Shown here: positions 1 through 58,095 of the stretch, piece by piece | Layout of the letters: each line of letters starts with the position of its first letter | How positions within the stretch are numbered: the stretch's first letter is position 1 | DNA from: Candidatus Levyibacteriota bacterium | GTDB taxonomy: Bacteria; Patescibacteriota; Microgenomatia; Levybacterales; UBA12049 | Assembly (NCBI GenBank): GCA_029260965.1 | Contig: JAJDCG010000002.1 | Location: 188,707-246,801 of the forward strand | DNA length: 58,095 nt | Reading direction: 5' to 3' | Translations under genes and position numbers: made by a program | The notes under the pieces: model-generated | What the model saw: only the letters and a program-made list of their open reading frames with translations | Database searches by the model: none | What the model was told of the DNA's origin: nothing

Positions 1-2
1 TG

Positions 3-824
3 GAAAATGACATAACTGAAACCCTAACACAAATAATCACTGATACTGATTCTTCTCAGGATAATAGTCTAGAGGAAGCTATTGAAAATTTACTGGTAAA
101 TACCGAGGGTGTGTATGGAATTTATGTACAGAATTTCAAGACAAATGAAACTTTTGAGCATCAGGCAGATCTACTTTTTGAGACTGCAAGTCTTTATAAA
201 TTGTGGATCCTGGGAGAGTCTTTCAGGCAAATAAAATCAGGTGTTCTTAGCGAGGATGAGGTGTTGACAGGAGATGTTGCCAGGTTTAATGAGACACTGG
301 GTGTTGCAACCGACGAGGCAGAGCTGAAGGAGGGTAGTGTTTCAATGTCTGTAAGTGATGCGCTTGTTGAAATGATAACTGTATCTGATAACTACTCGGC
401 GCTTCTTTTATCAGATAGGTTGAGATTATCCAATGTCGTGGACTTCATGGATCAAAACGGTTTTGTGAAATCACATCTCGGAGGAGAAGACGGTCTCCCT
501 GAATCAACACCCAAGGAAATGGCATTATTTTTTGAGAAGTTATACAAAGGAAAGATTATCGATTCCTCATATAGTGGAAGAATGATTGCTCTTTTAAAAG
601 AGCAAGAACTGAACGGGAAGATACCAAAATATTTGCCTGAAAATCAGGTAATTGCTCATAAAACAGGCGAATTAGGTAATAACACACATGATGCAGGAAT
701 AGTCTATGCTGATAATGGAGACTATATAATTGTTGTTATGTCACGCACGTCTGACCCAGATTTAGCAATTGAGAATATTGCAACAATCTCAAAAAGGGTG
801 TTTGATTTGTTTGGTAATGAGTAG
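3..824 (+). CDS. Serine hydrolase / class A beta-lactamase-like protein, 5' partial
   Basis: Motifs TASLYKLW (SxxK), SDNYSA (SDN-like) and HKTGE (KTG). The frame is open upstream of the listed GTG at 111 to the window edge (ENDITETLTQIITDTDSSQDNSLEEAIENLLVNTEG-). Confidence 0.8.
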   Translation, partial: ENDITETLTQIITDTDSSQDNSLEEAIENLLVNTEGVYGIYVQNFKTNETFEHQADLLFETASLYKLWILGESFRQIKSGVLSEDEVLTGDVARFNETLGVATDEAELKEGSVSMSVSDALVEMITVSDNYSALLLSDRLRLSNVVDFMDQNGFVKSHLGGEDGLPESTPKEMALFFEKLYKGKIIDSSYSGRMIALLKEQELNGKIPKYLPENQVIAHKTGELGNNTHDAGIVYADNGDYIIVVMSRTSDPDLAIENIATISKRVFDLFGNE

Positions 825-827
825 AAA

Positions 828-1823
828 TTATCCCCTAAGTACTAGGTAGCTGATGTAGAAAATGTAGGAGGTGAGCATGAGAGATCCCTCAAATCTTGAT
901 ATAACGTGTCTCTCTCTGATAAAAAGTAGACCCAAAAGAAGTATCGTGGCTGCGAAAAGAAACAGAATATCAAATATATATATAGCAGGAAGCGGGATGG
1001 GTTTTACTAGAGTTGTGCTACCTAAAACCAAAAAAATATTAAAAATATTTGATCCTACGACATTTCCGATAACAATGTCAGCTTTTTTCTTTAATGCAGC
1101 AACAATACTGGTTGTTAGCTCTGGAAGACTGGTTCCAAGTGCAATAAGAGTAAGTCCTATAAATGAATCACTTACACCTATTGATCTCGCGAGAGAAACA
1201 CCATTACTGACCAGAAGGTTGCTACCAAGAACCAGACCTGCAAACCCTAGAATAATCAAAAATATTGAAACGGTTTTACTATTTTTTTCAATTTCTGGTT
1301 CAGTTTCTGCATGAGCCTTGGCAATCCCAAAAGTGTAGTAAAGAAAGATTACAAAAAAAGAAAGAAGAATTATCCCATTGCTTATAGACATAGAGCCAAT
1401 TATTTGGGAAGAATTTGAGAGTGTTTCTGGGAGTCCTCCTCTATCAATTAGTTCTTCAAAAGCAAGAACTATGAGCAGTATCGCACCCAAGAATGACATG
1501 GGTATTTCTTTCCAGACAGTATTTTCGCGGACTCTGAGTGGATAAATGATCGCTGACACTCCTAGGATGAGCAGGATATTTGCAATATTTGATCCGATTA
1601 TATTTCCCAGGGTTACATCTGTCTGATTGTTCAATGCACTGGTTAATGAAACAACCAATTCAGGCGCTGATGTGCCGAAAGCAACAACGGTGAGGCCAAT
1701 GACAATAGGGCTAATTTTTAGGAGTTTTGCCAATGAAGAAGCGCCATTTACTAAAAAATCAGCTCCTTTGATAAGTATAAAAACACCAATCCAGAAGAGA
1801 ATAAAATTCAAAAAAAATTGCAT
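828..1823 (-). CDS. Calcium/sodium antiporter (CaCA family, YrbG-like)
   Basis: Two alpha-repeats: GLTVVAFGTSAPELVVSL and GLTLIALGTSLPELTTSI; multi-TM. Confidence 0.92.
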   Translation of the reverse strand: MQFFLNFILFWIGVFILIKGADFLVNGASSLAKLLKISPIVIGLTVVAFGTSAPELVVSLTSALNNQTDVTLGNIIGSNIANILLILGVSAIIYPLRVRENTVWKEIPMSFLGAILLIVLAFEELIDRGGLPETLSNSSQIIGSMSISNGIILLSFFVIFLYYTFGIAKAHAETEPEIEKNSKTVSIFLIILGFAGLVLGSNLLVSNGVSLARSIGVSDSFIGLTLIALGTSLPELTTSIVAALKKKADIVIGNVVGSNIFNIFLVLGSTTLVKPIPLPAIYIFDILFLFAATILLLGLLFIRERHVISRFEGSLMLTSYIFYISYLVLRG

Positions 1824-1928
1824 TCAGTACATTGTATAAAAATTGCATATTTTCTTCTAGTGGCAAAAGATTGGCTGTTGCATTGATTTTCTTTTTCGTG
1901 AATAATTAAATAGGAAGGAGGTGATTTT

Positions 1929-2378
1929 ATGGCAACAAGTACAAAAAAGGGAATAATTGAAGGTATGGAGGACTTTTTTAAAAAAGCACCAAATCTACCA
2001 AAAGGTTTTATTGACTGGGTAGTAAGATATGGACACATATTAGCTGTTGTTTTTGGTGCGCTAGGTGTACTCGGAGCAATTCAAGCATATTCTGCTTACT
2101 CAGTTATATCAGCAAATCCATTCTACGCAAGTGTTGGTTACGGAACATTTGCAGGTAAATATTATATTTCATTAATTGCGGGAGGCATCTCATCACTTCT
2201 AGTTTTGCTATCTTACTCAGGTCTTAAAGCGCGAAAATTAAGTGGATGGAATATGCTTTCCTGGAGTGTGGTTGTTAGCGTTGTGGGTTCAGTTATCGCG
2301 GGACAGTTGGTTGGTGCCCTTATCTCTTTTCTTATTGGTTTTTACGTTTTATTTCAACTAAAACCTCACTACAAATAA
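1929..2378 (+). CDS. Small conserved-type membrane protein, unknown function
   Basis: 149 aa ORF with several TM segments; exceptionally strong SD AAGGAGGTGAT at 1915-1925. Confidence 0.8.
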   Translation: MATSTKKGIIEGMEDFFKKAPNLPKGFIDWVVRYGHILAVVFGALGVLGAIQAYSAYSVISANPFYASVGYGTFAGKYYISLIAGGISSLLVLLSYSGLKARKLSGWNMLSWSVVVSVVGSVIAGQLVGALISFLIGFYVLFQLKPHYK

Positions 2379-2442
2379 ATATATAACCTGACTTTATCTA
2401 TTAATCTTAATGTGATACGATCACAGTATATTTTTGTGCTTT

Positions 2443-3573
2443 ATGAAGAAAATATTGATTGCACTTTTTTTAATGACTTTGGTTTTGATTGCTGGCAGTT
2501 TTTTTGTAACTAACGAGACAAAGCAGGAAAAAGTAAATCCCAGTCCTACGGGTCTTAATATTGCAGATAAGGGGTCAGATGAATCTTCTCCCTCAGTTGT
2601 TACAGAAAATCTCGATACACCATGGAGCATGGTTTTTTTACCATCAAAAGATCTTTTGATAACAGAAAGAAATGGTGCTGTGAGGTTGGTAAGGAATGGT
2701 CAGGAAAATGCTGTTCAGATTGCAAGAGTGCCTGGTGCTTATGAAGTAGGAGAAGGAGGGCTTTTGGGTGTCACACTAGATCCTGATTTTGAGAAAAATA
2801 GTTTTGTTTATTTTTACTTCACCTATAGCCAGAGCAATGGAAACACTCTCAATCGAGTGATAAGGATGAAATACACAGATGGTTCTCTAGGTGAAGAAGA
2901 GATGGTCCTAGATAATATTCCTGGTGCCTCCAATCATAATGGCGGTAGAATAAAATTTGGTCCTGACGGTTTGCTCTATATAGCAACAGGAGATGCACAA
3001 AATCCATCATCCGCACAAGATACTGAATCACTTGCAGGTAAGATCCTGAGGGTTACACCTGATGGCTCCCCTGCTCCAGGAAATAAATTTAATAACAGAA
3101 TTTACTCATATGGTCATCGAAATGTACAGGGATTAACCTGGGATGATGAAGCTAGATTATGGGCTACAGAGCATGGTCGTTCTGGTGTTTTGTCGGGGTT
3201 GGATGAATTGAATCAGATTGATTCTGGTAAGAATTATGGATGGCCTGAGATACAGGGAGATGAGAACCTAATTGGGATGGAAACAGCAAAGAAGAATTCG
3301 GGAAATACCACCTGGGCTCCTGCTGGTGCTGTATTCTATGATGGTTCAGTTTTCTTCACTGGGCTTAGAGGCGCAGCATTATATGAAGCTGTGCTTGATG
3401 GTACCAGCGTTATGCAAATTAAGGAACATTTCAAAGGAGAGTTCGGACGTCTCCGCGACGTAATTTTAGGTCCTGACAATATGCTCTATGTTGCAACCAG
3501 CAACATGGACGGGAGAGGAAGCCCTAAAAAAGGCGATGACAAAATCATCAAAATCAATCCGTCTAACCTTTAG
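2443..3573 (+). CDS. PQQ-dependent sugar dehydrogenase / YliI-like beta-propeller, N-terminally anchored
   Basis: LDTPWSMVFLPSKDLLITERNGAVRLV, EGGLLGVTLDPDF, GHRNVQGLTWD motifs; ATG 2443 preferred over TTG 2434. Confidence 0.88.
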   Translation: MKKILIALFLMTLVLIAGSFFVTNETKQEKVNPSPTGLNIADKGSDESSPSVVTENLDTPWSMVFLPSKDLLITERNGAVRLVRNGQENAVQIARVPGAYEVGEGGLLGVTLDPDFEKNSFVYFYFTYSQSNGNTLNRVIRMKYTDGSLGEEEMVLDNIPGASNHNGGRIKFGPDGLLYIATGDAQNPSSAQDTESLAGKILRVTPDGSPAPGNKFNNRIYSYGHRNVQGLTWDDEARLWATEHGRSGVLSGLDELNQIDSGKNYGWPEIQGDENLIGMETAKKNSGNTTWAPAGAVFYDGSVFFTGLRGAALYEAVLDGTSVMQIKEHFKGEFGRLRDVILGPDNMLYVATSNMDGRGSPKKGDDKIIKINPSNL

Positions 3574-3617
3574 TTTGTTCACACAATATTTATGTAATTA
3601 ATGCTATTATCTAGGTA

Positions 3618-5420
3618 ATGAAAAAAATCCTCATTTTATTTTTTTGTTTGATACTTCATTTATTTCCTTCTTTAGCATTTGCCCAGGAGGGCTGGGTTAT
3701 CAATAACTTTCATTCTGAAATTCAGATAAAGAAAACTGGTGAAGTGTCAGTTGTCGAGAAAATTGATGTTGATTTTGGCAAACTTTCAAAGCATGGAATT
3801 TATCGCGATATTCCATATATTTACCAGGATAAGTATGGAAATAAAACATATACGGAAATAGACATTAAAGAGGTTACTCAAAATTATGCCCCTGCGAAAT
3901 ATGAAGTTTTAAGAAATGGTTATAATCTTCAAATTAAGATTGGGAATCCTGACTTTACAATTTCAGGACAGAACTCTTATACAATCGAATACATCGCAAG
4001 GGGTGTGCTTCGGAGTGTTCCGGAATACGATGAATTATACTGGAATGCTACGGGTAACTATTGGCCAGTGCAGATAAGTAGTGCTAGTGCTAGCGTTAAG
4101 TTGCCGGAAGGCGGAATTATCAAAACTTCTTGTTTTGAGGGATATGCGGGATCAAGCAGCGTTTGCAAATCAACCACTGAATCCTCTTCTGCAAGCTTTG
4201 TAGCAAATCAAGTACTGAATGAAAATCAAGGAATGACAATTGTTGTCGGTTACAAAAAAGATTTGGTTCCGCTTATTACTATCGAAGAGCCAAAATCATT
4301 TTGGGAGAAATTTACCGAGAGAGAATCTTTAACAAAGCTATTTTTGGGCTTAGCTTTTATAGTTATTGTAGCTTTTGGCGTATGGCTGAAGTATGGTCGC
4401 GATTATTGGTTTGGTGATGGAATATTTGGAAGTAAAAAAGATCAGGGTGAGGCTAAGCCGATGGGAGCACATGAAACAACAGTTGTTGAATTCACACCGC
4501 CTGAGAAGTTAAGGCCAGCCGAGCTTGGGGTTCTGATGGATGAGAAAGCAGATACACTGGATGTAGTCTCAACTATTATAGATTTGGCTCAAAGAGGTTT
4601 TCTGACAATTACAGAAATTCCGAAAAAATGGGTTTTTGGAGAAACAGATCACGTTTTGAAAAAGTTGAAAAAGGACAAAACGGGATTATTGTCGTATGAA
4701 AATATACTATTAAACAAACTGTTTGAAGGAAGAAGCGAAATTGCCATATCTGATCTTAAATCAAGCTTTTCTGAAGAGCTAACAGAAGTAAAAAAGGAAC
4801 TATATAAAGAGGTGGTTTCAAAGGGGCTATTTCCTTCAGATCCTGAAAAAGTACGAAAAAAGTATACAATTGTTGCTCCGACCCTGTTTGTATGGGGAAT
4901 TTTGATGATAGTAATTATGATTTATGAACTGGATAACGTCGTAGCAAATGATAAACAGCTAACAAACTCAGTCAATCTTGTTAATATTGGCATTGTTTTA
5001 GTTTTTCTTGGAATAGTGCTCTTAATCGTAGGACGCTATATGCCTAGGCGCACTGCTTATGGCCGTGATTTATACAGAAGAATAAAAGGATACCGCCTAT
5101 TTATTGAAAAAGCTGAAAAACATAGACAAAAATTCTTTGAAAAGAAGAATTTGATAAATGAAGTTTTACCATATGCAATAGTTTTTGGTCTAACAGGCAA
5201 ATTTGCAAAAGCAATGGAAAGTATGGGCATATCCCCTGCTGCAACTGGTTGGTACAGTGGTACACATCATATGAATATGCACGCGCTTGGATCAAGTATG
5301 GATAGTTTTTCTAAATCTATATCAACTGCTATTGCATCTACTCCTTCCTCAAGTGGTGGTTTTTCTGGAGGTGGATCATCTGGTGGTGGTTTTGGTGGTG
5401 GTGGAGGTGGGAGTTGGTAA
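3618..5420 (+). CDS. DUF2207-domain membrane protein with Gly/Ser-rich C-terminus
   Basis: Signal peptide, DUF2207-like N-terminal region, C-terminal GGGFGGGGGGSW. Confidence 0.85.
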   Translation: MKKILILFFCLILHLFPSLAFAQEGWVINNFHSEIQIKKTGEVSVVEKIDVDFGKLSKHGIYRDIPYIYQDKYGNKTYTEIDIKEVTQNYAPAKYEVLRNGYNLQIKIGNPDFTISGQNSYTIEYIARGVLRSVPEYDELYWNATGNYWPVQISSASASVKLPEGGIIKTSCFEGYAGSSSVCKSTTESSSASFVANQVLNENQGMTIVVGYKKDLVPLITIEEPKSFWEKFTERESLTKLFLGLAFIVIVAFGVWLKYGRDYWFGDGIFGSKKDQGEAKPMGAHETTVVEFTPPEKLRPAELGVLMDEKADTLDVVSTIIDLAQRGFLTITEIPKKWVFGETDHVLKKLKKDKTGLLSYENILLNKLFEGRSEIAISDLKSSFSEELTEVKKELYKEVVSKGLFPSDPEKVRKKYTIVAPTLFVWGILMIVIMIYELDNVVANDKQLTNSVNLVNIGIVLVFLGIVLLIVGRYMPRRTAYGRDLYRRIKGYRLFIEKAEKHRQKFFEKKNLINEVLPYAIVFGLTGKFAKAMESMGISPAATGWYSGTHHMNMHALGSSMDSFSKSISTAIASTPSSSGGFSGGGSSGGGFGGGGGGSW

Positions 5421-5435
5421 AATCCTATAGCGAGA

Positions 5436-5464
5436 TTGCTTTTTATTTGTATAGCTGCTATAAT
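5436..5464 (+). promoter_or_regulatory. Sigma-70-type promoter of the DEAD-box helicase
   Basis: TTGCTT (5436-5441), 17 bp, TATAAT (5459-5464). Confidence 0.65.
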
Positions 5465-5513
5465 GTGTCTTATATCTATAAAGATATGAGCTTCATTCGA
5501 CTCCTTCAAAAGG

Positions 5514-5546
5514 TTTATGTCTGATACTCTTAGCAAAAGACATAAA
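5514..5546 (+). promoter_or_regulatory. 5' UTR inverted repeat occluding the start region
   Basis: TTTATGTCT (5514-5522) and AGACATAAA (5538-5546), perfect 9 bp, ending 2 nt before the ATG at 5549. Confidence 0.6.
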
Positions 5547-5548
5547 TT

Positions 5549-6742
5549 ATGTATAAAAAATACAATACAAACAGGTCTGGTGGTGGATCCAATGGGAATT
5601 TTAAAAACAGATTCTCTCAGAATCGAAACAGACGAGCCATCAAGGTGATAAATCCTCAGCTTTTTGTCAATAAAGCACGAGAGGTAGCGCCTCAGGATGT
5701 GTATGTTGCAGAAAACAGGTTTTCAGATTTTGAAATTTCAGATATCCTAAAGAAAAATATCAGTGATAAAGGCTATTCTATTCCGACTCAAATTCAGGAT
5801 CAATCAATACCTCATATAATATCAGGGCGTGATGTGATAGGGATTGCAAATACAGGTACTGGTAAAACAGCAGCTTTTTTGATTCCTCTTCTTGATAAGG
5901 TATATAAAAATATGCAGGAGCGAGTTCTTATCGTTGCTCCTACTCGTGAGCTTGCATTTCAGATAAATGAAGAACTGAATGCATTTGCAAAGGGAATTAA
6001 TATTTCAACATGCCTGGCTATTGGTGGATCATCAATGATAAGGCAAATTGAAAGGATCAAGAGAAATCCACAATTTATAATAGGAACACCAGGTAGGATA
6101 AATGACCTTATAAAAAGAAAAAGTCTTCAGTTGTCAGGATTTAAAAATATTGTTCTTGATGAGGTAGACCGTATGGTTGATATTGGATTTATTCAGGATA
6201 TTAAATTTATGATTTCGTTTTTACCAACTCCCAGGCAATCTCTTTTTTTCTCAGCAACTGTTGATCAAAAAACACGCGAAATTTTATCTAATTTTGTTAA
6301 TGACCCTGTTACAGTATCAATAAAAAAGACTGAAACCTCAGAAAGTGTTCACCAGGATATCGTCAAGATCAAAAACGGGCAGAAAGTTGATCAATTACAC
6401 GATCTTTTGAACATGGATAGTTATGAAAAGGTAATGATTTTTGGTAGAACTAAGCATGGAATTGAGAAGCTGACAAAAATGCTTATTGCCCGTGGTTTTA
6501 AGGCGGTATCTATTCATGGAAATAAATCTCAAGGTCAGCGCCAGAGAGCGCTTGCTGATTTTAAACAAGGTAGAACAAACATTCTTCTTGCGACAGATGT
6601 CGCCTCCCGTGGAATTGATGTTGATGATGTTTCTCATGTAATAAATTATGATGCACCAGAAAGTTATGATGATTATGTTCACAGAATAGGACGGACTGGC
6701 AGGGCAGGTAAAAAAGGTTTTGCAGTAACATTTGTTGACTAG
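5549..6742 (+). CDS. DEAD/DEAH-box RNA helicase
   Basis: ANTGTGKT, PTRELA, LDEVD (DEAD variant), FSATVD, HRIGRTGRAG motifs. Confidence 0.95.
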   Translation: MYKKYNTNRSGGGSNGNFKNRFSQNRNRRAIKVINPQLFVNKAREVAPQDVYVAENRFSDFEISDILKKNISDKGYSIPTQIQDQSIPHIISGRDVIGIANTGTGKTAAFLIPLLDKVYKNMQERVLIVAPTRELAFQINEELNAFAKGINISTCLAIGGSSMIRQIERIKRNPQFIIGTPGRINDLIKRKSLQLSGFKNIVLDEVDRMVDIGFIQDIKFMISFLPTPRQSLFFSATVDQKTREILSNFVNDPVTVSIKKTETSESVHQDIVKIKNGQKVDQLHDLLNMDSYEKVMIFGRTKHGIEKLTKMLIARGFKAVSIHGNKSQGQRQRALADFKQGRTNILLATDVASRGIDVDDVSHVINYDAPESYDDYVHRIGRTGRAGKKGFAVTFVD

Positions 6743-6787
6743 CTTCCAATTGTTGTAAACAGATTTTATTCAGGTTAGAATAAATCT

Positions 6788-8296
6788 ATGCTTAAAGGAC
6801 TTGATAGTCTCCTCAACAGAGTAACGATCTACCGTTTGATGCTTTATTTTCTATTTGCGTTGTGGACGATTGCATTAATTTTTAGTTTTTTGAAAATACT
6901 ACCCTATGATTTTATTAATCTTTTTTTAACAAGCATATTTATAGTTTTCGCCTGCTTATCTTTTAATCAAATATTTGCCAAAATATCCAAAGTAAGTCCC
7001 AATATTGAATCGCAATTAATAACAGGATATATTTTGGCATTCATTGTGGGCCCGTTAGAGTTTTTGCCAAACGTGTTGTTTCTCATGTTGGTTTCAGCAA
7101 TCGCAATGGCCTCAAAATATGTATTACTTTTCAGAAAGCAGCATTTTTTCAACCCAGCAGCACTTGCTGTAGTTATTACTGCTATTTTCCTCGGTCGTGG
7201 CGCTAGTTGGTGGATTGGCGATCCTTTGATGTTGCCATTTGTTCTTATATTTGGGCTTGTGATGGTTCGTAAACTAAAAAGATTTCACTTGATTATAAGC
7301 TTTTTGTTAAGTTTTTTGGTAGCTTTATCGGTTTTAAATTTGGAGACCTTTTTAACCAATCCTGCATTTTTGCGCTCAGTTCTTCTATCTCCTCCGCTTC
7401 TTTTCTTTACGTTTGTGATGCTGACAGAGCCTATTACTTCTCCTGCTGATCGAAGAATGAGAATTTACTTTGGTGTATTTACAGGTATTATTTATGCTTT
7501 TTATACTCTGTATCTTGATGTTTTTTATACACTAGAACTATCGCTACTTAGCGCCAATCTGGTATTCAGATTTCTTAGCTCCAATAAGCGATATATGCTT
7601 GTGCTAAAAGAAAAACGTGAAATTGCAAAAAGTATTTGGGAGTTTATTTTTGAACCCGAAAAGAACTTTAATTTTACACCTGGACAATTTATGGAGTGGA
7701 CTGTACCTCATAAAAGACCTGATGCCAGAGGTGTCAGGCGTTATTTTACAATTGCTTCATCCCCTACTGAGAAGAATATAAAAATTGCTGTTAAAGTCCC
7801 TGATGAACCTAGCACCTTTAAAAAATCCTTAAAAGACATGAAGAAAGGGGACGAGGTGTATACTGCCAACCTGGAGGGAGACTTCATCCTACAAAAAGAC
7901 CCAAACCTGCATTATGTTTTTATAGCAGGAGGAATTGGCGTGACTCCATATAGAAGCATCATCAAATATATGCTTGATAACAGGGAAAATCATCCTGTTA
8001 CTCTTTTTTATATTGCTAAAAATGATAAAGAGTTTGTGTATGATGAGCTTTTTGAGACTGCAAAATCAGTAGGTGTCAATACAATACGCGTAATATCTGA
8101 TACGCCTCCAGATAGATGGAAGGGTGAAACGGGGCATCTGAATGCTGATATTATAAAACGGCATGTTGATGATCCTGAGAGTGCGCTATACTACATATCA
8201 GGCCCTCCAATGATGGTTGATGCCTACAAGGATCTTCTCCATCAAATGGGGCTAAAAGGCTCTCAAATAAAAACAGATTACTTCCCAGGGTATTAG
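6788..8296 (+). CDS. RnfD/NqrB-like membrane domain fused to ferredoxin-NAD(P)+ reductase domain
   Basis: N-terminal multi-TM with HFFNPAALAVV and MLTEPITSPADRRMRIYFG (NqrB/RnfD-type); C-terminal RRYFTIASSP, GGIGVTPYRS, YISGPPMMV (FNR-type). Confidence 0.8.
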   Translation: MLKGLDSLLNRVTIYRLMLYFLFALWTIALIFSFLKILPYDFINLFLTSIFIVFACLSFNQIFAKISKVSPNIESQLITGYILAFIVGPLEFLPNVLFLMLVSAIAMASKYVLLFRKQHFFNPAALAVVITAIFLGRGASWWIGDPLMLPFVLIFGLVMVRKLKRFHLIISFLLSFLVALSVLNLETFLTNPAFLRSVLLSPPLLFFTFVMLTEPITSPADRRMRIYFGVFTGIIYAFYTLYLDVFYTLELSLLSANLVFRFLSSNKRYMLVLKEKREIAKSIWEFIFEPEKNFNFTPGQFMEWTVPHKRPDARGVRRYFTIASSPTEKNIKIAVKVPDEPSTFKKSLKDMKKGDEVYTANLEGDFILQKDPNLHYVFIAGGIGVTPYRSIIKYMLDNRENHPVTLFYIAKNDKEFVYDELFETAKSVGVNTIRVISDTPPDRWKGETGHLNADIIKRHVDDPESALYYISGPPMMVDAYKDLLHQMGLKGSQIKTDYFPGY

Positions 8297-8305
8297 GCTA
8301 ATTAA

Positions 8306-8333
8306 TTGACAATATAGGATAAAAAGCTATAAT
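8306..8333 (+). promoter_or_regulatory. Consensus promoter with leaderless geometry
   Basis: TTGACA (8306-8311), 16 bp, TATAAT (8328-8333), then 7 nt to the ATG at 8341. Confidence 0.75.
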
Positions 8334-8340
8334 TCCCCTA

Positions 8341-9042
8341 ATGACTGAAAGTCAACCAAGAACAGAGCAGGGTGAAAAGGCAAAGCGCGTTTTTTCAGAG
8401 GCTGTTAAAAGTACTGCTGAAAAAGGCAATACAACGCTTGGTATAAGTGGTAATGTGATTTCTGTTGGCGGTTTGGACGTGGGAGTTATTTACAGTGGAG
8501 ATCCACCCTTCTATGGTGTTTTTATTCAAGAAAAGCAAGACGGCTATACTGCTGTTCCGCTTTATGAAATTGGCTTAAGCTATGATCTACCTGATTCAGA
8601 TACACATAAGGTAAGAAAAGAAGTAGAGTTTAATAACAATGGCAGAACTATAAAAGAAATGGTCGATTCTTCTGTTAGCATTTTGAATATGCAAAAGCGC
8701 AAGCCAAGCAGTGGATCCGGAAGAAGAGCGATAGATACAAGAGATTTTTTGGAGCAAGCTTTGAGGAGTATTGAAGAGACTGAGCCAACCCATGAAGACC
8801 CCACAGACCCTGATATTAGTGCTTTATTTGATGAAACACTTTTTGTTGAAAAAGCTGAGAGGCATGCAGATGAAGGAGCTGAAAATATGGCGCTAAGGGA
8901 AGAGCAGGGGGATGCAGGATTTTTTGATATGGAACCAGGTGATGTGATGGAGATTGCAAGAGCTATAAGCATGTCCGTTTCTTCGAACCAAGAGGAAAAA
9001 GAAAAAGCAGAAAAAATTTTTAGAAAAGTTTTGGATATTTAA
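8341..9042 (+). CDS. Hypothetical protein
   Basis: 233 aa ORF directly downstream of a consensus promoter; no family recognised. Confidence 0.75.
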   Translation: MTESQPRTEQGEKAKRVFSEAVKSTAEKGNTTLGISGNVISVGGLDVGVIYSGDPPFYGVFIQEKQDGYTAVPLYEIGLSYDLPDSDTHKVRKEVEFNNNGRTIKEMVDSSVSILNMQKRKPSSGSGRRAIDTRDFLEQALRSIEETEPTHEDPTDPDISALFDETLFVEKAERHADEGAENMALREEQGDAGFFDMEPGDVMEIARAISMSVSSNQEEKEKAEKIFRKVLDI

Positions 9043-9066
9043 AATTTTTCCCGGAAAAAGCTGATA

Positions 9067-9711
9067 TTATTTTACAAATTCTTCAGATGGCAATTTGTAT
9101 AGGGTCGAAGGTTTTTTGTCAGGATGTCTGGCAAGGTAGTCTTTCACCAATTTGTAACCGATAGAATAAAGCGCGCGCTGGGGAATGTTTTCTTCTATTG
9201 AACCGTAAAACCATTTCCAATTCTTTGCTGATGCATGATCAAATTCTTCTTTTGCTTTTTCCATCAGCCCGTCTATTTGGTTTCTGTCAACAGCTTTTGT
9301 CCACCTACCGGCCGGCTTGCCTGAAATTTCTACTTCGAAATGATCCGCCAGACCCTCGTTTATAAACGATTCCAAAAGTGTAGGTTTTTTATCAAAAGTG
9401 TATTCTCTCAAACAATGGTAAAGCTCATGTGCGATAGTTCTAGGCAATTCTGTTTTTATCATTTGTTTTATTTTAGGAAAATCAGGGTCAAGCGGAATCA
9501 TTATAAAATTCTTCGTTAGTGCGTATCCTCCAACTCCGAGGTTTTTAATTATGCTTGGATCTTTTGGGAGATCAGCTATGACAATATCGACATTATCGAC
9601 AGGTATTTTAGAGGAAATTTTTTTTATTGCTTCCTGTGAAGCTTTATCAATAGCTTCTTTAAGCTCATTAAGCCTGCCACCTGTATTGAGAATGTGAGTG
9701 CATATATTCAT
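9067..9711 (-). CDS. Putative Zn-dependent protease (DUF2268-like)
   Basis: TIAHELYHCLREY (HExxH) followed by FINEGLADHFE. Confidence 0.7.
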   Translation of the reverse strand: MNICTHILNTGGRLNELKEAIDKASQEAIKKISSKIPVDNVDIVIADLPKDPSIIKNLGVGGYALTKNFIMIPLDPDFPKIKQMIKTELPRTIAHELYHCLREYTFDKKPTLLESFINEGLADHFEVEISGKPAGRWTKAVDRNQIDGLMEKAKEEFDHASAKNWKWFYGSIEENIPQRALYSIGYKLVKDYLARHPDKKPSTLYKLPSEEFVK

Positions 9712-9714
9712 GGT

Positions 9715-10254
9715 TTAGAACTTTTCCGGGAAGAGTGAGCGGAGGGTTGGGTTTTGTTTATCTTTTTCTGATAAATTTGGATTTTTGGTATCCCATTTGA
9801 TATTTAAATCAGGATCATTCCAGAGCACACTATTTTCTTTTCCTGGACTCCATTCCTCGTCTGTTAAATATGTATAGTCTGCATCATCTGAAAGAACTAA
9901 ATAGGAGTTTCCAATCCCTACAGGGATAAAAATGCTTGATTTATTCTCGTCTCCCAGTATGAAAGATTCATATTTGCCAAAATTTCTTGAATTGATTCTG
10001 AGATCTACGACAACTGTTTGAACTCTGCCTCTTGTTACATAGATTAGCTTGTTCCATGGCGCAGTATGAATTCCCCTGAGTGTATTTTTTTTAGATCTTG
10101 CGTGATTTGATTGGACGATACGAAAATGCTGTCCAGTTGCTTTTTCAAGATCGTTTAGCCTCATTGATTCACGAAAAAACCCCCTATTGTCCTCATGCGT
10201 AGGTCTTTCAATTCGGAATACACCATCAAGAGTTGTTTTAAATACAGTTTCCAT
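9715..10254 (-). CDS. dTDP-4-dehydrorhamnose 3,5-epimerase-like (RmlC) cupin protein
   Basis: RPTHEDNRGFFRES, QSNHARSKKNTLRGIH, VVDLRINSRNFGKYESFILGDENKSSIFIPVGIGNSYLVLSDDADYTYLTDEEWSPGKE. ATG 10254 chosen because the longer ORF runs into the divergent gene. Confidence 0.85.
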   Translation of the reverse strand: METVFKTTLDGVFRIERPTHEDNRGFFRESMRLNDLEKATGQHFRIVQSNHARSKKNTLRGIHTAPWNKLIYVTRGRVQTVVVDLRINSRNFGKYESFILGDENKSSIFIPVGIGNSYLVLSDDADYTYLTDEEWSPGKENSVLWNDPDLNIKWDTKNPNLSEKDKQNPTLRSLFPEKF

Positions 10255-10312
10255 TACAGATATTATACACGATTTATTAAAAACTGAAAATTTGCTACTA
10301 TGTGTATAGCGC

Positions 10313-11593
10313 ATGGATTTTTTAGTAATATTTTCTCTCATACTTTTAAATGGTGTATTTGCCATGGCTGAGACAGCAGTGGTTGCATCGCGTAACTCCA
10401 AACTTAAACTGATGGCTAAGGATGGATCAGAAAATGCGCAAGCAGCGTTGGAGCTTTCAAGTTCACCAAACAGGTTTTTATCAACAATTCAAATTGGTAT
10501 CACCCTTATTGCAATATTTGCCGGCGCTTTTGGTGAGGCAACGATTGCTAGTTCATTTGAAAAGATCTTCTCTAGTATTCCGTTTATTTCTTCCTATGCC
10601 AATGCCCTGGCACTGGTAGTGGTGGTTGCAGGTATTTCTTTTCTTTCTCTTGTATTTGGCGAGCTTTTTCCAAAACGTGTTGCGCTCTCAAGTCCTGAAA
10701 AAATTGCAACAATTGTTGCGAAGCCGATGAATCTGCTTTCAATTCTTGCACGTCCTGGTGTAAATCTTCTTAGCAATTCTACAGATTTTCTTTTGAATGT
10801 TTTTGGAATAAAACATGGTAATGAGTTGCCTGTTAGCGAGGAAGAAATAAGAATGCTTATAAAAGATGGTGCTAGAGCTGGGGTTTTTAATCATGTAGAA
10901 AAAAATATCTTTGAGCGAATTTTCAGACTAGGTGATAAAAAAGTTAGTATGATTATGACTCCAAAACATGAGGTTGTCTGGATTGATATAAAAAATACAG
11001 ATAAAGAAATTAGGACGCTTGTTACAAAAAATCCTTTTTCATATTATCCTGTTTGTGATGACAGTCTTGATAAGGTAGTGGGTCTCCTCTTGACGGAGGA
11101 AGCATTGACACATTTTTTGACTGATAAAGAAATAGATCTGAAAAAACTTCTTCACAAACCTATTTTCATACCCGAGAGTATGGAAGCAATAAAAGTTCTC
11201 GAACTTTTTAAGGTAACTGGAATTCATATGGCAATTGTCATTGATGAATACGGCGGAATGATGGGTATTCTTTCACTAACAGATGTTTTGGAAGAGATTG
11301 TGGGTGATATACCGAGTCTGGATGAGGTGAAAGATAAGGATATACTCGAGAGAAAAGACGGTACATTTCTGGTTGATGGCTTAGTGTCAGTTAGTGAGTT
11401 CAAGGAATTTTTTAATGTAAAAAAAATTCCTGAGGATAAAACAGGGAGTTTTCAGACAGTTGGTGGGTTTGTTATGGATATGATGGATAAAATTCCTGTA
11501 CCTGGTGATAATTTTGAATGGGAGAGGTTTTATTTTGAGGTGATGGATATGGACAAAAATCGTGTTGACAAGGTATTGATAAAAAAAATTTAA
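10313..11593 (+). CDS. CNNM/CorC-type hemolysin-family transporter (DUF21 + CBS + CorC_HlyC)
   Basis: DUF21 TM region, VFGELFPKRVAL, CBS pair, VIDEYGGMMGILSLTDVLEEIVGDI. Confidence 0.93.
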   Translation: MDFLVIFSLILLNGVFAMAETAVVASRNSKLKLMAKDGSENAQAALELSSSPNRFLSTIQIGITLIAIFAGAFGEATIASSFEKIFSSIPFISSYANALALVVVVAGISFLSLVFGELFPKRVALSSPEKIATIVAKPMNLLSILARPGVNLLSNSTDFLLNVFGIKHGNELPVSEEEIRMLIKDGARAGVFNHVEKNIFERIFRLGDKKVSMIMTPKHEVVWIDIKNTDKEIRTLVTKNPFSYYPVCDDSLDKVVGLLLTEEALTHFLTDKEIDLKKLLHKPIFIPESMEAIKVLELFKVTGIHMAIVIDEYGGMMGILSLTDVLEEIVGDIPSLDEVKDKDILERKDGTFLVDGLVSVSEFKEFFNVKKIPEDKTGSFQTVGGFVMDMMDKIPVPGDNFEWERFYFEVMDMDKNRVDKVLIKKI

Positions 11594-11597
11594 ATTA

Positions 11598-12365
11598 CTA
11601 GTGTGCGTGACCAAGTAGAGTTGTTGAAGCATAGATAACTAGTACTCCAATCAGGAGCAACACGCTTTCAATGAGCGCATGTCCTTTTCTTTTTTCAAAA
11701 TGTATTTCAGGGATAAGATCAGATGTTGCTATATAGATGAAAAAACCTGCTGTGAGAGCAAGCAGTACAGGAATATTCCCCTGGATTTTATCTCCTATGA
11801 GATATGTTCCGATTGCACCTATAAATGAGATTCCAGCGCTCATGATATTGACTAGGATTACTTTTTTACGTTTTAAGCCCTTGTGCAGCATGAGCCCGAA
11901 GTCCCCTATCTCCTGTGGCAACTCATGTGCGAATACAGCAAGTGCTGTAACAATTCCCAGCTGAATATTTGTCATAAAAGTTGCAGCAATGATGACTCCG
12001 TCTATAAAATTATGCATACTGTCCCCAATTATGATAAGTGGTAAAGTCGTTTTTGTTTCCTTTTCATGCATGTGGTGTTCTTCGTGGTGATGGAACCAAT
12101 GGATACCTCTCTCAATTAGGAAAAACAGGATAATACCGAACAGGGTCCATGAAAAGACGTCAATCCCAAGTTCTTCACTTTCATGTACAGCTTCAGGTAA
12201 TAGATCAAAAAATGCGCTTCCCAAAAGCACACCAGCTGCAAATGATGAAAGAAAATGAGATATTTTTAAAGCAAGTTTTTCTTTGGACAAAAGTATAATT
12301 CCACCAATTAGAGCACCTAAGCTCCCTATAAATGTAAATAATAATATGTATGTTAGCGTTGACAT
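11598..12365 (-). CDS. ZIP-family metal transporter
   Basis: GDSMHNFIDGVIIAATF and FAHELPQEIGDFGLMLHKG; His-rich cytoplasmic loop HHHEEHHMHE. Confidence 0.93.
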   Translation of the reverse strand: MSTLTYILLFTFIGSLGALIGGIILLSKEKLALKISHFLSSFAAGVLLGSAFFDLLPEAVHESEELGIDVFSWTLFGIILFFLIERGIHWFHHHEEHHMHEKETKTTLPLIIIGDSMHNFIDGVIIAATFMTNIQLGIVTALAVFAHELPQEIGDFGLMLHKGLKRKKVILVNIMSAGISFIGAIGTYLIGDKIQGNIPVLLALTAGFFIYIATSDLIPEIHFEKRKGHALIESVLLLIGVLVIYASTTLLGHAH

Positions 12366-12778
12366 GATTTACAAAGTCCAAAAAATTCCAGTCTGTGTCT
12401 TTTTATTAGCAATCCCTTTTTTTGATTAATTTCTTTCTCAATAGCTTCAATGTTGCAATCAGAAATATCTTCAATCGTGCCACAGTTGTCACAAATAAAA
12501 TGATGATGATCGATTTTGTCAGCAAGCTCATATCTAAATTTGTTTTCGTTTAGTTGAATTTGCTTTGTAAGCCCTTTTTGTGTAAATGTGTTTACGATTC
12601 TAAATACTGTTGCCGAATCTGCTTTTATTTTTTGTTTATGTAGATAAGTTTTAAGCATTTGCACATCTGCAGGCTTGTCAGTCTGCTCAAAATATCTCAT
12701 AGCTGCGATTCTCGCAGGCGTTGCTCTTAGTTCTGTTTCTTGAAGTTCTTCTTTGCAATTGTGTTGTCGTGTATTCAT
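12353..12778 (-). CDS. Fur-family metalloregulator (Zur/PerR-like)
   Basis: ATPARIAAMRYF, DSATVFRIVNTFTQKGL, DHHHFICDNCGTIEDI, CKSC; overlaps the ZIP gene start by 13 nt. Confidence 0.92.
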   Translation of the reverse strand: MNTRQHNCKEELQETELRATPARIAAMRYFEQTDKPADVQMLKTYLHKQKIKADSATVFRIVNTFTQKGLTKQIQLNENKFRYELADKIDHHHFICDNCGTIEDISDCNIEAIEKEINQKKGLLIKRHRLEFFGLCKSCQR

Positions 12779-12791
12779 AGCTCAATTATAG

Positions 12792-12839
12792 ATGCAAGCG
12801 TATTGCATGTAGTATATGCGAGTAGTTCGCATTTGTCAA
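12792..12839 (-). promoter_or_regulatory. Promoter with two palindromic operators for the fur-like/ZIP operon
   Basis: Minus strand TTGACA (12834-12839), 17 bp, TATACT (12811-12816). Perfect inverted repeats ATGCAA-N5-TTGCAT (12792-12808) and ATGCGA-N5-TCGCAT (12816-12832). Confidence 0.75.
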
Positions 12840-12892
12840 CTAGCAATTTTTATTAGGTATAAAATTGTTCTGGTATAATTAGATATATAATT

Positions 12893-14002
12893 ATGTTAAG
12901 AAAAGTTCTCTTATTTTTTATAATTTTCTTTTTATTTTTTGATTCAACTGTTTCTGTTTTGGCCCAGTCCCCTGCTCTTGAGCATGAGGAAAGGCTGGAA
13001 GGGGAAGTGGTTGCAGTATTGGAAGAAAAAACAATTATTGAAAATACTAGCAGCAGACCTTATCAAAAGCTTGAAATACTAGTTACAAGCAATGGCAAAA
13101 AGGGAGATAAAATCATAGTTGAAAATGGAAAAATTGAACAGATTGGCCTCAAAAAGTACAAAGTAGGAGATAAAATGATTATTACAGCAATTGATGACAA
13201 TGGTGAAAATCAATATTTTATAAATGATTCAATTAGGCGTGATCAAATATATCAGCTTTTTATAGTTTTCCTGGTCGCTGTTATTGTTGTTGGTGGGTTG
13301 AGAGGAGTTCTTGCACTTGTAGGTATGGTGATTACTTTTGCCGTGATTTTTCTTTTTATATTGCCACAAATTATTTCTGGGAAAGATCCAGTGCTTGTCT
13401 CAATATTAGCCTCGCTTTTTATAATTCCAATAACCTTTATTTTATCACATGGCGTCAGTAGGAAAACTTTTTCAGCGATGATCGGGACTGTGCTCGGACT
13501 TATAATTACAGGAGTATTTGCAACTATATTCGTTGACGCAGCACGACTCACTGGTTTTTCTTCAGAAGAAGCAAGCTTTCTCGCAAACATGAATAGTGGA
13601 TCTGTAAATATTCGTGGACTTCTTTTGGCTGGAATTATACTTGGCGCACTGGGTGTTTTGGATGATATAACAATTTCTCAGGCATCTGTAATACAAGAGA
13701 TTAAGAAAAGCTCCTCAAATCTTAGCCCTTTCCAGCTTTATAAAAAAGCTATGGTGGTTGGGCGAGATCATATTTCATCAATGGTCAATACACTTTTTTT
13801 AGTTTACACAGGTGCCTCTCTTCCCCTCCTGCTTTTATTTATAAATAGTACTGTTTCGTTTGAAACAGTAGTAAATTATGAGATAATAGCCGAAGAAATA
13901 ATAAGAACGCTTATTGCAAGCATTGGACTTATTGCTGCGGTTCCTATCACCACAGTGATAGCTAGTCTATTAATAGCAAAGGAAAGGAAGAAAATTAATT
14001 AA
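12893..14002 (+). CDS. YibE/F family membrane protein
   Basis: Signal peptide, multi-TM, LLAGIILGALGVLDDITISQASVIQEI. Confidence 0.9.
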   Translation: MLRKVLLFFIIFFLFFDSTVSVLAQSPALEHEERLEGEVVAVLEEKTIIENTSSRPYQKLEILVTSNGKKGDKIIVENGKIEQIGLKKYKVGDKMIITAIDDNGENQYFINDSIRRDQIYQLFIVFLVAVIVVGGLRGVLALVGMVITFAVIFLFILPQIISGKDPVLVSILASLFIIPITFILSHGVSRKTFSAMIGTVLGLIITGVFATIFVDAARLTGFSSEEASFLANMNSGSVNIRGLLLAGIILGALGVLDDITISQASVIQEIKKSSSNLSPFQLYKKAMVVGRDHISSMVNTLFLVYTGASLPLLLLFINSTVSFETVVNYEIIAEEIIRTLIASIGLIAAVPITTVIASLLIAKERKKIN

Positions 14003-14004
14003 TT

Positions 14005-14820
14005 ATGAATATATCAGTCTCGCTTCTCTTAACAGATGTGTTACCACACAAAAAACGTTTTCTGAACAGGTTTGTAAAGAGCAGAATTTTTGACAAATTA
14101 AGTCACTCGGAAATATTTTCTCAGTTAAAAAACGCTGGCGTAGATGGGGTTGAACTACTTCTTCCTGCTGATGCTTCATTCGATGATTTGGTTGAAGCTA
14201 GAAATTTACTGGAGAAGCACAATATAAAAGTTTTTAGCGTTCATCAAGCTCTTAGATTCATAACAAAAACAAAGCCAGAAGAGGTCGCAGAACTGTTTAC
14301 TGCTGCAGATATTTTTAAATCAAAGGTTGTTGTGCTTCATATGAATACAGTTGGCAGACAAATTTTCAAAAAAAACTACATTTCAACACTCAAGATGCTT
14401 GAAAAAAAACATAAAATAAAAATCGGTTTTGAGAATCGAGAAAAATTTTTTGCTTCACGTCTGAGTACTCATGGTTGGGATGAGATAAGGTTTCCATCTC
14501 TGATGGAAAAAGTGGGATTTAAGATGACTCTTGATACTTGTCATCTTGGTCAAACGGGAGGGGATATTATTAACTTTTTTAAAAAAAATAAAAAAAGAAT
14601 AGTAAATATTCACCTTAGCGATTACAGGGCTCATTATCTTAATAATAGTTTACGTCCGTTAAGGTTTAAACATTTGCCGCTTGGACATGGAGATTTACCT
14701 ATTAAAGAATTTATCAAGGTTTTAAAAACTGAAAAATATCAAGGTCTTCTTACTCTTGAGATTAACTCCGATCTGGATGAGATATTAAATAGCCTCAGAT
14801 TTATTAAAAATAGTAAATAG
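14005..14820 (+). CDS. Sugar phosphate isomerase/epimerase (xylose isomerase-like TIM barrel)
   Basis: VDGVELLLPADASFDDL, KVVVLHMNT, IGFENRE, MTLDTCHLGQTGGDI, IHLSDYRAH, LGHGDLPIKEFI. Confidence 0.82.
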   Translation: MNISVSLLLTDVLPHKKRFLNRFVKSRIFDKLSHSEIFSQLKNAGVDGVELLLPADASFDDLVEARNLLEKHNIKVFSVHQALRFITKTKPEEVAELFTAADIFKSKVVVLHMNTVGRQIFKKNYISTLKMLEKKHKIKIGFENREKFFASRLSTHGWDEIRFPSLMEKVGFKMTLDTCHLGQTGGDIINFFKKNKKRIVNIHLSDYRAHYLNNSLRPLRFKHLPLGHGDLPIKEFIKVLKTEKYQGLLTLEINSDLDEILNSLRFIKNSK

Positions 14821-14888
14821 GTAAATTGCTATTTTTAGCCTGAAATGATAAGATACTTATGCCTTGCAAGATGCGAGGTTATTTTTTT

Positions 14889-16703
14889 ATGGATATTCGC
14901 AATATAGCAATTATCGCACACGTTGATCATGGCAAGACCACATTGGTCGACGCACTTCTCAGACAGTCAGAAACAAAGCTGAACAAAGAAGTAGATGCAT
15001 CTGCAAGTTTAATCATGGATAGTAATGAGCTTGAACGGGAACGAGGAATAACAATTTTTTCCAAAAATGCATCTGTCATGTGGGGAAATACAAAAATAAA
15101 CATTATTGACACTCCTGGGCATGCAGACTTCGGAGGAGAAGTAGAGCGTGTTTTAACTATGGCTGATGGATGTCTTCTTTTAATTGATGCAAAAGAGGGC
15201 CCCATGCCTCAAACCAGATTTGTACTGAAGCATGCTTTGTCCAAGGGTTTAAAAATAATTGTTGTTGTCAATAAAATTGACAGGCCTGATGCGAGAATAA
15301 CTGAAGTTCTAGATAAGACTTTAGACTTATTTATAGATCTAGGTGCAGACGAGGAAACTGCTGACTTTCCTATTGTCTATGCTTCAGCCAAAGAGGGAAA
15401 AGCAGGGCTTGAATCTGATTTATCGAAAATGACCGATATTGTTCCTGTTTTTGAATCCATACTTAAACACACCCCATCCCCTCTTGGAGATCCTACTAGC
15501 TCGCTGCAAATGCTCGTGACCACTCTTTCCAAAGATACTCACAAAGGAAGGGTAGCAACAGGAAAAATTTATAACGGTACATTAAAGAAAAATCAGGAAG
15601 TAATATGGATAAATCGTAAAAACGAACACAAAAAACATAGACTTACATCTCTTATAACTTTTGTAGGGCTTGAGAAGCTTGAGGTTGAAGAGGCGCAGGC
15701 GGGTGACATAGTAGCTATTTCAGGTATTCCTGATATTACGATTGGTGAAACAATCACAGATGTTGACAACCCATCAGCGCTTCCTCTTCTAGCGATAGAG
15801 GAACCAACAGTAAGGATGATTTTTCAAGTAAATGATTCGCCTTTTGCAGGCCGTGAGGGTGAGTTCAAGACTTCTCGACAAATCGCTGAAAGACTTTATA
15901 AAGAGCTTGAGACAGATACTGCTCTGAGAGTTGAGGACACAGAGGATGGTAAGTGGTCTGTTTCAGGAAGAGGAGAATTACATTTGGCGATTTTAATCGA
16001 GAGATTGAGACGCGAGGGGTATGAGCTACAAGTTGGTAGGCCACAGGTAATTATTAAAGAAATAAATGGTGTAAAAATGGCTCCATTTGAACGGGTTTTT
16101 ATAGAAGTTCCCCAAGAACATTCTGGAGCAGTGATGCAAAAAATGGGTGCACGGCGCGCAACGTTGAATGATATGAAAACTGATGAGAATAATATTGTTT
16201 ATTTGAATTTTTTCATTCCTACAAGTGCATTTTTTGGGTATCGTTCAGAGTTTATCACAGACACAAGAGGGCTAGGAATAATTAATACTACATTTTATAA
16301 ATATGATGAAGATAAGGGTGAGGCAATAAGACGGGAGCATGGTTCGCTTGTTTCACATGAAACGGGAATGAGCAACCTCTATGGCATGTTAAACGCACAG
16401 GAACGTGGTACGCTTTTTATAGAACCAGCAGTACCTGTCTATAAAGGTCAAGTAATTGGAGAAAATGCGAGGTCAGAAGACATGAGTGTTAATGTCTGTA
16501 AAGCCAAACAGCTTTCAAATATGAGGTCAAAGGGAGATGGTAAAGCAGATCATTTTAACACGCCTCGCGTGATGTCTCTTGAGGATGCACTGGAGTATGT
16601 GTCAGATGATGAGTTGGTTGAAATAACTCCTCAAAATATACGGATTAGGAAAATTATACTTGATGAGATGATGGCCAAGAAAATGAAGGCTCAAGGAAAG
16701 TAG
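14889..16703 (+). CDS. typA: Translational GTPase TypA/BipA
   Basis: IAHVDHGKTTLVDALL, ERGITIFSKN, DTPGHADFGGEVER, NKIDRPDAR; BipA C-terminal region. ATG 14889 (MDIRNIAII) preferred. Confidence 0.95.
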   Translation: MDIRNIAIIAHVDHGKTTLVDALLRQSETKLNKEVDASASLIMDSNELERERGITIFSKNASVMWGNTKINIIDTPGHADFGGEVERVLTMADGCLLLIDAKEGPMPQTRFVLKHALSKGLKIIVVVNKIDRPDARITEVLDKTLDLFIDLGADEETADFPIVYASAKEGKAGLESDLSKMTDIVPVFESILKHTPSPLGDPTSSLQMLVTTLSKDTHKGRVATGKIYNGTLKKNQEVIWINRKNEHKKHRLTSLITFVGLEKLEVEEAQAGDIVAISGIPDITIGETITDVDNPSALPLLAIEEPTVRMIFQVNDSPFAGREGEFKTSRQIAERLYKELETDTALRVEDTEDGKWSVSGRGELHLAILIERLRREGYELQVGRPQVIIKEINGVKMAPFERVFIEVPQEHSGAVMQKMGARRATLNDMKTDENNIVYLNFFIPTSAFFGYRSEFITDTRGLGIINTTFYKYDEDKGEAIRREHGSLVSHETGMSNLYGMLNAQERGTLFIEPAVPVYKGQVIGENARSEDMSVNVCKAKQLSNMRSKGDGKADHFNTPRVMSLEDALEYVSDDELVEITPQNIRIRKIILDEMMAKKMKAQGK

Positions 16704-16767
16704 CCTTACTCCAGAGTAAGCACAATGTATTGTGTATAATTACTTAAAATTTCCCATTTCACTTTTC

Positions 16768-17391
16768 TTAGTCAGGGCACAAATTACCCAGTGGGCAGTC
16801 TACGCATTTGTGAAGCCGGGCTGGGCAATAATCCCGCCCAAAATTTATCAATAAATTTGAAAAATCAATCCAGTTATTTTTTGGAACTATCTTCATCAGA
16901 TCTTGCTCGATTCTTACTGGATCTTTTTGTTTGGTTAGGCCCAGTTTGCCCGAAAGCCTCATGACGTGTGTGTCAACCACAATTCCTTCCGCCTTACCAA
17001 ACGCGTTCCCAAGAACCACATTGGCTGTTTTCCTGGCAACACCAGGTAGTGAATCAAGATCTTTCATATTGTCAGGAATTTTTCCAGCAAAAGTGTTCAC
17101 AATCATATCTGATGCAGCCTTAATAGACCGTGATTTGTTCACATGGAAGTTAACACGTTTTATCATCTGATCTATATCATCCACAGATGCTGAAGCAAAA
17201 TCAGTTGGGGTTTTGTATTTTTTAAATAGATCAGGTGTGACAGTGTTGACTGTTTTGTCAGTTGTTTGAGCAGAAAGTATGGTTGCGATGAGAAGTTCAA
17301 ATGAATTGCTGAATTTTAGAGCAGTTTTTGGATGAAGATAAAACTTTTTAAGTCTTTTAATAACCTCTTTTGCTTTATTTTCTCTTGTCAT
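16768..17391 (-). CDS. nth: Endonuclease III
   Basis: LIATILSAQTTDKTVN, LPGVARKTANVVLG, VDTHVMRLSGKLG, Fe-S motif C-x6-C-x2-C-x5-C (CPARLHKCVDCPLGNLC). Confidence 0.95.
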   Translation of the reverse strand: MTRENKAKEVIKRLKKFYLHPKTALKFSNSFELLIATILSAQTTDKTVNTVTPDLFKKYKTPTDFASASVDDIDQMIKRVNFHVNKSRSIKAASDMIVNTFAGKIPDNMKDLDSLPGVARKTANVVLGNAFGKAEGIVVDTHVMRLSGKLGLTKQKDPVRIEQDLMKIVPKNNWIDFSNLLINFGRDYCPARLHKCVDCPLGNLCPD

Positions 17392-17509
17392 AGCTAATTT
17401 TCTCTAAATGCAAATTAACATATATTTTTAATAGAAGTACCAGATCAGGCAATTTGTATTATTTTCGTAAAATTTTTACCATCATATTAGCACCTGTAGG
17501 TATTGTATG

Positions 17510-18166
17510 CTAATTTTGATTCAATTCAGCTTCAATTATGGTTTTGAATTGATCATACGGAAGCCCTCCTGCTTGCCTCTTGCCATTAATAAAAAAAGTC
17601 GGAGTAGAGCGAACGCCAGCAGCGTTACCATCTGCGATATCTGAGTTTATTCTCTCGCTAAGAGATTTGTTTTTAGCATCGGCATTAAATTTTTCTACAT
17701 TCAGTTGTAGTTTTTCAGCATAACTTACGAATATATCTTTTGCATTTTTTTTGTCGGACCATTCTGCTTGATTGGCAAAAAGCATATCATGCATTTCGAA
17801 AAATTTTCCTTGCTCTCCTGCTGCCTCTGCTGCCAGTGCAGCATCGAATGCATTGGGGTGGATTGATGAAAGAGGATAGTTCCTATAAACAAACTGCATT
17901 CTATCACCGTAATCATCTTTTAATTTTTTTACTGTTGGGTGTGCTGCTTTGCAAGCGGGACATTGGAAATCACCAAATTCAACAAGAGTTATCTCTGCGC
18001 TTGCTGACCCTGTTTTGTGACTATCATTTTTGATGAGCAAATTTTCGTCAACGGTCTCTGATACCTCAGGTGTGCTCTGTTTATTTCCAATAAAAAAAAT
18101 AGCTCCTACTATTATGAGTACTGTGGCAATTCCGATACCAATTAAAACTTTGATTTCTTGGTTCAT
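17510..18166 (-). CDS. DsbA-family thioredoxin-fold protein, membrane anchored
   Basis: N-terminal TM; VEFGDFQCPACKAAHP (CPAC); VRSTPTFFINGKRQAG. Confidence 0.92.
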   Translation of the reverse strand: MNQEIKVLIGIGIATVLIIVGAIFFIGNKQSTPEVSETVDENLLIKNDSHKTGSASAEITLVEFGDFQCPACKAAHPTVKKLKDDYGDRMQFVYRNYPLSSIHPNAFDAALAAEAAGEQGKFFEMHDMLFANQAEWSDKKNAKDIFVSYAEKLQLNVEKFNADAKNKSLSERINSDIADGNAAGVRSTPTFFINGKRQAGGLPYDQFKTIIEAELNQN

Positions 18167-18252
18167 GGAATTATACTAGCATTTTGTTGGTATTGCTGCA
18201 ACAATTAGCTTTTTATTGTTAAGTTTAAGTTGCAGGTGTAAATTTATTTTCA

Positions 18253-18383
18253 CAAAAAACCTCCTGAACTTTTCCCAAAAACAAAAGTCCAAGAGGTTTA
18301 TCTTCCTGAAAAATGATTCGGACAGTAAATCACTTCACCCATCATCCCGCATATTTTATTTAAAATAATGCCGAATAAGGTTA
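18253..18383 (-). ncRNA. Candidate structured small RNA with its own promoter and intrinsic terminator
   Basis: Promoter 18389-18417, three-way-junction pairing, terminator stem 18259-18299 followed by U6 on the minus strand; no ORF. Confidence 0.55.
18259..18299 (-). terminator. Intrinsic terminator
   Basis: Minus RNA AACCUCUUGGACUUUU / AAAAGUUCAGGAGGUU, 16 uninterrupted pairs (2 G-U), 9-nt loop, followed by UUUU. Confidence 0.85.
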
Positions 18384-18388
18384 ATAAC

Positions 18389-18417
18389 ATGCTAAGTTAC
18401 GACATAATTTTTGTCAA
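18389..18417 (-). promoter_or_regulatory. Promoter of the candidate sRNA
   Basis: TTGACA (rc of 18412-18417), 17 bp, TAGCAT (rc of 18389-18394). Confidence 0.6.
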
Positions 18418-18442
18418 TTGATGCAAAGAGAATTAAACTATA

Positions 18443-19291
18443 TCAAATTGTAGAAAAAGTAATTTTTAGTCCTACGTGGTCGGATAAATAAACCAATTTG
18501 CTTTTTTTGATGATATATCTACCTGTAAATATATGTGAACGGTTAGTAATTTGAATTCTTGATTCATTTGAACTAATAAAAATATAATCTAATCTTCTCG
18601 CCTTTTTAGGTTTAGGTAAAAAAAATTGATGCATTGTTGGTGATTCATGTTTGGCGAATGTGTCAATGAGATCACCAGATTTAATAAAGGTTTTATAAAG
18701 TGTAGATTTTTTATCTAGGTTAAAGTCTCCAGTTAAGATCGTAAATCTACTCTCATTAGATAAGTTTTTAATTAGTTTTAAGATTTGAACCAGTTGAGAT
18801 TTTATATATTTATAAAATCTATTTTTATTCCCCCAGTCAAAGTCAGAGTTTTGAGTTAGATGTGTATTTAAAATAAAAAAATTCATATTCGTTGTTTTTG
18901 CAAAAAGAACACCACTCCTTCTCAAAATTGCAACAATTGATGAGTTGAAGACAGTTCCTCTATCTTGGAAATTTTGATAAATTGGTTTTTCCAAAGGGAT
19001 TTTAGATAGGATTACCAGTCCACCACGTGGACCTAGAATCGAGCGTACATAACAACTGTATTTATACCTCGTAAGTCTTGATTTAATTGCTGTTAAGAAT
19101 TTATAGGTATGCACCTCCTGGAGGGAGATGATGTCAGCATTCTCTTTCAATAACACGTCAGATATTTTTTTACCTCGTTCTATTGAGTCCCAAGACATTA
19201 AAAAACCTTTGAATGAATCAAAATTGAAAAGCCCCATGGTATTGAGGCTTGTGATTGTAATTTCATTTTTTTTATTTGTTGTTTTGTTCAT
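18443..19291 (-). CDS. Endonuclease/exonuclease/phosphatase family protein
   Basis: ITSLNTMGL, DIISLQEVHT, ILTGDFNLDK, RLDYIFIS, LSDHVGLKI. Confidence 0.9.
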   Translation of the reverse strand: MNKTTNKKNEITITSLNTMGLFNFDSFKGFLMSWDSIERGKKISDVLLKENADIISLQEVHTYKFLTAIKSRLTRYKYSCYVRSILGPRGGLVILSKIPLEKPIYQNFQDRGTVFNSSIVAILRRSGVLFAKTTNMNFFILNTHLTQNSDFDWGNKNRFYKYIKSQLVQILKLIKNLSNESRFTILTGDFNLDKKSTLYKTFIKSGDLIDTFAKHESPTMHQFFLPKPKKARRLDYIFISSNESRIQITNRSHIFTGRYIIKKSKLVYLSDHVGLKITFSTI

Positions 19292-19362
19292 CTTTCTTTA
19301 ATCATTCGCTTGAAAATTTAACCAGAACATTATAACATATAAAACATAAAGCCTCTTTATAA

Positions 19363-20331
19363 ATGAAAAAAATATTTCTTTATACCTTTTTTGTTATTCT
19401 TATTTCTATATTTTTTGCAGTCTCTTTATGGTATTTATTTCCGAGAAGTAGAATTGTTAATTCGGAATCTGTATCCCCTCTTCCAGATTTTTTGACTATG
19501 AGCAAAAATAATCAGGTCAGATTTCTCGACATCTGGTTTCCTGCATTGGCTAGAGGAAATAGTAATGCCTCAGTTGCGGGACTCACTGCTAAATCTGCAT
19601 TAATTTACGACCTGACTACAGACAGGGTAATTTTTGAAAAAGATGCAAACAAGAGGTATCCAATGGCATCGCTTACGAAAATAATGACAGCAATTGTTAC
19701 TTTGGAAAATCCAAAGTATGACGACAGATATGTCGTAAGTGTAGAGGATTTAGTTGGAGAAGATAGTATGGGAATTGGTACGGGTGAGATTTTTACCCAG
19801 GAAGAGTTGCTGTATGGACTTTTATTGCCATCTGGCAATGATACTGCTGAAACGCTGGCAAACAACTTTCCTACAGGTAGAAACGGCTTTATTGATGCGA
19901 TGAATGATAAGGCTCGTTCTTTGGGGCTTACAGATACTTACTTCACAAATCCTTCAGGTTTACAGGGTGATGGTGAGCAGTACACTACAGCATATAATCT
20001 TTTGGTAATTACCAGGTATGCATTGGAGAATTTTCCCCTTTTTGCAAAAATTGTATCAACACCACAGTATATAATTCCAGTAACTGAAACTCATGAATCA
20101 TATTTGCTGACAAATGCAACAAATTTGCTTACAACCTATGCTGGAGTGAAGGGTGTAAAAACAGGTTATACACCCGAGGCTGGCTTATGTCTGGTCACCT
20201 ATATCGATTACGGTGGGCACAAGATGATAGGGATTATCCTCAATAGTGAGAACAGGAGAGATGAAATGCGTGCACTTCTTGATTATGCTCTCCGCTCACT
20301 CAACATCGAGCCACCTGAATATAAAGGATAG
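19363..20331 (+). CDS. D-alanyl-D-alanine carboxypeptidase (peptidase S11)
   Basis: ASLTKIMTA (SxxK), SGNDTAE (SGN), VKTGYTPEAG (KTG). Confidence 0.95.
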   Translation: MKKIFLYTFFVILISIFFAVSLWYLFPRSRIVNSESVSPLPDFLTMSKNNQVRFLDIWFPALARGNSNASVAGLTAKSALIYDLTTDRVIFEKDANKRYPMASLTKIMTAIVTLENPKYDDRYVVSVEDLVGEDSMGIGTGEIFTQEELLYGLLLPSGNDTAETLANNFPTGRNGFIDAMNDKARSLGLTDTYFTNPSGLQGDGEQYTTAYNLLVITRYALENFPLFAKIVSTPQYIIPVTETHESYLLTNATNLLTTYAGVKGVKTGYTPEAGLCLVTYIDYGGHKMIGIILNSENRRDEMRALLDYALRSLNIEPPEYKG

Positions 20332-20456
20332 GTGGGTATTGCCCTTAGTTGATGTTTTCAGAATTAGATCATCTGATAGTAATATTTTGATATTTCTGGA
20401 GCAAGCGTAGTTAACTACACCATTATTTCTGTTGTTTTTTGATATATAATTACCTT

Positions 20457-21563
20457 ATGTCGCAAAAAGATGGTGTAGAAGCTAAAGAACAACGCGACCA
20501 TCTTCCAGTTTATCCTGAAACACTTCAAAAAATGGTTGTGTTTGTTAGAAATAATGGAGGTAGAGTCAGGTTTGATAGGTACATGAATGAAAGCTTGTTT
20601 GGAGAAGAAGGATTTTACTCCAATAGGGTCAAAATTGCGTTCGGAGGAGATTTTGCTACGAATGCACTAGATTCACAATTTGCTGAGTTAATCTCAGATC
20701 ATGTTACTGCTCTTGGATCCTCAGGTAATACATTTATTGAAATAGGAGGTGGAGATGGTACTTTTAAAAGAAATTTTTTAGGGTTAAATCCTGAAGTTAA
20801 TTACGTTTCTGTTGAAGCCTCTCCTAAGCTAGCTGCATTGCAGCAAAGCGTTGATGGAAAATCAACTATAAGATCATCAGTTACTTCGTTACCTTTCCCA
20901 ACCTCGTCTGTTGAGGGAACGATTTTTGGCAATGAGTTGTTGGATGCACTTCCATGCAGAGTTTTTAAGCTTTATACGCAAGATGATGGTCGCATAGAAG
21001 TTGTGAGTGAAGGAGTGGTGACAACAAGTTCAGATAATGAATCATTAAAATTAAACTTTGAGGATATAGAAAAAGATGAGTTTGTAATTGAATATGAGGA
21101 ATTTTTAAATGCATATGGCAGACAGGTGGAGCAGCAGGGAGAGGTAGTTTCAGTATCCCCACATTTTAGAAAACTATTAACAGAATTAGATCGAGTTTTA
21201 AATAAGGGTATGATAGTGTTAATCGATTATGGATTCCATGAAAACTATGTAACAATGATGGGAAAGGATAATCAAGAATTGCCATATTTTAAAGGACAGA
21301 GGGGAATATATGGGATTGATAAAATTTTAGAAAGACCATATGAAACAGATATAACATATGCCATAGATTTCAAGTATCTTAAATGGCTTGCAAAAAGAGT
21401 TAACCCTAAAACAATTGTTAGTTTTCGGCCTCAACATTACTTATTTAGAGAAGTTAGGTCCAAGAGTGGAAAAGAATACAATGATAAATGGATGCAACCA
21501 ATACCTAATGTTAGATTTGGTGTACTTGAAATAGGAAAGTTAAATCAACAGGAGAATGTGTAA
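20457..21563 (+). CDS. SAM-dependent methyltransferase, MidA/NDUFAF7 family
   Basis: FIEIGGGDGTFKRNFL, NELLDALPCRVF, VLIDYGFHENY. ATG 20457 lies 6 nt after TATAAT. Confidence 0.8.
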   Translation: MSQKDGVEAKEQRDHLPVYPETLQKMVVFVRNNGGRVRFDRYMNESLFGEEGFYSNRVKIAFGGDFATNALDSQFAELISDHVTALGSSGNTFIEIGGGDGTFKRNFLGLNPEVNYVSVEASPKLAALQQSVDGKSTIRSSVTSLPFPTSSVEGTIFGNELLDALPCRVFKLYTQDDGRIEVVSEGVVTTSSDNESLKLNFEDIEKDEFVIEYEEFLNAYGRQVEQQGEVVSVSPHFRKLLTELDRVLNKGMIVLIDYGFHENYVTMMGKDNQELPYFKGQRGIYGIDKILERPYETDITYAIDFKYLKWLAKRVNPKTIVSFRPQHYLFREVRSKSGKEYNDKWMQPIPNVRFGVLEIGKLNQQENV

Positions 21564-21615
21564 ATCCAATTTGGTATATTATTTATCTTGACATATCACC
21601 CCAATCGCTAATGTG

Positions 21616-21688
21616 TCGGGGAGACAGGATTCGAACCTGCGACCTCACGGTCCCAAACCGCGCGCGCTACCAACTGCGCCACTCCCCG
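21616..21688 (-). tRNA. tRNA-Pro(TGG)
   Basis: Cloverleaf on minus strand; acceptor CGGGGAG/CTCCCCG, anticodon loop UUUGGGA. Confidence 0.93.
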
Positions 21689-21950
21689 CTTCGTCGCTGA
21701 GTTTCTCAGCGTTAACTATTTATTAATATCTGTTTTCTTTCTCTATCCTTTAGTTTCATTTTCTCTTTTATATACTAGTTTAACAGGTTGTTTATTTTTC
21801 GTTTAAGGCGTATAGCCTAATTTGTACCTCAATAAAGATTTTAATCTCACTTGTAAACATACATAATAATTATCTATAGATTCTAGGATATTTTACCTAA
21901 AGAATCCTTATTTAGATTCTAATATATAGCTTGCACTGAGCGTAGTGAAG

Positions 21951-22033
21951 TGCCGCGGGAGAGAGTCGAACTCTCACGCCCTTACGGACGGGGGCTCTTA
22001 AGGCCCCTGTGTCTACCATTCCACCACCGCGGC
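21951..22033 (-). tRNA. tRNA-Leu(TAA)
   Basis: Long variable arm, acceptor GCCGCGG/CCGCGGC, loop CUUAAGA. Confidence 0.94.
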
Positions 22034-22087
22034 ACAATTATATTATGTAATTGTACTTAAAGTAGTGGTAATATTCAAGGCTGAGGA

Positions 22088-22378
22088 TTACTTCTTCTTT
22101 TTAGTCAGAGATTTTATTTTTTTGTCTTTTGCTATTTTTTTGTTTTTTGCACTCTCAATTGCCCTATCTTCCCTATCTCTTTTAATTTTATCTCTTTTTG
22201 CTTTTTGTTTTCGAAGTTCTTTATCTACCTCTTTTTGACATTCGGGATCGGGACAAATTGTTTTACCACGTGTAACCTCTATAGTTTTTCCTGAGATGGA
22301 TTTGATTTTTTCAGTCCAGGTCTTGACTAGAAGCCTTTCTTTACCGCAGCGTATACAGGGGTTAGTGTAGGTGTTCAT
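22088..22378 (-). CDS. Lys-rich small protein with paired Cys motifs (putative zinc ribbon)
   Basis: CIRCGKER and CPDPEC plus highly basic C-terminal tail. Confidence 0.65.
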   Translation of the reverse strand: MNTYTNPCIRCGKERLLVKTWTEKIKSISGKTIEVTRGKTICPDPECQKEVDKELRKQKAKRDKIKRDREDRAIESAKNKKIAKDKKIKSLTKKKK

Positions 22379-22492
22379 AAATAGGATAAATTCTCAATTA
22401 ATTAGAGCCTAGGTATTATAGCAGATTTTTGAGGCCAGGTCAATTTACTGGGCTTTGCAAAACAAAGTAAATTGTTATAAAATTAGTTGCTT

Positions 22493-22563
22493 GCGGGTGT
22501 AGTTCAATGGTAGAACAGCAGATTTCCAATCTGCATACGAGGGTTCGATTCCCTTCACCCGCT
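22493..22563 (+). tRNA. tRNA-Gly(TCC)
   Basis: Acceptor GCGGGTG/CACCCGC, anticodon loop UUUCCAA. Confidence 0.95.
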
Positions 22564-22579
22564 CATTTAATTGAAAAAT

Positions 22580-23182
22580 ATGGCAAAAAAAATCACAACA
22601 ACAAATCTTGAGAAACATAAAGAAAAAAATCCTATATCAAGATTTTTTCTGAATAATTTTTACACAGTACTTTTTGCACAAATTAGAAAAGCAAATCCAA
22701 AATCCATTTTAGATGTAGGCTGCGGAGAGGGTTTTACGCTTAAGAGGCTCGAAAAAGAAAAATTGGGCAAAAGAAATGAAGGTATAGACTCCATGGATGA
22801 TGCAATAAAACTTGCAAAAAAAATCCATCCAGAATTGATAATAAAAAAAGGAGATATTTACAAATTGCCATATAAAGCAAACAGTTTTGATATGGTTGTG
22901 TGCAATGAGGTCTTAGAGCATCTGGAGAGACCTATGGATGCGCTGGCTGAATTGAGACGGGTTACTAGGAAGTATGTGGTTTTATCAGTTCCTAATGAGC
23001 CCTTATTTACTATCTCGCGTATGCTACGGGGAAAGAATCTGTCTAAATTTGGAGATCATCCAGAACACATTCAGCATTGGAGCGAGGGTAAGTTTGCTCA
23101 ATTTATTGGAAAAAATAATTTAGAAATAATCTGCATGGAGACTCCCCTGCCTTGGACTTTGATAGTTGCTAAAAAGAAATAA
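22580..23182 (+). CDS. Class I SAM-dependent methyltransferase
   Basis: ILDVGCGEGFTLKRL, FDMVVCNEVLEHLERP. Confidence 0.92.
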   Translation: MAKKITTTNLEKHKEKNPISRFFLNNFYTVLFAQIRKANPKSILDVGCGEGFTLKRLEKEKLGKRNEGIDSMDDAIKLAKKIHPELIIKKGDIYKLPYKANSFDMVVCNEVLEHLERPMDALAELRRVTRKYVVLSVPNEPLFTISRMLRGKNLSKFGDHPEHIQHWSEGKFAQFIGKNNLEIICMETPLPWTLIVAKKK

Positions 23183-24178
23183 TTATTTAGTTGCTTTTCC
23201 TTCTAAGCTTTTGAAGATTACAATTACGAATGAGATAAATGGAATTGCCAAAAGCGCTCCTGCTATTCCCATTAAATTTGCACCTATCATGACTGAAAGT
23301 ATGACAATCACCGGGTTAAGCCCTACTGCTTTTTCCATAATCTTGGGTACAAGAAGCTGATTCTCAACTGTCTGAATAAGAAGGTATAGGACTATGACTG
23401 TGAGTGCCATGGTTGGAGAGATGGTAAGTGCTATGATAACTGCAGGAACAGCAGATAGAATAGGACCCAGAGTTGGAACCACTTCTAATATCCCTGCTAA
23501 TAGCGCTAGTGGTAGGGCAAATGGAAGTCCTAAAATAGTAAGTCCAATCCAAGATAACGTTCCTACAAAGAGTGATAGCACAGCCTGTCCTCTGAGCCAT
23601 GCGCCTAGCTTGTTGTTCACTTTTCCTACTGTATGTAGTATATAGTCTCGTGAGCTATGGTGAAAAAGTTTTGCAAGAAATTTCTTGAAATTGTCATCAT
23701 ACATTAGGAGATAAAAACTAACAACTAAAATTGTAATAACTGAGAAAAGACCTCCAAATACTTTTGATGTGACATTTACTGCGTTGTGACTTAGGTTGTT
23801 GAATTCAGATGCAAAATATGAATCCAGTTGTTTTGGATCTGTTGAGAATCCAAATGTTGCACCTGATTGTTCAATAAATTTTGGAAATCGGATAATAAGT
23901 GAGCTTATTTGATCGATAACAAAAGGAACTAGCGGTACAACCAGTAAGACAATTGTAGTTAGAAAACTTAGGTATGGGATTAGTACAGCCAAAATTTTGG
24001 GAACACCTTTTTTTCTCAGATAATCAACTGCTGGGAGAAGTGCTGCCATTATGATGTAAGACAGAAAAAGAGAAACCATGATGTCTCTGAGTTGTACTAT
24101 TAGCCAGAAAAAAACGATCAAAAAGAGCGCAAAAATTACCTGATTTTTAAGAAGATATTTAAAAAAATTGTGTAACAT
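23183..24178 (-). CDS. AI-2E family transporter (PerM-like)
   Basis: 8-TM pattern, LLAGILEVVPTLGPILSAVPAVI, VENQLLVPKIMEKAVGLNPVIVILSV. Confidence 0.93.
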   Translation of the reverse strand: MLHNFFKYLLKNQVIFALFLIVFFWLIVQLRDIMVSLFLSYIIMAALLPAVDYLRKKGVPKILAVLIPYLSFLTTIVLLVVPLVPFVIDQISSLIIRFPKFIEQSGATFGFSTDPKQLDSYFASEFNNLSHNAVNVTSKVFGGLFSVITILVVSFYLLMYDDNFKKFLAKLFHHSSRDYILHTVGKVNNKLGAWLRGQAVLSLFVGTLSWIGLTILGLPFALPLALLAGILEVVPTLGPILSAVPAVIIALTISPTMALTVIVLYLLIQTVENQLLVPKIMEKAVGLNPVIVILSVMIGANLMGIAGALLAIPFISFVIVIFKSLEGKATK

Positions 24179-24223
24179 TGTTATTGATTTAACTATAGTG
24201 TGAATTGATATAGTTTGTCAATG

Positions 24224-24296
24224 TACGCCCGGAGGGAGTCGAACCCCCAACCGACTCGTTAGAACCGAGCTGCTCTATCCATTGAGCTACGGGCGC
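24224..24296 (-). tRNA. tRNA-Arg(TCT)
   Basis: Acceptor GCGCCCG/CGGGCGU, anticodon loop GUUCUAA. Confidence 0.92.
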
Positions 24297-24368
24297 TTTA
24301 TGCTCTTTAAGCTCATTCATTATAACAAAACATGTCCAAAAACTGTAGTTATTGTTATAATTAAGAAA

Positions 24369-24749
24369 GTGAAGTCATTATTTATTGTCAAGGGGAAAGT
24401 TGTAGAGGGTAAGAAAAGGGGTAAACAAATGGGATTTCCCACTGCCAATCTTCAAATCTCTCCATCAACACCTCAGGGGACATATGTGTCACAAACCAAA
24501 GCAGATGGTGGTTTATATAAATCAATTACTTTTATAGGTAGGGTTGAGACTTTTGATGAAACAGAATTTGTGGCTGAAACAACATTATTAGATTTTGAGG
24601 GTAATTTATATGAGAAAGACATAGAAATACAAATATTAAAAAAATTAAGAAATAACAAAAAATTTGAATCATTAGATTCTCTCATTAGACAGATGAAAAA
24701 GGATAAAATAAATACCGTCAGATACTTTGATAAGCTGAGCAACAAATGA
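24369..24749 (+). CDS. Stand-alone riboflavin kinase domain protein
   Basis: VKGKVVEGKKRGKQMGFPTANL, GTYVSQ. Listed ORF start (24282) overlaps tRNA-Arg; GTG 24369 lies 7 nt after TATAAT (24356-24361). Confidence 0.78.
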   Translation: MKSLFIVKGKVVEGKKRGKQMGFPTANLQISPSTPQGTYVSQTKADGGLYKSITFIGRVETFDETEFVAETTLLDFEGNLYEKDIEIQILKKLRNNKKFESLDSLIRQMKKDKINTVRYFDKLSNK

Positions 24750-24760
24750 TACCCTATTAA

Positions 24761-24769
24761 GGGGGGGGG
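24761..24769 (+). repeat. G9 homopolymer upstream of the MacA-like gene
   Basis: ggggggggg directly read; 3 nt before the ATG at 24773. Confidence 0.9.
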
Positions 24770-24772
24770 CAT

Positions 24773-26044
24773 ATGAAAAAATTAAAAAGCGCATTCATTT
24801 TTTTAAAAAATCCTATTGGCAATTTCAGGAAATCAAGTATTCGTAATAGAATTTTGATTATTATCTGTTTGATTATCATTGCTCTGTTTGTTAATTCTGT
24901 ACTAAGGGCAAACAAGGTGCCAGATTATGAAAAAGATACTGTAAAAAAAGGAAGTATAACCCAAATAGTAAGCGAAACAGGTAATGTAAAATCTGCAGGA
25001 AGAGTAGATGTATCAAGTACAACAACAGGAATAATTGAAGAAATCTACACAAATAATGGCGATAGTGTCACAACAGGTCAAAACCTTTTTAAAGTTCGTG
25101 CTATTGCAACTGAGCAGGAAAAAGCTAGTGCTTATGCCGGATATCTCTCAGCAAAATCAACTTTAGATGCTGCTAATGCTATGTTGTTTACTTTGCAATC
25201 GCAAATGTTTACTGCATGGGACAAGTACAAAGAGCTTGCAGAAAGCGATGAGTATGCAAATGATGATGGTACAGCAAAAACGCAACAGAGAACGCTTCCA
25301 GAATTTCACATTCCTGAAAAAGACTGGTTCGCAGCTGAGGCAAAATACAAAAACCAGCAAGCAGTTATCAAGCAAGCAGAAGCAGCTGTAAATGCTGCGT
25401 TTCTTGCTTATCAGGCAACTCAAAACTCAATTACCACTTCCCCAACCTCAGGTACTGTTGCAAATCTTTCAGTAAATGTGGGTGATAGTGTGCAAGCTGG
25501 CGGTAACGCTCAGGCAGCGCTTCTCACAGGTGTTTCTCCCAAGCCTGTTTTGACTGTTGCCAATGTGAGTCAGGATTTTTCAGTAGAATTGACGCTTAAT
25601 GAAACAGATATTCCAAAAGTAAAAGAAGGACAAAAAGCAAAAATAGAAGTTGATGCACTTGGAGATAGGCAGTTTGATGGAATAGTAACCCATGTTGATT
25701 CAATTGGAACAGATAATTCAGGCGTTATTACTTATAATGTAGTGATATCACTTCTTGGGACAGATACAGATATAAGACCTGGCATGACTGTTGGAATAGA
25801 GATAGAGGTTGATAGGAGAAAAGATGTGTTAACAGTTTCTAGCTCAGCTATAAAACCGTATAAAGGCGGACGGGCAGTCAGGGTTTATGATAAAAAAACC
25901 AAGAAAATTGACTTCATCCCTGTAACACCTGGAATAAAAGGAGATAGCAGAACTGAGATTAAAAAAGGTCTTACAGAAGGTCAGGAGATAGTTGTATCGC
26001 TTCCGAATGAAGAAATATCACGACCCGGACTTTTTGGTAATTAA
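24773..26044 (+). CDS. Efflux RND/ABC periplasmic adaptor subunit (HlyD/MacA-like)
   Basis: N-terminal TM, VSETGNVKSAGRVDVSSTTTGIIEEIYTNNGDSVTTGQNLF, TSPTSGTVANLSVNVGDSV. Confidence 0.88.
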   Translation: MKKLKSAFIFLKNPIGNFRKSSIRNRILIIICLIIIALFVNSVLRANKVPDYEKDTVKKGSITQIVSETGNVKSAGRVDVSSTTTGIIEEIYTNNGDSVTTGQNLFKVRAIATEQEKASAYAGYLSAKSTLDAANAMLFTLQSQMFTAWDKYKELAESDEYANDDGTAKTQQRTLPEFHIPEKDWFAAEAKYKNQQAVIKQAEAAVNAAFLAYQATQNSITTSPTSGTVANLSVNVGDSVQAGGNAQAALLTGVSPKPVLTVANVSQDFSVELTLNETDIPKVKEGQKAKIEVDALGDRQFDGIVTHVDSIGTDNSGVITYNVVISLLGTDTDIRPGMTVGIEIEVDRRKDVLTVSSSAIKPYKGGRAVRVYDKKTKKIDFIPVTPGIKGDSRTEIKKGLTEGQEIVVSLPNEEISRPGLFGN

Positions 26045-26739
26045 TGGCAACTAAAATCCCACTTATCAAACTAGAAAAAGTGACAAAACGCTATCCCCTG
26101 GCAGATGGTGAATCTTATCAAGCGCTAAATGGTGTTTCTTTAATAGTTGAAAAAGGTGAATTTGTTGCAATCATGGGACCATCAGGATCTGGTAAATCAA
26201 CATTTATGCACATCATGGGGCTTTTGGATATTCCGAGCACAGGTAAGTATTTATTAAAGGGAAAAGATGTAAAATCATATACATCAGATGAGCTGGCAGA
26301 CATACGAAATAAAGATATTGGTTTTGTTTTTCAATCTTTTAATCTTTTATCTCGTACAACTGTTATTAAAAATGTAGAACGCCCCATGATGTATGCTGGG
26401 ATTTCACAAGAGGAGCGGACAAAGCGCGCTATGGATGCTCTCAGGCTAGTTCAGATTGATAATAAGGCTGAGAATCTTTCAAATCATATCTCAGGTGGTC
26501 AAATTCAACGAGTTGCTATAGCACGAGCCATGGTCATGGAGCCATCAATTCTTCTGGCAGATGAGCCAACTGGTAATTTGGATACCAAGACCTCGAAAGA
26601 AATAATGAACCACATAAAAGATCTAAATAAAAAAGGGACAACTGTAATTTTAATTACACATGAGGAAGATATAGCAGATTTCGCAAAAAGAATCATAAAA
26701 ATTGTGGATGGAAAAATAGTGACAGACAGGAAAAAATAA
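26044..26739 (+). CDS. ABC transporter ATP-binding protein (MacB/LolD type)
   Basis: GPSGSGKST, SGGQIQRVAIARAMVMEPSILLADEPTGNLD. Confidence 0.96.
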   Translation: MATKIPLIKLEKVTKRYPLADGESYQALNGVSLIVEKGEFVAIMGPSGSGKSTFMHIMGLLDIPSTGKYLLKGKDVKSYTSDELADIRNKDIGFVFQSFNLLSRTTVIKNVERPMMYAGISQEERTKRAMDALRLVQIDNKAENLSNHISGGQIQRVAIARAMVMEPSILLADEPTGNLDTKTSKEIMNHIKDLNKKGTTVILITHEEDIADFAKRIIKIVDGKIVTDRKK

Positions 26740-26741
26740 TT

Positions 26742-27953
26742 ATGGATTATAGAGAAATAGTTAAAACTTCACTTCAGGTTCTAAGACGAAACGTCATGAG
26801 GACATCTTTAACTATGCTTGGAATCATAATTGGTATTACATCAGTTATTTTAATCGTCTCCATTGGACAGGGCGCTGTAAAGTTCATAACTGATGAGTTA
26901 TCTAGTTTTGGTACTGATTATTTTCAGATAAGTCCTGGCGCTGATCAATTTAGCACGCTTACAGGTTCAAATACCCTAACGCTTGATGATGTAGAAGCTA
27001 TAAAAACTGATCCATCGCTTACAAATGTTAATAAGGTTATACCTGTTTCTCTTCAAGCAGCAAGAGTTACTGCCAATGATGAAGATGAAACAGTTAATAT
27101 ATCAGGAACTACAACCGATGCTCCAGCTATTTTAAGGCCTGAAATACTTTATGGTGAATTTTTAAGTAGTGAAAATAATACTGCCTCAGAACATGTGGCT
27201 GTGATGGGTTCTGATGCATCTGAAACGTTTTTTGGTGAAGATACAAATCCCACAGGCGAGCGAATAAGAATTAACGGAACACCCTACCTCGTAATAGGTG
27301 TTGCGCATTTTGAATCAGCCTTAGCAGGTTCTGTTCTTAGTAATTCTATCTTTGTACCTATAAATGTGATGTTTCGCGAGATACAAGGACAAGAAAGAAT
27401 ACAGGAAATAAATGTCAGTGTTCACAACACTGAGCTTATAAATCAGACAATTGATGATATAGAGGTTCTTTTGAGAGATAGGCATGATTTGAATGAGGGA
27501 AATGAAAATGATTTTCGTATATCTAGTGCGCAGGACATACTTAGTACAGTTGAGACAATCACAAGTCTTTTAACTCTGATGATTGCTGCAATATCTGGTA
27601 TCTCACTTATTGTCGGAGGAGTAGGTGTGATGAACATCATGCTGGTATCAGTCACAGAGCGCACCAAAGAAATAGGGCTTTTGAAAGCAATTGGCGCTAA
27701 AGAAAAAGATATTTTGACTCAATTTTTGATTGAGGCGGTGGTGATGACAGTATTTGGTGGGATAATAGGTATAATTCTTGGAATAAGTGGAGCGTTTGTA
27801 GTATCTAGCCTTGTAGGAATTCCATTTGTGGTCAGTCCTGTTGCAATTCTACTGGCAGTTGGTGTTTCATCACTTGTAGGCATAGCCTTTGGTCTTTATC
27901 CTGCGCGCAAAGCAGCCCGTCTCTCGCCCATCGACGCATTGAGGTATGAGTGA
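26742..27953 (+). CDS. ABC transporter permease (MacB/FtsX type)
   Basis: TSLTMLGIIIGITSVILIVSIGQGA, VGGVGVMNIMLVSVTERTKEIGLLKAIGAK, FGLYPARKAARLSPIDALRYE. Confidence 0.95.
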   Translation: MDYREIVKTSLQVLRRNVMRTSLTMLGIIIGITSVILIVSIGQGAVKFITDELSSFGTDYFQISPGADQFSTLTGSNTLTLDDVEAIKTDPSLTNVNKVIPVSLQAARVTANDEDETVNISGTTTDAPAILRPEILYGEFLSSENNTASEHVAVMGSDASETFFGEDTNPTGERIRINGTPYLVIGVAHFESALAGSVLSNSIFVPINVMFREIQGQERIQEINVSVHNTELINQTIDDIEVLLRDRHDLNEGNENDFRISSAQDILSTVETITSLLTLMIAAISGISLIVGGVGVMNIMLVSVTERTKEIGLLKAIGAKEKDILTQFLIEAVVMTVFGGIIGIILGISGAFVVSSLVGIPFVVSPVAILLAVGVSSLVGIAFGLYPARKAARLSPIDALRYE

Positions 27954-27956
27954 GAT

Positions 27957-28226
27957 TTACTTTCTATAAACCTTGTCGTGGTTGCCTATTTTAAAAAATA
28001 TAGCCTCATTTTCTTTAAAAGTATAGATTAGTCGGATATTACCCTCTACAGATATGCTCCTTGTATTTTTTAGGCTTCCTCTTAATTTGTGAGTTCTGAG
28101 TGATGGATGTTTGGTGTTTTTTTGAAAAAGTTTTAATTGTTTTTGGACCTTTTTAAATAATTGTGGTTGTTTTCTTTTAATTTTTTTGAGTTCAGAGGTA
28201 AGTTCTTTTGAAAAAGAAATGTCCAT
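27957..28226 (-). CDS. RelE/ParE-family toxin
   Basis: THKLRGSLKNTRSISVEGNIRLIYTFKENEAIFFKIGNHDKVYRK, typical RelE/YafQ C-terminal pattern. Confidence 0.85.
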   Translation of the reverse strand: MDISFSKELTSELKKIKRKQPQLFKKVQKQLKLFQKNTKHPSLRTHKLRGSLKNTRSISVEGNIRLIYTFKENEAIFFKIGNHDKVYRK

Positions 28227-28229
28227 AGA

Positions 28230-28490
28230 TTAGAGTTTTTCAAAAAAGGCGTCTATATCTTTTACTTTTGTAGTTTTTCCCACATTATGTTCTATAACAG
28301 CTTTGTCATAAGCTTCTTCGGTCTCTGCGGATGCTTGATAAATGGGATAGTCCATGTCTTCTACATCTTTGAGGATTAGGTGCTTGATATATCCCGCAAC
28401 AGGCACGCCAAATTTATCGGCTTTACTGTCCAGAAAACTCTTCAAAGGAAGTGGGATGTTTATTTTAATTTGTGCCTGTTGAGTATTCAT
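28230..28490 (-). CDS. Cognate antitoxin (RHH-type N-terminus)
   Basis: QAQIKINIPLPLKSFLDSKADKFGVPVAGYIKHLIL; 3 nt upstream of the toxin. ATG 28490 (MNTQQ) preferred. Confidence 0.8.
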   Translation of the reverse strand: MNTQQAQIKINIPLPLKSFLDSKADKFGVPVAGYIKHLILKDVEDMDYPIYQASAETEEAYDKAVIEHNVGKTTKVKDIDAFFEKL

Positions 28491-28496
28491 ACACTT

Positions 28497-28533
28497 ATAA
28501 TAGCACCAATTACAGTACTTTTCAAGTACTTTT
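28497..28533 (-). promoter_or_regulatory. Promoter and tandem operator of the toxin-antitoxin operon
   Basis: Minus TTGAAA (rc 28520-28525), 17 bp, TATTAT (rc 28497-28502), 6 nt, ATG. AGTACTTTT at 28514 and 28525, 11 bp apart. Confidence 0.6.
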
Positions 28534-29076
28534 TTATGCATTTAGCACCCAGTTTTTTGATACTTCTGGTACTGAGCAGAGATTGCGGTTAAAGCAGCAG
28601 GGGCGTCTCATTCCTTTGTTCAATTTATCTAGCATTACTTCTATATGTTTTTGTCTGGTTTCAGGTGTCTTGACCGCCCTGATCCAGCGGATCCAGTCCC
28701 ATCTGGCACTTGGAGTGATATCCTCCCACAAGGCTTTTGCTTTTGGAGATACTGATAGAGCCTTTTTTACATCAGTTGGGATAACTGGTTCTATCCATTC
28801 TTTGGTTGGTTCAATTACGATACTTACCATGTCCCCTGCCACGGCATGAGCTTTATCAAGAAGTCTTTTATCAGGCGCAAACCAATGACTTGGCCTCAGC
28901 CCTGGTCCATACCTCCCATCTGGCTCAAGTAGGGTTTTGAAAGGAACGCCGTTTAATTTTCCTGACACCATTGTCATAGCTCTGGTTGGGAGCTGAGCTG
29001 ACGCCTCCTCAGGCAGTCTGAGAATAGTCCAGTCGTTGATCTTAGAAAGCCTGGTTTCAAAGCGAATTTCGGACAT
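28534..29076 (-). CDS. DUF1905/YdeI (OmpD-associated)-like protein
   Basis: VSGKLNGVPFKTLLEPDGRYGPGLRP, VSIVIEPTKEW, TPSARWDWIRWIRAVKTPETRQKHIEVMLDKLNKGMRRPCCFN. Confidence 0.8.
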   Translation of the reverse strand: MSEIRFETRLSKINDWTILRLPEEASAQLPTRAMTMVSGKLNGVPFKTLLEPDGRYGPGLRPSHWFAPDKRLLDKAHAVAGDMVSIVIEPTKEWIEPVIPTDVKKALSVSPKAKALWEDITPSARWDWIRWIRAVKTPETRQKHIEVMLDKLNKGMRRPCCFNRNLCSVPEVSKNWVLNA

Positions 29077-29187
29077 AAAGATAGTATACCAAACTAAGGC
29101 TGAGATGTTAATTTATGTGTAAAGTTAAATTAATTAAACAAAGGGATTAGGTTGACTTTTCAATTTAAATGAATCTATAATTGCAAA

Positions 29188-29706
29188 ATGACAAGGCGCG
29201 AAGTAGACATCAGGTCATCAAAAGAATATTACAGAGATAGATTAGTAGAGAAAGAGTATAAGAGTAAAAAACTCTCTGCTTTAATTGCTCTGTCAATATG
29301 GCCTATTTTTTCAGGTATAAAAATGAGCAAAAATGATAACGATCTAGCTATTTTATGTGTTGGGAAAAAATTTCAAGTTTTTAAAAATGAAAATAGAGTT
29401 AATAGGATGCGTCAGGGAAATTTGGGATTAGTAAGTGAAAGAGGAGAGTTAATAATGGAAGCTGGTGAAATAGCTGCGTCTAGATTTGATACAGAAATAG
29501 TTGAATCTAAAAAAAATTTCTTTAAAGATTATGAAGAAAGGGCGTCCACAATTGAGAATGCAGTTAATGATTTTTTTGTTCAAATGGTGGTAAGAACTGA
29601 CTCGAAAAGTTATAAGATCAAGAAGCTACCAAAGCGTAGTGTGCTTAGGGCATGGAGGAATGAATGGGTTCCTAAGCTTAATAATGTTCAGGACTCCTCA
29701 GGCTAG
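29188..29706 (+). CDS. Hypothetical protein
   Basis: 172 aa; TTGACT-18-TATAAT-6-ATG promoter context. Confidence 0.65.
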   Translation: MTRREVDIRSSKEYYRDRLVEKEYKSKKLSALIALSIWPIFSGIKMSKNDNDLAILCVGKKFQVFKNENRVNRMRQGNLGLVSERGELIMEAGEIAASRFDTEIVESKKNFFKDYEERASTIENAVNDFFVQMVVRTDSKSYKIKKLPKRSVLRAWRNEWVPKLNNVQDSSG

Positions 29707-29904
29707 TGCATATTTTCATCACGAAGAAAACAAATTGTATTGGCCCTGATAGCCACCAAGACTCTTCACGCAATTGGGGTACCCTACCGAATGACGTTAG
29801 GACTCACTTTAGTACATTATCGCAGAAAGACATAGCCTTTTTCAAACACTCCTACGCCGTTCTTTACGCTTAACACCTCTTTCATAGTCACTTTCCTAGA
29901 TAAT

Positions 29905-29923
29905 ATGTAATCATTACACGCCC
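29905..29923 (+). repeat. Inverted repeat, left copy (palindromic core TGTAATCATTACA)
   Basis: ATGTAATCATTACACGCCC; matches the reverse complement of 33614-33632 at 17/19 positions. Confidence 0.8.
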
Positions 29924-30067
29924 TCCTGTTGCGAGGAGGTAGGTAGTGACAGTTGCCAGCCTATCTTAGGGGTATGGGGTGGCAGGGATAAAAAACTGCC
30001 TGGGAGTCCCAATGGTGACCTGGGCGGGAGTGAAGCAGGAGTGTTGCGCAGCTTTAGATATGCCCTT

Positions 30068-33000
30068 TTACTTTATTGACTCAGGGTCGATATCTTTCAT
30101 CCATCGTAACAACGAGTTAATTACTTTGTCTACCTCGCCATCTGCATCATGAGCAGCAGACTCTTGCATCCTGTTTCCTTGGAGTTCTGGAACGCCTTCC
30201 ATCTTCCAATCATCTTTTGAGATTTTGTATGTAGCAAGAAACATAAATTGAAGATTTGTTTTTTCTTCTCTTTCAGAGAAATGGTAAAGCTCTTTTTTTA
30301 TATCAAATCCACCAGTACTACATATACGTTTCCTGTATCTCAGTGAACCAATAACTATCATAAATTTCGATTTTGGTAGGTTTATATTAATTTTATCTTT
30401 TATAGTGGGTGCAGGATACTCTGCATCAAGAAACGTTATGTAACCTTTATCTTTCAGTTTTTTATTCAACTTTGTTACAAAAGAATTTTCTCCAACTGCA
30501 GCATCTGTTCCAGCAGAAGCATGACTAATAAAAATATCAACCGTCTGTTCCGAACCGATTTCGTTCATCCTGTCTCTGACAAGTGGATAAGTCCATACGA
30601 TAGTTTTACCATCAATAAACGCTAACGCATTTGCACTATCAACAACTTTTATAACCAAGTTATGTTTTGCACTCAGTTCAGAAATACGCTTTAACAGCCA
30701 GTTTATTTCTGGTACTTCAAGGTGTTGTTCTGCCCACGATTTCAATACTGTAAGGGCATCAAGAGATAAGAGGAATTCATCTCTTGCAACAAAGTCTATT
30801 ACTACGCTCCATAAGTAGGACGCATACTCTTTATGGTCAGGTTTTTCGACTAAAGTCAAAGAGAAATCCAAGAGGTCGATAAAACGGTCTAGATAGCCTT
30901 CGTCATCCAATTCAACAAGTGGCTTGGCAAATGATTTCGTATCAAGTTCCATCTCCAAGTTTCCAACTGAATGAGCGCCTTCCTGCCTACGGAATGGAGT
31001 TGCTGAAGACTTTAATGTGTCAAACCGCCATGCTATTGCGTTTTCATTGCGAAACACTGAAACTAGAAGTCCATTTGCCAAATCAGAAAGTCTACTTCTC
31101 GCATCGGGTGTCCAAAGTTTTTTGAGAAGCGTTTCGACATCAGCATCTTCTTTTGAAATATATTTCTCTAAATTTTCCAAAGCATATTCACGGTCATGAG
31201 CTGCAATCAGCGTGTCTTCAATAAATGAAATTAATACTTCTTTTGGCGATGACAATCCTGGTGAAACGCTTGCAAGATATATATATGTTTGAGGAATAAG
31301 GTATCGTAAGTCCTTTGTTTTATCGAGCATTATTTCATTCAATGGAGCCAAATCTTCATCAGATATCTCCCCCAGCATTTCTTTGAAATTTTTAAACTCG
31401 GAAAGATAAGAAAAAGGTACGAAGGTGAACAGTTTTTTTCGATTTTCTGGCTGCTGAAGTATGGCTGGGTTGAGTTCATGAATGACTTCAAGCACGGCAG
31501 GGAAATATGAAGCGATAGAGCTGATTGTGTATTCACCAGATTTTGTTTCTGGGTTGTTGTAGTGCATCTCGAGTTTGGCAGGGTCGATTTTTTCTAAATT
31601 ACTTTCCACAGCAAGTTTTAAGAGCCGTTCCTTTTCCGCCGAGGTTGCTTTTGTAAGTAAGAATTTTTTATTTTCAATGAAGTAACGAAAAACTTGAGGG
31701 AAGTATTTATCTTCTCCAGGACTTAGGAATTTCTGAAATTGTTTATAAATTTTATCGTTCTGTTCAGTTTGATAATCTTTTTGTTCCCGTGGTACGTTAG
31801 GGTCTGCAGTTACTCCCAGTTCAATACCTTTCTTGAGTACTGCATCTCCATCTGGATTTCCTGTATGTGGCGCAAGTCTTACCGCTTGGGCAAGTGCATA
31901 TAGTGCATATCCAGCATGGTGGTGCAGTTGGTCTTTAAAAATACCACGGAGTTTCTCAAGCTTTTCAGGCTTTAATAAAACAGAAAGGGTTCCTTCTATG
32001 TCATTAATAAATAAAATCTGTTGCTGCTCTTTGCCGAGGTCTTTTATTGTTTGAATAAATTCATCGAGGTATTCTGGCTCCCCATCTTGAATGATTAGGG
32101 CGGATTGCTGTAAAAACCAAGATTTTCCAGCGTCATAATTCCGTTCGCCTGTAAATGACGAGATAATTATCTTTTTAAGTAAAGAAATTATTTCTGCGTT
32201 TTTATATTTTTTAATGTTTTCGACTAAGGTATCGTCAGCTTGCTTGTCTTCTTTATTGAAAATTGACTCATTATCAAGGAACTCATGAATAAAGTCTGGA
32301 TTTATAGAAAACTGCCGAAGGAAATATTCAATTCCAGCCTGCGTATCTATAGAGTACAGTGCATTTCGTGCATAAATGTGAGCGGTGTCACTGGCAATCG
32401 CTTTAACAAAAACATCAATAGAGGCAGGCTCATTTGCATCTATTGCACGACACATACTTATAAAGGCTTCTCTTACTAAGGAGTCACCGCTATCTGCGTT
32501 CTTTTTTACCTGAAGAATAATATCAACCTCTCCTTTGAAGTTTTCGAGAGCTGCCATAGAGTGGCGATTGAGGACTTCATTTTCGTTAGCCTCGTTTGCG
32601 TAAGAGATAAGTTTCTCTTTCCAAAATTTTCTCTCAGCCTCATTAAGGAGCCTATTATTGTTTTGCAGCATGCCGTCAATTGTTGCGGCAATATTTCCTT
32701 TATGAACATATTCTTTATCATCAGAGTTTGCTTTTAACTCTTTATAAATTGGTTCGTCGATGAACTTATACAAGTTATGGTATACCCACACAGGAAGCCA
32801 AAATTTCTTATTTTGGTATCTGTTGAATACTAGGTAAAACAATTCTTTTTGCAGTGCAGAAGGAATTGCTTGAGGTGTAGTGAATATTAGCGTCTCTGCT
32901 ACTTGGTCAACTAAAGAGTCGTCATTCTTTGAAAGAAATTTTGCAGACCAGGTGGTATAAGTGTTTGCGTCCTGTTCTATCAAAAATCGAAAAACACCTG

Positions 33001-33568
33001 TCCATGAAGGTTTCAAAACGGGTGTTCCTGTTTGTTCAGAAACGACCAGATTTTCCATTTCTTCGATAGGTTTATCCTGGCTCAGAATATGGTCTGAAAC
33101 TAAAAACTCAGTTAAAGTATGATGAGCCCAAGTTACTATTTCGTCATTCTCTTCTGTTTTTCGAGATACAAATCCAATTTCTTCCAGGAATTCGAGAGTT
33201 AAAGTACTAGGTGCATTGATTTTACTCAGTACGTCAGAAAATTCTTTAGCTGGTAGCTGGTTTTTCTCTACTTGCTCAAAATAAAGACCAAGCTTTTGAA
33301 AAACTTCACGCAAGTTTTTATACTGGGGAACTGTTTTGTTAAAAAAGTAATAGTAATAATTAAAGCGAGAAAAGGTGTCGGGTTTAGTATCTTTTAAAAA
33401 TTCCTTGAGGACATTAAAATGCTTTGGATTAGAAATGAAGCTGTTGTACGCATCGTGAAACCAGAACTGCTCTATGACTGCATCGATAAGCTCATTGCTG
33501 TATCCGAGCTCTGATAATTCTTTCCTAATGTCTTCATTTGAGAGTAAATCTGGGTTGTCAAATAACAT
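30068..33568 (-). CDS. NACHT/STAND-like helical-repeat protein with C-terminal TIR-like domain; N-terminal NTPase core absent
   Basis: C-terminal VDIFISHASAGTDAA...LKDKGYITFLDAEYPAPTIKDKININLPKSKFMIVIGSLRYRKR...DIKKELYHF (TIR-like). N-terminal ISNPKHFNVLKEFL...WAHHTLTEFLVSDHIL resembles the region after a NACHT core. Start MLFDNPDLL at 33568 preferred over 33646. Confidence 0.7.
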   Translation of the reverse strand: MLFDNPDLLSNEDIRKELSELGYSNELIDAVIEQFWFHDAYNSFISNPKHFNVLKEFLKDTKPDTFSRFNYYYYFFNKTVPQYKNLREVFQKLGLYFEQVEKNQLPAKEFSDVLSKINAPSTLTLEFLEEIGFVSRKTEENDEIVTWAHHTLTEFLVSDHILSQDKPIEEMENLVVSEQTGTPVLKPSWTGVFRFLIEQDANTYTTWSAKFLSKNDDSLVDQVAETLIFTTPQAIPSALQKELFYLVFNRYQNKKFWLPVWVYHNLYKFIDEPIYKELKANSDDKEYVHKGNIAATIDGMLQNNNRLLNEAERKFWKEKLISYANEANENEVLNRHSMAALENFKGEVDIILQVKKNADSGDSLVREAFISMCRAIDANEPASIDVFVKAIASDTAHIYARNALYSIDTQAGIEYFLRQFSINPDFIHEFLDNESIFNKEDKQADDTLVENIKKYKNAEIISLLKKIIISSFTGERNYDAGKSWFLQQSALIIQDGEPEYLDEFIQTIKDLGKEQQQILFINDIEGTLSVLLKPEKLEKLRGIFKDQLHHHAGYALYALAQAVRLAPHTGNPDGDAVLKKGIELGVTADPNVPREQKDYQTEQNDKIYKQFQKFLSPGEDKYFPQVFRYFIENKKFLLTKATSAEKERLLKLAVESNLEKIDPAKLEMHYNNPETKSGEYTISSIASYFPAVLEVIHELNPAILQQPENRKKLFTFVPFSYLSEFKNFKEMLGEISDEDLAPLNEIMLDKTKDLRYLIPQTYIYLASVSPGLSSPKEVLISFIEDTLIAAHDREYALENLEKYISKEDADVETLLKKLWTPDARSRLSDLANGLLVSVFRNENAIAWRFDTLKSSATPFRRQEGAHSVGNLEMELDTKSFAKPLVELDDEGYLDRFIDLLDFSLTLVEKPDHKEYASYLWSVVIDFVARDEFLLSLDALTVLKSWAEQHLEVPEINWLLKRISELSAKHNLVIKVVDSANALAFIDGKTIVWTYPLVRDRMNEIGSEQTVDIFISHASAGTDAAVGENSFVTKLNKKLKDKGYITFLDAEYPAPTIKDKININLPKSKFMIVIGSLRYRKRICSTGGFDIKKELYHFSEREEKTNLQFMFLATYKISKDDWKMEGVPELQGNRMQESAAHDADGEVDKVINSLLRWMKDIDPESIK

Positions 33569-33613
33569 AGTTTTCTGCGTATATTTTATCAAAATTACGC
33601 CTCGAGCGATATG

Positions 33614-33632
33614 GGGTGTGTAATCATTACAT
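33614..33632 (-). repeat. Inverted repeat, right copy (palindromic core TGTAATCATTACA)
   Basis: GGGTGTGTAATCATTACAT; identical 13-bp palindrome to 29906-29918. Confidence 0.8.
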
Positions 33633-33661
33633 TCACACCTTTTCATTGAGATAATTAGGAT

Positions 33662-33814
33662 ATGGAAGAATTGACCATATCACTTAAACGAGGAAGACCA
33701 ACTAAGTACACCAAGGAAACACCACGACGTGTACTAAATTACATAAAGAGGTGCCAAGAAATTGGTGAATTTCCCACAATAGAGCACTTAGCGTCTGAAT
33801 TAGGGGTGAGTGAC
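33662..33814 (+). pseudogene. Truncated HTH DNA-binding / terminase-small-subunit-like gene fragment
   Basis: KRGRPTKYTKETPRRVLNYIKRCQEIGEFPTIEHLASELGVS, then reads into the antisense of tRNA-His (DGDRTRGIQLHKLALYH). Confidence 0.6.
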
Positions 33815-33877
33815 GGGGATCGAACCCGCGGCATCCAGCTCCACAAGCTAGCGCTCTACCACTGAGCTACACCCACC
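33805..33877 (-). tRNA. tRNA-His(GTG)
   Basis: G-1:C73 extra pair, acceptor GTGGGTG/CACTCAC, loop UUGUGGA. Confidence 0.94.
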
Positions 33878-34083
33878 ATGTGGAAATTATATCAAATTTA
33901 GAGCCTACTTGAAAGGTAATCAGGTGTATTGATTTTTATAAGCTAAAATTTCCCTCTTGTCATTTATACCAATTTGGAGTTATTGTTGAAACAAGAGCAT
34001 GAAATCAGACCAGATCCATAATGGATTTTTACAAAAAACTTACAAACAAGGGATATAATTAGCTTTTATTGATAGAAAGTGGT

Positions 34084-34455
34084 ATGAGCAAGGGAAAAAA
34101 GATTCTTGTAATAGATGATGATGAAGATATACTAAATGCACTTGGCATGCTGCTTTCTGGTGTCGGGTTTGATGTGACAACGTCTTCTACCCCAAATATT
34201 CTTGAATCTCTAGGGAAAGAATCTATACTCCCAGACTTGATACTTCTAGATGTAGTGCTGGTAGAAAATGATGGCCGAGAGTTATCAAAGAGATTAAAAG
34301 AAAAAAAGGAAACAAAACATATACCGATTCTCCTCATGTCTGCTCATCCAAATATAGCCGAGAGTGTGGAGGAATCAAAAGCAGATGGTTTTCTCTCTAA
34401 ACCTTTTCAGGTTGATCGGCTCCTGACTGAGATTGATAGATTTGCTTTGAATTGA
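34084..34455 (+). CDS. Response regulator receiver domain protein
   Basis: ILVIDDDEDILNAL, PDLILLDVVL, LLMSAHP, GFLSKPF. TTG 34069 is an alternative start. Confidence 0.93.
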   Translation: MSKGKKILVIDDDEDILNALGMLLSGVGFDVTTSSTPNILESLGKESILPDLILLDVVLVENDGRELSKRLKEKKETKHIPILLMSAHPNIAESVEESKADGFLSKPFQVDRLLTEIDRFALN

Positions 34456-34503
34456 TGATTTTGATCTCTTGTTTTTCGTATAATTTTTACCTAGACTGTT
34501 AAG

Positions 34504-35811
34504 GTGAGTAAGGTTATTCTCCATATAGATTTTGATTCTTTTTTCGCAAGCGTTGCCCAGCAGGATAATCCAATCCTCCGTGGTCGTCCTATCGGAGTTA
34601 CTGCTACAAATGGCAGAACAGTTATCATAGCAGCCTCTCGTGAAGCCAAGGCGCTTGGAGTGAGGTCTCCCTCACGTACTTTTGATGCCCAAAAAATATG
34701 CCCTTCTATAATATTTGTAGCTGGAGATTTTAACCGCTATTGGAAAATAAGTAAAGCTTTTATAAACATTGTCCGTGAATACTCCCCCTATGTTGAGGTC
34801 TTCTCACTTGATGAAGTATTTATAGATGTTACGGCTACCCATCATCTATTCGGTGGTGTTTATCCTCTGATCGAGAATATAAAAAAACGCTTGAAGAATG
34901 AGATTGGAGAATATGTTACAGCTTCAGTTGGTATTTCTCATAATAAAATGCTCTCCAAACTCGGATCAGGAATGAGGAAACCCAATGGTGTTTTTGAAAT
35001 AAATAAAGACAATTTGGCAGATGTTTATAAAGAAGTAAAACTTTCTGATATTTGTGGAATAGGTCGCAGGATTGAAGCACGCCTAAATCAAATGGGTATC
35101 TATAGTCTTGTCCAGCTTTCAAAATGTCCGTTAAATTATTTAATTGCTGAGTTTGGAGAATCTGAAGGGCATTTTCTTTTCAATGTTGGTCGTGGTGTTG
35201 ATCCAAGCGATGTTATCCCTTATTCCCAATTTTTAGGTGTCAAATCAGTTGGTCGCAATTATTGTTTGAGCCAAAATGAATTTGATATGAGAAAAGCAAC
35301 TCAAAATGTTTATGAGCTTTGCGAAGAGGTTGCTTTGAAGCTCAGGCGTCTTGATAAAAAAGCAAGAGGCGTAGGATTTTATTTTCGTGGAGATAAAGAC
35401 ATTTCAGGACGAAAAACATTTGATAACTATATAGATAGTGGAAAAGAATTATTTGAAAGCATTCAGCTTATATTGAATCAGGAGTCAGGAATTAAAAATT
35501 ATAGCTATTCTTTCCTAATTCCTAATTCATTATTCATAAATCTTAATTATCTTCGTCAGGTCAATATTTGGACTTTTAGCTTGAAAGATGCAGACAGCGT
35601 GCCTTTATCTATTTTTGAAACAGAACAAAAAAATCAAAAAATCACAAAAGTTATTGACAATATAAATGAAAAATACGGAGATCACACGATAAGAAACGGT
35701 TTTCTTCTCTATGCTGATAAGCTAACCACGCTCCCAAACGGTTTTATGGCTGATAAATACGAAAGGCAAAAACTAGCAGAAGAAGAGCAGGCTAAGTCAC
35801 TTTTGACCTGA
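34504..35811 (+). CDS. dinB: DNA polymerase IV (Y-family)
   Basis: ILHIDFDSFFASV, YSPYVEVFSLDEVFIDVT, ASVGISHNKMLSKLGS; GTG start. Confidence 0.93.
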   Translation: MSKVILHIDFDSFFASVAQQDNPILRGRPIGVTATNGRTVIIAASREAKALGVRSPSRTFDAQKICPSIIFVAGDFNRYWKISKAFINIVREYSPYVEVFSLDEVFIDVTATHHLFGGVYPLIENIKKRLKNEIGEYVTASVGISHNKMLSKLGSGMRKPNGVFEINKDNLADVYKEVKLSDICGIGRRIEARLNQMGIYSLVQLSKCPLNYLIAEFGESEGHFLFNVGRGVDPSDVIPYSQFLGVKSVGRNYCLSQNEFDMRKATQNVYELCEEVALKLRRLDKKARGVGFYFRGDKDISGRKTFDNYIDSGKELFESIQLILNQESGIKNYSYSFLIPNSLFINLNYLRQVNIWTFSLKDADSVPLSIFETEQKNQKITKVIDNINEKYGDHTIRNGFLLYADKLTTLPNGFMADKYERQKLAEEEQAKSLLT

Positions 35812-35832
35812 ACCTGCTCCACTTACATTTTA

Positions 35833-36087
35833 CTAAGCCCTGTGTGTAAACATCTGATAAATCCAGAGAAGGACAACAGCGCCCAGAATAGCAACAAATG
35901 TGCTATAAAAATTAAAACCAGTAACTCCTGGTTGCTCAAAAAAATTCATGATAAAGCCTCCCAGAAAGGCACCTATCACGCCTACTATTATATTTCCAAT
36001 TGCGCCCTGTTTTTCATTTCTACCCATGATTATGGATGCTATCCATCCGACTAGCGCTCCAAAAATTATCCAAAGTAAAATACTCAT
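35833..36087 (-). CDS. GlsB/YeaQ/YmgE family stress-response membrane protein
   Basis: LLWIIFGALVGWIASIIMGRN, GAIGNIIVGVIGAFLGGFI. Confidence 0.92.
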   Translation of the reverse strand: MSILLWIIFGALVGWIASIIMGRNEKQGAIGNIIVGVIGAFLGGFIMNFFEQPGVTGFNFYSTFVAILGAVVLLWIYQMFTHRA

Positions 36088-36139
36088 AAAGTACGATTCA
36101 CCTCCTTTCTCAGAGTTTATCTCTGTTTAATCCCCATTT

Positions 36140-36343
36140 TTAAGGGTTTTGATTGACATTTACATCAATCTGCTCAGGTACTTGTATATTTGTTCCACCT
36201 GACTGTTGACCACCTCTCTGTAGAAGGGGTAGTCCGTAAAAAATAAATAAAATTATAAATAGAACTACTAGGATCATCCCCACGAAAAACCCCCCACCAC
36301 TATCCTTTTCATTTTGGGGAGGATTATTTACTATTGTTGCCAT
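36140..36343 (-). CDS. Small single-TM hypothetical protein
   Basis: 67 aa; TM segment GFFVGMILVVLFIILFIFYGL; SD-like AAAGGTGGTGAT upstream. Confidence 0.6.
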   Translation of the reverse strand: MATIVNNPPQNEKDSGGGFFVGMILVVLFIILFIFYGLPLLQRGGQQSGGTNIQVPEQIDVNVNQNP

Positions 36344-36429
36344 ATATTACATCACCACCTTTCTTTGCAAGATTCAACTAGCATATACCTATCTAGTAAG
36401 AGGGGTGTGAAGCTAATGTAAGAAAAGGA

Positions 36430-37251
36430 TTAGAAATTTTGTTCTGTAGAGCAAACGAAACGTGCTTCGTCCAAAATTTTCTCTTTATCCTCTCTGGATA
36501 TTGCTAATCTGTCGATAATTGATGAGTCACGGCATATATCCCTACACATAACAATACTATTCTTCAATAATTCGCTTTTGTTTTTTTCAGAGATGGTTGA
36601 TAGCGCAGTTATGGGATGAAGCCCAGATCTGTCAATCATATCTCTGAGTGAATCTCCATCAGGATAATTCCAGCTTATGACTTTCATTCCTACGCATTTG
36701 GCGTAGGTATTTACATCTATAGTTGTCTTGGTATTGGTTACGATCCACGCTTCATCAAATGCATGCTGTTCCTTTATGTCGTCAAATCTCGCCTTGGTAT
36801 ACAGAGCTACGTGTACTTGAGAGCGAGTTCCTGGATTGTTATGAAATTTTGCCTCAACCATACTTTTCTTGCCATCTTTTTCAGCAATTACATCAATTTC
36901 ATGTGATATACACTTTCCCATTATATTTTGTCTAACTTTTGTTTCATATCCCATGTCTTCAAGAATTTTTGCTATAAAGTCTTCAAACGGATAGCCTGTT
37001 GGACCCAGGTCCATAATCGATTGTTTGAGGCTGTATTTAGATTTTGCAAATGGCTCTGGAGATCTATCTAGAAATTCAAGAATATGACGGTATATTTCTT
37101 TTGTTGATATTTGATCTTTAAGTCGTTCTTGTATGTGTATGAGTGCCTCATCCTGAAGAGCTTTTGGTATTCCTGACCTTTTAATAGACGATAGAACTTT
37201 TTCCTGACTAAATGGTTCTGTTTCTCCGTTTGCTTTTACGACTGTAATCAT
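36430..37251 (-). CDS. ATP-cone domain fused to Mrr/PD-(D/E)xK-type nuclease domain
   Basis: N-terminal VVKANGETEPFSQEKVLSSIKRSG (ATP-cone); C-terminal GYETKVRQNIMGKCISHEIDVIAEKDGKKSMVEAKFH (ExD...ExK). Confidence 0.82.
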   Translation of the reverse strand: MITVVKANGETEPFSQEKVLSSIKRSGIPKALQDEALIHIQERLKDQISTKEIYRHILEFLDRSPEPFAKSKYSLKQSIMDLGPTGYPFEDFIAKILEDMGYETKVRQNIMGKCISHEIDVIAEKDGKKSMVEAKFHNNPGTRSQVHVALYTKARFDDIKEQHAFDEAWIVTNTKTTIDVNTYAKCVGMKVISWNYPDGDSLRDMIDRSGLHPITALSTISEKNKSELLKNSIVMCRDICRDSSIIDRLAISREDKEKILDEARFVCSTEQNF

Positions 37252-37264
37252 AGATTTATTATAG

Positions 37265-39592
37265 CTATTTTTTCTTGAAAACTACAAATTCGTCTTTTTC
37301 TATTTCCAGAATATATCTATTATCTTTTCTTAAATTTTTTACTATTTCCATTTCCGCACTTAGCGAATCAGATGGTTCTGTGTGATTCATTAAAAGTATT
37401 ATGTAGCTAGCATCTCCTATGCCATGGGGAAGCATATAAATCGTTTCCCTCTCGGCCATATGAGAACCAATGTTATTGGAAGTAGATATTGATTTTTCTG
37501 TTGGGACATTTCTTATGTATTCATTTATGAAATCCTTATTTTCTACTTGGTGAGTGAACATGTCTAGATTTGCCGATTTACTACCAGGTAGCGGACCAAA
37601 CATGTATGCTGCTGAAATACTCGTTGTTGCGATAAAGCTCGTAATTAAGACCATCGGAATTTTGGGTAATAATCGTCTAAGATTTTTTATGCCATATATA
37701 GCAGAAATAAAAACAAATGGAGTAATTGCAGCTGTGTATTGATAGTAGATTTGGTGTAGTTTGGGATTACTGCTGAGCAAGTTGATTCCAAGATCCGGTA
37801 GTGCAAACAAAAGCATCATGGGAGACATGTAGGATAGATATCCAAGTGAAGAAAAAATTTGTGTCAGATATTTGAGATGATCTTTCTCAAAAGCAATAGC
37901 CACAAGTTTGTCCGGGGATGAAAATATAGTACCAATGATTTCTTGGGGGTTTGACCCGAATTCAGAAAAATACGAAAGCGCAAAATGATCCCCTCCTCTG
38001 GCACCAGGTATAGCAACCGAAATAAGATAATAAAAAATGGCAATGCTTAATAAAAATACTGATCCTCCAACCACGCGTTTTTTATCATTATAAAAAATAA
38101 ATAAACCAAATATTGAGATTATGAGCCAAATTTGCTCCTTGGTAATGGCTGCGAGAATCGCAAATACTGTAAATCCGATCCATTTTTTTTGCAGGTAAAA
38201 ATAATATGTTCCCAAAAGTAATGTGGTTGATAAAACAACAGCATGAAAATCATATATATTTGCTCTTTGAACAGCTGGATTTATGAGATAAGCAAAGGAA
38301 AGCATAAGTGAGATGTTTTTATTTTTTAAAACAGTTTTTGCTATAGCAAATATAAAAAAACTTCCTAATCCTACAATCAAAACCTGGATCAAAAGCAACA
38401 TCCGTGGATCCTCCCACAGTGCGTAAAATGGCGCTAGAACTATCAGGATAAAATCTGCATGATATGAAAGCCTTGAAAGATTCTCTACTCCTGCTGGATC
38501 TGTGAATTGAAAAATTCTTCCCTGAGTTGTATTCCAGACAGTCTGGACCATGTTGCCCAGATCAAATCTACCCGTATAAAAATTTTCATATCTGAGAAAG
38601 CTAACAACTGAAAAATAAAGAATGTAAATAAGTGTTATGCTTGCCAAAATTGCTTCGTGTTTGTGTCGGCCGATCCACGTCTCGATCCTTAAAAAAAGTT
38701 TATTTTTTGCATTGTGAATGATAAATGCAAACAATACAAATAGAAGCTCAGACAGAACCAGCATAAAACGTGCAAAAAGAGCAGTAAAGCTTGCCTCAGC
38801 AGTTGAGATAATCTTTTGAAGCCCGATTATAATAAGACCCTCCCTCACCCCAAACCCAGCAGGAGTTATCAGAGAAAGTGCTCCAATCAAAAAACTGAGC
38901 GCAAAAAACCCGCTAAGTGTAAAGAAAAGCTCAATTGGAAGATATGCAATCGCCGATATTGCAAAGTAGTAACCAAATCCAAAAAACAATACTGCAAGCG
39001 AGGCAGATAAAAGGATCAGTAGATTATCAATAGGGCTAAATTTTTTCCAAAGCTTATGAATTTTGAAGTTATATAAATAAATTACAGATCCAAATAGCAT
39101 CACACTCCACGCAATCTGTCCATAATATACTGGTATTTCTGGAAAAACTGTTGTTCTTAAAAAAGGAACAGCCAATAGAGAGATAATAGACGTACCCATT
39201 ACGAACACGCCTGCCTCAATAAGGATAAGCCTAGCAATGTCTTTTTTTTCTATGCCAATTTCTGAAAAGCTAAAGGTACGTGCTAAGAAGCCCCAAATGT
39301 TGCCTGGAATATAGCGTTTGAGTTCAGATGCTGACCAATAATATGCAGAAGCTTTATATCTTATATTTCCTTTATAGACCTTGAGTAATAAATGCCAAAC
39401 TACGCTTCGCATAAAGTAAAATAATAAAAAGCAAATAGTTGAGATTCCAAGTAGTGTGAAGTTTGGATTTGTAAGCCTAGTAAGAATTTGAGACGCTTGA
39501 GGGGTGATAACTCGGATTATAAAAACAAAAGCCAATATAGAAAATGGCCATCCAAGAAGATATTTTAAAATGTTAAGAATTTTGTCCCGCAT
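37265..39592 (-). CDS. Lysylphosphatidylglycerol synthase-TM-like domain fused to DUF2079-like domain
   Basis: N-terminal SELKRYIPGNIWGFLARTF and LITPAGFGVREGLIIIGL; C-terminal FYTGRFDLGNMVQTVWNTTQGRIFQFTDPAGVENLSRLSYHADFILIVLAPFYALW. Confidence 0.8.
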   Translation of the reverse strand: MRDKILNILKYLLGWPFSILAFVFIIRVITPQASQILTRLTNPNFTLLGISTICFLLFYFMRSVVWHLLLKVYKGNIRYKASAYYWSASELKRYIPGNIWGFLARTFSFSEIGIEKKDIARLILIEAGVFVMGTSIISLLAVPFLRTTVFPEIPVYYGQIAWSVMLFGSVIYLYNFKIHKLWKKFSPIDNLLILLSASLAVLFFGFGYYFAISAIAYLPIELFFTLSGFFALSFLIGALSLITPAGFGVREGLIIIGLQKIISTAEASFTALFARFMLVLSELLFVLFAFIIHNAKNKLFLRIETWIGRHKHEAILASITLIYILYFSVVSFLRYENFYTGRFDLGNMVQTVWNTTQGRIFQFTDPAGVENLSRLSYHADFILIVLAPFYALWEDPRMLLLIQVLIVGLGSFFIFAIAKTVLKNKNISLMLSFAYLINPAVQRANIYDFHAVVLSTTLLLGTYYFYLQKKWIGFTVFAILAAITKEQIWLIISIFGLFIFYNDKKRVVGGSVFLLSIAIFYYLISVAIPGARGGDHFALSYFSEFGSNPQEIIGTIFSSPDKLVAIAFEKDHLKYLTQIFSSLGYLSYMSPMMLLFALPDLGINLLSSNPKLHQIYYQYTAAITPFVFISAIYGIKNLRRLLPKIPMVLITSFIATTSISAAYMFGPLPGSKSANLDMFTHQVENKDFINEYIRNVPTEKSISTSNNIGSHMAERETIYMLPHGIGDASYIILLMNHTEPSDSLSAEMEIVKNLRKDNRYILEIEKDEFVVFKKK

Positions 39593-39673
39593 TGAATCTA
39601 ATTGTACTAAATTTAAGGCTTTTTTGCATGTTTTAATTGTGCTTTGCGGGAAGACTTGTTAAAATTAACATGC

Positions 39674-39748
39674 GCGCCTGTAGCTCAGCGGATTTAGAGC
39701 ACTTCGCTTCGGACGAAGGGGCCGGGGGTTCGAATCCCTCCAGGCGTA
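39674..39748 (+). tRNA. tRNA-Arg(TCG)
   Basis: Acceptor GCGCCTG/CAGGCGT, loop CUUCGGA. Confidence 0.92.
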
Positions 39749-39873
39749 CTATCATTGACTAAGGCTGCAGACTAGTTGTTATTTTCTATATATTCTTTAC
39801 AATAAAACAACCCAAAGGTATTATGTTGGATATGCTCCAGATTTAAAGAATTGCTTGGAATTGCACAAATTTA

Positions 39874-40410
39874 TTACGAAGAATGCTTTGCGGATTCAAG
39901 CACTGTAAGTCTCTCCTCGTGATCTTCAACTTTCAGCTGCAACTCTCTAGTCTGATGTGTGCCAATTTCGTTTTCATCTCTAAGTGTATCCACAGATCCG
40001 ACAAACCCATCTAACGTATTCATGATTCTATCAAGCTTGGAGTTCATTAAGTTTTGACCATCTTCAAGTCTTTCAATCCTCTCTTCATTTCGCAATGCGT
40101 CTTTTCTTATAAATCTAAATTCGTCTTTTGTTGCCTTCCTAGATAATTCTATTTCTGACTTGGTTGATTTTTGTAATCCCTGAACTGCATTGTCGAGGTC
40201 TGACTTGGTTGATTTTTGTAATCCCTGAACTGCATTGTCGAGGTCTGATTTGGTTGATTTTTGTAATCCCACAATAGCGCTGTCTAAATCTGATCTGGTT
40301 GATTTCTGCAGTCCCACAATAGCACTGTCTAAATCTGACTTGGTTGATTTTTGTAATCCCTGAACTGCATTGTCGAGGTCTGATTTGGTCGCTGGGGTAG
40401 AGCTGTTCAT
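39874..40410 (-). CDS. Coiled-coil protein with five tandem 15-residue repeats
   Basis: (K/R)SDLD(N/S)A(VQ/IV)GLQKST x5. Confidence 0.75.
   Translation of the reverse strand: MNSSTPATKSDLDNAVQGLQKSTKSDLDSAIVGLQKSTRSDLDSAIVGLQKSTKSDLDNAVQGLQKSTKSDLDNAVQGLQKSTKSEIELSRKATKDEFRFIRKDALRNEERIERLEDGQNLMNSKLDRIMNTLDGFVGSVDTLRDENEIGTHQTRELQLKVEDHEERLTVLESAKHSS
40162..40386 (-). repeat. Five tandem 45-bp in-frame repeats
   Basis: Read directly, e.g. gacttggttgatttttgtaatccctgaactgcattgtcgaggtct. Confidence 0.9.
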
Positions 40411-40531
40411 GTGGGGATTAGTATAGCACTTTTGACTATATTCAAGTCAAGATAACAAACAATATCAAAACAAAAACAATGATACTAAACTCTGGATAGA
40501 TGCCGAGTTGTTTGCGCAGAGCTTGTCAAAG

Positions 40532-40603
40532 TGAGCCGGGAGGGATTCGAACCCACAACCAATACCTTAAGAGGGTACTGCTCTACCGTTGAGCTACCGG
40601 CCC
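40532..40603 (-). tRNA. tRNA-Lys(CTT)
   Basis: Acceptor GGGCCGG/CCGGCTC, loop CUCUUAA; minus promoter TTGTGC-17-TAAAAT upstream. Confidence 0.92.
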
Positions 40604-41028
40604 TGATAGTTTAATTTTAACAGTCTTTGACCCTAAGCACAATAAAGCTATACTTTTAACAAAAGTAGTTTATTTTGGTAGTTTTTCAAAACGTGTATAT
40701 TTCCCCGAGAAGAGATTTACCAAATTTTTGCCTATATTTCCTATCGCAGGACGTTCTCGCCTACATTCCAATTACCCATTAGAAGATTAGTCCTAAATAC
40801 TCCTTCACTTTTCTTCTTCCAACACCACTCTCAAGATAGTTACATGTCATAAGTTTCTATAACCATTTAGTTCTTCGTAGCCATTTTTATATTGGCTTTT
40901 GTCTTTCATTCTTTCTGTCATAATATAGACGAATATTAACAAATGCACAACCATTGCGCAAGCTAAAATTTTACTTTATAATAGACCCCGTTAACATCTT
41001 GCTCTTTAAGCATGATTAAACCTCAAGT

Positions 41029-43917
41029 ATGGATAAAATTACTATCAAAGGAGCTAGAGAACACAACCTCAAAAACATAGACTTAGAAATTCCCAAAAAT
41101 AAATTGGTTGTTTTGACAGGGCTTTCGGGATCTGGCAAGTCCTCACTTGCTTTTGACACGGTCTACGCAGAAGGTCAGAGAAGATATGTTGAAAGCTTAT
41201 CCTCCTACGCCAGACAATTTCTGGGAACTATGAAAAAACCAGATGTAGATTTAATAGAAGGGCTTTCCCCTGCAATTTCTATTGACCAGAAATCAACCTC
41301 ACACAATCCTCGTTCAACGGTTGGCACTGTTACTGAGATATATGACTACATGAGGCTTCTTTTTGCTAGAACTGGGCATCCACATTGCCCAAATTGTGGC
41401 AGAGAAATAGAACGACAATCCAAAGAGCAAATAGTTGATGCTATCTACAGGATGCCCCTGAATCATAAAGAAGCTGGAAAAAAACCATTTCGCCTTTTGA
41501 TACTTGCACCCCTGGTTAAAGACCGTAAGGGTGAATATGCAGAGCTTTTTAAATCATTGATAAAGCGTGGTTATCACAAGGTCAGAATTGATGGGAAGGT
41601 ATATAACCTGACAGATGATTTTGTACTGATAAAGACAAACAAACACAGTATAGATCTTGTAATTGATGCCCTCAATATTAGTAAAGAAACAGATCGTGTA
41701 AGACTAGCAACTGATGTAGAGCAGGCATTACAATTTGGAAATGGTGAAATGATTGCTTCCCGCATCATGGATGCATCCCTTAATATGCCAGAATTGCCAA
41801 AAGAACTGGATGATAAACTTTTTTCGGAAAAATTCGCTTGCCCAGTTTGTAACATTTCGCTTCCTGAGATAGAGCCACGCATATTTTCATTCAACACACC
41901 TCATGGTGCATGCCCCACCTGCTCAGGACTAGGTCGAGTATTGGATGCTGATCCTGAACTGGTATTTAACGAAAATCTATCAATAAACGAGGGTGGCATA
42001 ACACCATTTTTTAATCTTGGAACAAATGACACATGGTTTTCTAGAACTGTTAGAACATTCTGTAGAGAAAACGACATTTCTATGACAATTCCTTTTTCTC
42101 AGATATCAGATTCAAAAAAACAGTTACTGCTCAACGGGACTGGTGATAAAGAGTATTCAGTAGATGGTGAAAATCGTTGGGGAAAACAAACTACTATATC
42201 TGAACCATTTCGAGGTGTTTCTGGCGAACTAAAGAGACGTCATGCAGAATCTGATTCACAGTTTGTAAAAACTCAACTAGATAAATTTATGCGCTATGAA
42301 ACATGTCCTGACTGTAAAGGAGGACGACTTAAAAAAGAAGCATTATCCGTTACTATTAGAGATAAATCAATTGTTGATGTCTCAAGCATGTCTATAGAGA
42401 AGGCCTATGCATTTATAGAAAGTCTTAAGACAGAGATGAATAAAAGAGAACAAGAAATAGGAAAAATGATAATTCGGGAGGTGCTTTTACGAATGGGCTT
42501 TCTTTTGGATGTCGGACTTGATTATCTAACGCTCTCTCGCACTGCTGCGACGCTTGCGGGAGGAGAGGCACAACGCATCAGGTTAGCGTCACAAATTGGA
42601 TCTGGCCTCACAGGCGTGCTATATGTTTTGGATGAACCATCAATTGGGCTTCACCAGAGAGATAATAGCAAATTAATTCAGACTCTCAAAAAGCTTCGCG
42701 ATCTTGACAACACCGTGTTGGTTGTTGAGCACGATGAGGAAACGATGGAGGCAAGTGATTATATATTTGATTTTGGGCCAGGCGCCGGTGAAAATGGAGG
42801 CAATATTATTGCTCAAGGAACAATATCTGAAATTAAAAAAGACAAGAATTCCATAACTGGTGCGTATCTCTCGGGAAGAAAAAAAATAAACATTCAAAAG
42901 AGCACTACGAGCACGACTAATACTGGGAGCATACAGCTTTTAGGAGCAAGCGAACATAATCTAAAAAATATTGATGTTGAGTTTCCTCTGAACAAACTAA
43001 CGGTAGTCACTGGTGTCTCGGGTTCAGGGAAGTCAACACTGGTAAATGATATTCTTTTCCATGCGCTTATGCAGGCAAAGAATTCTTATCATTCGCAAAA
43101 GCCAGGCGAATACAAGGCTCTCAGAGGACATGAAAATATAAAAAATATTTTTGCTATAGATCAATCCCCCATCGGAAGAACACCCAGAAGTAATCCCGCT
43201 ACATACACAGGAGCATTTACGTATATCAGGACTCTTTTTTCCCAAACTAAAGAAGCAAAATTGAGAGGCTATGGACCTGGAAGATTTTCATTCAACGTTA
43301 AGGGCGGCAGGTGCGAAGCATGCGAAGGAGAAGGACAGATAAAAATCGAAATGCAATTCATGCCAGATGTCTACATCACTTGTGAAGTTTGTCAGGGTAA
43401 GCAATATAACAACGAAGCACTGGAGGTTCTTTTTAATGGAAAAAACATAGCTGAAGTCTTGGATATGAGTGTGAAAGAGGCTGTAAATTTCTTTTCATTT
43501 GTTCCTGCACTATCTCACAAATTGGCAACTCTGAATGAAGTCGGATTATCATATATCAAGTTGGGTCAACCTGCTCCTACTCTCTCTGGAGGAGAAGCAC
43601 AGCGTGTGAAATTGGCCACAGAACTTTCCAAGAAAGGTAAAGGCGCTCTTTATTTACTGGATGAGCCAACAACAGGACTTCATTTTGCGGATCTCGAAAA
43701 ACTTCTCTACGTTCTCAGGAGTCTTGTTGATGCAGGAAATTCAGTGATTGTAATAGAACACAATCTGGATGTTATAAAAAATGCAGATCACATCATTGAC
43801 CTGGGTCCTGAAGGAGGAGAAAAAGGTGGAGAGATAATCGCAACAGGTAAACCTCAAGAGATAGCAAAAAATACACGTTCATACACGGGAATGTTTTTAA
43901 AAAAAGTACTAGGTTGA
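41029..43917 (+). CDS. uvrA: Excinuclease ABC subunit A
   Basis: [89 protein letters not shown]. Confidence 0.98.
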
Positions 43918-43941
43918 AGGTATAAAAAATACCACAAGTTT

Positions 43942-45747
43942 ATGTTTGTTAAATTTTTAATTTCTTTAGTAATAATTTCTCTGTTTTTTAGTAAACCTGT
44001 ATACTCTTCTGAAAATTTTAAAACAAATTATGATGTTGTTTATGAAATTAACAATACAGGAATAACCAATGCTAACTTTTCTGTAACACTTACAAATACT
44101 ACTCCCCAATACTTTGCATCTTCTTATAAAATGATATTTGGATTTGATGACATCACAAATTTAAAGGCGTTTGATGCTGAAGGAGAGATAGAAACAAGCC
44201 TAAAAAAAACAAATGATGGTTCAGAAATTGAGCTTATTTTTAACAAAAAACCGATTGGAATCGGCTCAAGCCTTACTTTTAATCTCGAATTTGAAACGAA
44301 AAACATTGTCCAGAAATACGGCAATGTTTGGGAGGTGAATATACCAGGGGTTTCAGACATTCGTGATTTTGATGAGTATTTTCTGGAGGTTAAAACCCCT
44401 CCTTCATTTGGAAAACCCATCTTTATAAAACCAGAACATGGTGGAGAAAAACTGAAATTCGATAAAAACCAGATCGGCAATTCAGGAATATCAATGACAT
44501 TTGGAGACAAGCAGGTTATTGATTTTTCACTCGAATACGACTTGCAAAATTCAAATTTTCATCCAATAAAAAGTCAGATTGCACTTCCCCCATCGACAAA
44601 CTATCAAACTGTATTTATCACACAGATGGAACCAAAACCTAATAATGTAATTCTTGATTTTGATGGTAATTGGATAGCGGAATATTCTCTAAAAAAAGGT
44701 ACTAATAAAAAAATTAAAGTAAAAGGACAGGCTGTAATTAATTTATCGCCCAAAAACGTTAAAATAACTGAAAAAGAAAAAAATGAGTATACAAAAAGTA
44801 AATCAAGTTGGCAAACATCTAATAATGAAGTAGTGAAACTTGCAGAGAAATTAAAAACACCCGAAGCAATTTATAACTATGTTGTTGAGTACCTCAGCTA
44901 TGATTTCTCAGGGATAAACTCTAAAAAAGAACGGTTAGGTGCTGTAAAATCACTTAAGAATCCTGATAAAGCAGTCTGCCGTGAATTTACAGATCTTTTT
45001 ATAGCAATTGCCAGAGCAGCTGAGATCCCAGCCCGTGAAATAAATGGATACGCAAATACAAACAACTCCAGCAATCGTCCACTCTCCCTCGTAGAGGATG
45101 TTCTTCATGCCTGGCCAGAATACTATGATTATAAAAAGAAAACATGGGTAATGGTTGATCCTACATGGGGTTCCACTACAGGAGGTGTTGATTATTTTCA
45201 CACACTTGATATCAATCATTTCACATTTGTCAGAAAAGGAACGGATGATAATTATCCAATACCTGCTGGGGGCTACAAGTCAGCTGCTGTAAACAGCAAG
45301 AAATATATAAATATCAATTTTTCTGAAAAAATACCTGAGTATAAATCATCATCAGATATAAGAACATCAATAAATAATACTCATATTGCAGGAATCCCGC
45401 TTACCACAGAAATTACAGTTACAAATACAGGATCGGGTTTTATTCCTCCACAAGTTTTAAGCTTAAGCTCAGACAAGCTGGAGCCAGTAAAAAATAAGTT
45501 TGACATTGCAGGTATACCACCCTTTGGTAGAATTGTTATAAATGCAAAATTTGAACCAACTGATCCTTTGACAAACATGGATGCAGGGTTTAAAATTTCA
45601 TACTCAGACAAAATATACAATCAGGATGTAAAAATTGCGCCTTTTTATATGACTTTGTCTGGAATTGGAGGTATATTAATTGTATTATTCACGATCATCA
45701 CGATTATCTTTGCCACAAAAACCTGGGGTTTACGTATTTCGAAATAA
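43942..45747 (+). CDS. Transglutaminase-like domain exported protein
   Basis: AVCREFTDLFIAIARAAEIPAREINGYA, LHAWPEYYDYKKKTWVMVDPTWGST; signal peptide and C-terminal TM. Confidence 0.88.
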   Translation: MFVKFLISLVIISLFFSKPVYSSENFKTNYDVVYEINNTGITNANFSVTLTNTTPQYFASSYKMIFGFDDITNLKAFDAEGEIETSLKKTNDGSEIELIFNKKPIGIGSSLTFNLEFETKNIVQKYGNVWEVNIPGVSDIRDFDEYFLEVKTPPSFGKPIFIKPEHGGEKLKFDKNQIGNSGISMTFGDKQVIDFSLEYDLQNSNFHPIKSQIALPPSTNYQTVFITQMEPKPNNVILDFDGNWIAEYSLKKGTNKKIKVKGQAVINLSPKNVKITEKEKNEYTKSKSSWQTSNNEVVKLAEKLKTPEAIYNYVVEYLSYDFSGINSKKERLGAVKSLKNPDKAVCREFTDLFIAIARAAEIPAREINGYANTNNSSNRPLSLVEDVLHAWPEYYDYKKKTWVMVDPTWGSTTGGVDYFHTLDINHFTFVRKGTDDNYPIPAGGYKSAAVNSKKYININFSEKIPEYKSSSDIRTSINNTHIAGIPLTTEITVTNTGSGFIPPQVLSLSSDKLEPVKNKFDIAGIPPFGRIVINAKFEPTDPLTNMDAGFKISYSDKIYNQDVKIAPFYMTLSGIGGILIVLFTIITIIFATKTWGLRISK

Positions 45748-47020
45748 AGAAAATAAAATTCTTTACGTCGGAAAGGCTAAAAACCTTAAATCACGTGTAT
45801 CATCTTACTTTCTAAAAAAAGCAGACCTGGGAGAAAAAACAAAAAGTCTAGTTAGTTTGATTGAAAAAATTGAAATTACAATTGTTGAATCAGAACTAGA
45901 GGCGCTTTTGCTAGAAGCATTTTTTATAAATAAATATCAGCCAAAATATAACATCAGATTCTCAGATGACAAGTCTTATATTAGAATAAAAATAAATAAA
46001 AAAGATAAATACCCTCCTGTTCTTCTGGTACACAAAGAATCTGATCCTAACACAACATATTTTGGTCCATATCCCAATGGTAGGGCTGTAAGATTAGTTT
46101 TGCGCACAATAAGAAAGGCATTTCCATATGTATCAACTAAAAATCACGCAAAAAGGATTTGTCTTTATAATCATCTAGGACTTTGTCCTTGCCCGCCCAT
46201 ATTTGCATCAAAAACTCTTGAAAAAGAATATAAACATAATATCAAAAATATAATACGCATTTTTGAAGGAGAGGCTAGTAAAATTGTAGCTGAGCTTGAA
46301 AGAGCGAGGAATAAATATTCAAAAAATGAAAACTATGAAAAAGCAAAGGAGCTTCAAGAAAAAATATATGCTCTAAAAACGATTACAGAACCATTCCATA
46401 AGCCATTTGAATATGAAATAAATCCGAATTTGAGATCAGACATGAGACAAAAAGAGTTAAATGAATTAAAGCAAGTCTTGACTCCTCACCTTGGAAGTGA
46501 ATCTAGTACACAGCTTGGTAATTTAGACAGGATAGAATGCTATGATATTTCCAACACTCAGGGTACAAATGCAACCGGTTCTATGGTGGTTCTCACGAAT
46601 GGCGAAATTGATAAATCTGAATATCGAAGATTCAAAATAAAAAAAGATGGTAAACCAAATGATTTTGAGATGATGGGAGAAATGTTGACCAGAAGGTTCA
46701 AGAAACTTGATTGGACCGAGCCTAATTTAGTGATCGTTGACGGAGGAAAGGGCCAGGTATCATCTGCTCTAAAAACTCTCGCTTCCACTGATTTGGAGTA
46801 TCCTATCATCGGTCTTGCAAAGCGCGTAGAAACAATAGTAATACCAGCAATAAAACAGCATGGGGAAAAAATTTCCGGAATACCTGAGAGCCTCTTTACA
46901 GAAATCTCGCTTCCTAAAAATTCAAAAGCGCTGCATCTAATTATGCGCATCAGAGATGAAGCACATCGTTTCGCTATTACATACCACCGTAAACTAAGGA
47001 ACAAATCTAGTTTCTTGTAA
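45680..47020 (+). CDS. uvrC: Excinuclease ABC subunit C, short form
   Basis: LPQKPGVYVFRNKENKILYVGKAKNLKSRV (GIY-YIG), IECYDISNTQGTNATGSMVVL, VDGGKGQ, RDEAHRFAITYHRK. TTG start with GGAGG 8 nt upstream. Confidence 0.92.
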   Translation: MYYSRSSRLSLPQKPGVYVFRNKENKILYVGKAKNLKSRVSSYFLKKADLGEKTKSLVSLIEKIEITIVESELEALLLEAFFINKYQPKYNIRFSDDKSYIRIKINKKDKYPPVLLVHKESDPNTTYFGPYPNGRAVRLVLRTIRKAFPYVSTKNHAKRICLYNHLGLCPCPPIFASKTLEKEYKHNIKNIIRIFEGEASKIVAELERARNKYSKNENYEKAKELQEKIYALKTITEPFHKPFEYEINPNLRSDMRQKELNELKQVLTPHLGSESSTQLGNLDRIECYDISNTQGTNATGSMVVLTNGEIDKSEYRRFKIKKDGKPNDFEMMGEMLTRRFKKLDWTEPNLVIVDGGKGQVSSALKTLASTDLEYPIIGLAKRVETIVIPAIKQHGEKISGIPESLFTEISLPKNSKALHLIMRIRDEAHRFAITYHRKLRNKSSFL

Positions 47021-48344
47021 TTTTGTATTTGTAGGGATAGTAGAGAAAAGCTGCTGGAGCATCTTCGAGCAGATATCTTTGAAAATCCGCATATATCTTC
47101 TGCCTTTCAGGTACTGAGCTTACTTTTCTTCCGTCTTCAAGCAGCTTGTCTATTCTCAGGTTTCTATATTTTGAAATATTATTTGACTGCGCTGAATGCC
47201 ACAGTGAATATTGATCTGGATCTTTGGGTATTGTGAAGTCACCTAAAAATATCTGAAATCTTGCAGGAACTGAATCAACCTCTTCGATTGTTGTACTTAT
47301 TCCAACTTTTTCCCATGATTTTGCAACTTCTTTTGCAATCTCAGTATATTTACTTAAAGTCGTAATAGTAAGATTGATCGGTGGTTCAGGCAGGAGAAGC
47401 TTTGCATGATCATAGTCAAGACTTCTTTTTTCGATATCTTTATTAAAATAAATACTTGTAGGTGGATACGGAACATTAGCGGATTCACCTCCTGAAAATT
47501 TTTCAGGCAAAGCATATCCCAAACCTAATCTTACTTTTTTATCAGAAAGAATTTTGTCATTATTATCGTAAAAAAGTGTCACGAGCTTGGTGTGGTCTGT
47601 TTCCTTAATAACACTTGTACCTGGAAAATTATCAAATTGAGTATTTTTTACGTTTATATTAGTAAGACCTTCAGCCTGTGTTATTTCACCCATTAGATAT
47701 GCGTTTTTCAGCGCATCCTCTGTAGGATAAAAAAGATATTTAATTGTATCAAACCTGTTGTTTTTTGCAGCCAAAGTAATAGACTGTACAAAATCTCCAT
47801 TAAGAACAATATCAGATAAATTATAATCACCTGCGCCACTGAAAGATTTGCCATATATTGGTTGAGATGCAGTAGCAAGAAATGGTGAATAAGCATCCTT
47901 CAACTTAAAAACAATCACATAGTCTTCAGGTTTTTCCATGACGACATCTGAAAAATTATAAGAAATATTGGCTGATGTAATTTTCTTTTTATCGTTATAA
48001 GTTAAATCTTTTTTAAGATTAAAAACATAGGTTTTGCCCAAATCTTTTATTTCCCAATTTTCAGCCAAATCAGGCTCAATGCTATAGTCAGAATTGAGCT
48101 TTGTAAGACCACGGGATAGCTTTGAGTATACAACAGGTGGCAGATTATCCTGTCTGTATGAACCCACAATGCCAATTACAGGCTTTCGTTCAATTGGTAT
48201 GAGTTTTGTTATGTATTGAGAAAAAAAGATTAAACCAAAAAAAAGAAGAAGTCCTAAAATAAATGAAAAAATAAGCGTTTTGCCTGATTTTTTCATGTAT
48301 GCTTTAATTAGCCAAAATATAAGCCTTTTTCTGAATACAACCAT
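47007..48344 (-). CDS. ABC transporter substrate-binding protein (family 5, oligopeptide-type)
   Basis: LAENWEIKDLGKTYVFNLKKDLTYNDKKKITSANISYNF, LLPEPPINLTITTLSKYTEIAKEVAKSWEKVGI. Confidence 0.85.
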   Translation of the reverse strand: MVVFRKRLIFWLIKAYMKKSGKTLIFSFILGLLLFFGLIFFSQYITKLIPIERKPVIGIVGSYRQDNLPPVVYSKLSRGLTKLNSDYSIEPDLAENWEIKDLGKTYVFNLKKDLTYNDKKKITSANISYNFSDVVMEKPEDYVIVFKLKDAYSPFLATASQPIYGKSFSGAGDYNLSDIVLNGDFVQSITLAAKNNRFDTIKYLFYPTEDALKNAYLMGEITQAEGLTNINVKNTQFDNFPGTSVIKETDHTKLVTLFYDNNDKILSDKKVRLGLGYALPEKFSGGESANVPYPPTSIYFNKDIEKRSLDYDHAKLLLPEPPINLTITTLSKYTEIAKEVAKSWEKVGISTTIEEVDSVPARFQIFLGDFTIPKDPDQYSLWHSAQSNNISKYRNLRIDKLLEDGRKVSSVPERQKIYADFQRYLLEDAPAAFLYYPYKYKITRN

Positions 48345-48354
48345 AATTTATCTT

Positions 48355-48582
48355 TTAATTTGCTTGAGGGAACAGAAGTATAAGCGATAATGCAACCAAT
48401 AAAATGGCAAGAAAAATAGTAATCCATATCAAGAATTTTTCTACATTTCTTTTACTTCTATACGCTTCCCCTCCTCCACCAAAAACAGGTGAAAGTCCTG
48501 ATTCGGGAGCTTGCAAGAGTATTGCAGCAATAAGAAGAACTGATACAATTATTTGGAGGACTGATAAAATTGACTGAATCAT
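48355..48582 (-). CDS. secG: Preprotein translocase subunit SecG
   Basis: LLIAAILLQAPESGLSPVFGGGGEAYRSKRNVEKFLIWITIFLAILLVALSL. Confidence 0.9.
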   Translation of the reverse strand: MIQSILSVLQIIVSVLLIAAILLQAPESGLSPVFGGGGEAYRSKRNVEKFLIWITIFLAILLVALSLILLFPQAN

Positions 48583-48627
48583 AAATGAGTATCAATTATA
48601 TAACTTTTTAAATTACCATACAAGCAT

Positions 48628-49029
48628 TTATTCTAAAAGCCATACTAAGGATGATTCAATTATTGAAAGCATAAATGCAGTGTATATATATGAATAAAAA
48701 GTATTAAAAAATAGAACTGGAGTGATAAAACCAAAAATTTCTACTCTCTGATATGTAAATTCAGTAATACTTACGTTTGGAAGAAAAATTGTCAATAAAT
48801 AAATAATTAATACATTTGTAAACACAGAAAAAAGTCCTAATGTTAGCAGATTAATGGGAAAGCTGAGTAGATTTAGAATAGGTTTTAGCACAAGAAACAT
48901 AAGTGCAAGAAGTAATCCTCCCAAAAAAAGTGTGTCTAATCCCCCAGATATTTCAACGCCAGGTACAATAAATGGCAAAACGTAGAGAGTGAATGAATAA
49001 ATGGCTATTTTTCTGACGAGTGACTTCAT
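48628..49029 (-). CDS. Phage-holin-superfamily (4-TM) membrane protein
   Basis: LPFIVPGVEISGGLDTLFLGGLLLALMFLVLKPILNLLSFPINLLTLGLFSVFTNVLIIYL. Confidence 0.82.
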   Translation of the reverse strand: MKSLVRKIAIYSFTLYVLPFIVPGVEISGGLDTLFLGGLLLALMFLVLKPILNLLSFPINLLTLGLFSVFTNVLIIYLLTIFLPNVSITEFTYQRVEIFGFITPVLFFNTFYSYIYTAFMLSIIESSLVWLLE

Positions 49030-49100
49030 AAAATTAATTGTATCACAAGACTTGTTCCTTGATAAAAAACTCTTCCTGGGGTATTATGAAAATTAAATTA

Positions 49101-50234
49101 ATGAATACTGTAATATGTCCACATTGTAAGAAACAAGTAGAGCTTTCTGAAGCAATTCTGCATGAATTTCAAGACAAAATCAGGCTTGAAGTGAAGAAAA
49201 ATCTCAGTGTAGAATTTGAAAAAAAGCAAGCAGAAGAGACAGAGTTAAATAACAAAAAAATTCGACAACAATTTGAAGAAGAAAATAAAAATAAAAAGCT
49301 AGAGCTAAAAGAAACAAAAGAACAAAATAAAAAACTAATTGAACAAATAGAAGCAATGAATCAAACACTCAAAGATCTAAATGAAAATCAAAGAAAAAGA
49401 GAATATGAATTAAGAGAAAATTTGGAAAAAGAACTCTCTGATAAAACTAGACTGGAAAAACTAGAATATGAGAAAAAAATTAATGACATGCAGAAAGCAC
49501 TGGAAGAAGCGCAAAGAAAAGGAAAGCAAGGATCACAACAGTTGCAAGGGGATGTTTTAGAGCTTGACCTTGAACAAAGACTCAGGGAAGCATTCCCATA
49601 CGATGAATTTAGACCTGTACCAACAGGTGTGAAGGGAGGAGACATAATTCAGGAGATGAGGAACAAATTTGGTGACAGCGCAGGATTTATTCTTTGGGAA
49701 ACAAAAAGAACAAAAACATGGGACAAAAAATGGCTCACAAAACTAAAAGATGACATGAGAAACGTGAAGGCAAACGACTGTATACTCGTATCAGACGTGC
49801 TCCCAAATAATATAAAACACTATGATAGGGTTGAAAATGTATGGGTAGCATCATACGAATTTGCTATTAAACTTGCAGCAGTTGTCAGACACGGACTTCT
49901 CAACGTTGCAATAGTGAGATCTTCAGCATCCAGAGATGATTCAGAGTTGAGGGAGCTTTACAATGTAATTACTAGCGATTCATTTAGACAGATGTTTGAA
50001 TCCAGAGATGAAACAATAAACGCACTCAGAACTGAATTGGATGCTGACAAAAGAGGTGCAGAGAAACGCTGGAAAAGACAGGGCGCGTATATTGATAAAC
50101 TGGATAGAAACAATAGCCAACTATATGGAGAACTCCAGGCGCACATTCCTTCCCTGAAACCACTTCAAAGCGACAATATTGAGCTTTCCAGTGGAGTAGC
50201 AGCAGATGATGACGATCAAGAAAGCCTCTTCTAA
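49101..50234 (+). CDS. DUF2130 domain-containing coiled-coil protein
   Basis: ICPHCKKQVELSEAI, coiled coil, QGDVLELDLEQRLREAFPYDEFRPVPTGVKGGDIIQ. TATTAT at 49082-49087 favours ATG 49101. Confidence 0.85.
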   Translation: MNTVICPHCKKQVELSEAILHEFQDKIRLEVKKNLSVEFEKKQAEETELNNKKIRQQFEEENKNKKLELKETKEQNKKLIEQIEAMNQTLKDLNENQRKREYELRENLEKELSDKTRLEKLEYEKKINDMQKALEEAQRKGKQGSQQLQGDVLELDLEQRLREAFPYDEFRPVPTGVKGGDIIQEMRNKFGDSAGFILWETKRTKTWDKKWLTKLKDDMRNVKANDCILVSDVLPNNIKHYDRVENVWVASYEFAIKLAAVVRHGLLNVAIVRSSASRDDSELRELYNVITSDSFRQMFESRDETINALRTELDADKRGAEKRWKRQGAYIDKLDRNNSQLYGELQAHIPSLKPLQSDNIELSSGVAADDDDQESLF

Positions 50235-51955
50235 GCCCCTGAGAGGCTTCTGTAGTTATCCAAAATCAGATTGTAGTCTACTACGTCTACCTTGCCGTTA
50301 TCATTTATATCCAAGCCATAAGGATATTCAAAGTTACATAGAACATTCTGAAGTAAACAATCAACATAGAGATTATAATCATCAAGCGTAATTGTATTCC
50401 AGTCGCTAGTTTGTGCATATGCACCCTGCATCAGGGTAACCTGGGGCAATTTATTGAGTGTACCGTTTTGGATTTTTTGAAATTCTGGCTTTACAGCTTT
50501 CAACAGTGTCCATGGACCTGCCACCCTTATGTAATAAGTGCCGGATTCAACTCCACCCAAATTTAATATGCCTCTAAATAAATCCTTTCCATCATAAGTT
50601 GCAAAACCGTTACCTATGGCAATGAAATTATTTTCTAGATTATATATAGCAATCATGACTGGCCTGCTTAGATTCTTTGGCAATTTGTTGCCACCTAGAC
50701 CTATTCCATGTATTTTTATACTTACTTCTGCCTGTGTATTCGGTAAATTTGGATTTATTCCACCTGGTACTGGACTAATACTTGGAAGTGGTGGAGAAGG
50801 TGTAACTGGAGTTGAGTTGCCATCACAAATCAGACCTCCCCTTAGCTCACCGCCAACCTGATTCTCTGTATCAATTCTGATAAAAGATGCTTGCTTTTTT
50901 AATTCTTCAAGCACGTTTACGGTCATATAATCAACACCATTGTATTCTTTTTTATTTATCCCATCTAACAGGGATGCACCTATACCAAGAGTAGAAACAG
51001 GAGGACCAGGATTGGTAATAAACATGTCAATAATTTCGCTTTGGGGAAGTCCATCAAAAACAATTGAATAATTGAATTTGACTTCATTTGCCGTTTGGTC
51101 AATGTTTATTATTGTTATTTTAGCACTACCCCTCGCACTTGTTATCACGCCGCTTACTGGCTGAAGATCTGCCAAGAAGATACTACATCCCTGAGGAGCA
51201 AGTGTTGGTGTTGTAGTTACACCATGTGTAATGGTTGGATTATTGGATGGACTTTTTGTAATTGTTGCTTTTGAGTCAGCAGGTGTTGAAAAAGTCTTCA
51301 GCATACTCTCTAGCTCCTGAGTCATGCTCCCTGTTTGTTTTTCGATCTTATTTATAACTAATATATTTCCATTAGAGAGCTTTGCTACATATAGATTTAT
51401 AGGAAAATCACCATACCCAATAACATTCAGCCATTGAATTGAGTTATGAATCTGCGCAACTGCGATTGCATTATAGCTTTCTTGCGTATAATAAGAGAAA
51501 CCTCTTGAGAGAATAGACATATATTCCCGGGTCCAATCAGCAAGAGAAAGATCAGATGTATTTGAAAAAATAAGTAGATTAAAACCATCATACCTAACCC
51601 CAGTATCTATATTATTTCTCTTCAAATTTGGATTCTCTACATACGTTGATATATCCGCAAATGTATTTTGATATTCTACATTGTCTCCTGTGTGTTGTGG
51701 CATGAGCACACCATATGTACCCTGGGGTTTTTCCGTAAGTCTTTGAGGGTATTTAAAAGAAAAAGAGCCATCTCCAGCTACAAACAGGGTCCAATCTAGA
51801 GGATCTAAAACCGTTTGAGCTCTTTGCCTTAGATCTTGTTTCTTTTGAAGGAATGGAATCAAAACTACTCCAGTGATGAACAAAACTAATAGTATTACTA
51901 CTGTTGTTGTAAAATTCCTTCTTTGTTTTATTTTCTTTTCTTTTTTCATATTCAA
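50231..51955 (-). CDS. TM-anchored surface protein: CHRD-like domain, unnamed module, dockerin-like EF-hand C-terminus
   Basis: FLADLQPVSGVITSARGSAKITI...VGGELRGGLICDG (CHRD-like); LDINDNGKVDVVDYNLILDNY (dockerin/EF-hand). Confidence 0.78.
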   Translation of the reverse strand: MNMKKEKKIKQRRNFTTTVVILLVLFITGVVLIPFLQKKQDLRQRAQTVLDPLDWTLFVAGDGSFSFKYPQRLTEKPQGTYGVLMPQHTGDNVEYQNTFADISTYVENPNLKRNNIDTGVRYDGFNLLIFSNTSDLSLADWTREYMSILSRGFSYYTQESYNAIAVAQIHNSIQWLNVIGYGDFPINLYVAKLSNGNILVINKIEKQTGSMTQELESMLKTFSTPADSKATITKSPSNNPTITHGVTTTPTLAPQGCSIFLADLQPVSGVITSARGSAKITIINIDQTANEVKFNYSIVFDGLPQSEIIDMFITNPGPPVSTLGIGASLLDGINKKEYNGVDYMTVNVLEELKKQASFIRIDTENQVGGELRGGLICDGNSTPVTPSPPLPSISPVPGGINPNLPNTQAEVSIKIHGIGLGGNKLPKNLSRPVMIAIYNLENNFIAIGNGFATYDGKDLFRGILNLGGVESGTYYIRVAGPWTLLKAVKPEFQKIQNGTLNKLPQVTLMQGAYAQTSDWNTITLDDYNLYVDCLLQNVLCNFEYPYGLDINDNGKVDVVDYNLILDNYRSLSGA

Positions 51956-53139
51956 TCTCCTGCTAATTTTGCAAAACTATCGAGAAAAACATTATAATCA
52001 ATTATATCAATATCTCCATTATCATTGAGATCAACATTGAAATTGCCACTGCATCCTGTGATTAGACAGTCAAGTATTTCGGTTGTAAAATTTGCAACAT
52101 CATCCTGATCAAGTACATTATTGTTATCAGTATCTCCTGGCTTCAGTTCAACAATCGGTAGCTTATTGTCTTTTTTACTATCAAATTCCTGAAATTCAGG
52201 CACAACAAGGGTTAATAAGGTATTGTCACCTTTTATTTTAACAGAATAAACTCCACTTTGAAGCTCGCCCAAATTTATCAAACCACTAAAAAGATCTTTA
52301 CCATCATATTGTAAAAAATTGGTTCCACTTGCGCGGATATTATTTACTGAATCATAAACATCTACAGTTATTCTTCTTGATAAATTTTGTGGAGATTTGT
52401 TGCCAAACTGACCTATGCCTGGAAATCTTACGGATGCCCACACTCTTATATTATCTGTATTGATAATTGTCGGATTTGGAGTAAGATTGATTGTAGGTGA
52501 GATATTTATAGATGGAGATGGGTAATTTGTAACCGAGGGATTTATGGTTATCGTTGTTACTGGCGATACTGTAGGAGCTGGACTTTGGGTAGTTGATGAA
52601 GCAGCTCCAAGATCAAGCACCCAGTGAGATCCTTTATTTGAAACAGCAGCCTCAGTAATATTTGATTCCAACATATTTTTATTATGTTCTACTGAATTTT
52701 TCCACCAGTTAAAAGCATTTTGCGGATTATCACTACCTTTGTAAATATTTTCACCCCAAGCAATATACGCATAGCCACAGTCGCTATATCTCACAGGTAC
52801 ATTCCTCCCAAGTGAGTCAGCATGGCTAAATCTATTATTAGAAAGCATGTCCTGTACCATCCAGGCTGAAGAGTTTTTTAACTTCTCAGACCACAGCAAC
52901 GGTAATAGTTCATTGTCTACTCTATATTTATTAACCAGATCGAACAATTCTTTATCTTTATCTGTTTTAACTAAGTCGTTATCCGCTACGCTACATTCGT
53001 TTGCGCTTGCACGGGACCTGGGGTCCTGCCTATTATTGAGGGTTGATACCGATAAAAAAACAGCGACAAATAATAAAAAAAGGGCAAAAAAAGGAAAAAG
53101 AAGATGTGATTTGTTATTGTAGATTTCTTTGTCTATCAT
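51952..53139 (-). CDS. TM-anchored surface protein: CAP (SCP-like) domain, unnamed module, dockerin-like C-terminus
   Basis: LFDLVNKYRVDNELLPLLWSEKLKNSSAWMVQDM...GYAYIAWGENIY; DTDNNNVLDQDDV and DLNDNGDIDIIDYNVFLDSF. Confidence 0.85.
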   Translation of the reverse strand: MIDKEIYNNKSHLLFPFFALFLLFVAVFLSVSTLNNRQDPRSRASANECSVADNDLVKTDKDKELFDLVNKYRVDNELLPLLWSEKLKNSSAWMVQDMLSNNRFSHADSLGRNVPVRYSDCGYAYIAWGENIYKGSDNPQNAFNWWKNSVEHNKNMLESNITEAAVSNKGSHWVLDLGAASSTTQSPAPTVSPVTTITINPSVTNYPSPSINISPTINLTPNPTIINTDNIRVWASVRFPGIGQFGNKSPQNLSRRITVDVYDSVNNIRASGTNFLQYDGKDLFSGLINLGELQSGVYSVKIKGDNTLLTLVVPEFQEFDSKKDNKLPIVELKPGDTDNNNVLDQDDVANFTTEILDCLITGCSGNFNVDLNDNGDIDIIDYNVFLDSFAKLAGD

Positions 53140-53193
53140 TTAGCTTCAGGCACTATATTGATAGTATCTCTTTTAACAAAAGTAATCAAGAAG

Positions 53194-53267
53194 TGACCCG
53201 TATGGGAGTCGAACCCATGATTTCGGGGATGAAAGCCCCGCGTCCTAGACCACTAGACGAACGGGCC
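53194..53267 (-). tRNA. tRNA-Glu(TTC)
   Basis: Acceptor GGCCCGT/ACGGGTC, loop CUUUCAU. Confidence 0.94.
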
Positions 53268-53307
53268 AAAAGATCACGAAAGGCAACCAAAATGGCGCCA
53301 TAACGTT

Positions 53308-53336
53308 ATTATAGCGCCATTTGGTCTCGTATTCAA
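53308..53336 (-). promoter_or_regulatory. Putative tRNA-Glu promoter
   Basis: Minus TTGAAT (rc 53331-53336), 17 bp, TATAAT (rc 53308-53313). Confidence 0.6.
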
Positions 53337-53358
53337 CAAGCTCTATGAGCCATTGACA

Positions 53359-54021
53359 TTACTTGAGTTTTTTACGTGCCTCATCTACCACTGTTTTAGC
53401 TGCACTTTGGCCTCCTAGACCAAAAGCAATTCCGCCAGCTAGAGCAATCATAGCAACAAAACCAGTAAAGAGAATTCTAACTAGGTCTTGTGCAACTCCG
53501 AGCTGATTAAGAACAGCAAGCAAAACAAAGATTGTAATTGCAACCCTCGTCACAGATGCCATAGTCGATGATGCATCAGACGAAAGATCTCTTGTTGATG
53601 CAAGCACCAGGTTTGATCCAAGTCTTGCGAAAACTAATCCAACCAATCCGATTATTGCTGCTACAAAGACGTTTGGTAAATAGAGAAGGAAAGTATTAAG
53701 AACTGACGTAATCTGAGGAAGTCCCCAGACGTCCGCTGTTGGAATAAGAAATAAAATAAGTACAAACCAGCGGGCTATTTCCGCTAGAATATTTGTCCAA
53801 CTAAACTCTCCTTTTGCTTCAGGAACGCCGTATTTCTTCAAATATGCTTCGACTTTGAGCATTTTCAAAAGCTCAACTAGCACGCGTCTTACGATAGATG
53901 CAAGTATTACTCCTATCAAAAAGATCACGAGTCCTATTAAAAAATTAGGAAGAAATGCTGCAGCTCCAGCAACTCCTGCGTTCAGAGATTGTAGAAATGT
54001 GTTTGCGATATTTGGTGTCAT
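53359..54021 (-). CDS. Small-conductance channel-like TM-helix-repeat membrane protein
   Basis: FLIGLVIFLIGVILASIVRRVLVELLKMLKVEAYLKKYGV, IAFGLGGQSAAKTVVDEARKKL; perfect SD AAAGGAGGTGAT before ATG 54021. Confidence 0.82.
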   Translation of the reverse strand: MTPNIANTFLQSLNAGVAGAAAFLPNFLIGLVIFLIGVILASIVRRVLVELLKMLKVEAYLKKYGVPEAKGEFSWTNILAEIARWFVLILFLIPTADVWGLPQITSVLNTFLLYLPNVFVAAIIGLVGLVFARLGSNLVLASTRDLSSDASSTMASVTRVAITIFVLLAVLNQLGVAQDLVRILFTGFVAMIALAGGIAFGLGGQSAAKTVVDEARKKLK

Positions 54022-54168
54022 ATTATCACCTCCTTTCTGCATTAAAATCAATAAAGATATTATCTTTTCAACCTAAACAACATATCGCGGTGTTAAGAAA
54101 AGTATTGCACTTATCCCATTTGCTTGTCAATAGGGCATATAGCTTGGTATAATCATGTTTATGTCAAG

Positions 54169-54240
54169 GGGCCGGTAGCTCAGCGGTAGAGCAGGAGCCT
54201 TTTAAGCTCTTGGTCGCGGGTTCGATCCCCGCCCGGCTCA
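54169..54240 (+). tRNA. tRNA-Lys(TTT)
   Basis: Acceptor GGGCCGG/CCGGCTC, loop CUUUUAA; promoter TTGTCA-18-TATAAT upstream. Confidence 0.95.
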
Positions 54241-54259
54241 CTGAAAAGTAAATTGAGGA

Positions 54260-55141
54260 TTATTTTGCAGCTTCTTTACCAATCACTACCACTATATCTG
54301 CTTCGTCGCTTGCGACTTTCAAACCCTTACTAACTACATAATATTTTTCTAGTTCACTCCTTAATTTCTTGATGTATTCTTGATCAGCATCTTTTTTTAC
54401 AGAAATCTCTGTTTCCTCATAATCATCACGCTCAGCATTTCCTACATCTCCTACTCTAAAGCCAACCTCCTCAAGACTCTCTTGCAATTCAGCTGCAGCC
54501 CCCCTGACCCCACTTCCGTTCAAAATATCTACGCTGTACGAGGATAAATCAACTGGTTTAGGAGTTGGTTTTTCTTCTTTTATCTCTGCAGTCGGAGTAG
54601 GACTATTGATAAATTGCGGAATGGAAAAACTAAAGTCTTTTGACATAAAAAAAACATAACCTGCAAATATCAATACGCTTATCAGGAATGTAGATAAGGC
54701 AACTTTTATAAAATACCCCAACATTCCTTTCCTTGGCTGATCATACTCCTCAGGAGGTTTACTAAATGAGTCCCCTTCATTTTCTGCTGCCTCGGATGCA
54801 GTTATTCCACTGTAGTCTTCATCAATTTTTTCTTTTTCTTCATCCTCCACTATCTCACTTTTTGATTTTTTCAAATCTTCTTCGTCACTATCTTTATCAA
54901 AAATTTCTGCCACACCAACTTCTGAAACACTCATGACACTTGATGCGCCAGTCTCGTGATCTTTATCAATTATTTTTCCAGATTCTTTTGGGTGTTTTTC
55001 TTTTGCAGTTTTCTCAGGCTGTTTTTCTTCTTTCTTAGAAGAAGCCTGTTTTTTATCAAGCTTTTTTGTAGATTTTTTTTCTTGCTCTTCCTTGGCTTTT
55101 TCACCAAACTTTACTGGTTTTGCACGTTTTCTACTTTGCAT
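54260..55141 (-). CDS. LytR_C domain protein with charged cytoplasmic region and one TM
   Basis: VDILNGSGVRGAAAELQESLEEVGFRVGDVGNA. Confidence 0.85.
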   Translation of the reverse strand: MQSRKRAKPVKFGEKAKEEQEKKSTKKLDKKQASSKKEEKQPEKTAKEKHPKESGKIIDKDHETGASSVMSVSEVGVAEIFDKDSDEEDLKKSKSEIVEDEEKEKIDEDYSGITASEAAENEGDSFSKPPEEYDQPRKGMLGYFIKVALSTFLISVLIFAGYVFFMSKDFSFSIPQFINSPTPTAEIKEEKPTPKPVDLSSYSVDILNGSGVRGAAAELQESLEEVGFRVGDVGNAERDDYEETEISVKKDADQEYIKKLRSELEKYYVVSKGLKVASDEADIVVVIGKEAAK

Positions 55142-55257
55142 AGGACAGGATTATGTTCTATTTCTATTTTAAGAAGAATCCTGCATAGTTGTCAACTATA
55201 CTGAGTCATTTTAAATACTTTCTTGTCAAGTTGCTACGAAAAAAGTATTATTGAGCT

Positions 55258-55602
55258 ATGGACAATAAATACGGAGGTGTTATCTGGACAAACCACGCTC
55301 TTGATAGACTTGCCGAACGCGGACTTACTCAGTCTATAGCACTTCATGCTTTTAACAGACCAGACGAAGAAGAAACAGGAGACAATGGAAGCATGAAATA
55401 CAAAAAACAAATCGGTGGCTCTCTGGTTAGTATTGTTGCTAAAAAAAATGAAAGAAGTGAGTGGGTAATACTTTCAACATGGGCCAATCCTCCTATCCCA
55501 GGCAGTCGTGATGCACGCTATAAAAAATCATTAAAAGAATACAACAAAGCGTCAAATTTAGGAAAATTTTGGTTTACCCTCAAACGTCAATTAGGTTTTT
55601 AA
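55258..55602 (+). CDS. DUF4258-like small protein
   Basis: VIWTNHALDRLAERGLTQSIALHAFNRPDEEE...VSIVAKKNERSEWVILSTW. Confidence 0.6.
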   Translation: MDNKYGGVIWTNHALDRLAERGLTQSIALHAFNRPDEEETGDNGSMKYKKQIGGSLVSIVAKKNERSEWVILSTWANPPIPGSRDARYKKSLKEYNKASNLGKFWFTLKRQLGF

Positions 55603-55633
55603 CAATTTCAAAGAGTGTTATAATGAACTCTCT

Positions 55634-56791
55634 ATGAAAAAGTTATTTACAATCTTTTTTTTGTTGATAAGCCTCTTTGTGTATAAAAATCCTATTACTG
55701 CACACGCTGTAGATAATCCTCTGCTGCTTCCAAATAATAAGATGGGGATACATATACTTTTTGATCACGAACTCGAAAATGCTGCTGAATTGGTGAATTC
55801 CAATGGAGGCAAATGGGGATATGTCCTAATCCCTATCCAGTCTGGTGATAAGGATCTAGTCAGATGGCAAAAATTTATGGATCAAGCAAAGAAGAACCAT
55901 GTAATCCCTATTATCAGGCTCTCTACAGAAGGTGATTACTTCAATAGTAAAGTCTGGCGCAAACCAGATGAAAATGACATAATTGATTTTGCAAACTTTC
56001 TTGATTCTCTTGAATGGCCAGTTAAAAATAGATACATAATAGTTTTTAATGAGGTAAACAGAGGAGATGAATGGGGAGGGGCTGCAAATCCAGCAGAATA
56101 CGCAAATCTACTCAGTTTTGCCGTTACGGTATTCAAATCAAAAAGTCCTGATTTTTTTATAATCTCTGCAGGACTTGACAATGCTGCGCCAAATCAAGAA
56201 TTTGAATATATAAATCAGTACAGCTATATCCGTCATCTGAACAACGCAGTACCTGGTATTTTTAATCAAATAGACGGTATGGCAAGTCACTCATATCCAA
56301 ATCCAGGATTTTCTCAACCACCCAGCAATACGAGCCCTACTGGTACTGGGAGTTTTATTTTTGAAAGACAACTAATTGAATATCTTTCTGGAAAAAGGCT
56401 GCCTGTATTTATAACCGAAACAGGATGGTCTTCAGACGCACTCCCCTTCTCAACTATAAACTCGTACTATAATGCAGCACTTACCCAGGTGTGGAACGAT
56501 CCTGGAATCGTAGCAATTGCACCATTTGTGCTCCAGGGTTCAGGTGGTCCATTTAACAAATTTTCTTTTCTTGATGAGAATGGTAATCCATTAGAACCAT
56601 ATAATTTATGGAAAAACTTTCCAAAAAATTTAGGAAAACCTAGTTCTCCTGCTAAAATTCTTGCTGCTGAAACAACTACAAAAACCACTGCAATACCAAA
56701 GATAGATTTTAAAGATGAAAAAAAATCTGATGAACAAAATTTATCACCAAAATCAGTTGGATTTATTTTTAAATGGCTGTTGGGTATATAA
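55634..56791 (+). CDS. Secreted glycoside-hydrolase-like TIM barrel (clan GH-A-like)
   Basis: Signal peptide; IIVFNEVNRG (acid/base Glu) and PVFITETGWSSD (nucleophile Glu). Confidence 0.75.
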   Translation: MKKLFTIFFLLISLFVYKNPITAHAVDNPLLLPNNKMGIHILFDHELENAAELVNSNGGKWGYVLIPIQSGDKDLVRWQKFMDQAKKNHVIPIIRLSTEGDYFNSKVWRKPDENDIIDFANFLDSLEWPVKNRYIIVFNEVNRGDEWGGAANPAEYANLLSFAVTVFKSKSPDFFIISAGLDNAAPNQEFEYINQYSYIRHLNNAVPGIFNQIDGMASHSYPNPGFSQPPSNTSPTGTGSFIFERQLIEYLSGKRLPVFITETGWSSDALPFSTINSYYNAALTQVWNDPGIVAIAPFVLQGSGGPFNKFSFLDENGNPLEPYNLWKNFPKNLGKPSSPAKILAAETTTKTTAIPKIDFKDEKKSDEQNLSPKSVGFIFKWLLGI

Positions 56792-56795
56792 ATTT

Positions 56796-57182
56796 ATGGA
56801 ATGGGATGATGCAAAAGACATAAAGAAAGATTTGAAAGAAATTCTCAGAGTAATTGACATGCCTCACATACAGATTTCCAAAATCTATTGCTATAGAACA
56901 ACAGGATCTAAAGTCAGGGCATACGCACGCACCTGGGCCTTTCCCAAGATCTTTCAAAGAGCACTGGGCATAGAACCAGCATATGTAATTGAGATACTTT
57001 CCAAGCACTACGACAAGCTGGATGATGATAATAAAAAAAGAGTACTTATTCACGAACTACTACATATTCCCAAAAACTTTTCAGGTGCGCTTCTCGCCCA
57101 CCGCGGTAAATCAAGAAATATTCACAAAATGACAAATGAGCTATTCAAAGAATACAAAAAAAATATTAAAATAAATCAATAA
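56796..57182 (+). CDS. Putative phage-type metallopeptidase
   Basis: RVLIHELLHIPKNFSGALLAHRGKSRNIH. Start MEWDDAK at 56796, 5 nt after the preceding gene. Confidence 0.75.
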   Translation: MEWDDAKDIKKDLKEILRVIDMPHIQISKIYCYRTTGSKVRAYARTWAFPKIFQRALGIEPAYVIEILSKHYDKLDDDNKKRVLIHELLHIPKNFSGALLAHRGKSRNIHKMTNELFKEYKKNIKINQ

Positions 57183-57242
57183 CAAATCATCTAATTTCAA
57201 ATTAACTAATTATTTGTTAAATTGGCTGATTAGATAATTTTT

Positions 57243-57932
57243 ATGATCACTATTATTCACGGTACAGATAATGTCACATCAAGAAGATACTTTTTTGATC
57301 TCAAAGAAAAAAGTTCTGATGCTGAAATCTATCAAGGAGACAAAATAACCATTACTGATCTTATTCAGATTTTAGATGGAGGAGGGCTTTTTTCCGACAT
57401 CAAAACAATTTTTATTGAAAATTTATTTGGCAAAAGAAAATCTGATTCTGAAATAAAAGAGATAATAAGGATTCTGAATAAAAATTCAGAAAATTGTGAT
57501 ATATTTATTTGGGAATCAAAAGAGCTAACCAAAGTTCAGACAGTAAAGCTAAAAGATGCAGTTGTCAAACCATTCAAGCTCCCCAACACTCTATTCACCT
57601 TGCTTGACAGTATAAAACCGAAAAATGGTAATAAGCTAGTTATGCTTTTCAATCAAACAGCTCAAGAAGCAGATCCCGAAATGATATTTTTTATGATAGT
57701 GAGACAGTTTCGCCTCATGCTTGCTGTGAGAGAGGCTGGAAGAGAGCAGGTAGATGAGCTCAAACGAATGAGTTGGCAAATGGGAAAACTAAAATCCCAG
57801 GCTTCCCTTTTTGATATCAAAGACTTAAAGAAACTTTATGCAGATTTGTTTGAGATCGAAAAAGCGCAAAAAACAGGAAATCTCTCAATGCCGATGAAAC
57901 AGACAATTGACATTTTTTTACTGTCGATTTAA
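57243..57932 (+). CDS. holA: DNA polymerase III delta subunit-like
   Basis: IIHGTDNVTSRRYFFDL, FSDIKTIFIENLF, FFMIVRQFRLMLAVREA, KLKKLYADLFEIEKAQKTG-type pattern. Confidence 0.78.
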   Translation: MITIIHGTDNVTSRRYFFDLKEKSSDAEIYQGDKITITDLIQILDGGGLFSDIKTIFIENLFGKRKSDSEIKEIIRILNKNSENCDIFIWESKELTKVQTVKLKDAVVKPFKLPNTLFTLLDSIKPKNGNKLVMLFNQTAQEADPEMIFFMIVRQFRLMLAVREAGREQVDELKRMSWQMGKLKSQASLFDIKDLKKLYADLFEIEKAQKTGNLSMPMKQTIDIFLLSI

Positions 57933-57944
57933 GATAAAGGAATA

Positions 57945-58095
57945 ATGCTATCTGCAATTGACCCCAAAATTTTTAAAGCCTATGATATACGAGCAATATA
58001 CCCCGATCAGATCAATGAAGAAAATATAGTTCCTATTATTCGAGCTATCTACAAATTCTTTCTTGAAAAAACAAATAAAAAGCACCTATCTGTAG
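57945..58095 (+). CDS. Phosphomannomutase/phosphoglucomutase, 3' partial
   Basis: MLSAIDPKIFKAYDIRAIYPDQINEENIVPIIRAIYKFFLEK. Confidence 0.85.
   Translation, partial: MLSAIDPKIFKAYDIRAIYPDQINEENIVPIIRAIYKFFLEKTNKKHLSV

Follow-up and report, generated by a model that had tools for sequence, protein, structure and literature searches.

A family of NTPase-less NACHT/STAND derivatives probably serves Patescibacteria as a modular anti-invader sensor, in which a HEAT solenoid controls a TIR NADase. The member described here is encoded in a window of 58,095 nucleotides (the whole stretch of DNA that was analyzed) from Candidatus Levyibacteriota bacterium, whose genome is 796 kb in two contigs, 93% complete, with Patescibacteria as its sequence relatives. 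Bacterial STAND proteins sense invaders and trigger effectors, and TIR domains deplete NAD+. To our knowledge, little is known about the immunity of candidate-phylum bacteria, and no description of an NTPase-deleted family was found among the open-licence papers searched.

Gene and Domain Organization

The gene lies in a single unbroken frame (30068..33646, minus strand), which encodes 1,192 amino acids when counted from the first ATG. This upstream in-frame ATG at 33646 is a possible start without conservation. The Met at 33568 is the likely start, because its MLFDNP sequence also begins the proteins of two related loci, L002 and L003, and because in-frame stop codons are found upstream of the shared start in L002 and L004 (the frame of L003 could reach slightly further upstream). 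The size of about 1,170 amino acids given in the first-pass annotation is thus borne out by an intact frame of 1,166 amino acids. Homologs of the protein were found at 67, 54, and 33% identity and, together with the strongly purifying substitution patterns, point to a signal far beyond chance. Between the window gene and that of locus L008, dN is 0.158 and dS is 1.86; pN/pS is 0.14 for the TIR domain alone in the same comparison, and 0.23 for the N-terminal 75 codons compared with L002. Evidently, from these substitution patterns, the gene is under purifying selection including its TIR and N-terminus, and a decaying copy is unlikely because such values are not those of decay.

Table 1. Features in and around the island that harbors the NTPase-less sensor gene (positions in the window).
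Feature	Coordinates	Strand	Evidence or remark
4.7-kb island	29094..33803		From the OmdA gene to the tRNA-His 3′ end
172-aa ORF, no assigned function	29188-29706	+	On the island; Pfam, PADLOC, and PHROGs gave no convincing match
NTPase-free HEAT-sensor/TIR protein	30068..33568	-	1,166 aa; start Met MLFDNP
TIR domain	30068..30556	-	Residues ~1004-1166; putative catalytic Glu in FDIKKELYHF; profiles, PADLOC PDC-S66
HEAT-type alpha-solenoid, putative sensor	30614..33101	-	Residues ~156-985 (~830 residues); HEAT_2 in homologs, AF2, Foldseek
Post-NACHT helical segment and winged-helix-like region	33102..33568	-	Residues ~1-155; alignment with NACHT-containing homologs, motifs, AF2
Terminase-small-subunit-like fragment	33662-33814	+	Pfam GP3_package, E 0.1; runs into the tRNA-His 3′ end
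tRNA-His (GTG)	33803..33876	-	3′ end is the island boundary

The domains of the protein are listed in Table 1. Its N-terminal region carries the motifs FWFHD (residues 35–39) and WAHHTLTEFL (residues 147–156), and aligns to the segment right after the NACHT core of three full-length relatives, L031, L033, and L046. The alignment is continuous from just past the core through the helical/winged-helix region and then the repeat sensor, so the earlier reading of the N-terminus as the lid/winged-helix region that follows a NACHT core is supported by distant homologs that have the NACHT domain exactly there. In an AF2 model of moderate confidence (pLDDT 65), helices and a beta-hairpin (residues 134–147) precede a continuous alpha-solenoid, and no alpha/beta NTPase core is seen. 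In agreement with the missing Walker A and B motifs noticed before, a motif search found no P-loop in any of the nine NTPase-less proteins of the family, and Pfam gave no NACHT match in them. The helical-repeat middle can now be specified as a HEAT solenoid: HEAT_2 is detected by Pfam in homologs, and Foldseek of the AF2 model retrieved importin-, CAND1-, and PP2A-B56-type HEAT solenoids; their TM-scores are low overall, which is expected because the repeats are flexible. An N-terminal effector domain is missing, and the effector sits on the 3′ side.

Relatives With and Without the NACHT Domain

An intact NTPase-free architecture, which the first-pass annotation had regarded as a sign of a new system, is conserved at nine loci in eight genomes (the window, L002, L003, L004, and L026–L030), all with a common start just past the NTPase core. 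Two of them, L027 and L028, are paralogs within a single genome, and each of these NTPase-less sensors has its own effector gene and restriction-modification (RM) neighbor. The motif FW[FR]xD at about residue 27–46 is present in all nine proteins and in none of five NACHT-type relatives.

More distant homologs with NACHT were found twice in Patescibacteria and once on an Arcobacter plasmid. The L007/L031 protein (1,360 aa) has Walker A GEPGVGKT and Walker B VLILDALDEV, followed by a nuclease-like tail recognized by eye; the NACHT domain of L033 passes the Pfam cut-off (E 8.6e-8); and the plasmid protein, L046 (1,348 aa), has AEPGYGKT. Because these more distant homologs have an intact NACHT domain, the family descends from a NACHT/STAND protein whose NTPase was lost at the domain boundary. 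Homologs with and without an upstream NACHT, both foreseen in the first-pass annotation, do exist, but pseudogene remains of NACHT, which it had also considered, do not accompany the NTPase-less genes: tblastn with three NACHT domains matched NACHT-bearing loci only. In a tree, a weakly supported branch (36/48) sets the nine NTPase-less members apart, which leaves room for one or more losses of the NTPase. As a separate observation, an HNH endonuclease gene lies directly upstream of the NACHT protein gene of L033 (3-1973, minus strand) in the same orientation and may be an effector located on the opposite side in this NACHT-containing relative.

A sensor lacking its NTPase could be one half of a split STAND system whose oligomerization is driven in trans by the NTPase of another NACHT/AAA protein encoded elsewhere in the genome, and the retained winged-helix stub could offer a docking site for that protein. 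However, tblastn detected no NACHT-like neighbor in any locus, and adjacent genes apart from the 3′ effector have no conservation across the loci, which makes this arrangement unlikely.

Strong matches occur in ~12 of ~1,070 Patescibacteria genomes, a patchy distribution. Weak first-pass matches in G084, G286, and G675 (E 1e-4) were dropped since they fall in unrelated proteins. No homolog was found in the phage collection, and none of the window protein on plasmids, while the L031 query did match NACHT-containing plasmid homologs.

TIR Domain

The first-pass annotation had noticed a TIR-like C-terminus with a candidate catalytic Glu, and profile comparison bears this out. The window TIR scores 20.5 bits against Pfam TIR_2 (E 7e-4), under the cut-off of 28, whereas this cut-off is passed by the TIR of L008, 82% identical to it, with 30.4 bits and by the separate TIR at L003 with 44.1 bits. 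Furthermore, a profile made from four family TIRs matches solved bacterial TIR enzymes with E ~1e-13, including AbTIR, an NAD+ hydrolase. The Glu of KKELYHF is invariant in all four and aligns with the Glu in the YELDG stretch of AbTIR. The PADLOC candidate model PDC-S66 also matches the window TIR (E 7e-7). The domain is therefore predicted to destroy NAD+, with this Glu as the putative catalytic residue. AF2 was uninformative on the TIR part, left unresolved at pLDDT ~20–50, because no homolog used in the modeling covered it.

Exchangeable Effectors and Neighboring Genes

The 3′ module differs from locus to locus. TIR is fused to the sensor in the window and L008 and is encoded by a separate gene at L003 and L032. 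L004 and L026 have a fused helical tail with RxxxxH. At L029 and L030, the effector is a separate protein with a single hydrophobic segment, a candidate membrane effector, and at L027 and L028 it is a separate protein with no assigned fold; in L031, the module is tentatively the nuclease-like tail. Wherever sensor and effector are encoded by two genes (six loci), the effector gene overlaps the sensor gene by 4–8 bp or starts 4 bp after it. Judging from these arrangements, the 3′ module is modular: the sensor is kept and the effector is exchanged. The sensor–TIR architecture proposed earlier is thereby refined, in that TIR is present but is only one among the exchangeable effectors that occur at the C-terminus or next to the sensor. 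Two closer assignments were tried and given up. A HEPN identity of the L004/L026 tail is unconfirmed, as the tail, when folded from a single sequence, gives a helical bundle (pLDDT 76) for which Foldseek returned no significant match, and a TOPRIM-like reading of the L028 effector was by eye only, with no support from Pfam and PDB.

RM genes adjoin three of the nine NTPase-less loci: a methylase gene is directly upstream at L026 (59 bp) and L027 (67 bp), and Dcm and Vsr genes adjoin L028. PrrC, an anticodon nuclease, is known to guard a type I RM enzyme. By analogy, the sensor might monitor an RM enzyme and fire upon its inhibition, and the RxxxxH in the tail of L004 and L026 would suit such a guard as well as the RM neighbors do. 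But no RM gene was found next to the window gene, L003, L004, L029, or L030, the HEPN fold of the tail is, as noted, without confirmation, and the association may simply reflect defense islands, so that guarding of an RM enzyme has only an outside chance of being the function.

Genomic Island at the tRNA-His Gene

The window gene is located on an island that ends at the 3′ end of a tRNA-His gene (Table 1). In the sister species (genome G001, locus L079), the one other species of the genus compared, the flanking neighbors are syntenic and the OmdA and tRNA-His genes are only ~154 bp apart. The terminase-small-subunit-like fragment next to the tRNA is possibly a remnant of an integrated phage element, to judge from its weak Pfam match. 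No direct repeats of at least 10 bp flanking the island were found. Horizontal transfer is suggested because L008, from a genome of another class, is nevertheless 75% identical over 410 aa.

Some further observations were made around the island. In L079, part of the tRNA-His 3′ end (GGGTGAGTGA) is repeated at ~8489-8500 near the intact tRNA, as would be expected had an element once integrated there and later left. At 27957-28541 (minus strand) of the window, a YafQ/RelE-type toxin gene with a small antitoxin-like gene upstream is absent from the syntenic place in L079, where its flanks 27953/28543 are ~80 bp apart. A protein with an ATP-cone and an Mrr-type nuclease is encoded at 36430-37251 (minus strand), 3 kb from the TIR gene; it is regarded as lying outside the island because it is also present in the sister species.

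TIR NADases occur outside defense as well as in it. The window protein might accordingly be a constitutive toxin or an NAD+ regulator, for example in an episymbiotic lifestyle, which has been inferred for most Patescibacteria (PMC13059738). Against such a role stand effector swapping, patchy distribution, the island at the tRNA gene, and RM neighbors, the usual marks of defense loci, which are read here as signs of an anti-invader role; a function outside defense is hence quite improbable. The 5′-truncated relic that the first-pass annotation gave as its alternative, a NACHT–TIR gene that lost its 5′ part through integration at tRNA-His and is now decaying, is extremely improbable and can be taken as largely refuted: the gene does start within 240 bp of the tRNA at the island edge, a broken phage-like ORF does lie alongside, and NACHT is present in distant homologs, but the nine loci begin identically despite unrelated upstream sequences, the NTPase-less members share the derived FW[FR]xD motif, frames are intact across ~1,000 codons with purifying selection even on the N-terminal 75, and there is no NACHT-like sequence upstream.

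Possible Mode of Action

For the preferred reading as an anti-invader sensor, an anti-phage role and the activation of the window system are predicted from context and domain logic. The HEAT solenoid would serve as both sensor and brake for the 3′ effector, here TIR. It may bind a phage or invader product, or may respond when a host component that it guards is lost, an RM enzyme being one possibility. Binding of the trigger would change the conformation of the solenoid, by which TIR would be released or clustered, and the freed TIR would hydrolyze NAD+ and stop the growth of the infected cell. A nucleotide-driven oligomerization step would not be needed, and the mechanism would be closer to SARM1 than to a canonical NLR.

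For the broader proposal, the chances seem about even: the family may represent a new class of Patescibacteria immune sensors, NLR-derived HEAT scaffolds that work without a nucleotide switch, by direct allostery, and with exchangeable effectors, either C-terminal or adjacent (TIR, helical RNase-like, membrane, and others). If so, a sensor scaffold could signal without an NTPase, although NLR/STAND proteins are seen as nucleotide switches, and a modular defense family would be added to candidate-phylum bacteria.

Comparison with Known Systems

With bNACHT, STAND, and Avs proteins, the family shares a homologous post-NACHT region and a helical-repeat sensor, and L031, L033, and L046 carry NACHT ahead of the same scaffold. 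STAND proteins are composed of an N-terminal effector, a central NACHT, and a C-terminal sensor (PMC12169576). The earlier remark that STAND effectors are usually N-terminal agrees with this layout but does not extend to the window family, which has no NTPase core and places its effector at the C-terminus or in the following gene. In iSTAND of the vWA–MoxR ternary systems, a STAND-derived conflict protein is likewise without NTPase activity; iSTAND keeps an inactive NTPase fold and acts with vWA and MoxR genes (PMC7159879). In the present family, in contrast, the NTPase domain is gone, and no MoxR or vWA gene was recognized by eye in the translated neighbors of the loci, few of which were scanned with profiles.

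PDC-S66 matches the TIR domains of both the window protein and L003, the latter being matched by ThsB models as well, but these matches are confined to the TIR part and do not include the HEAT scaffold. The other likeness is to SARM1, an ARM-SAM-TIR NADase in which the solenoid restrains TIR (PMC8494770). No sequence homology between the solenoids was detected, Pfam gave no SAM match in the window protein at E up to 1, and the family also carries non-TIR effectors on the same scaffold. The arrangement itself, an alpha-solenoid followed by a C-terminal TIR with no NTPase, is found in the window protein as in SARM1, and, if the proposed mechanism is true, the family would link NLR-type and SARM1-type control of TIR in a small testable system.
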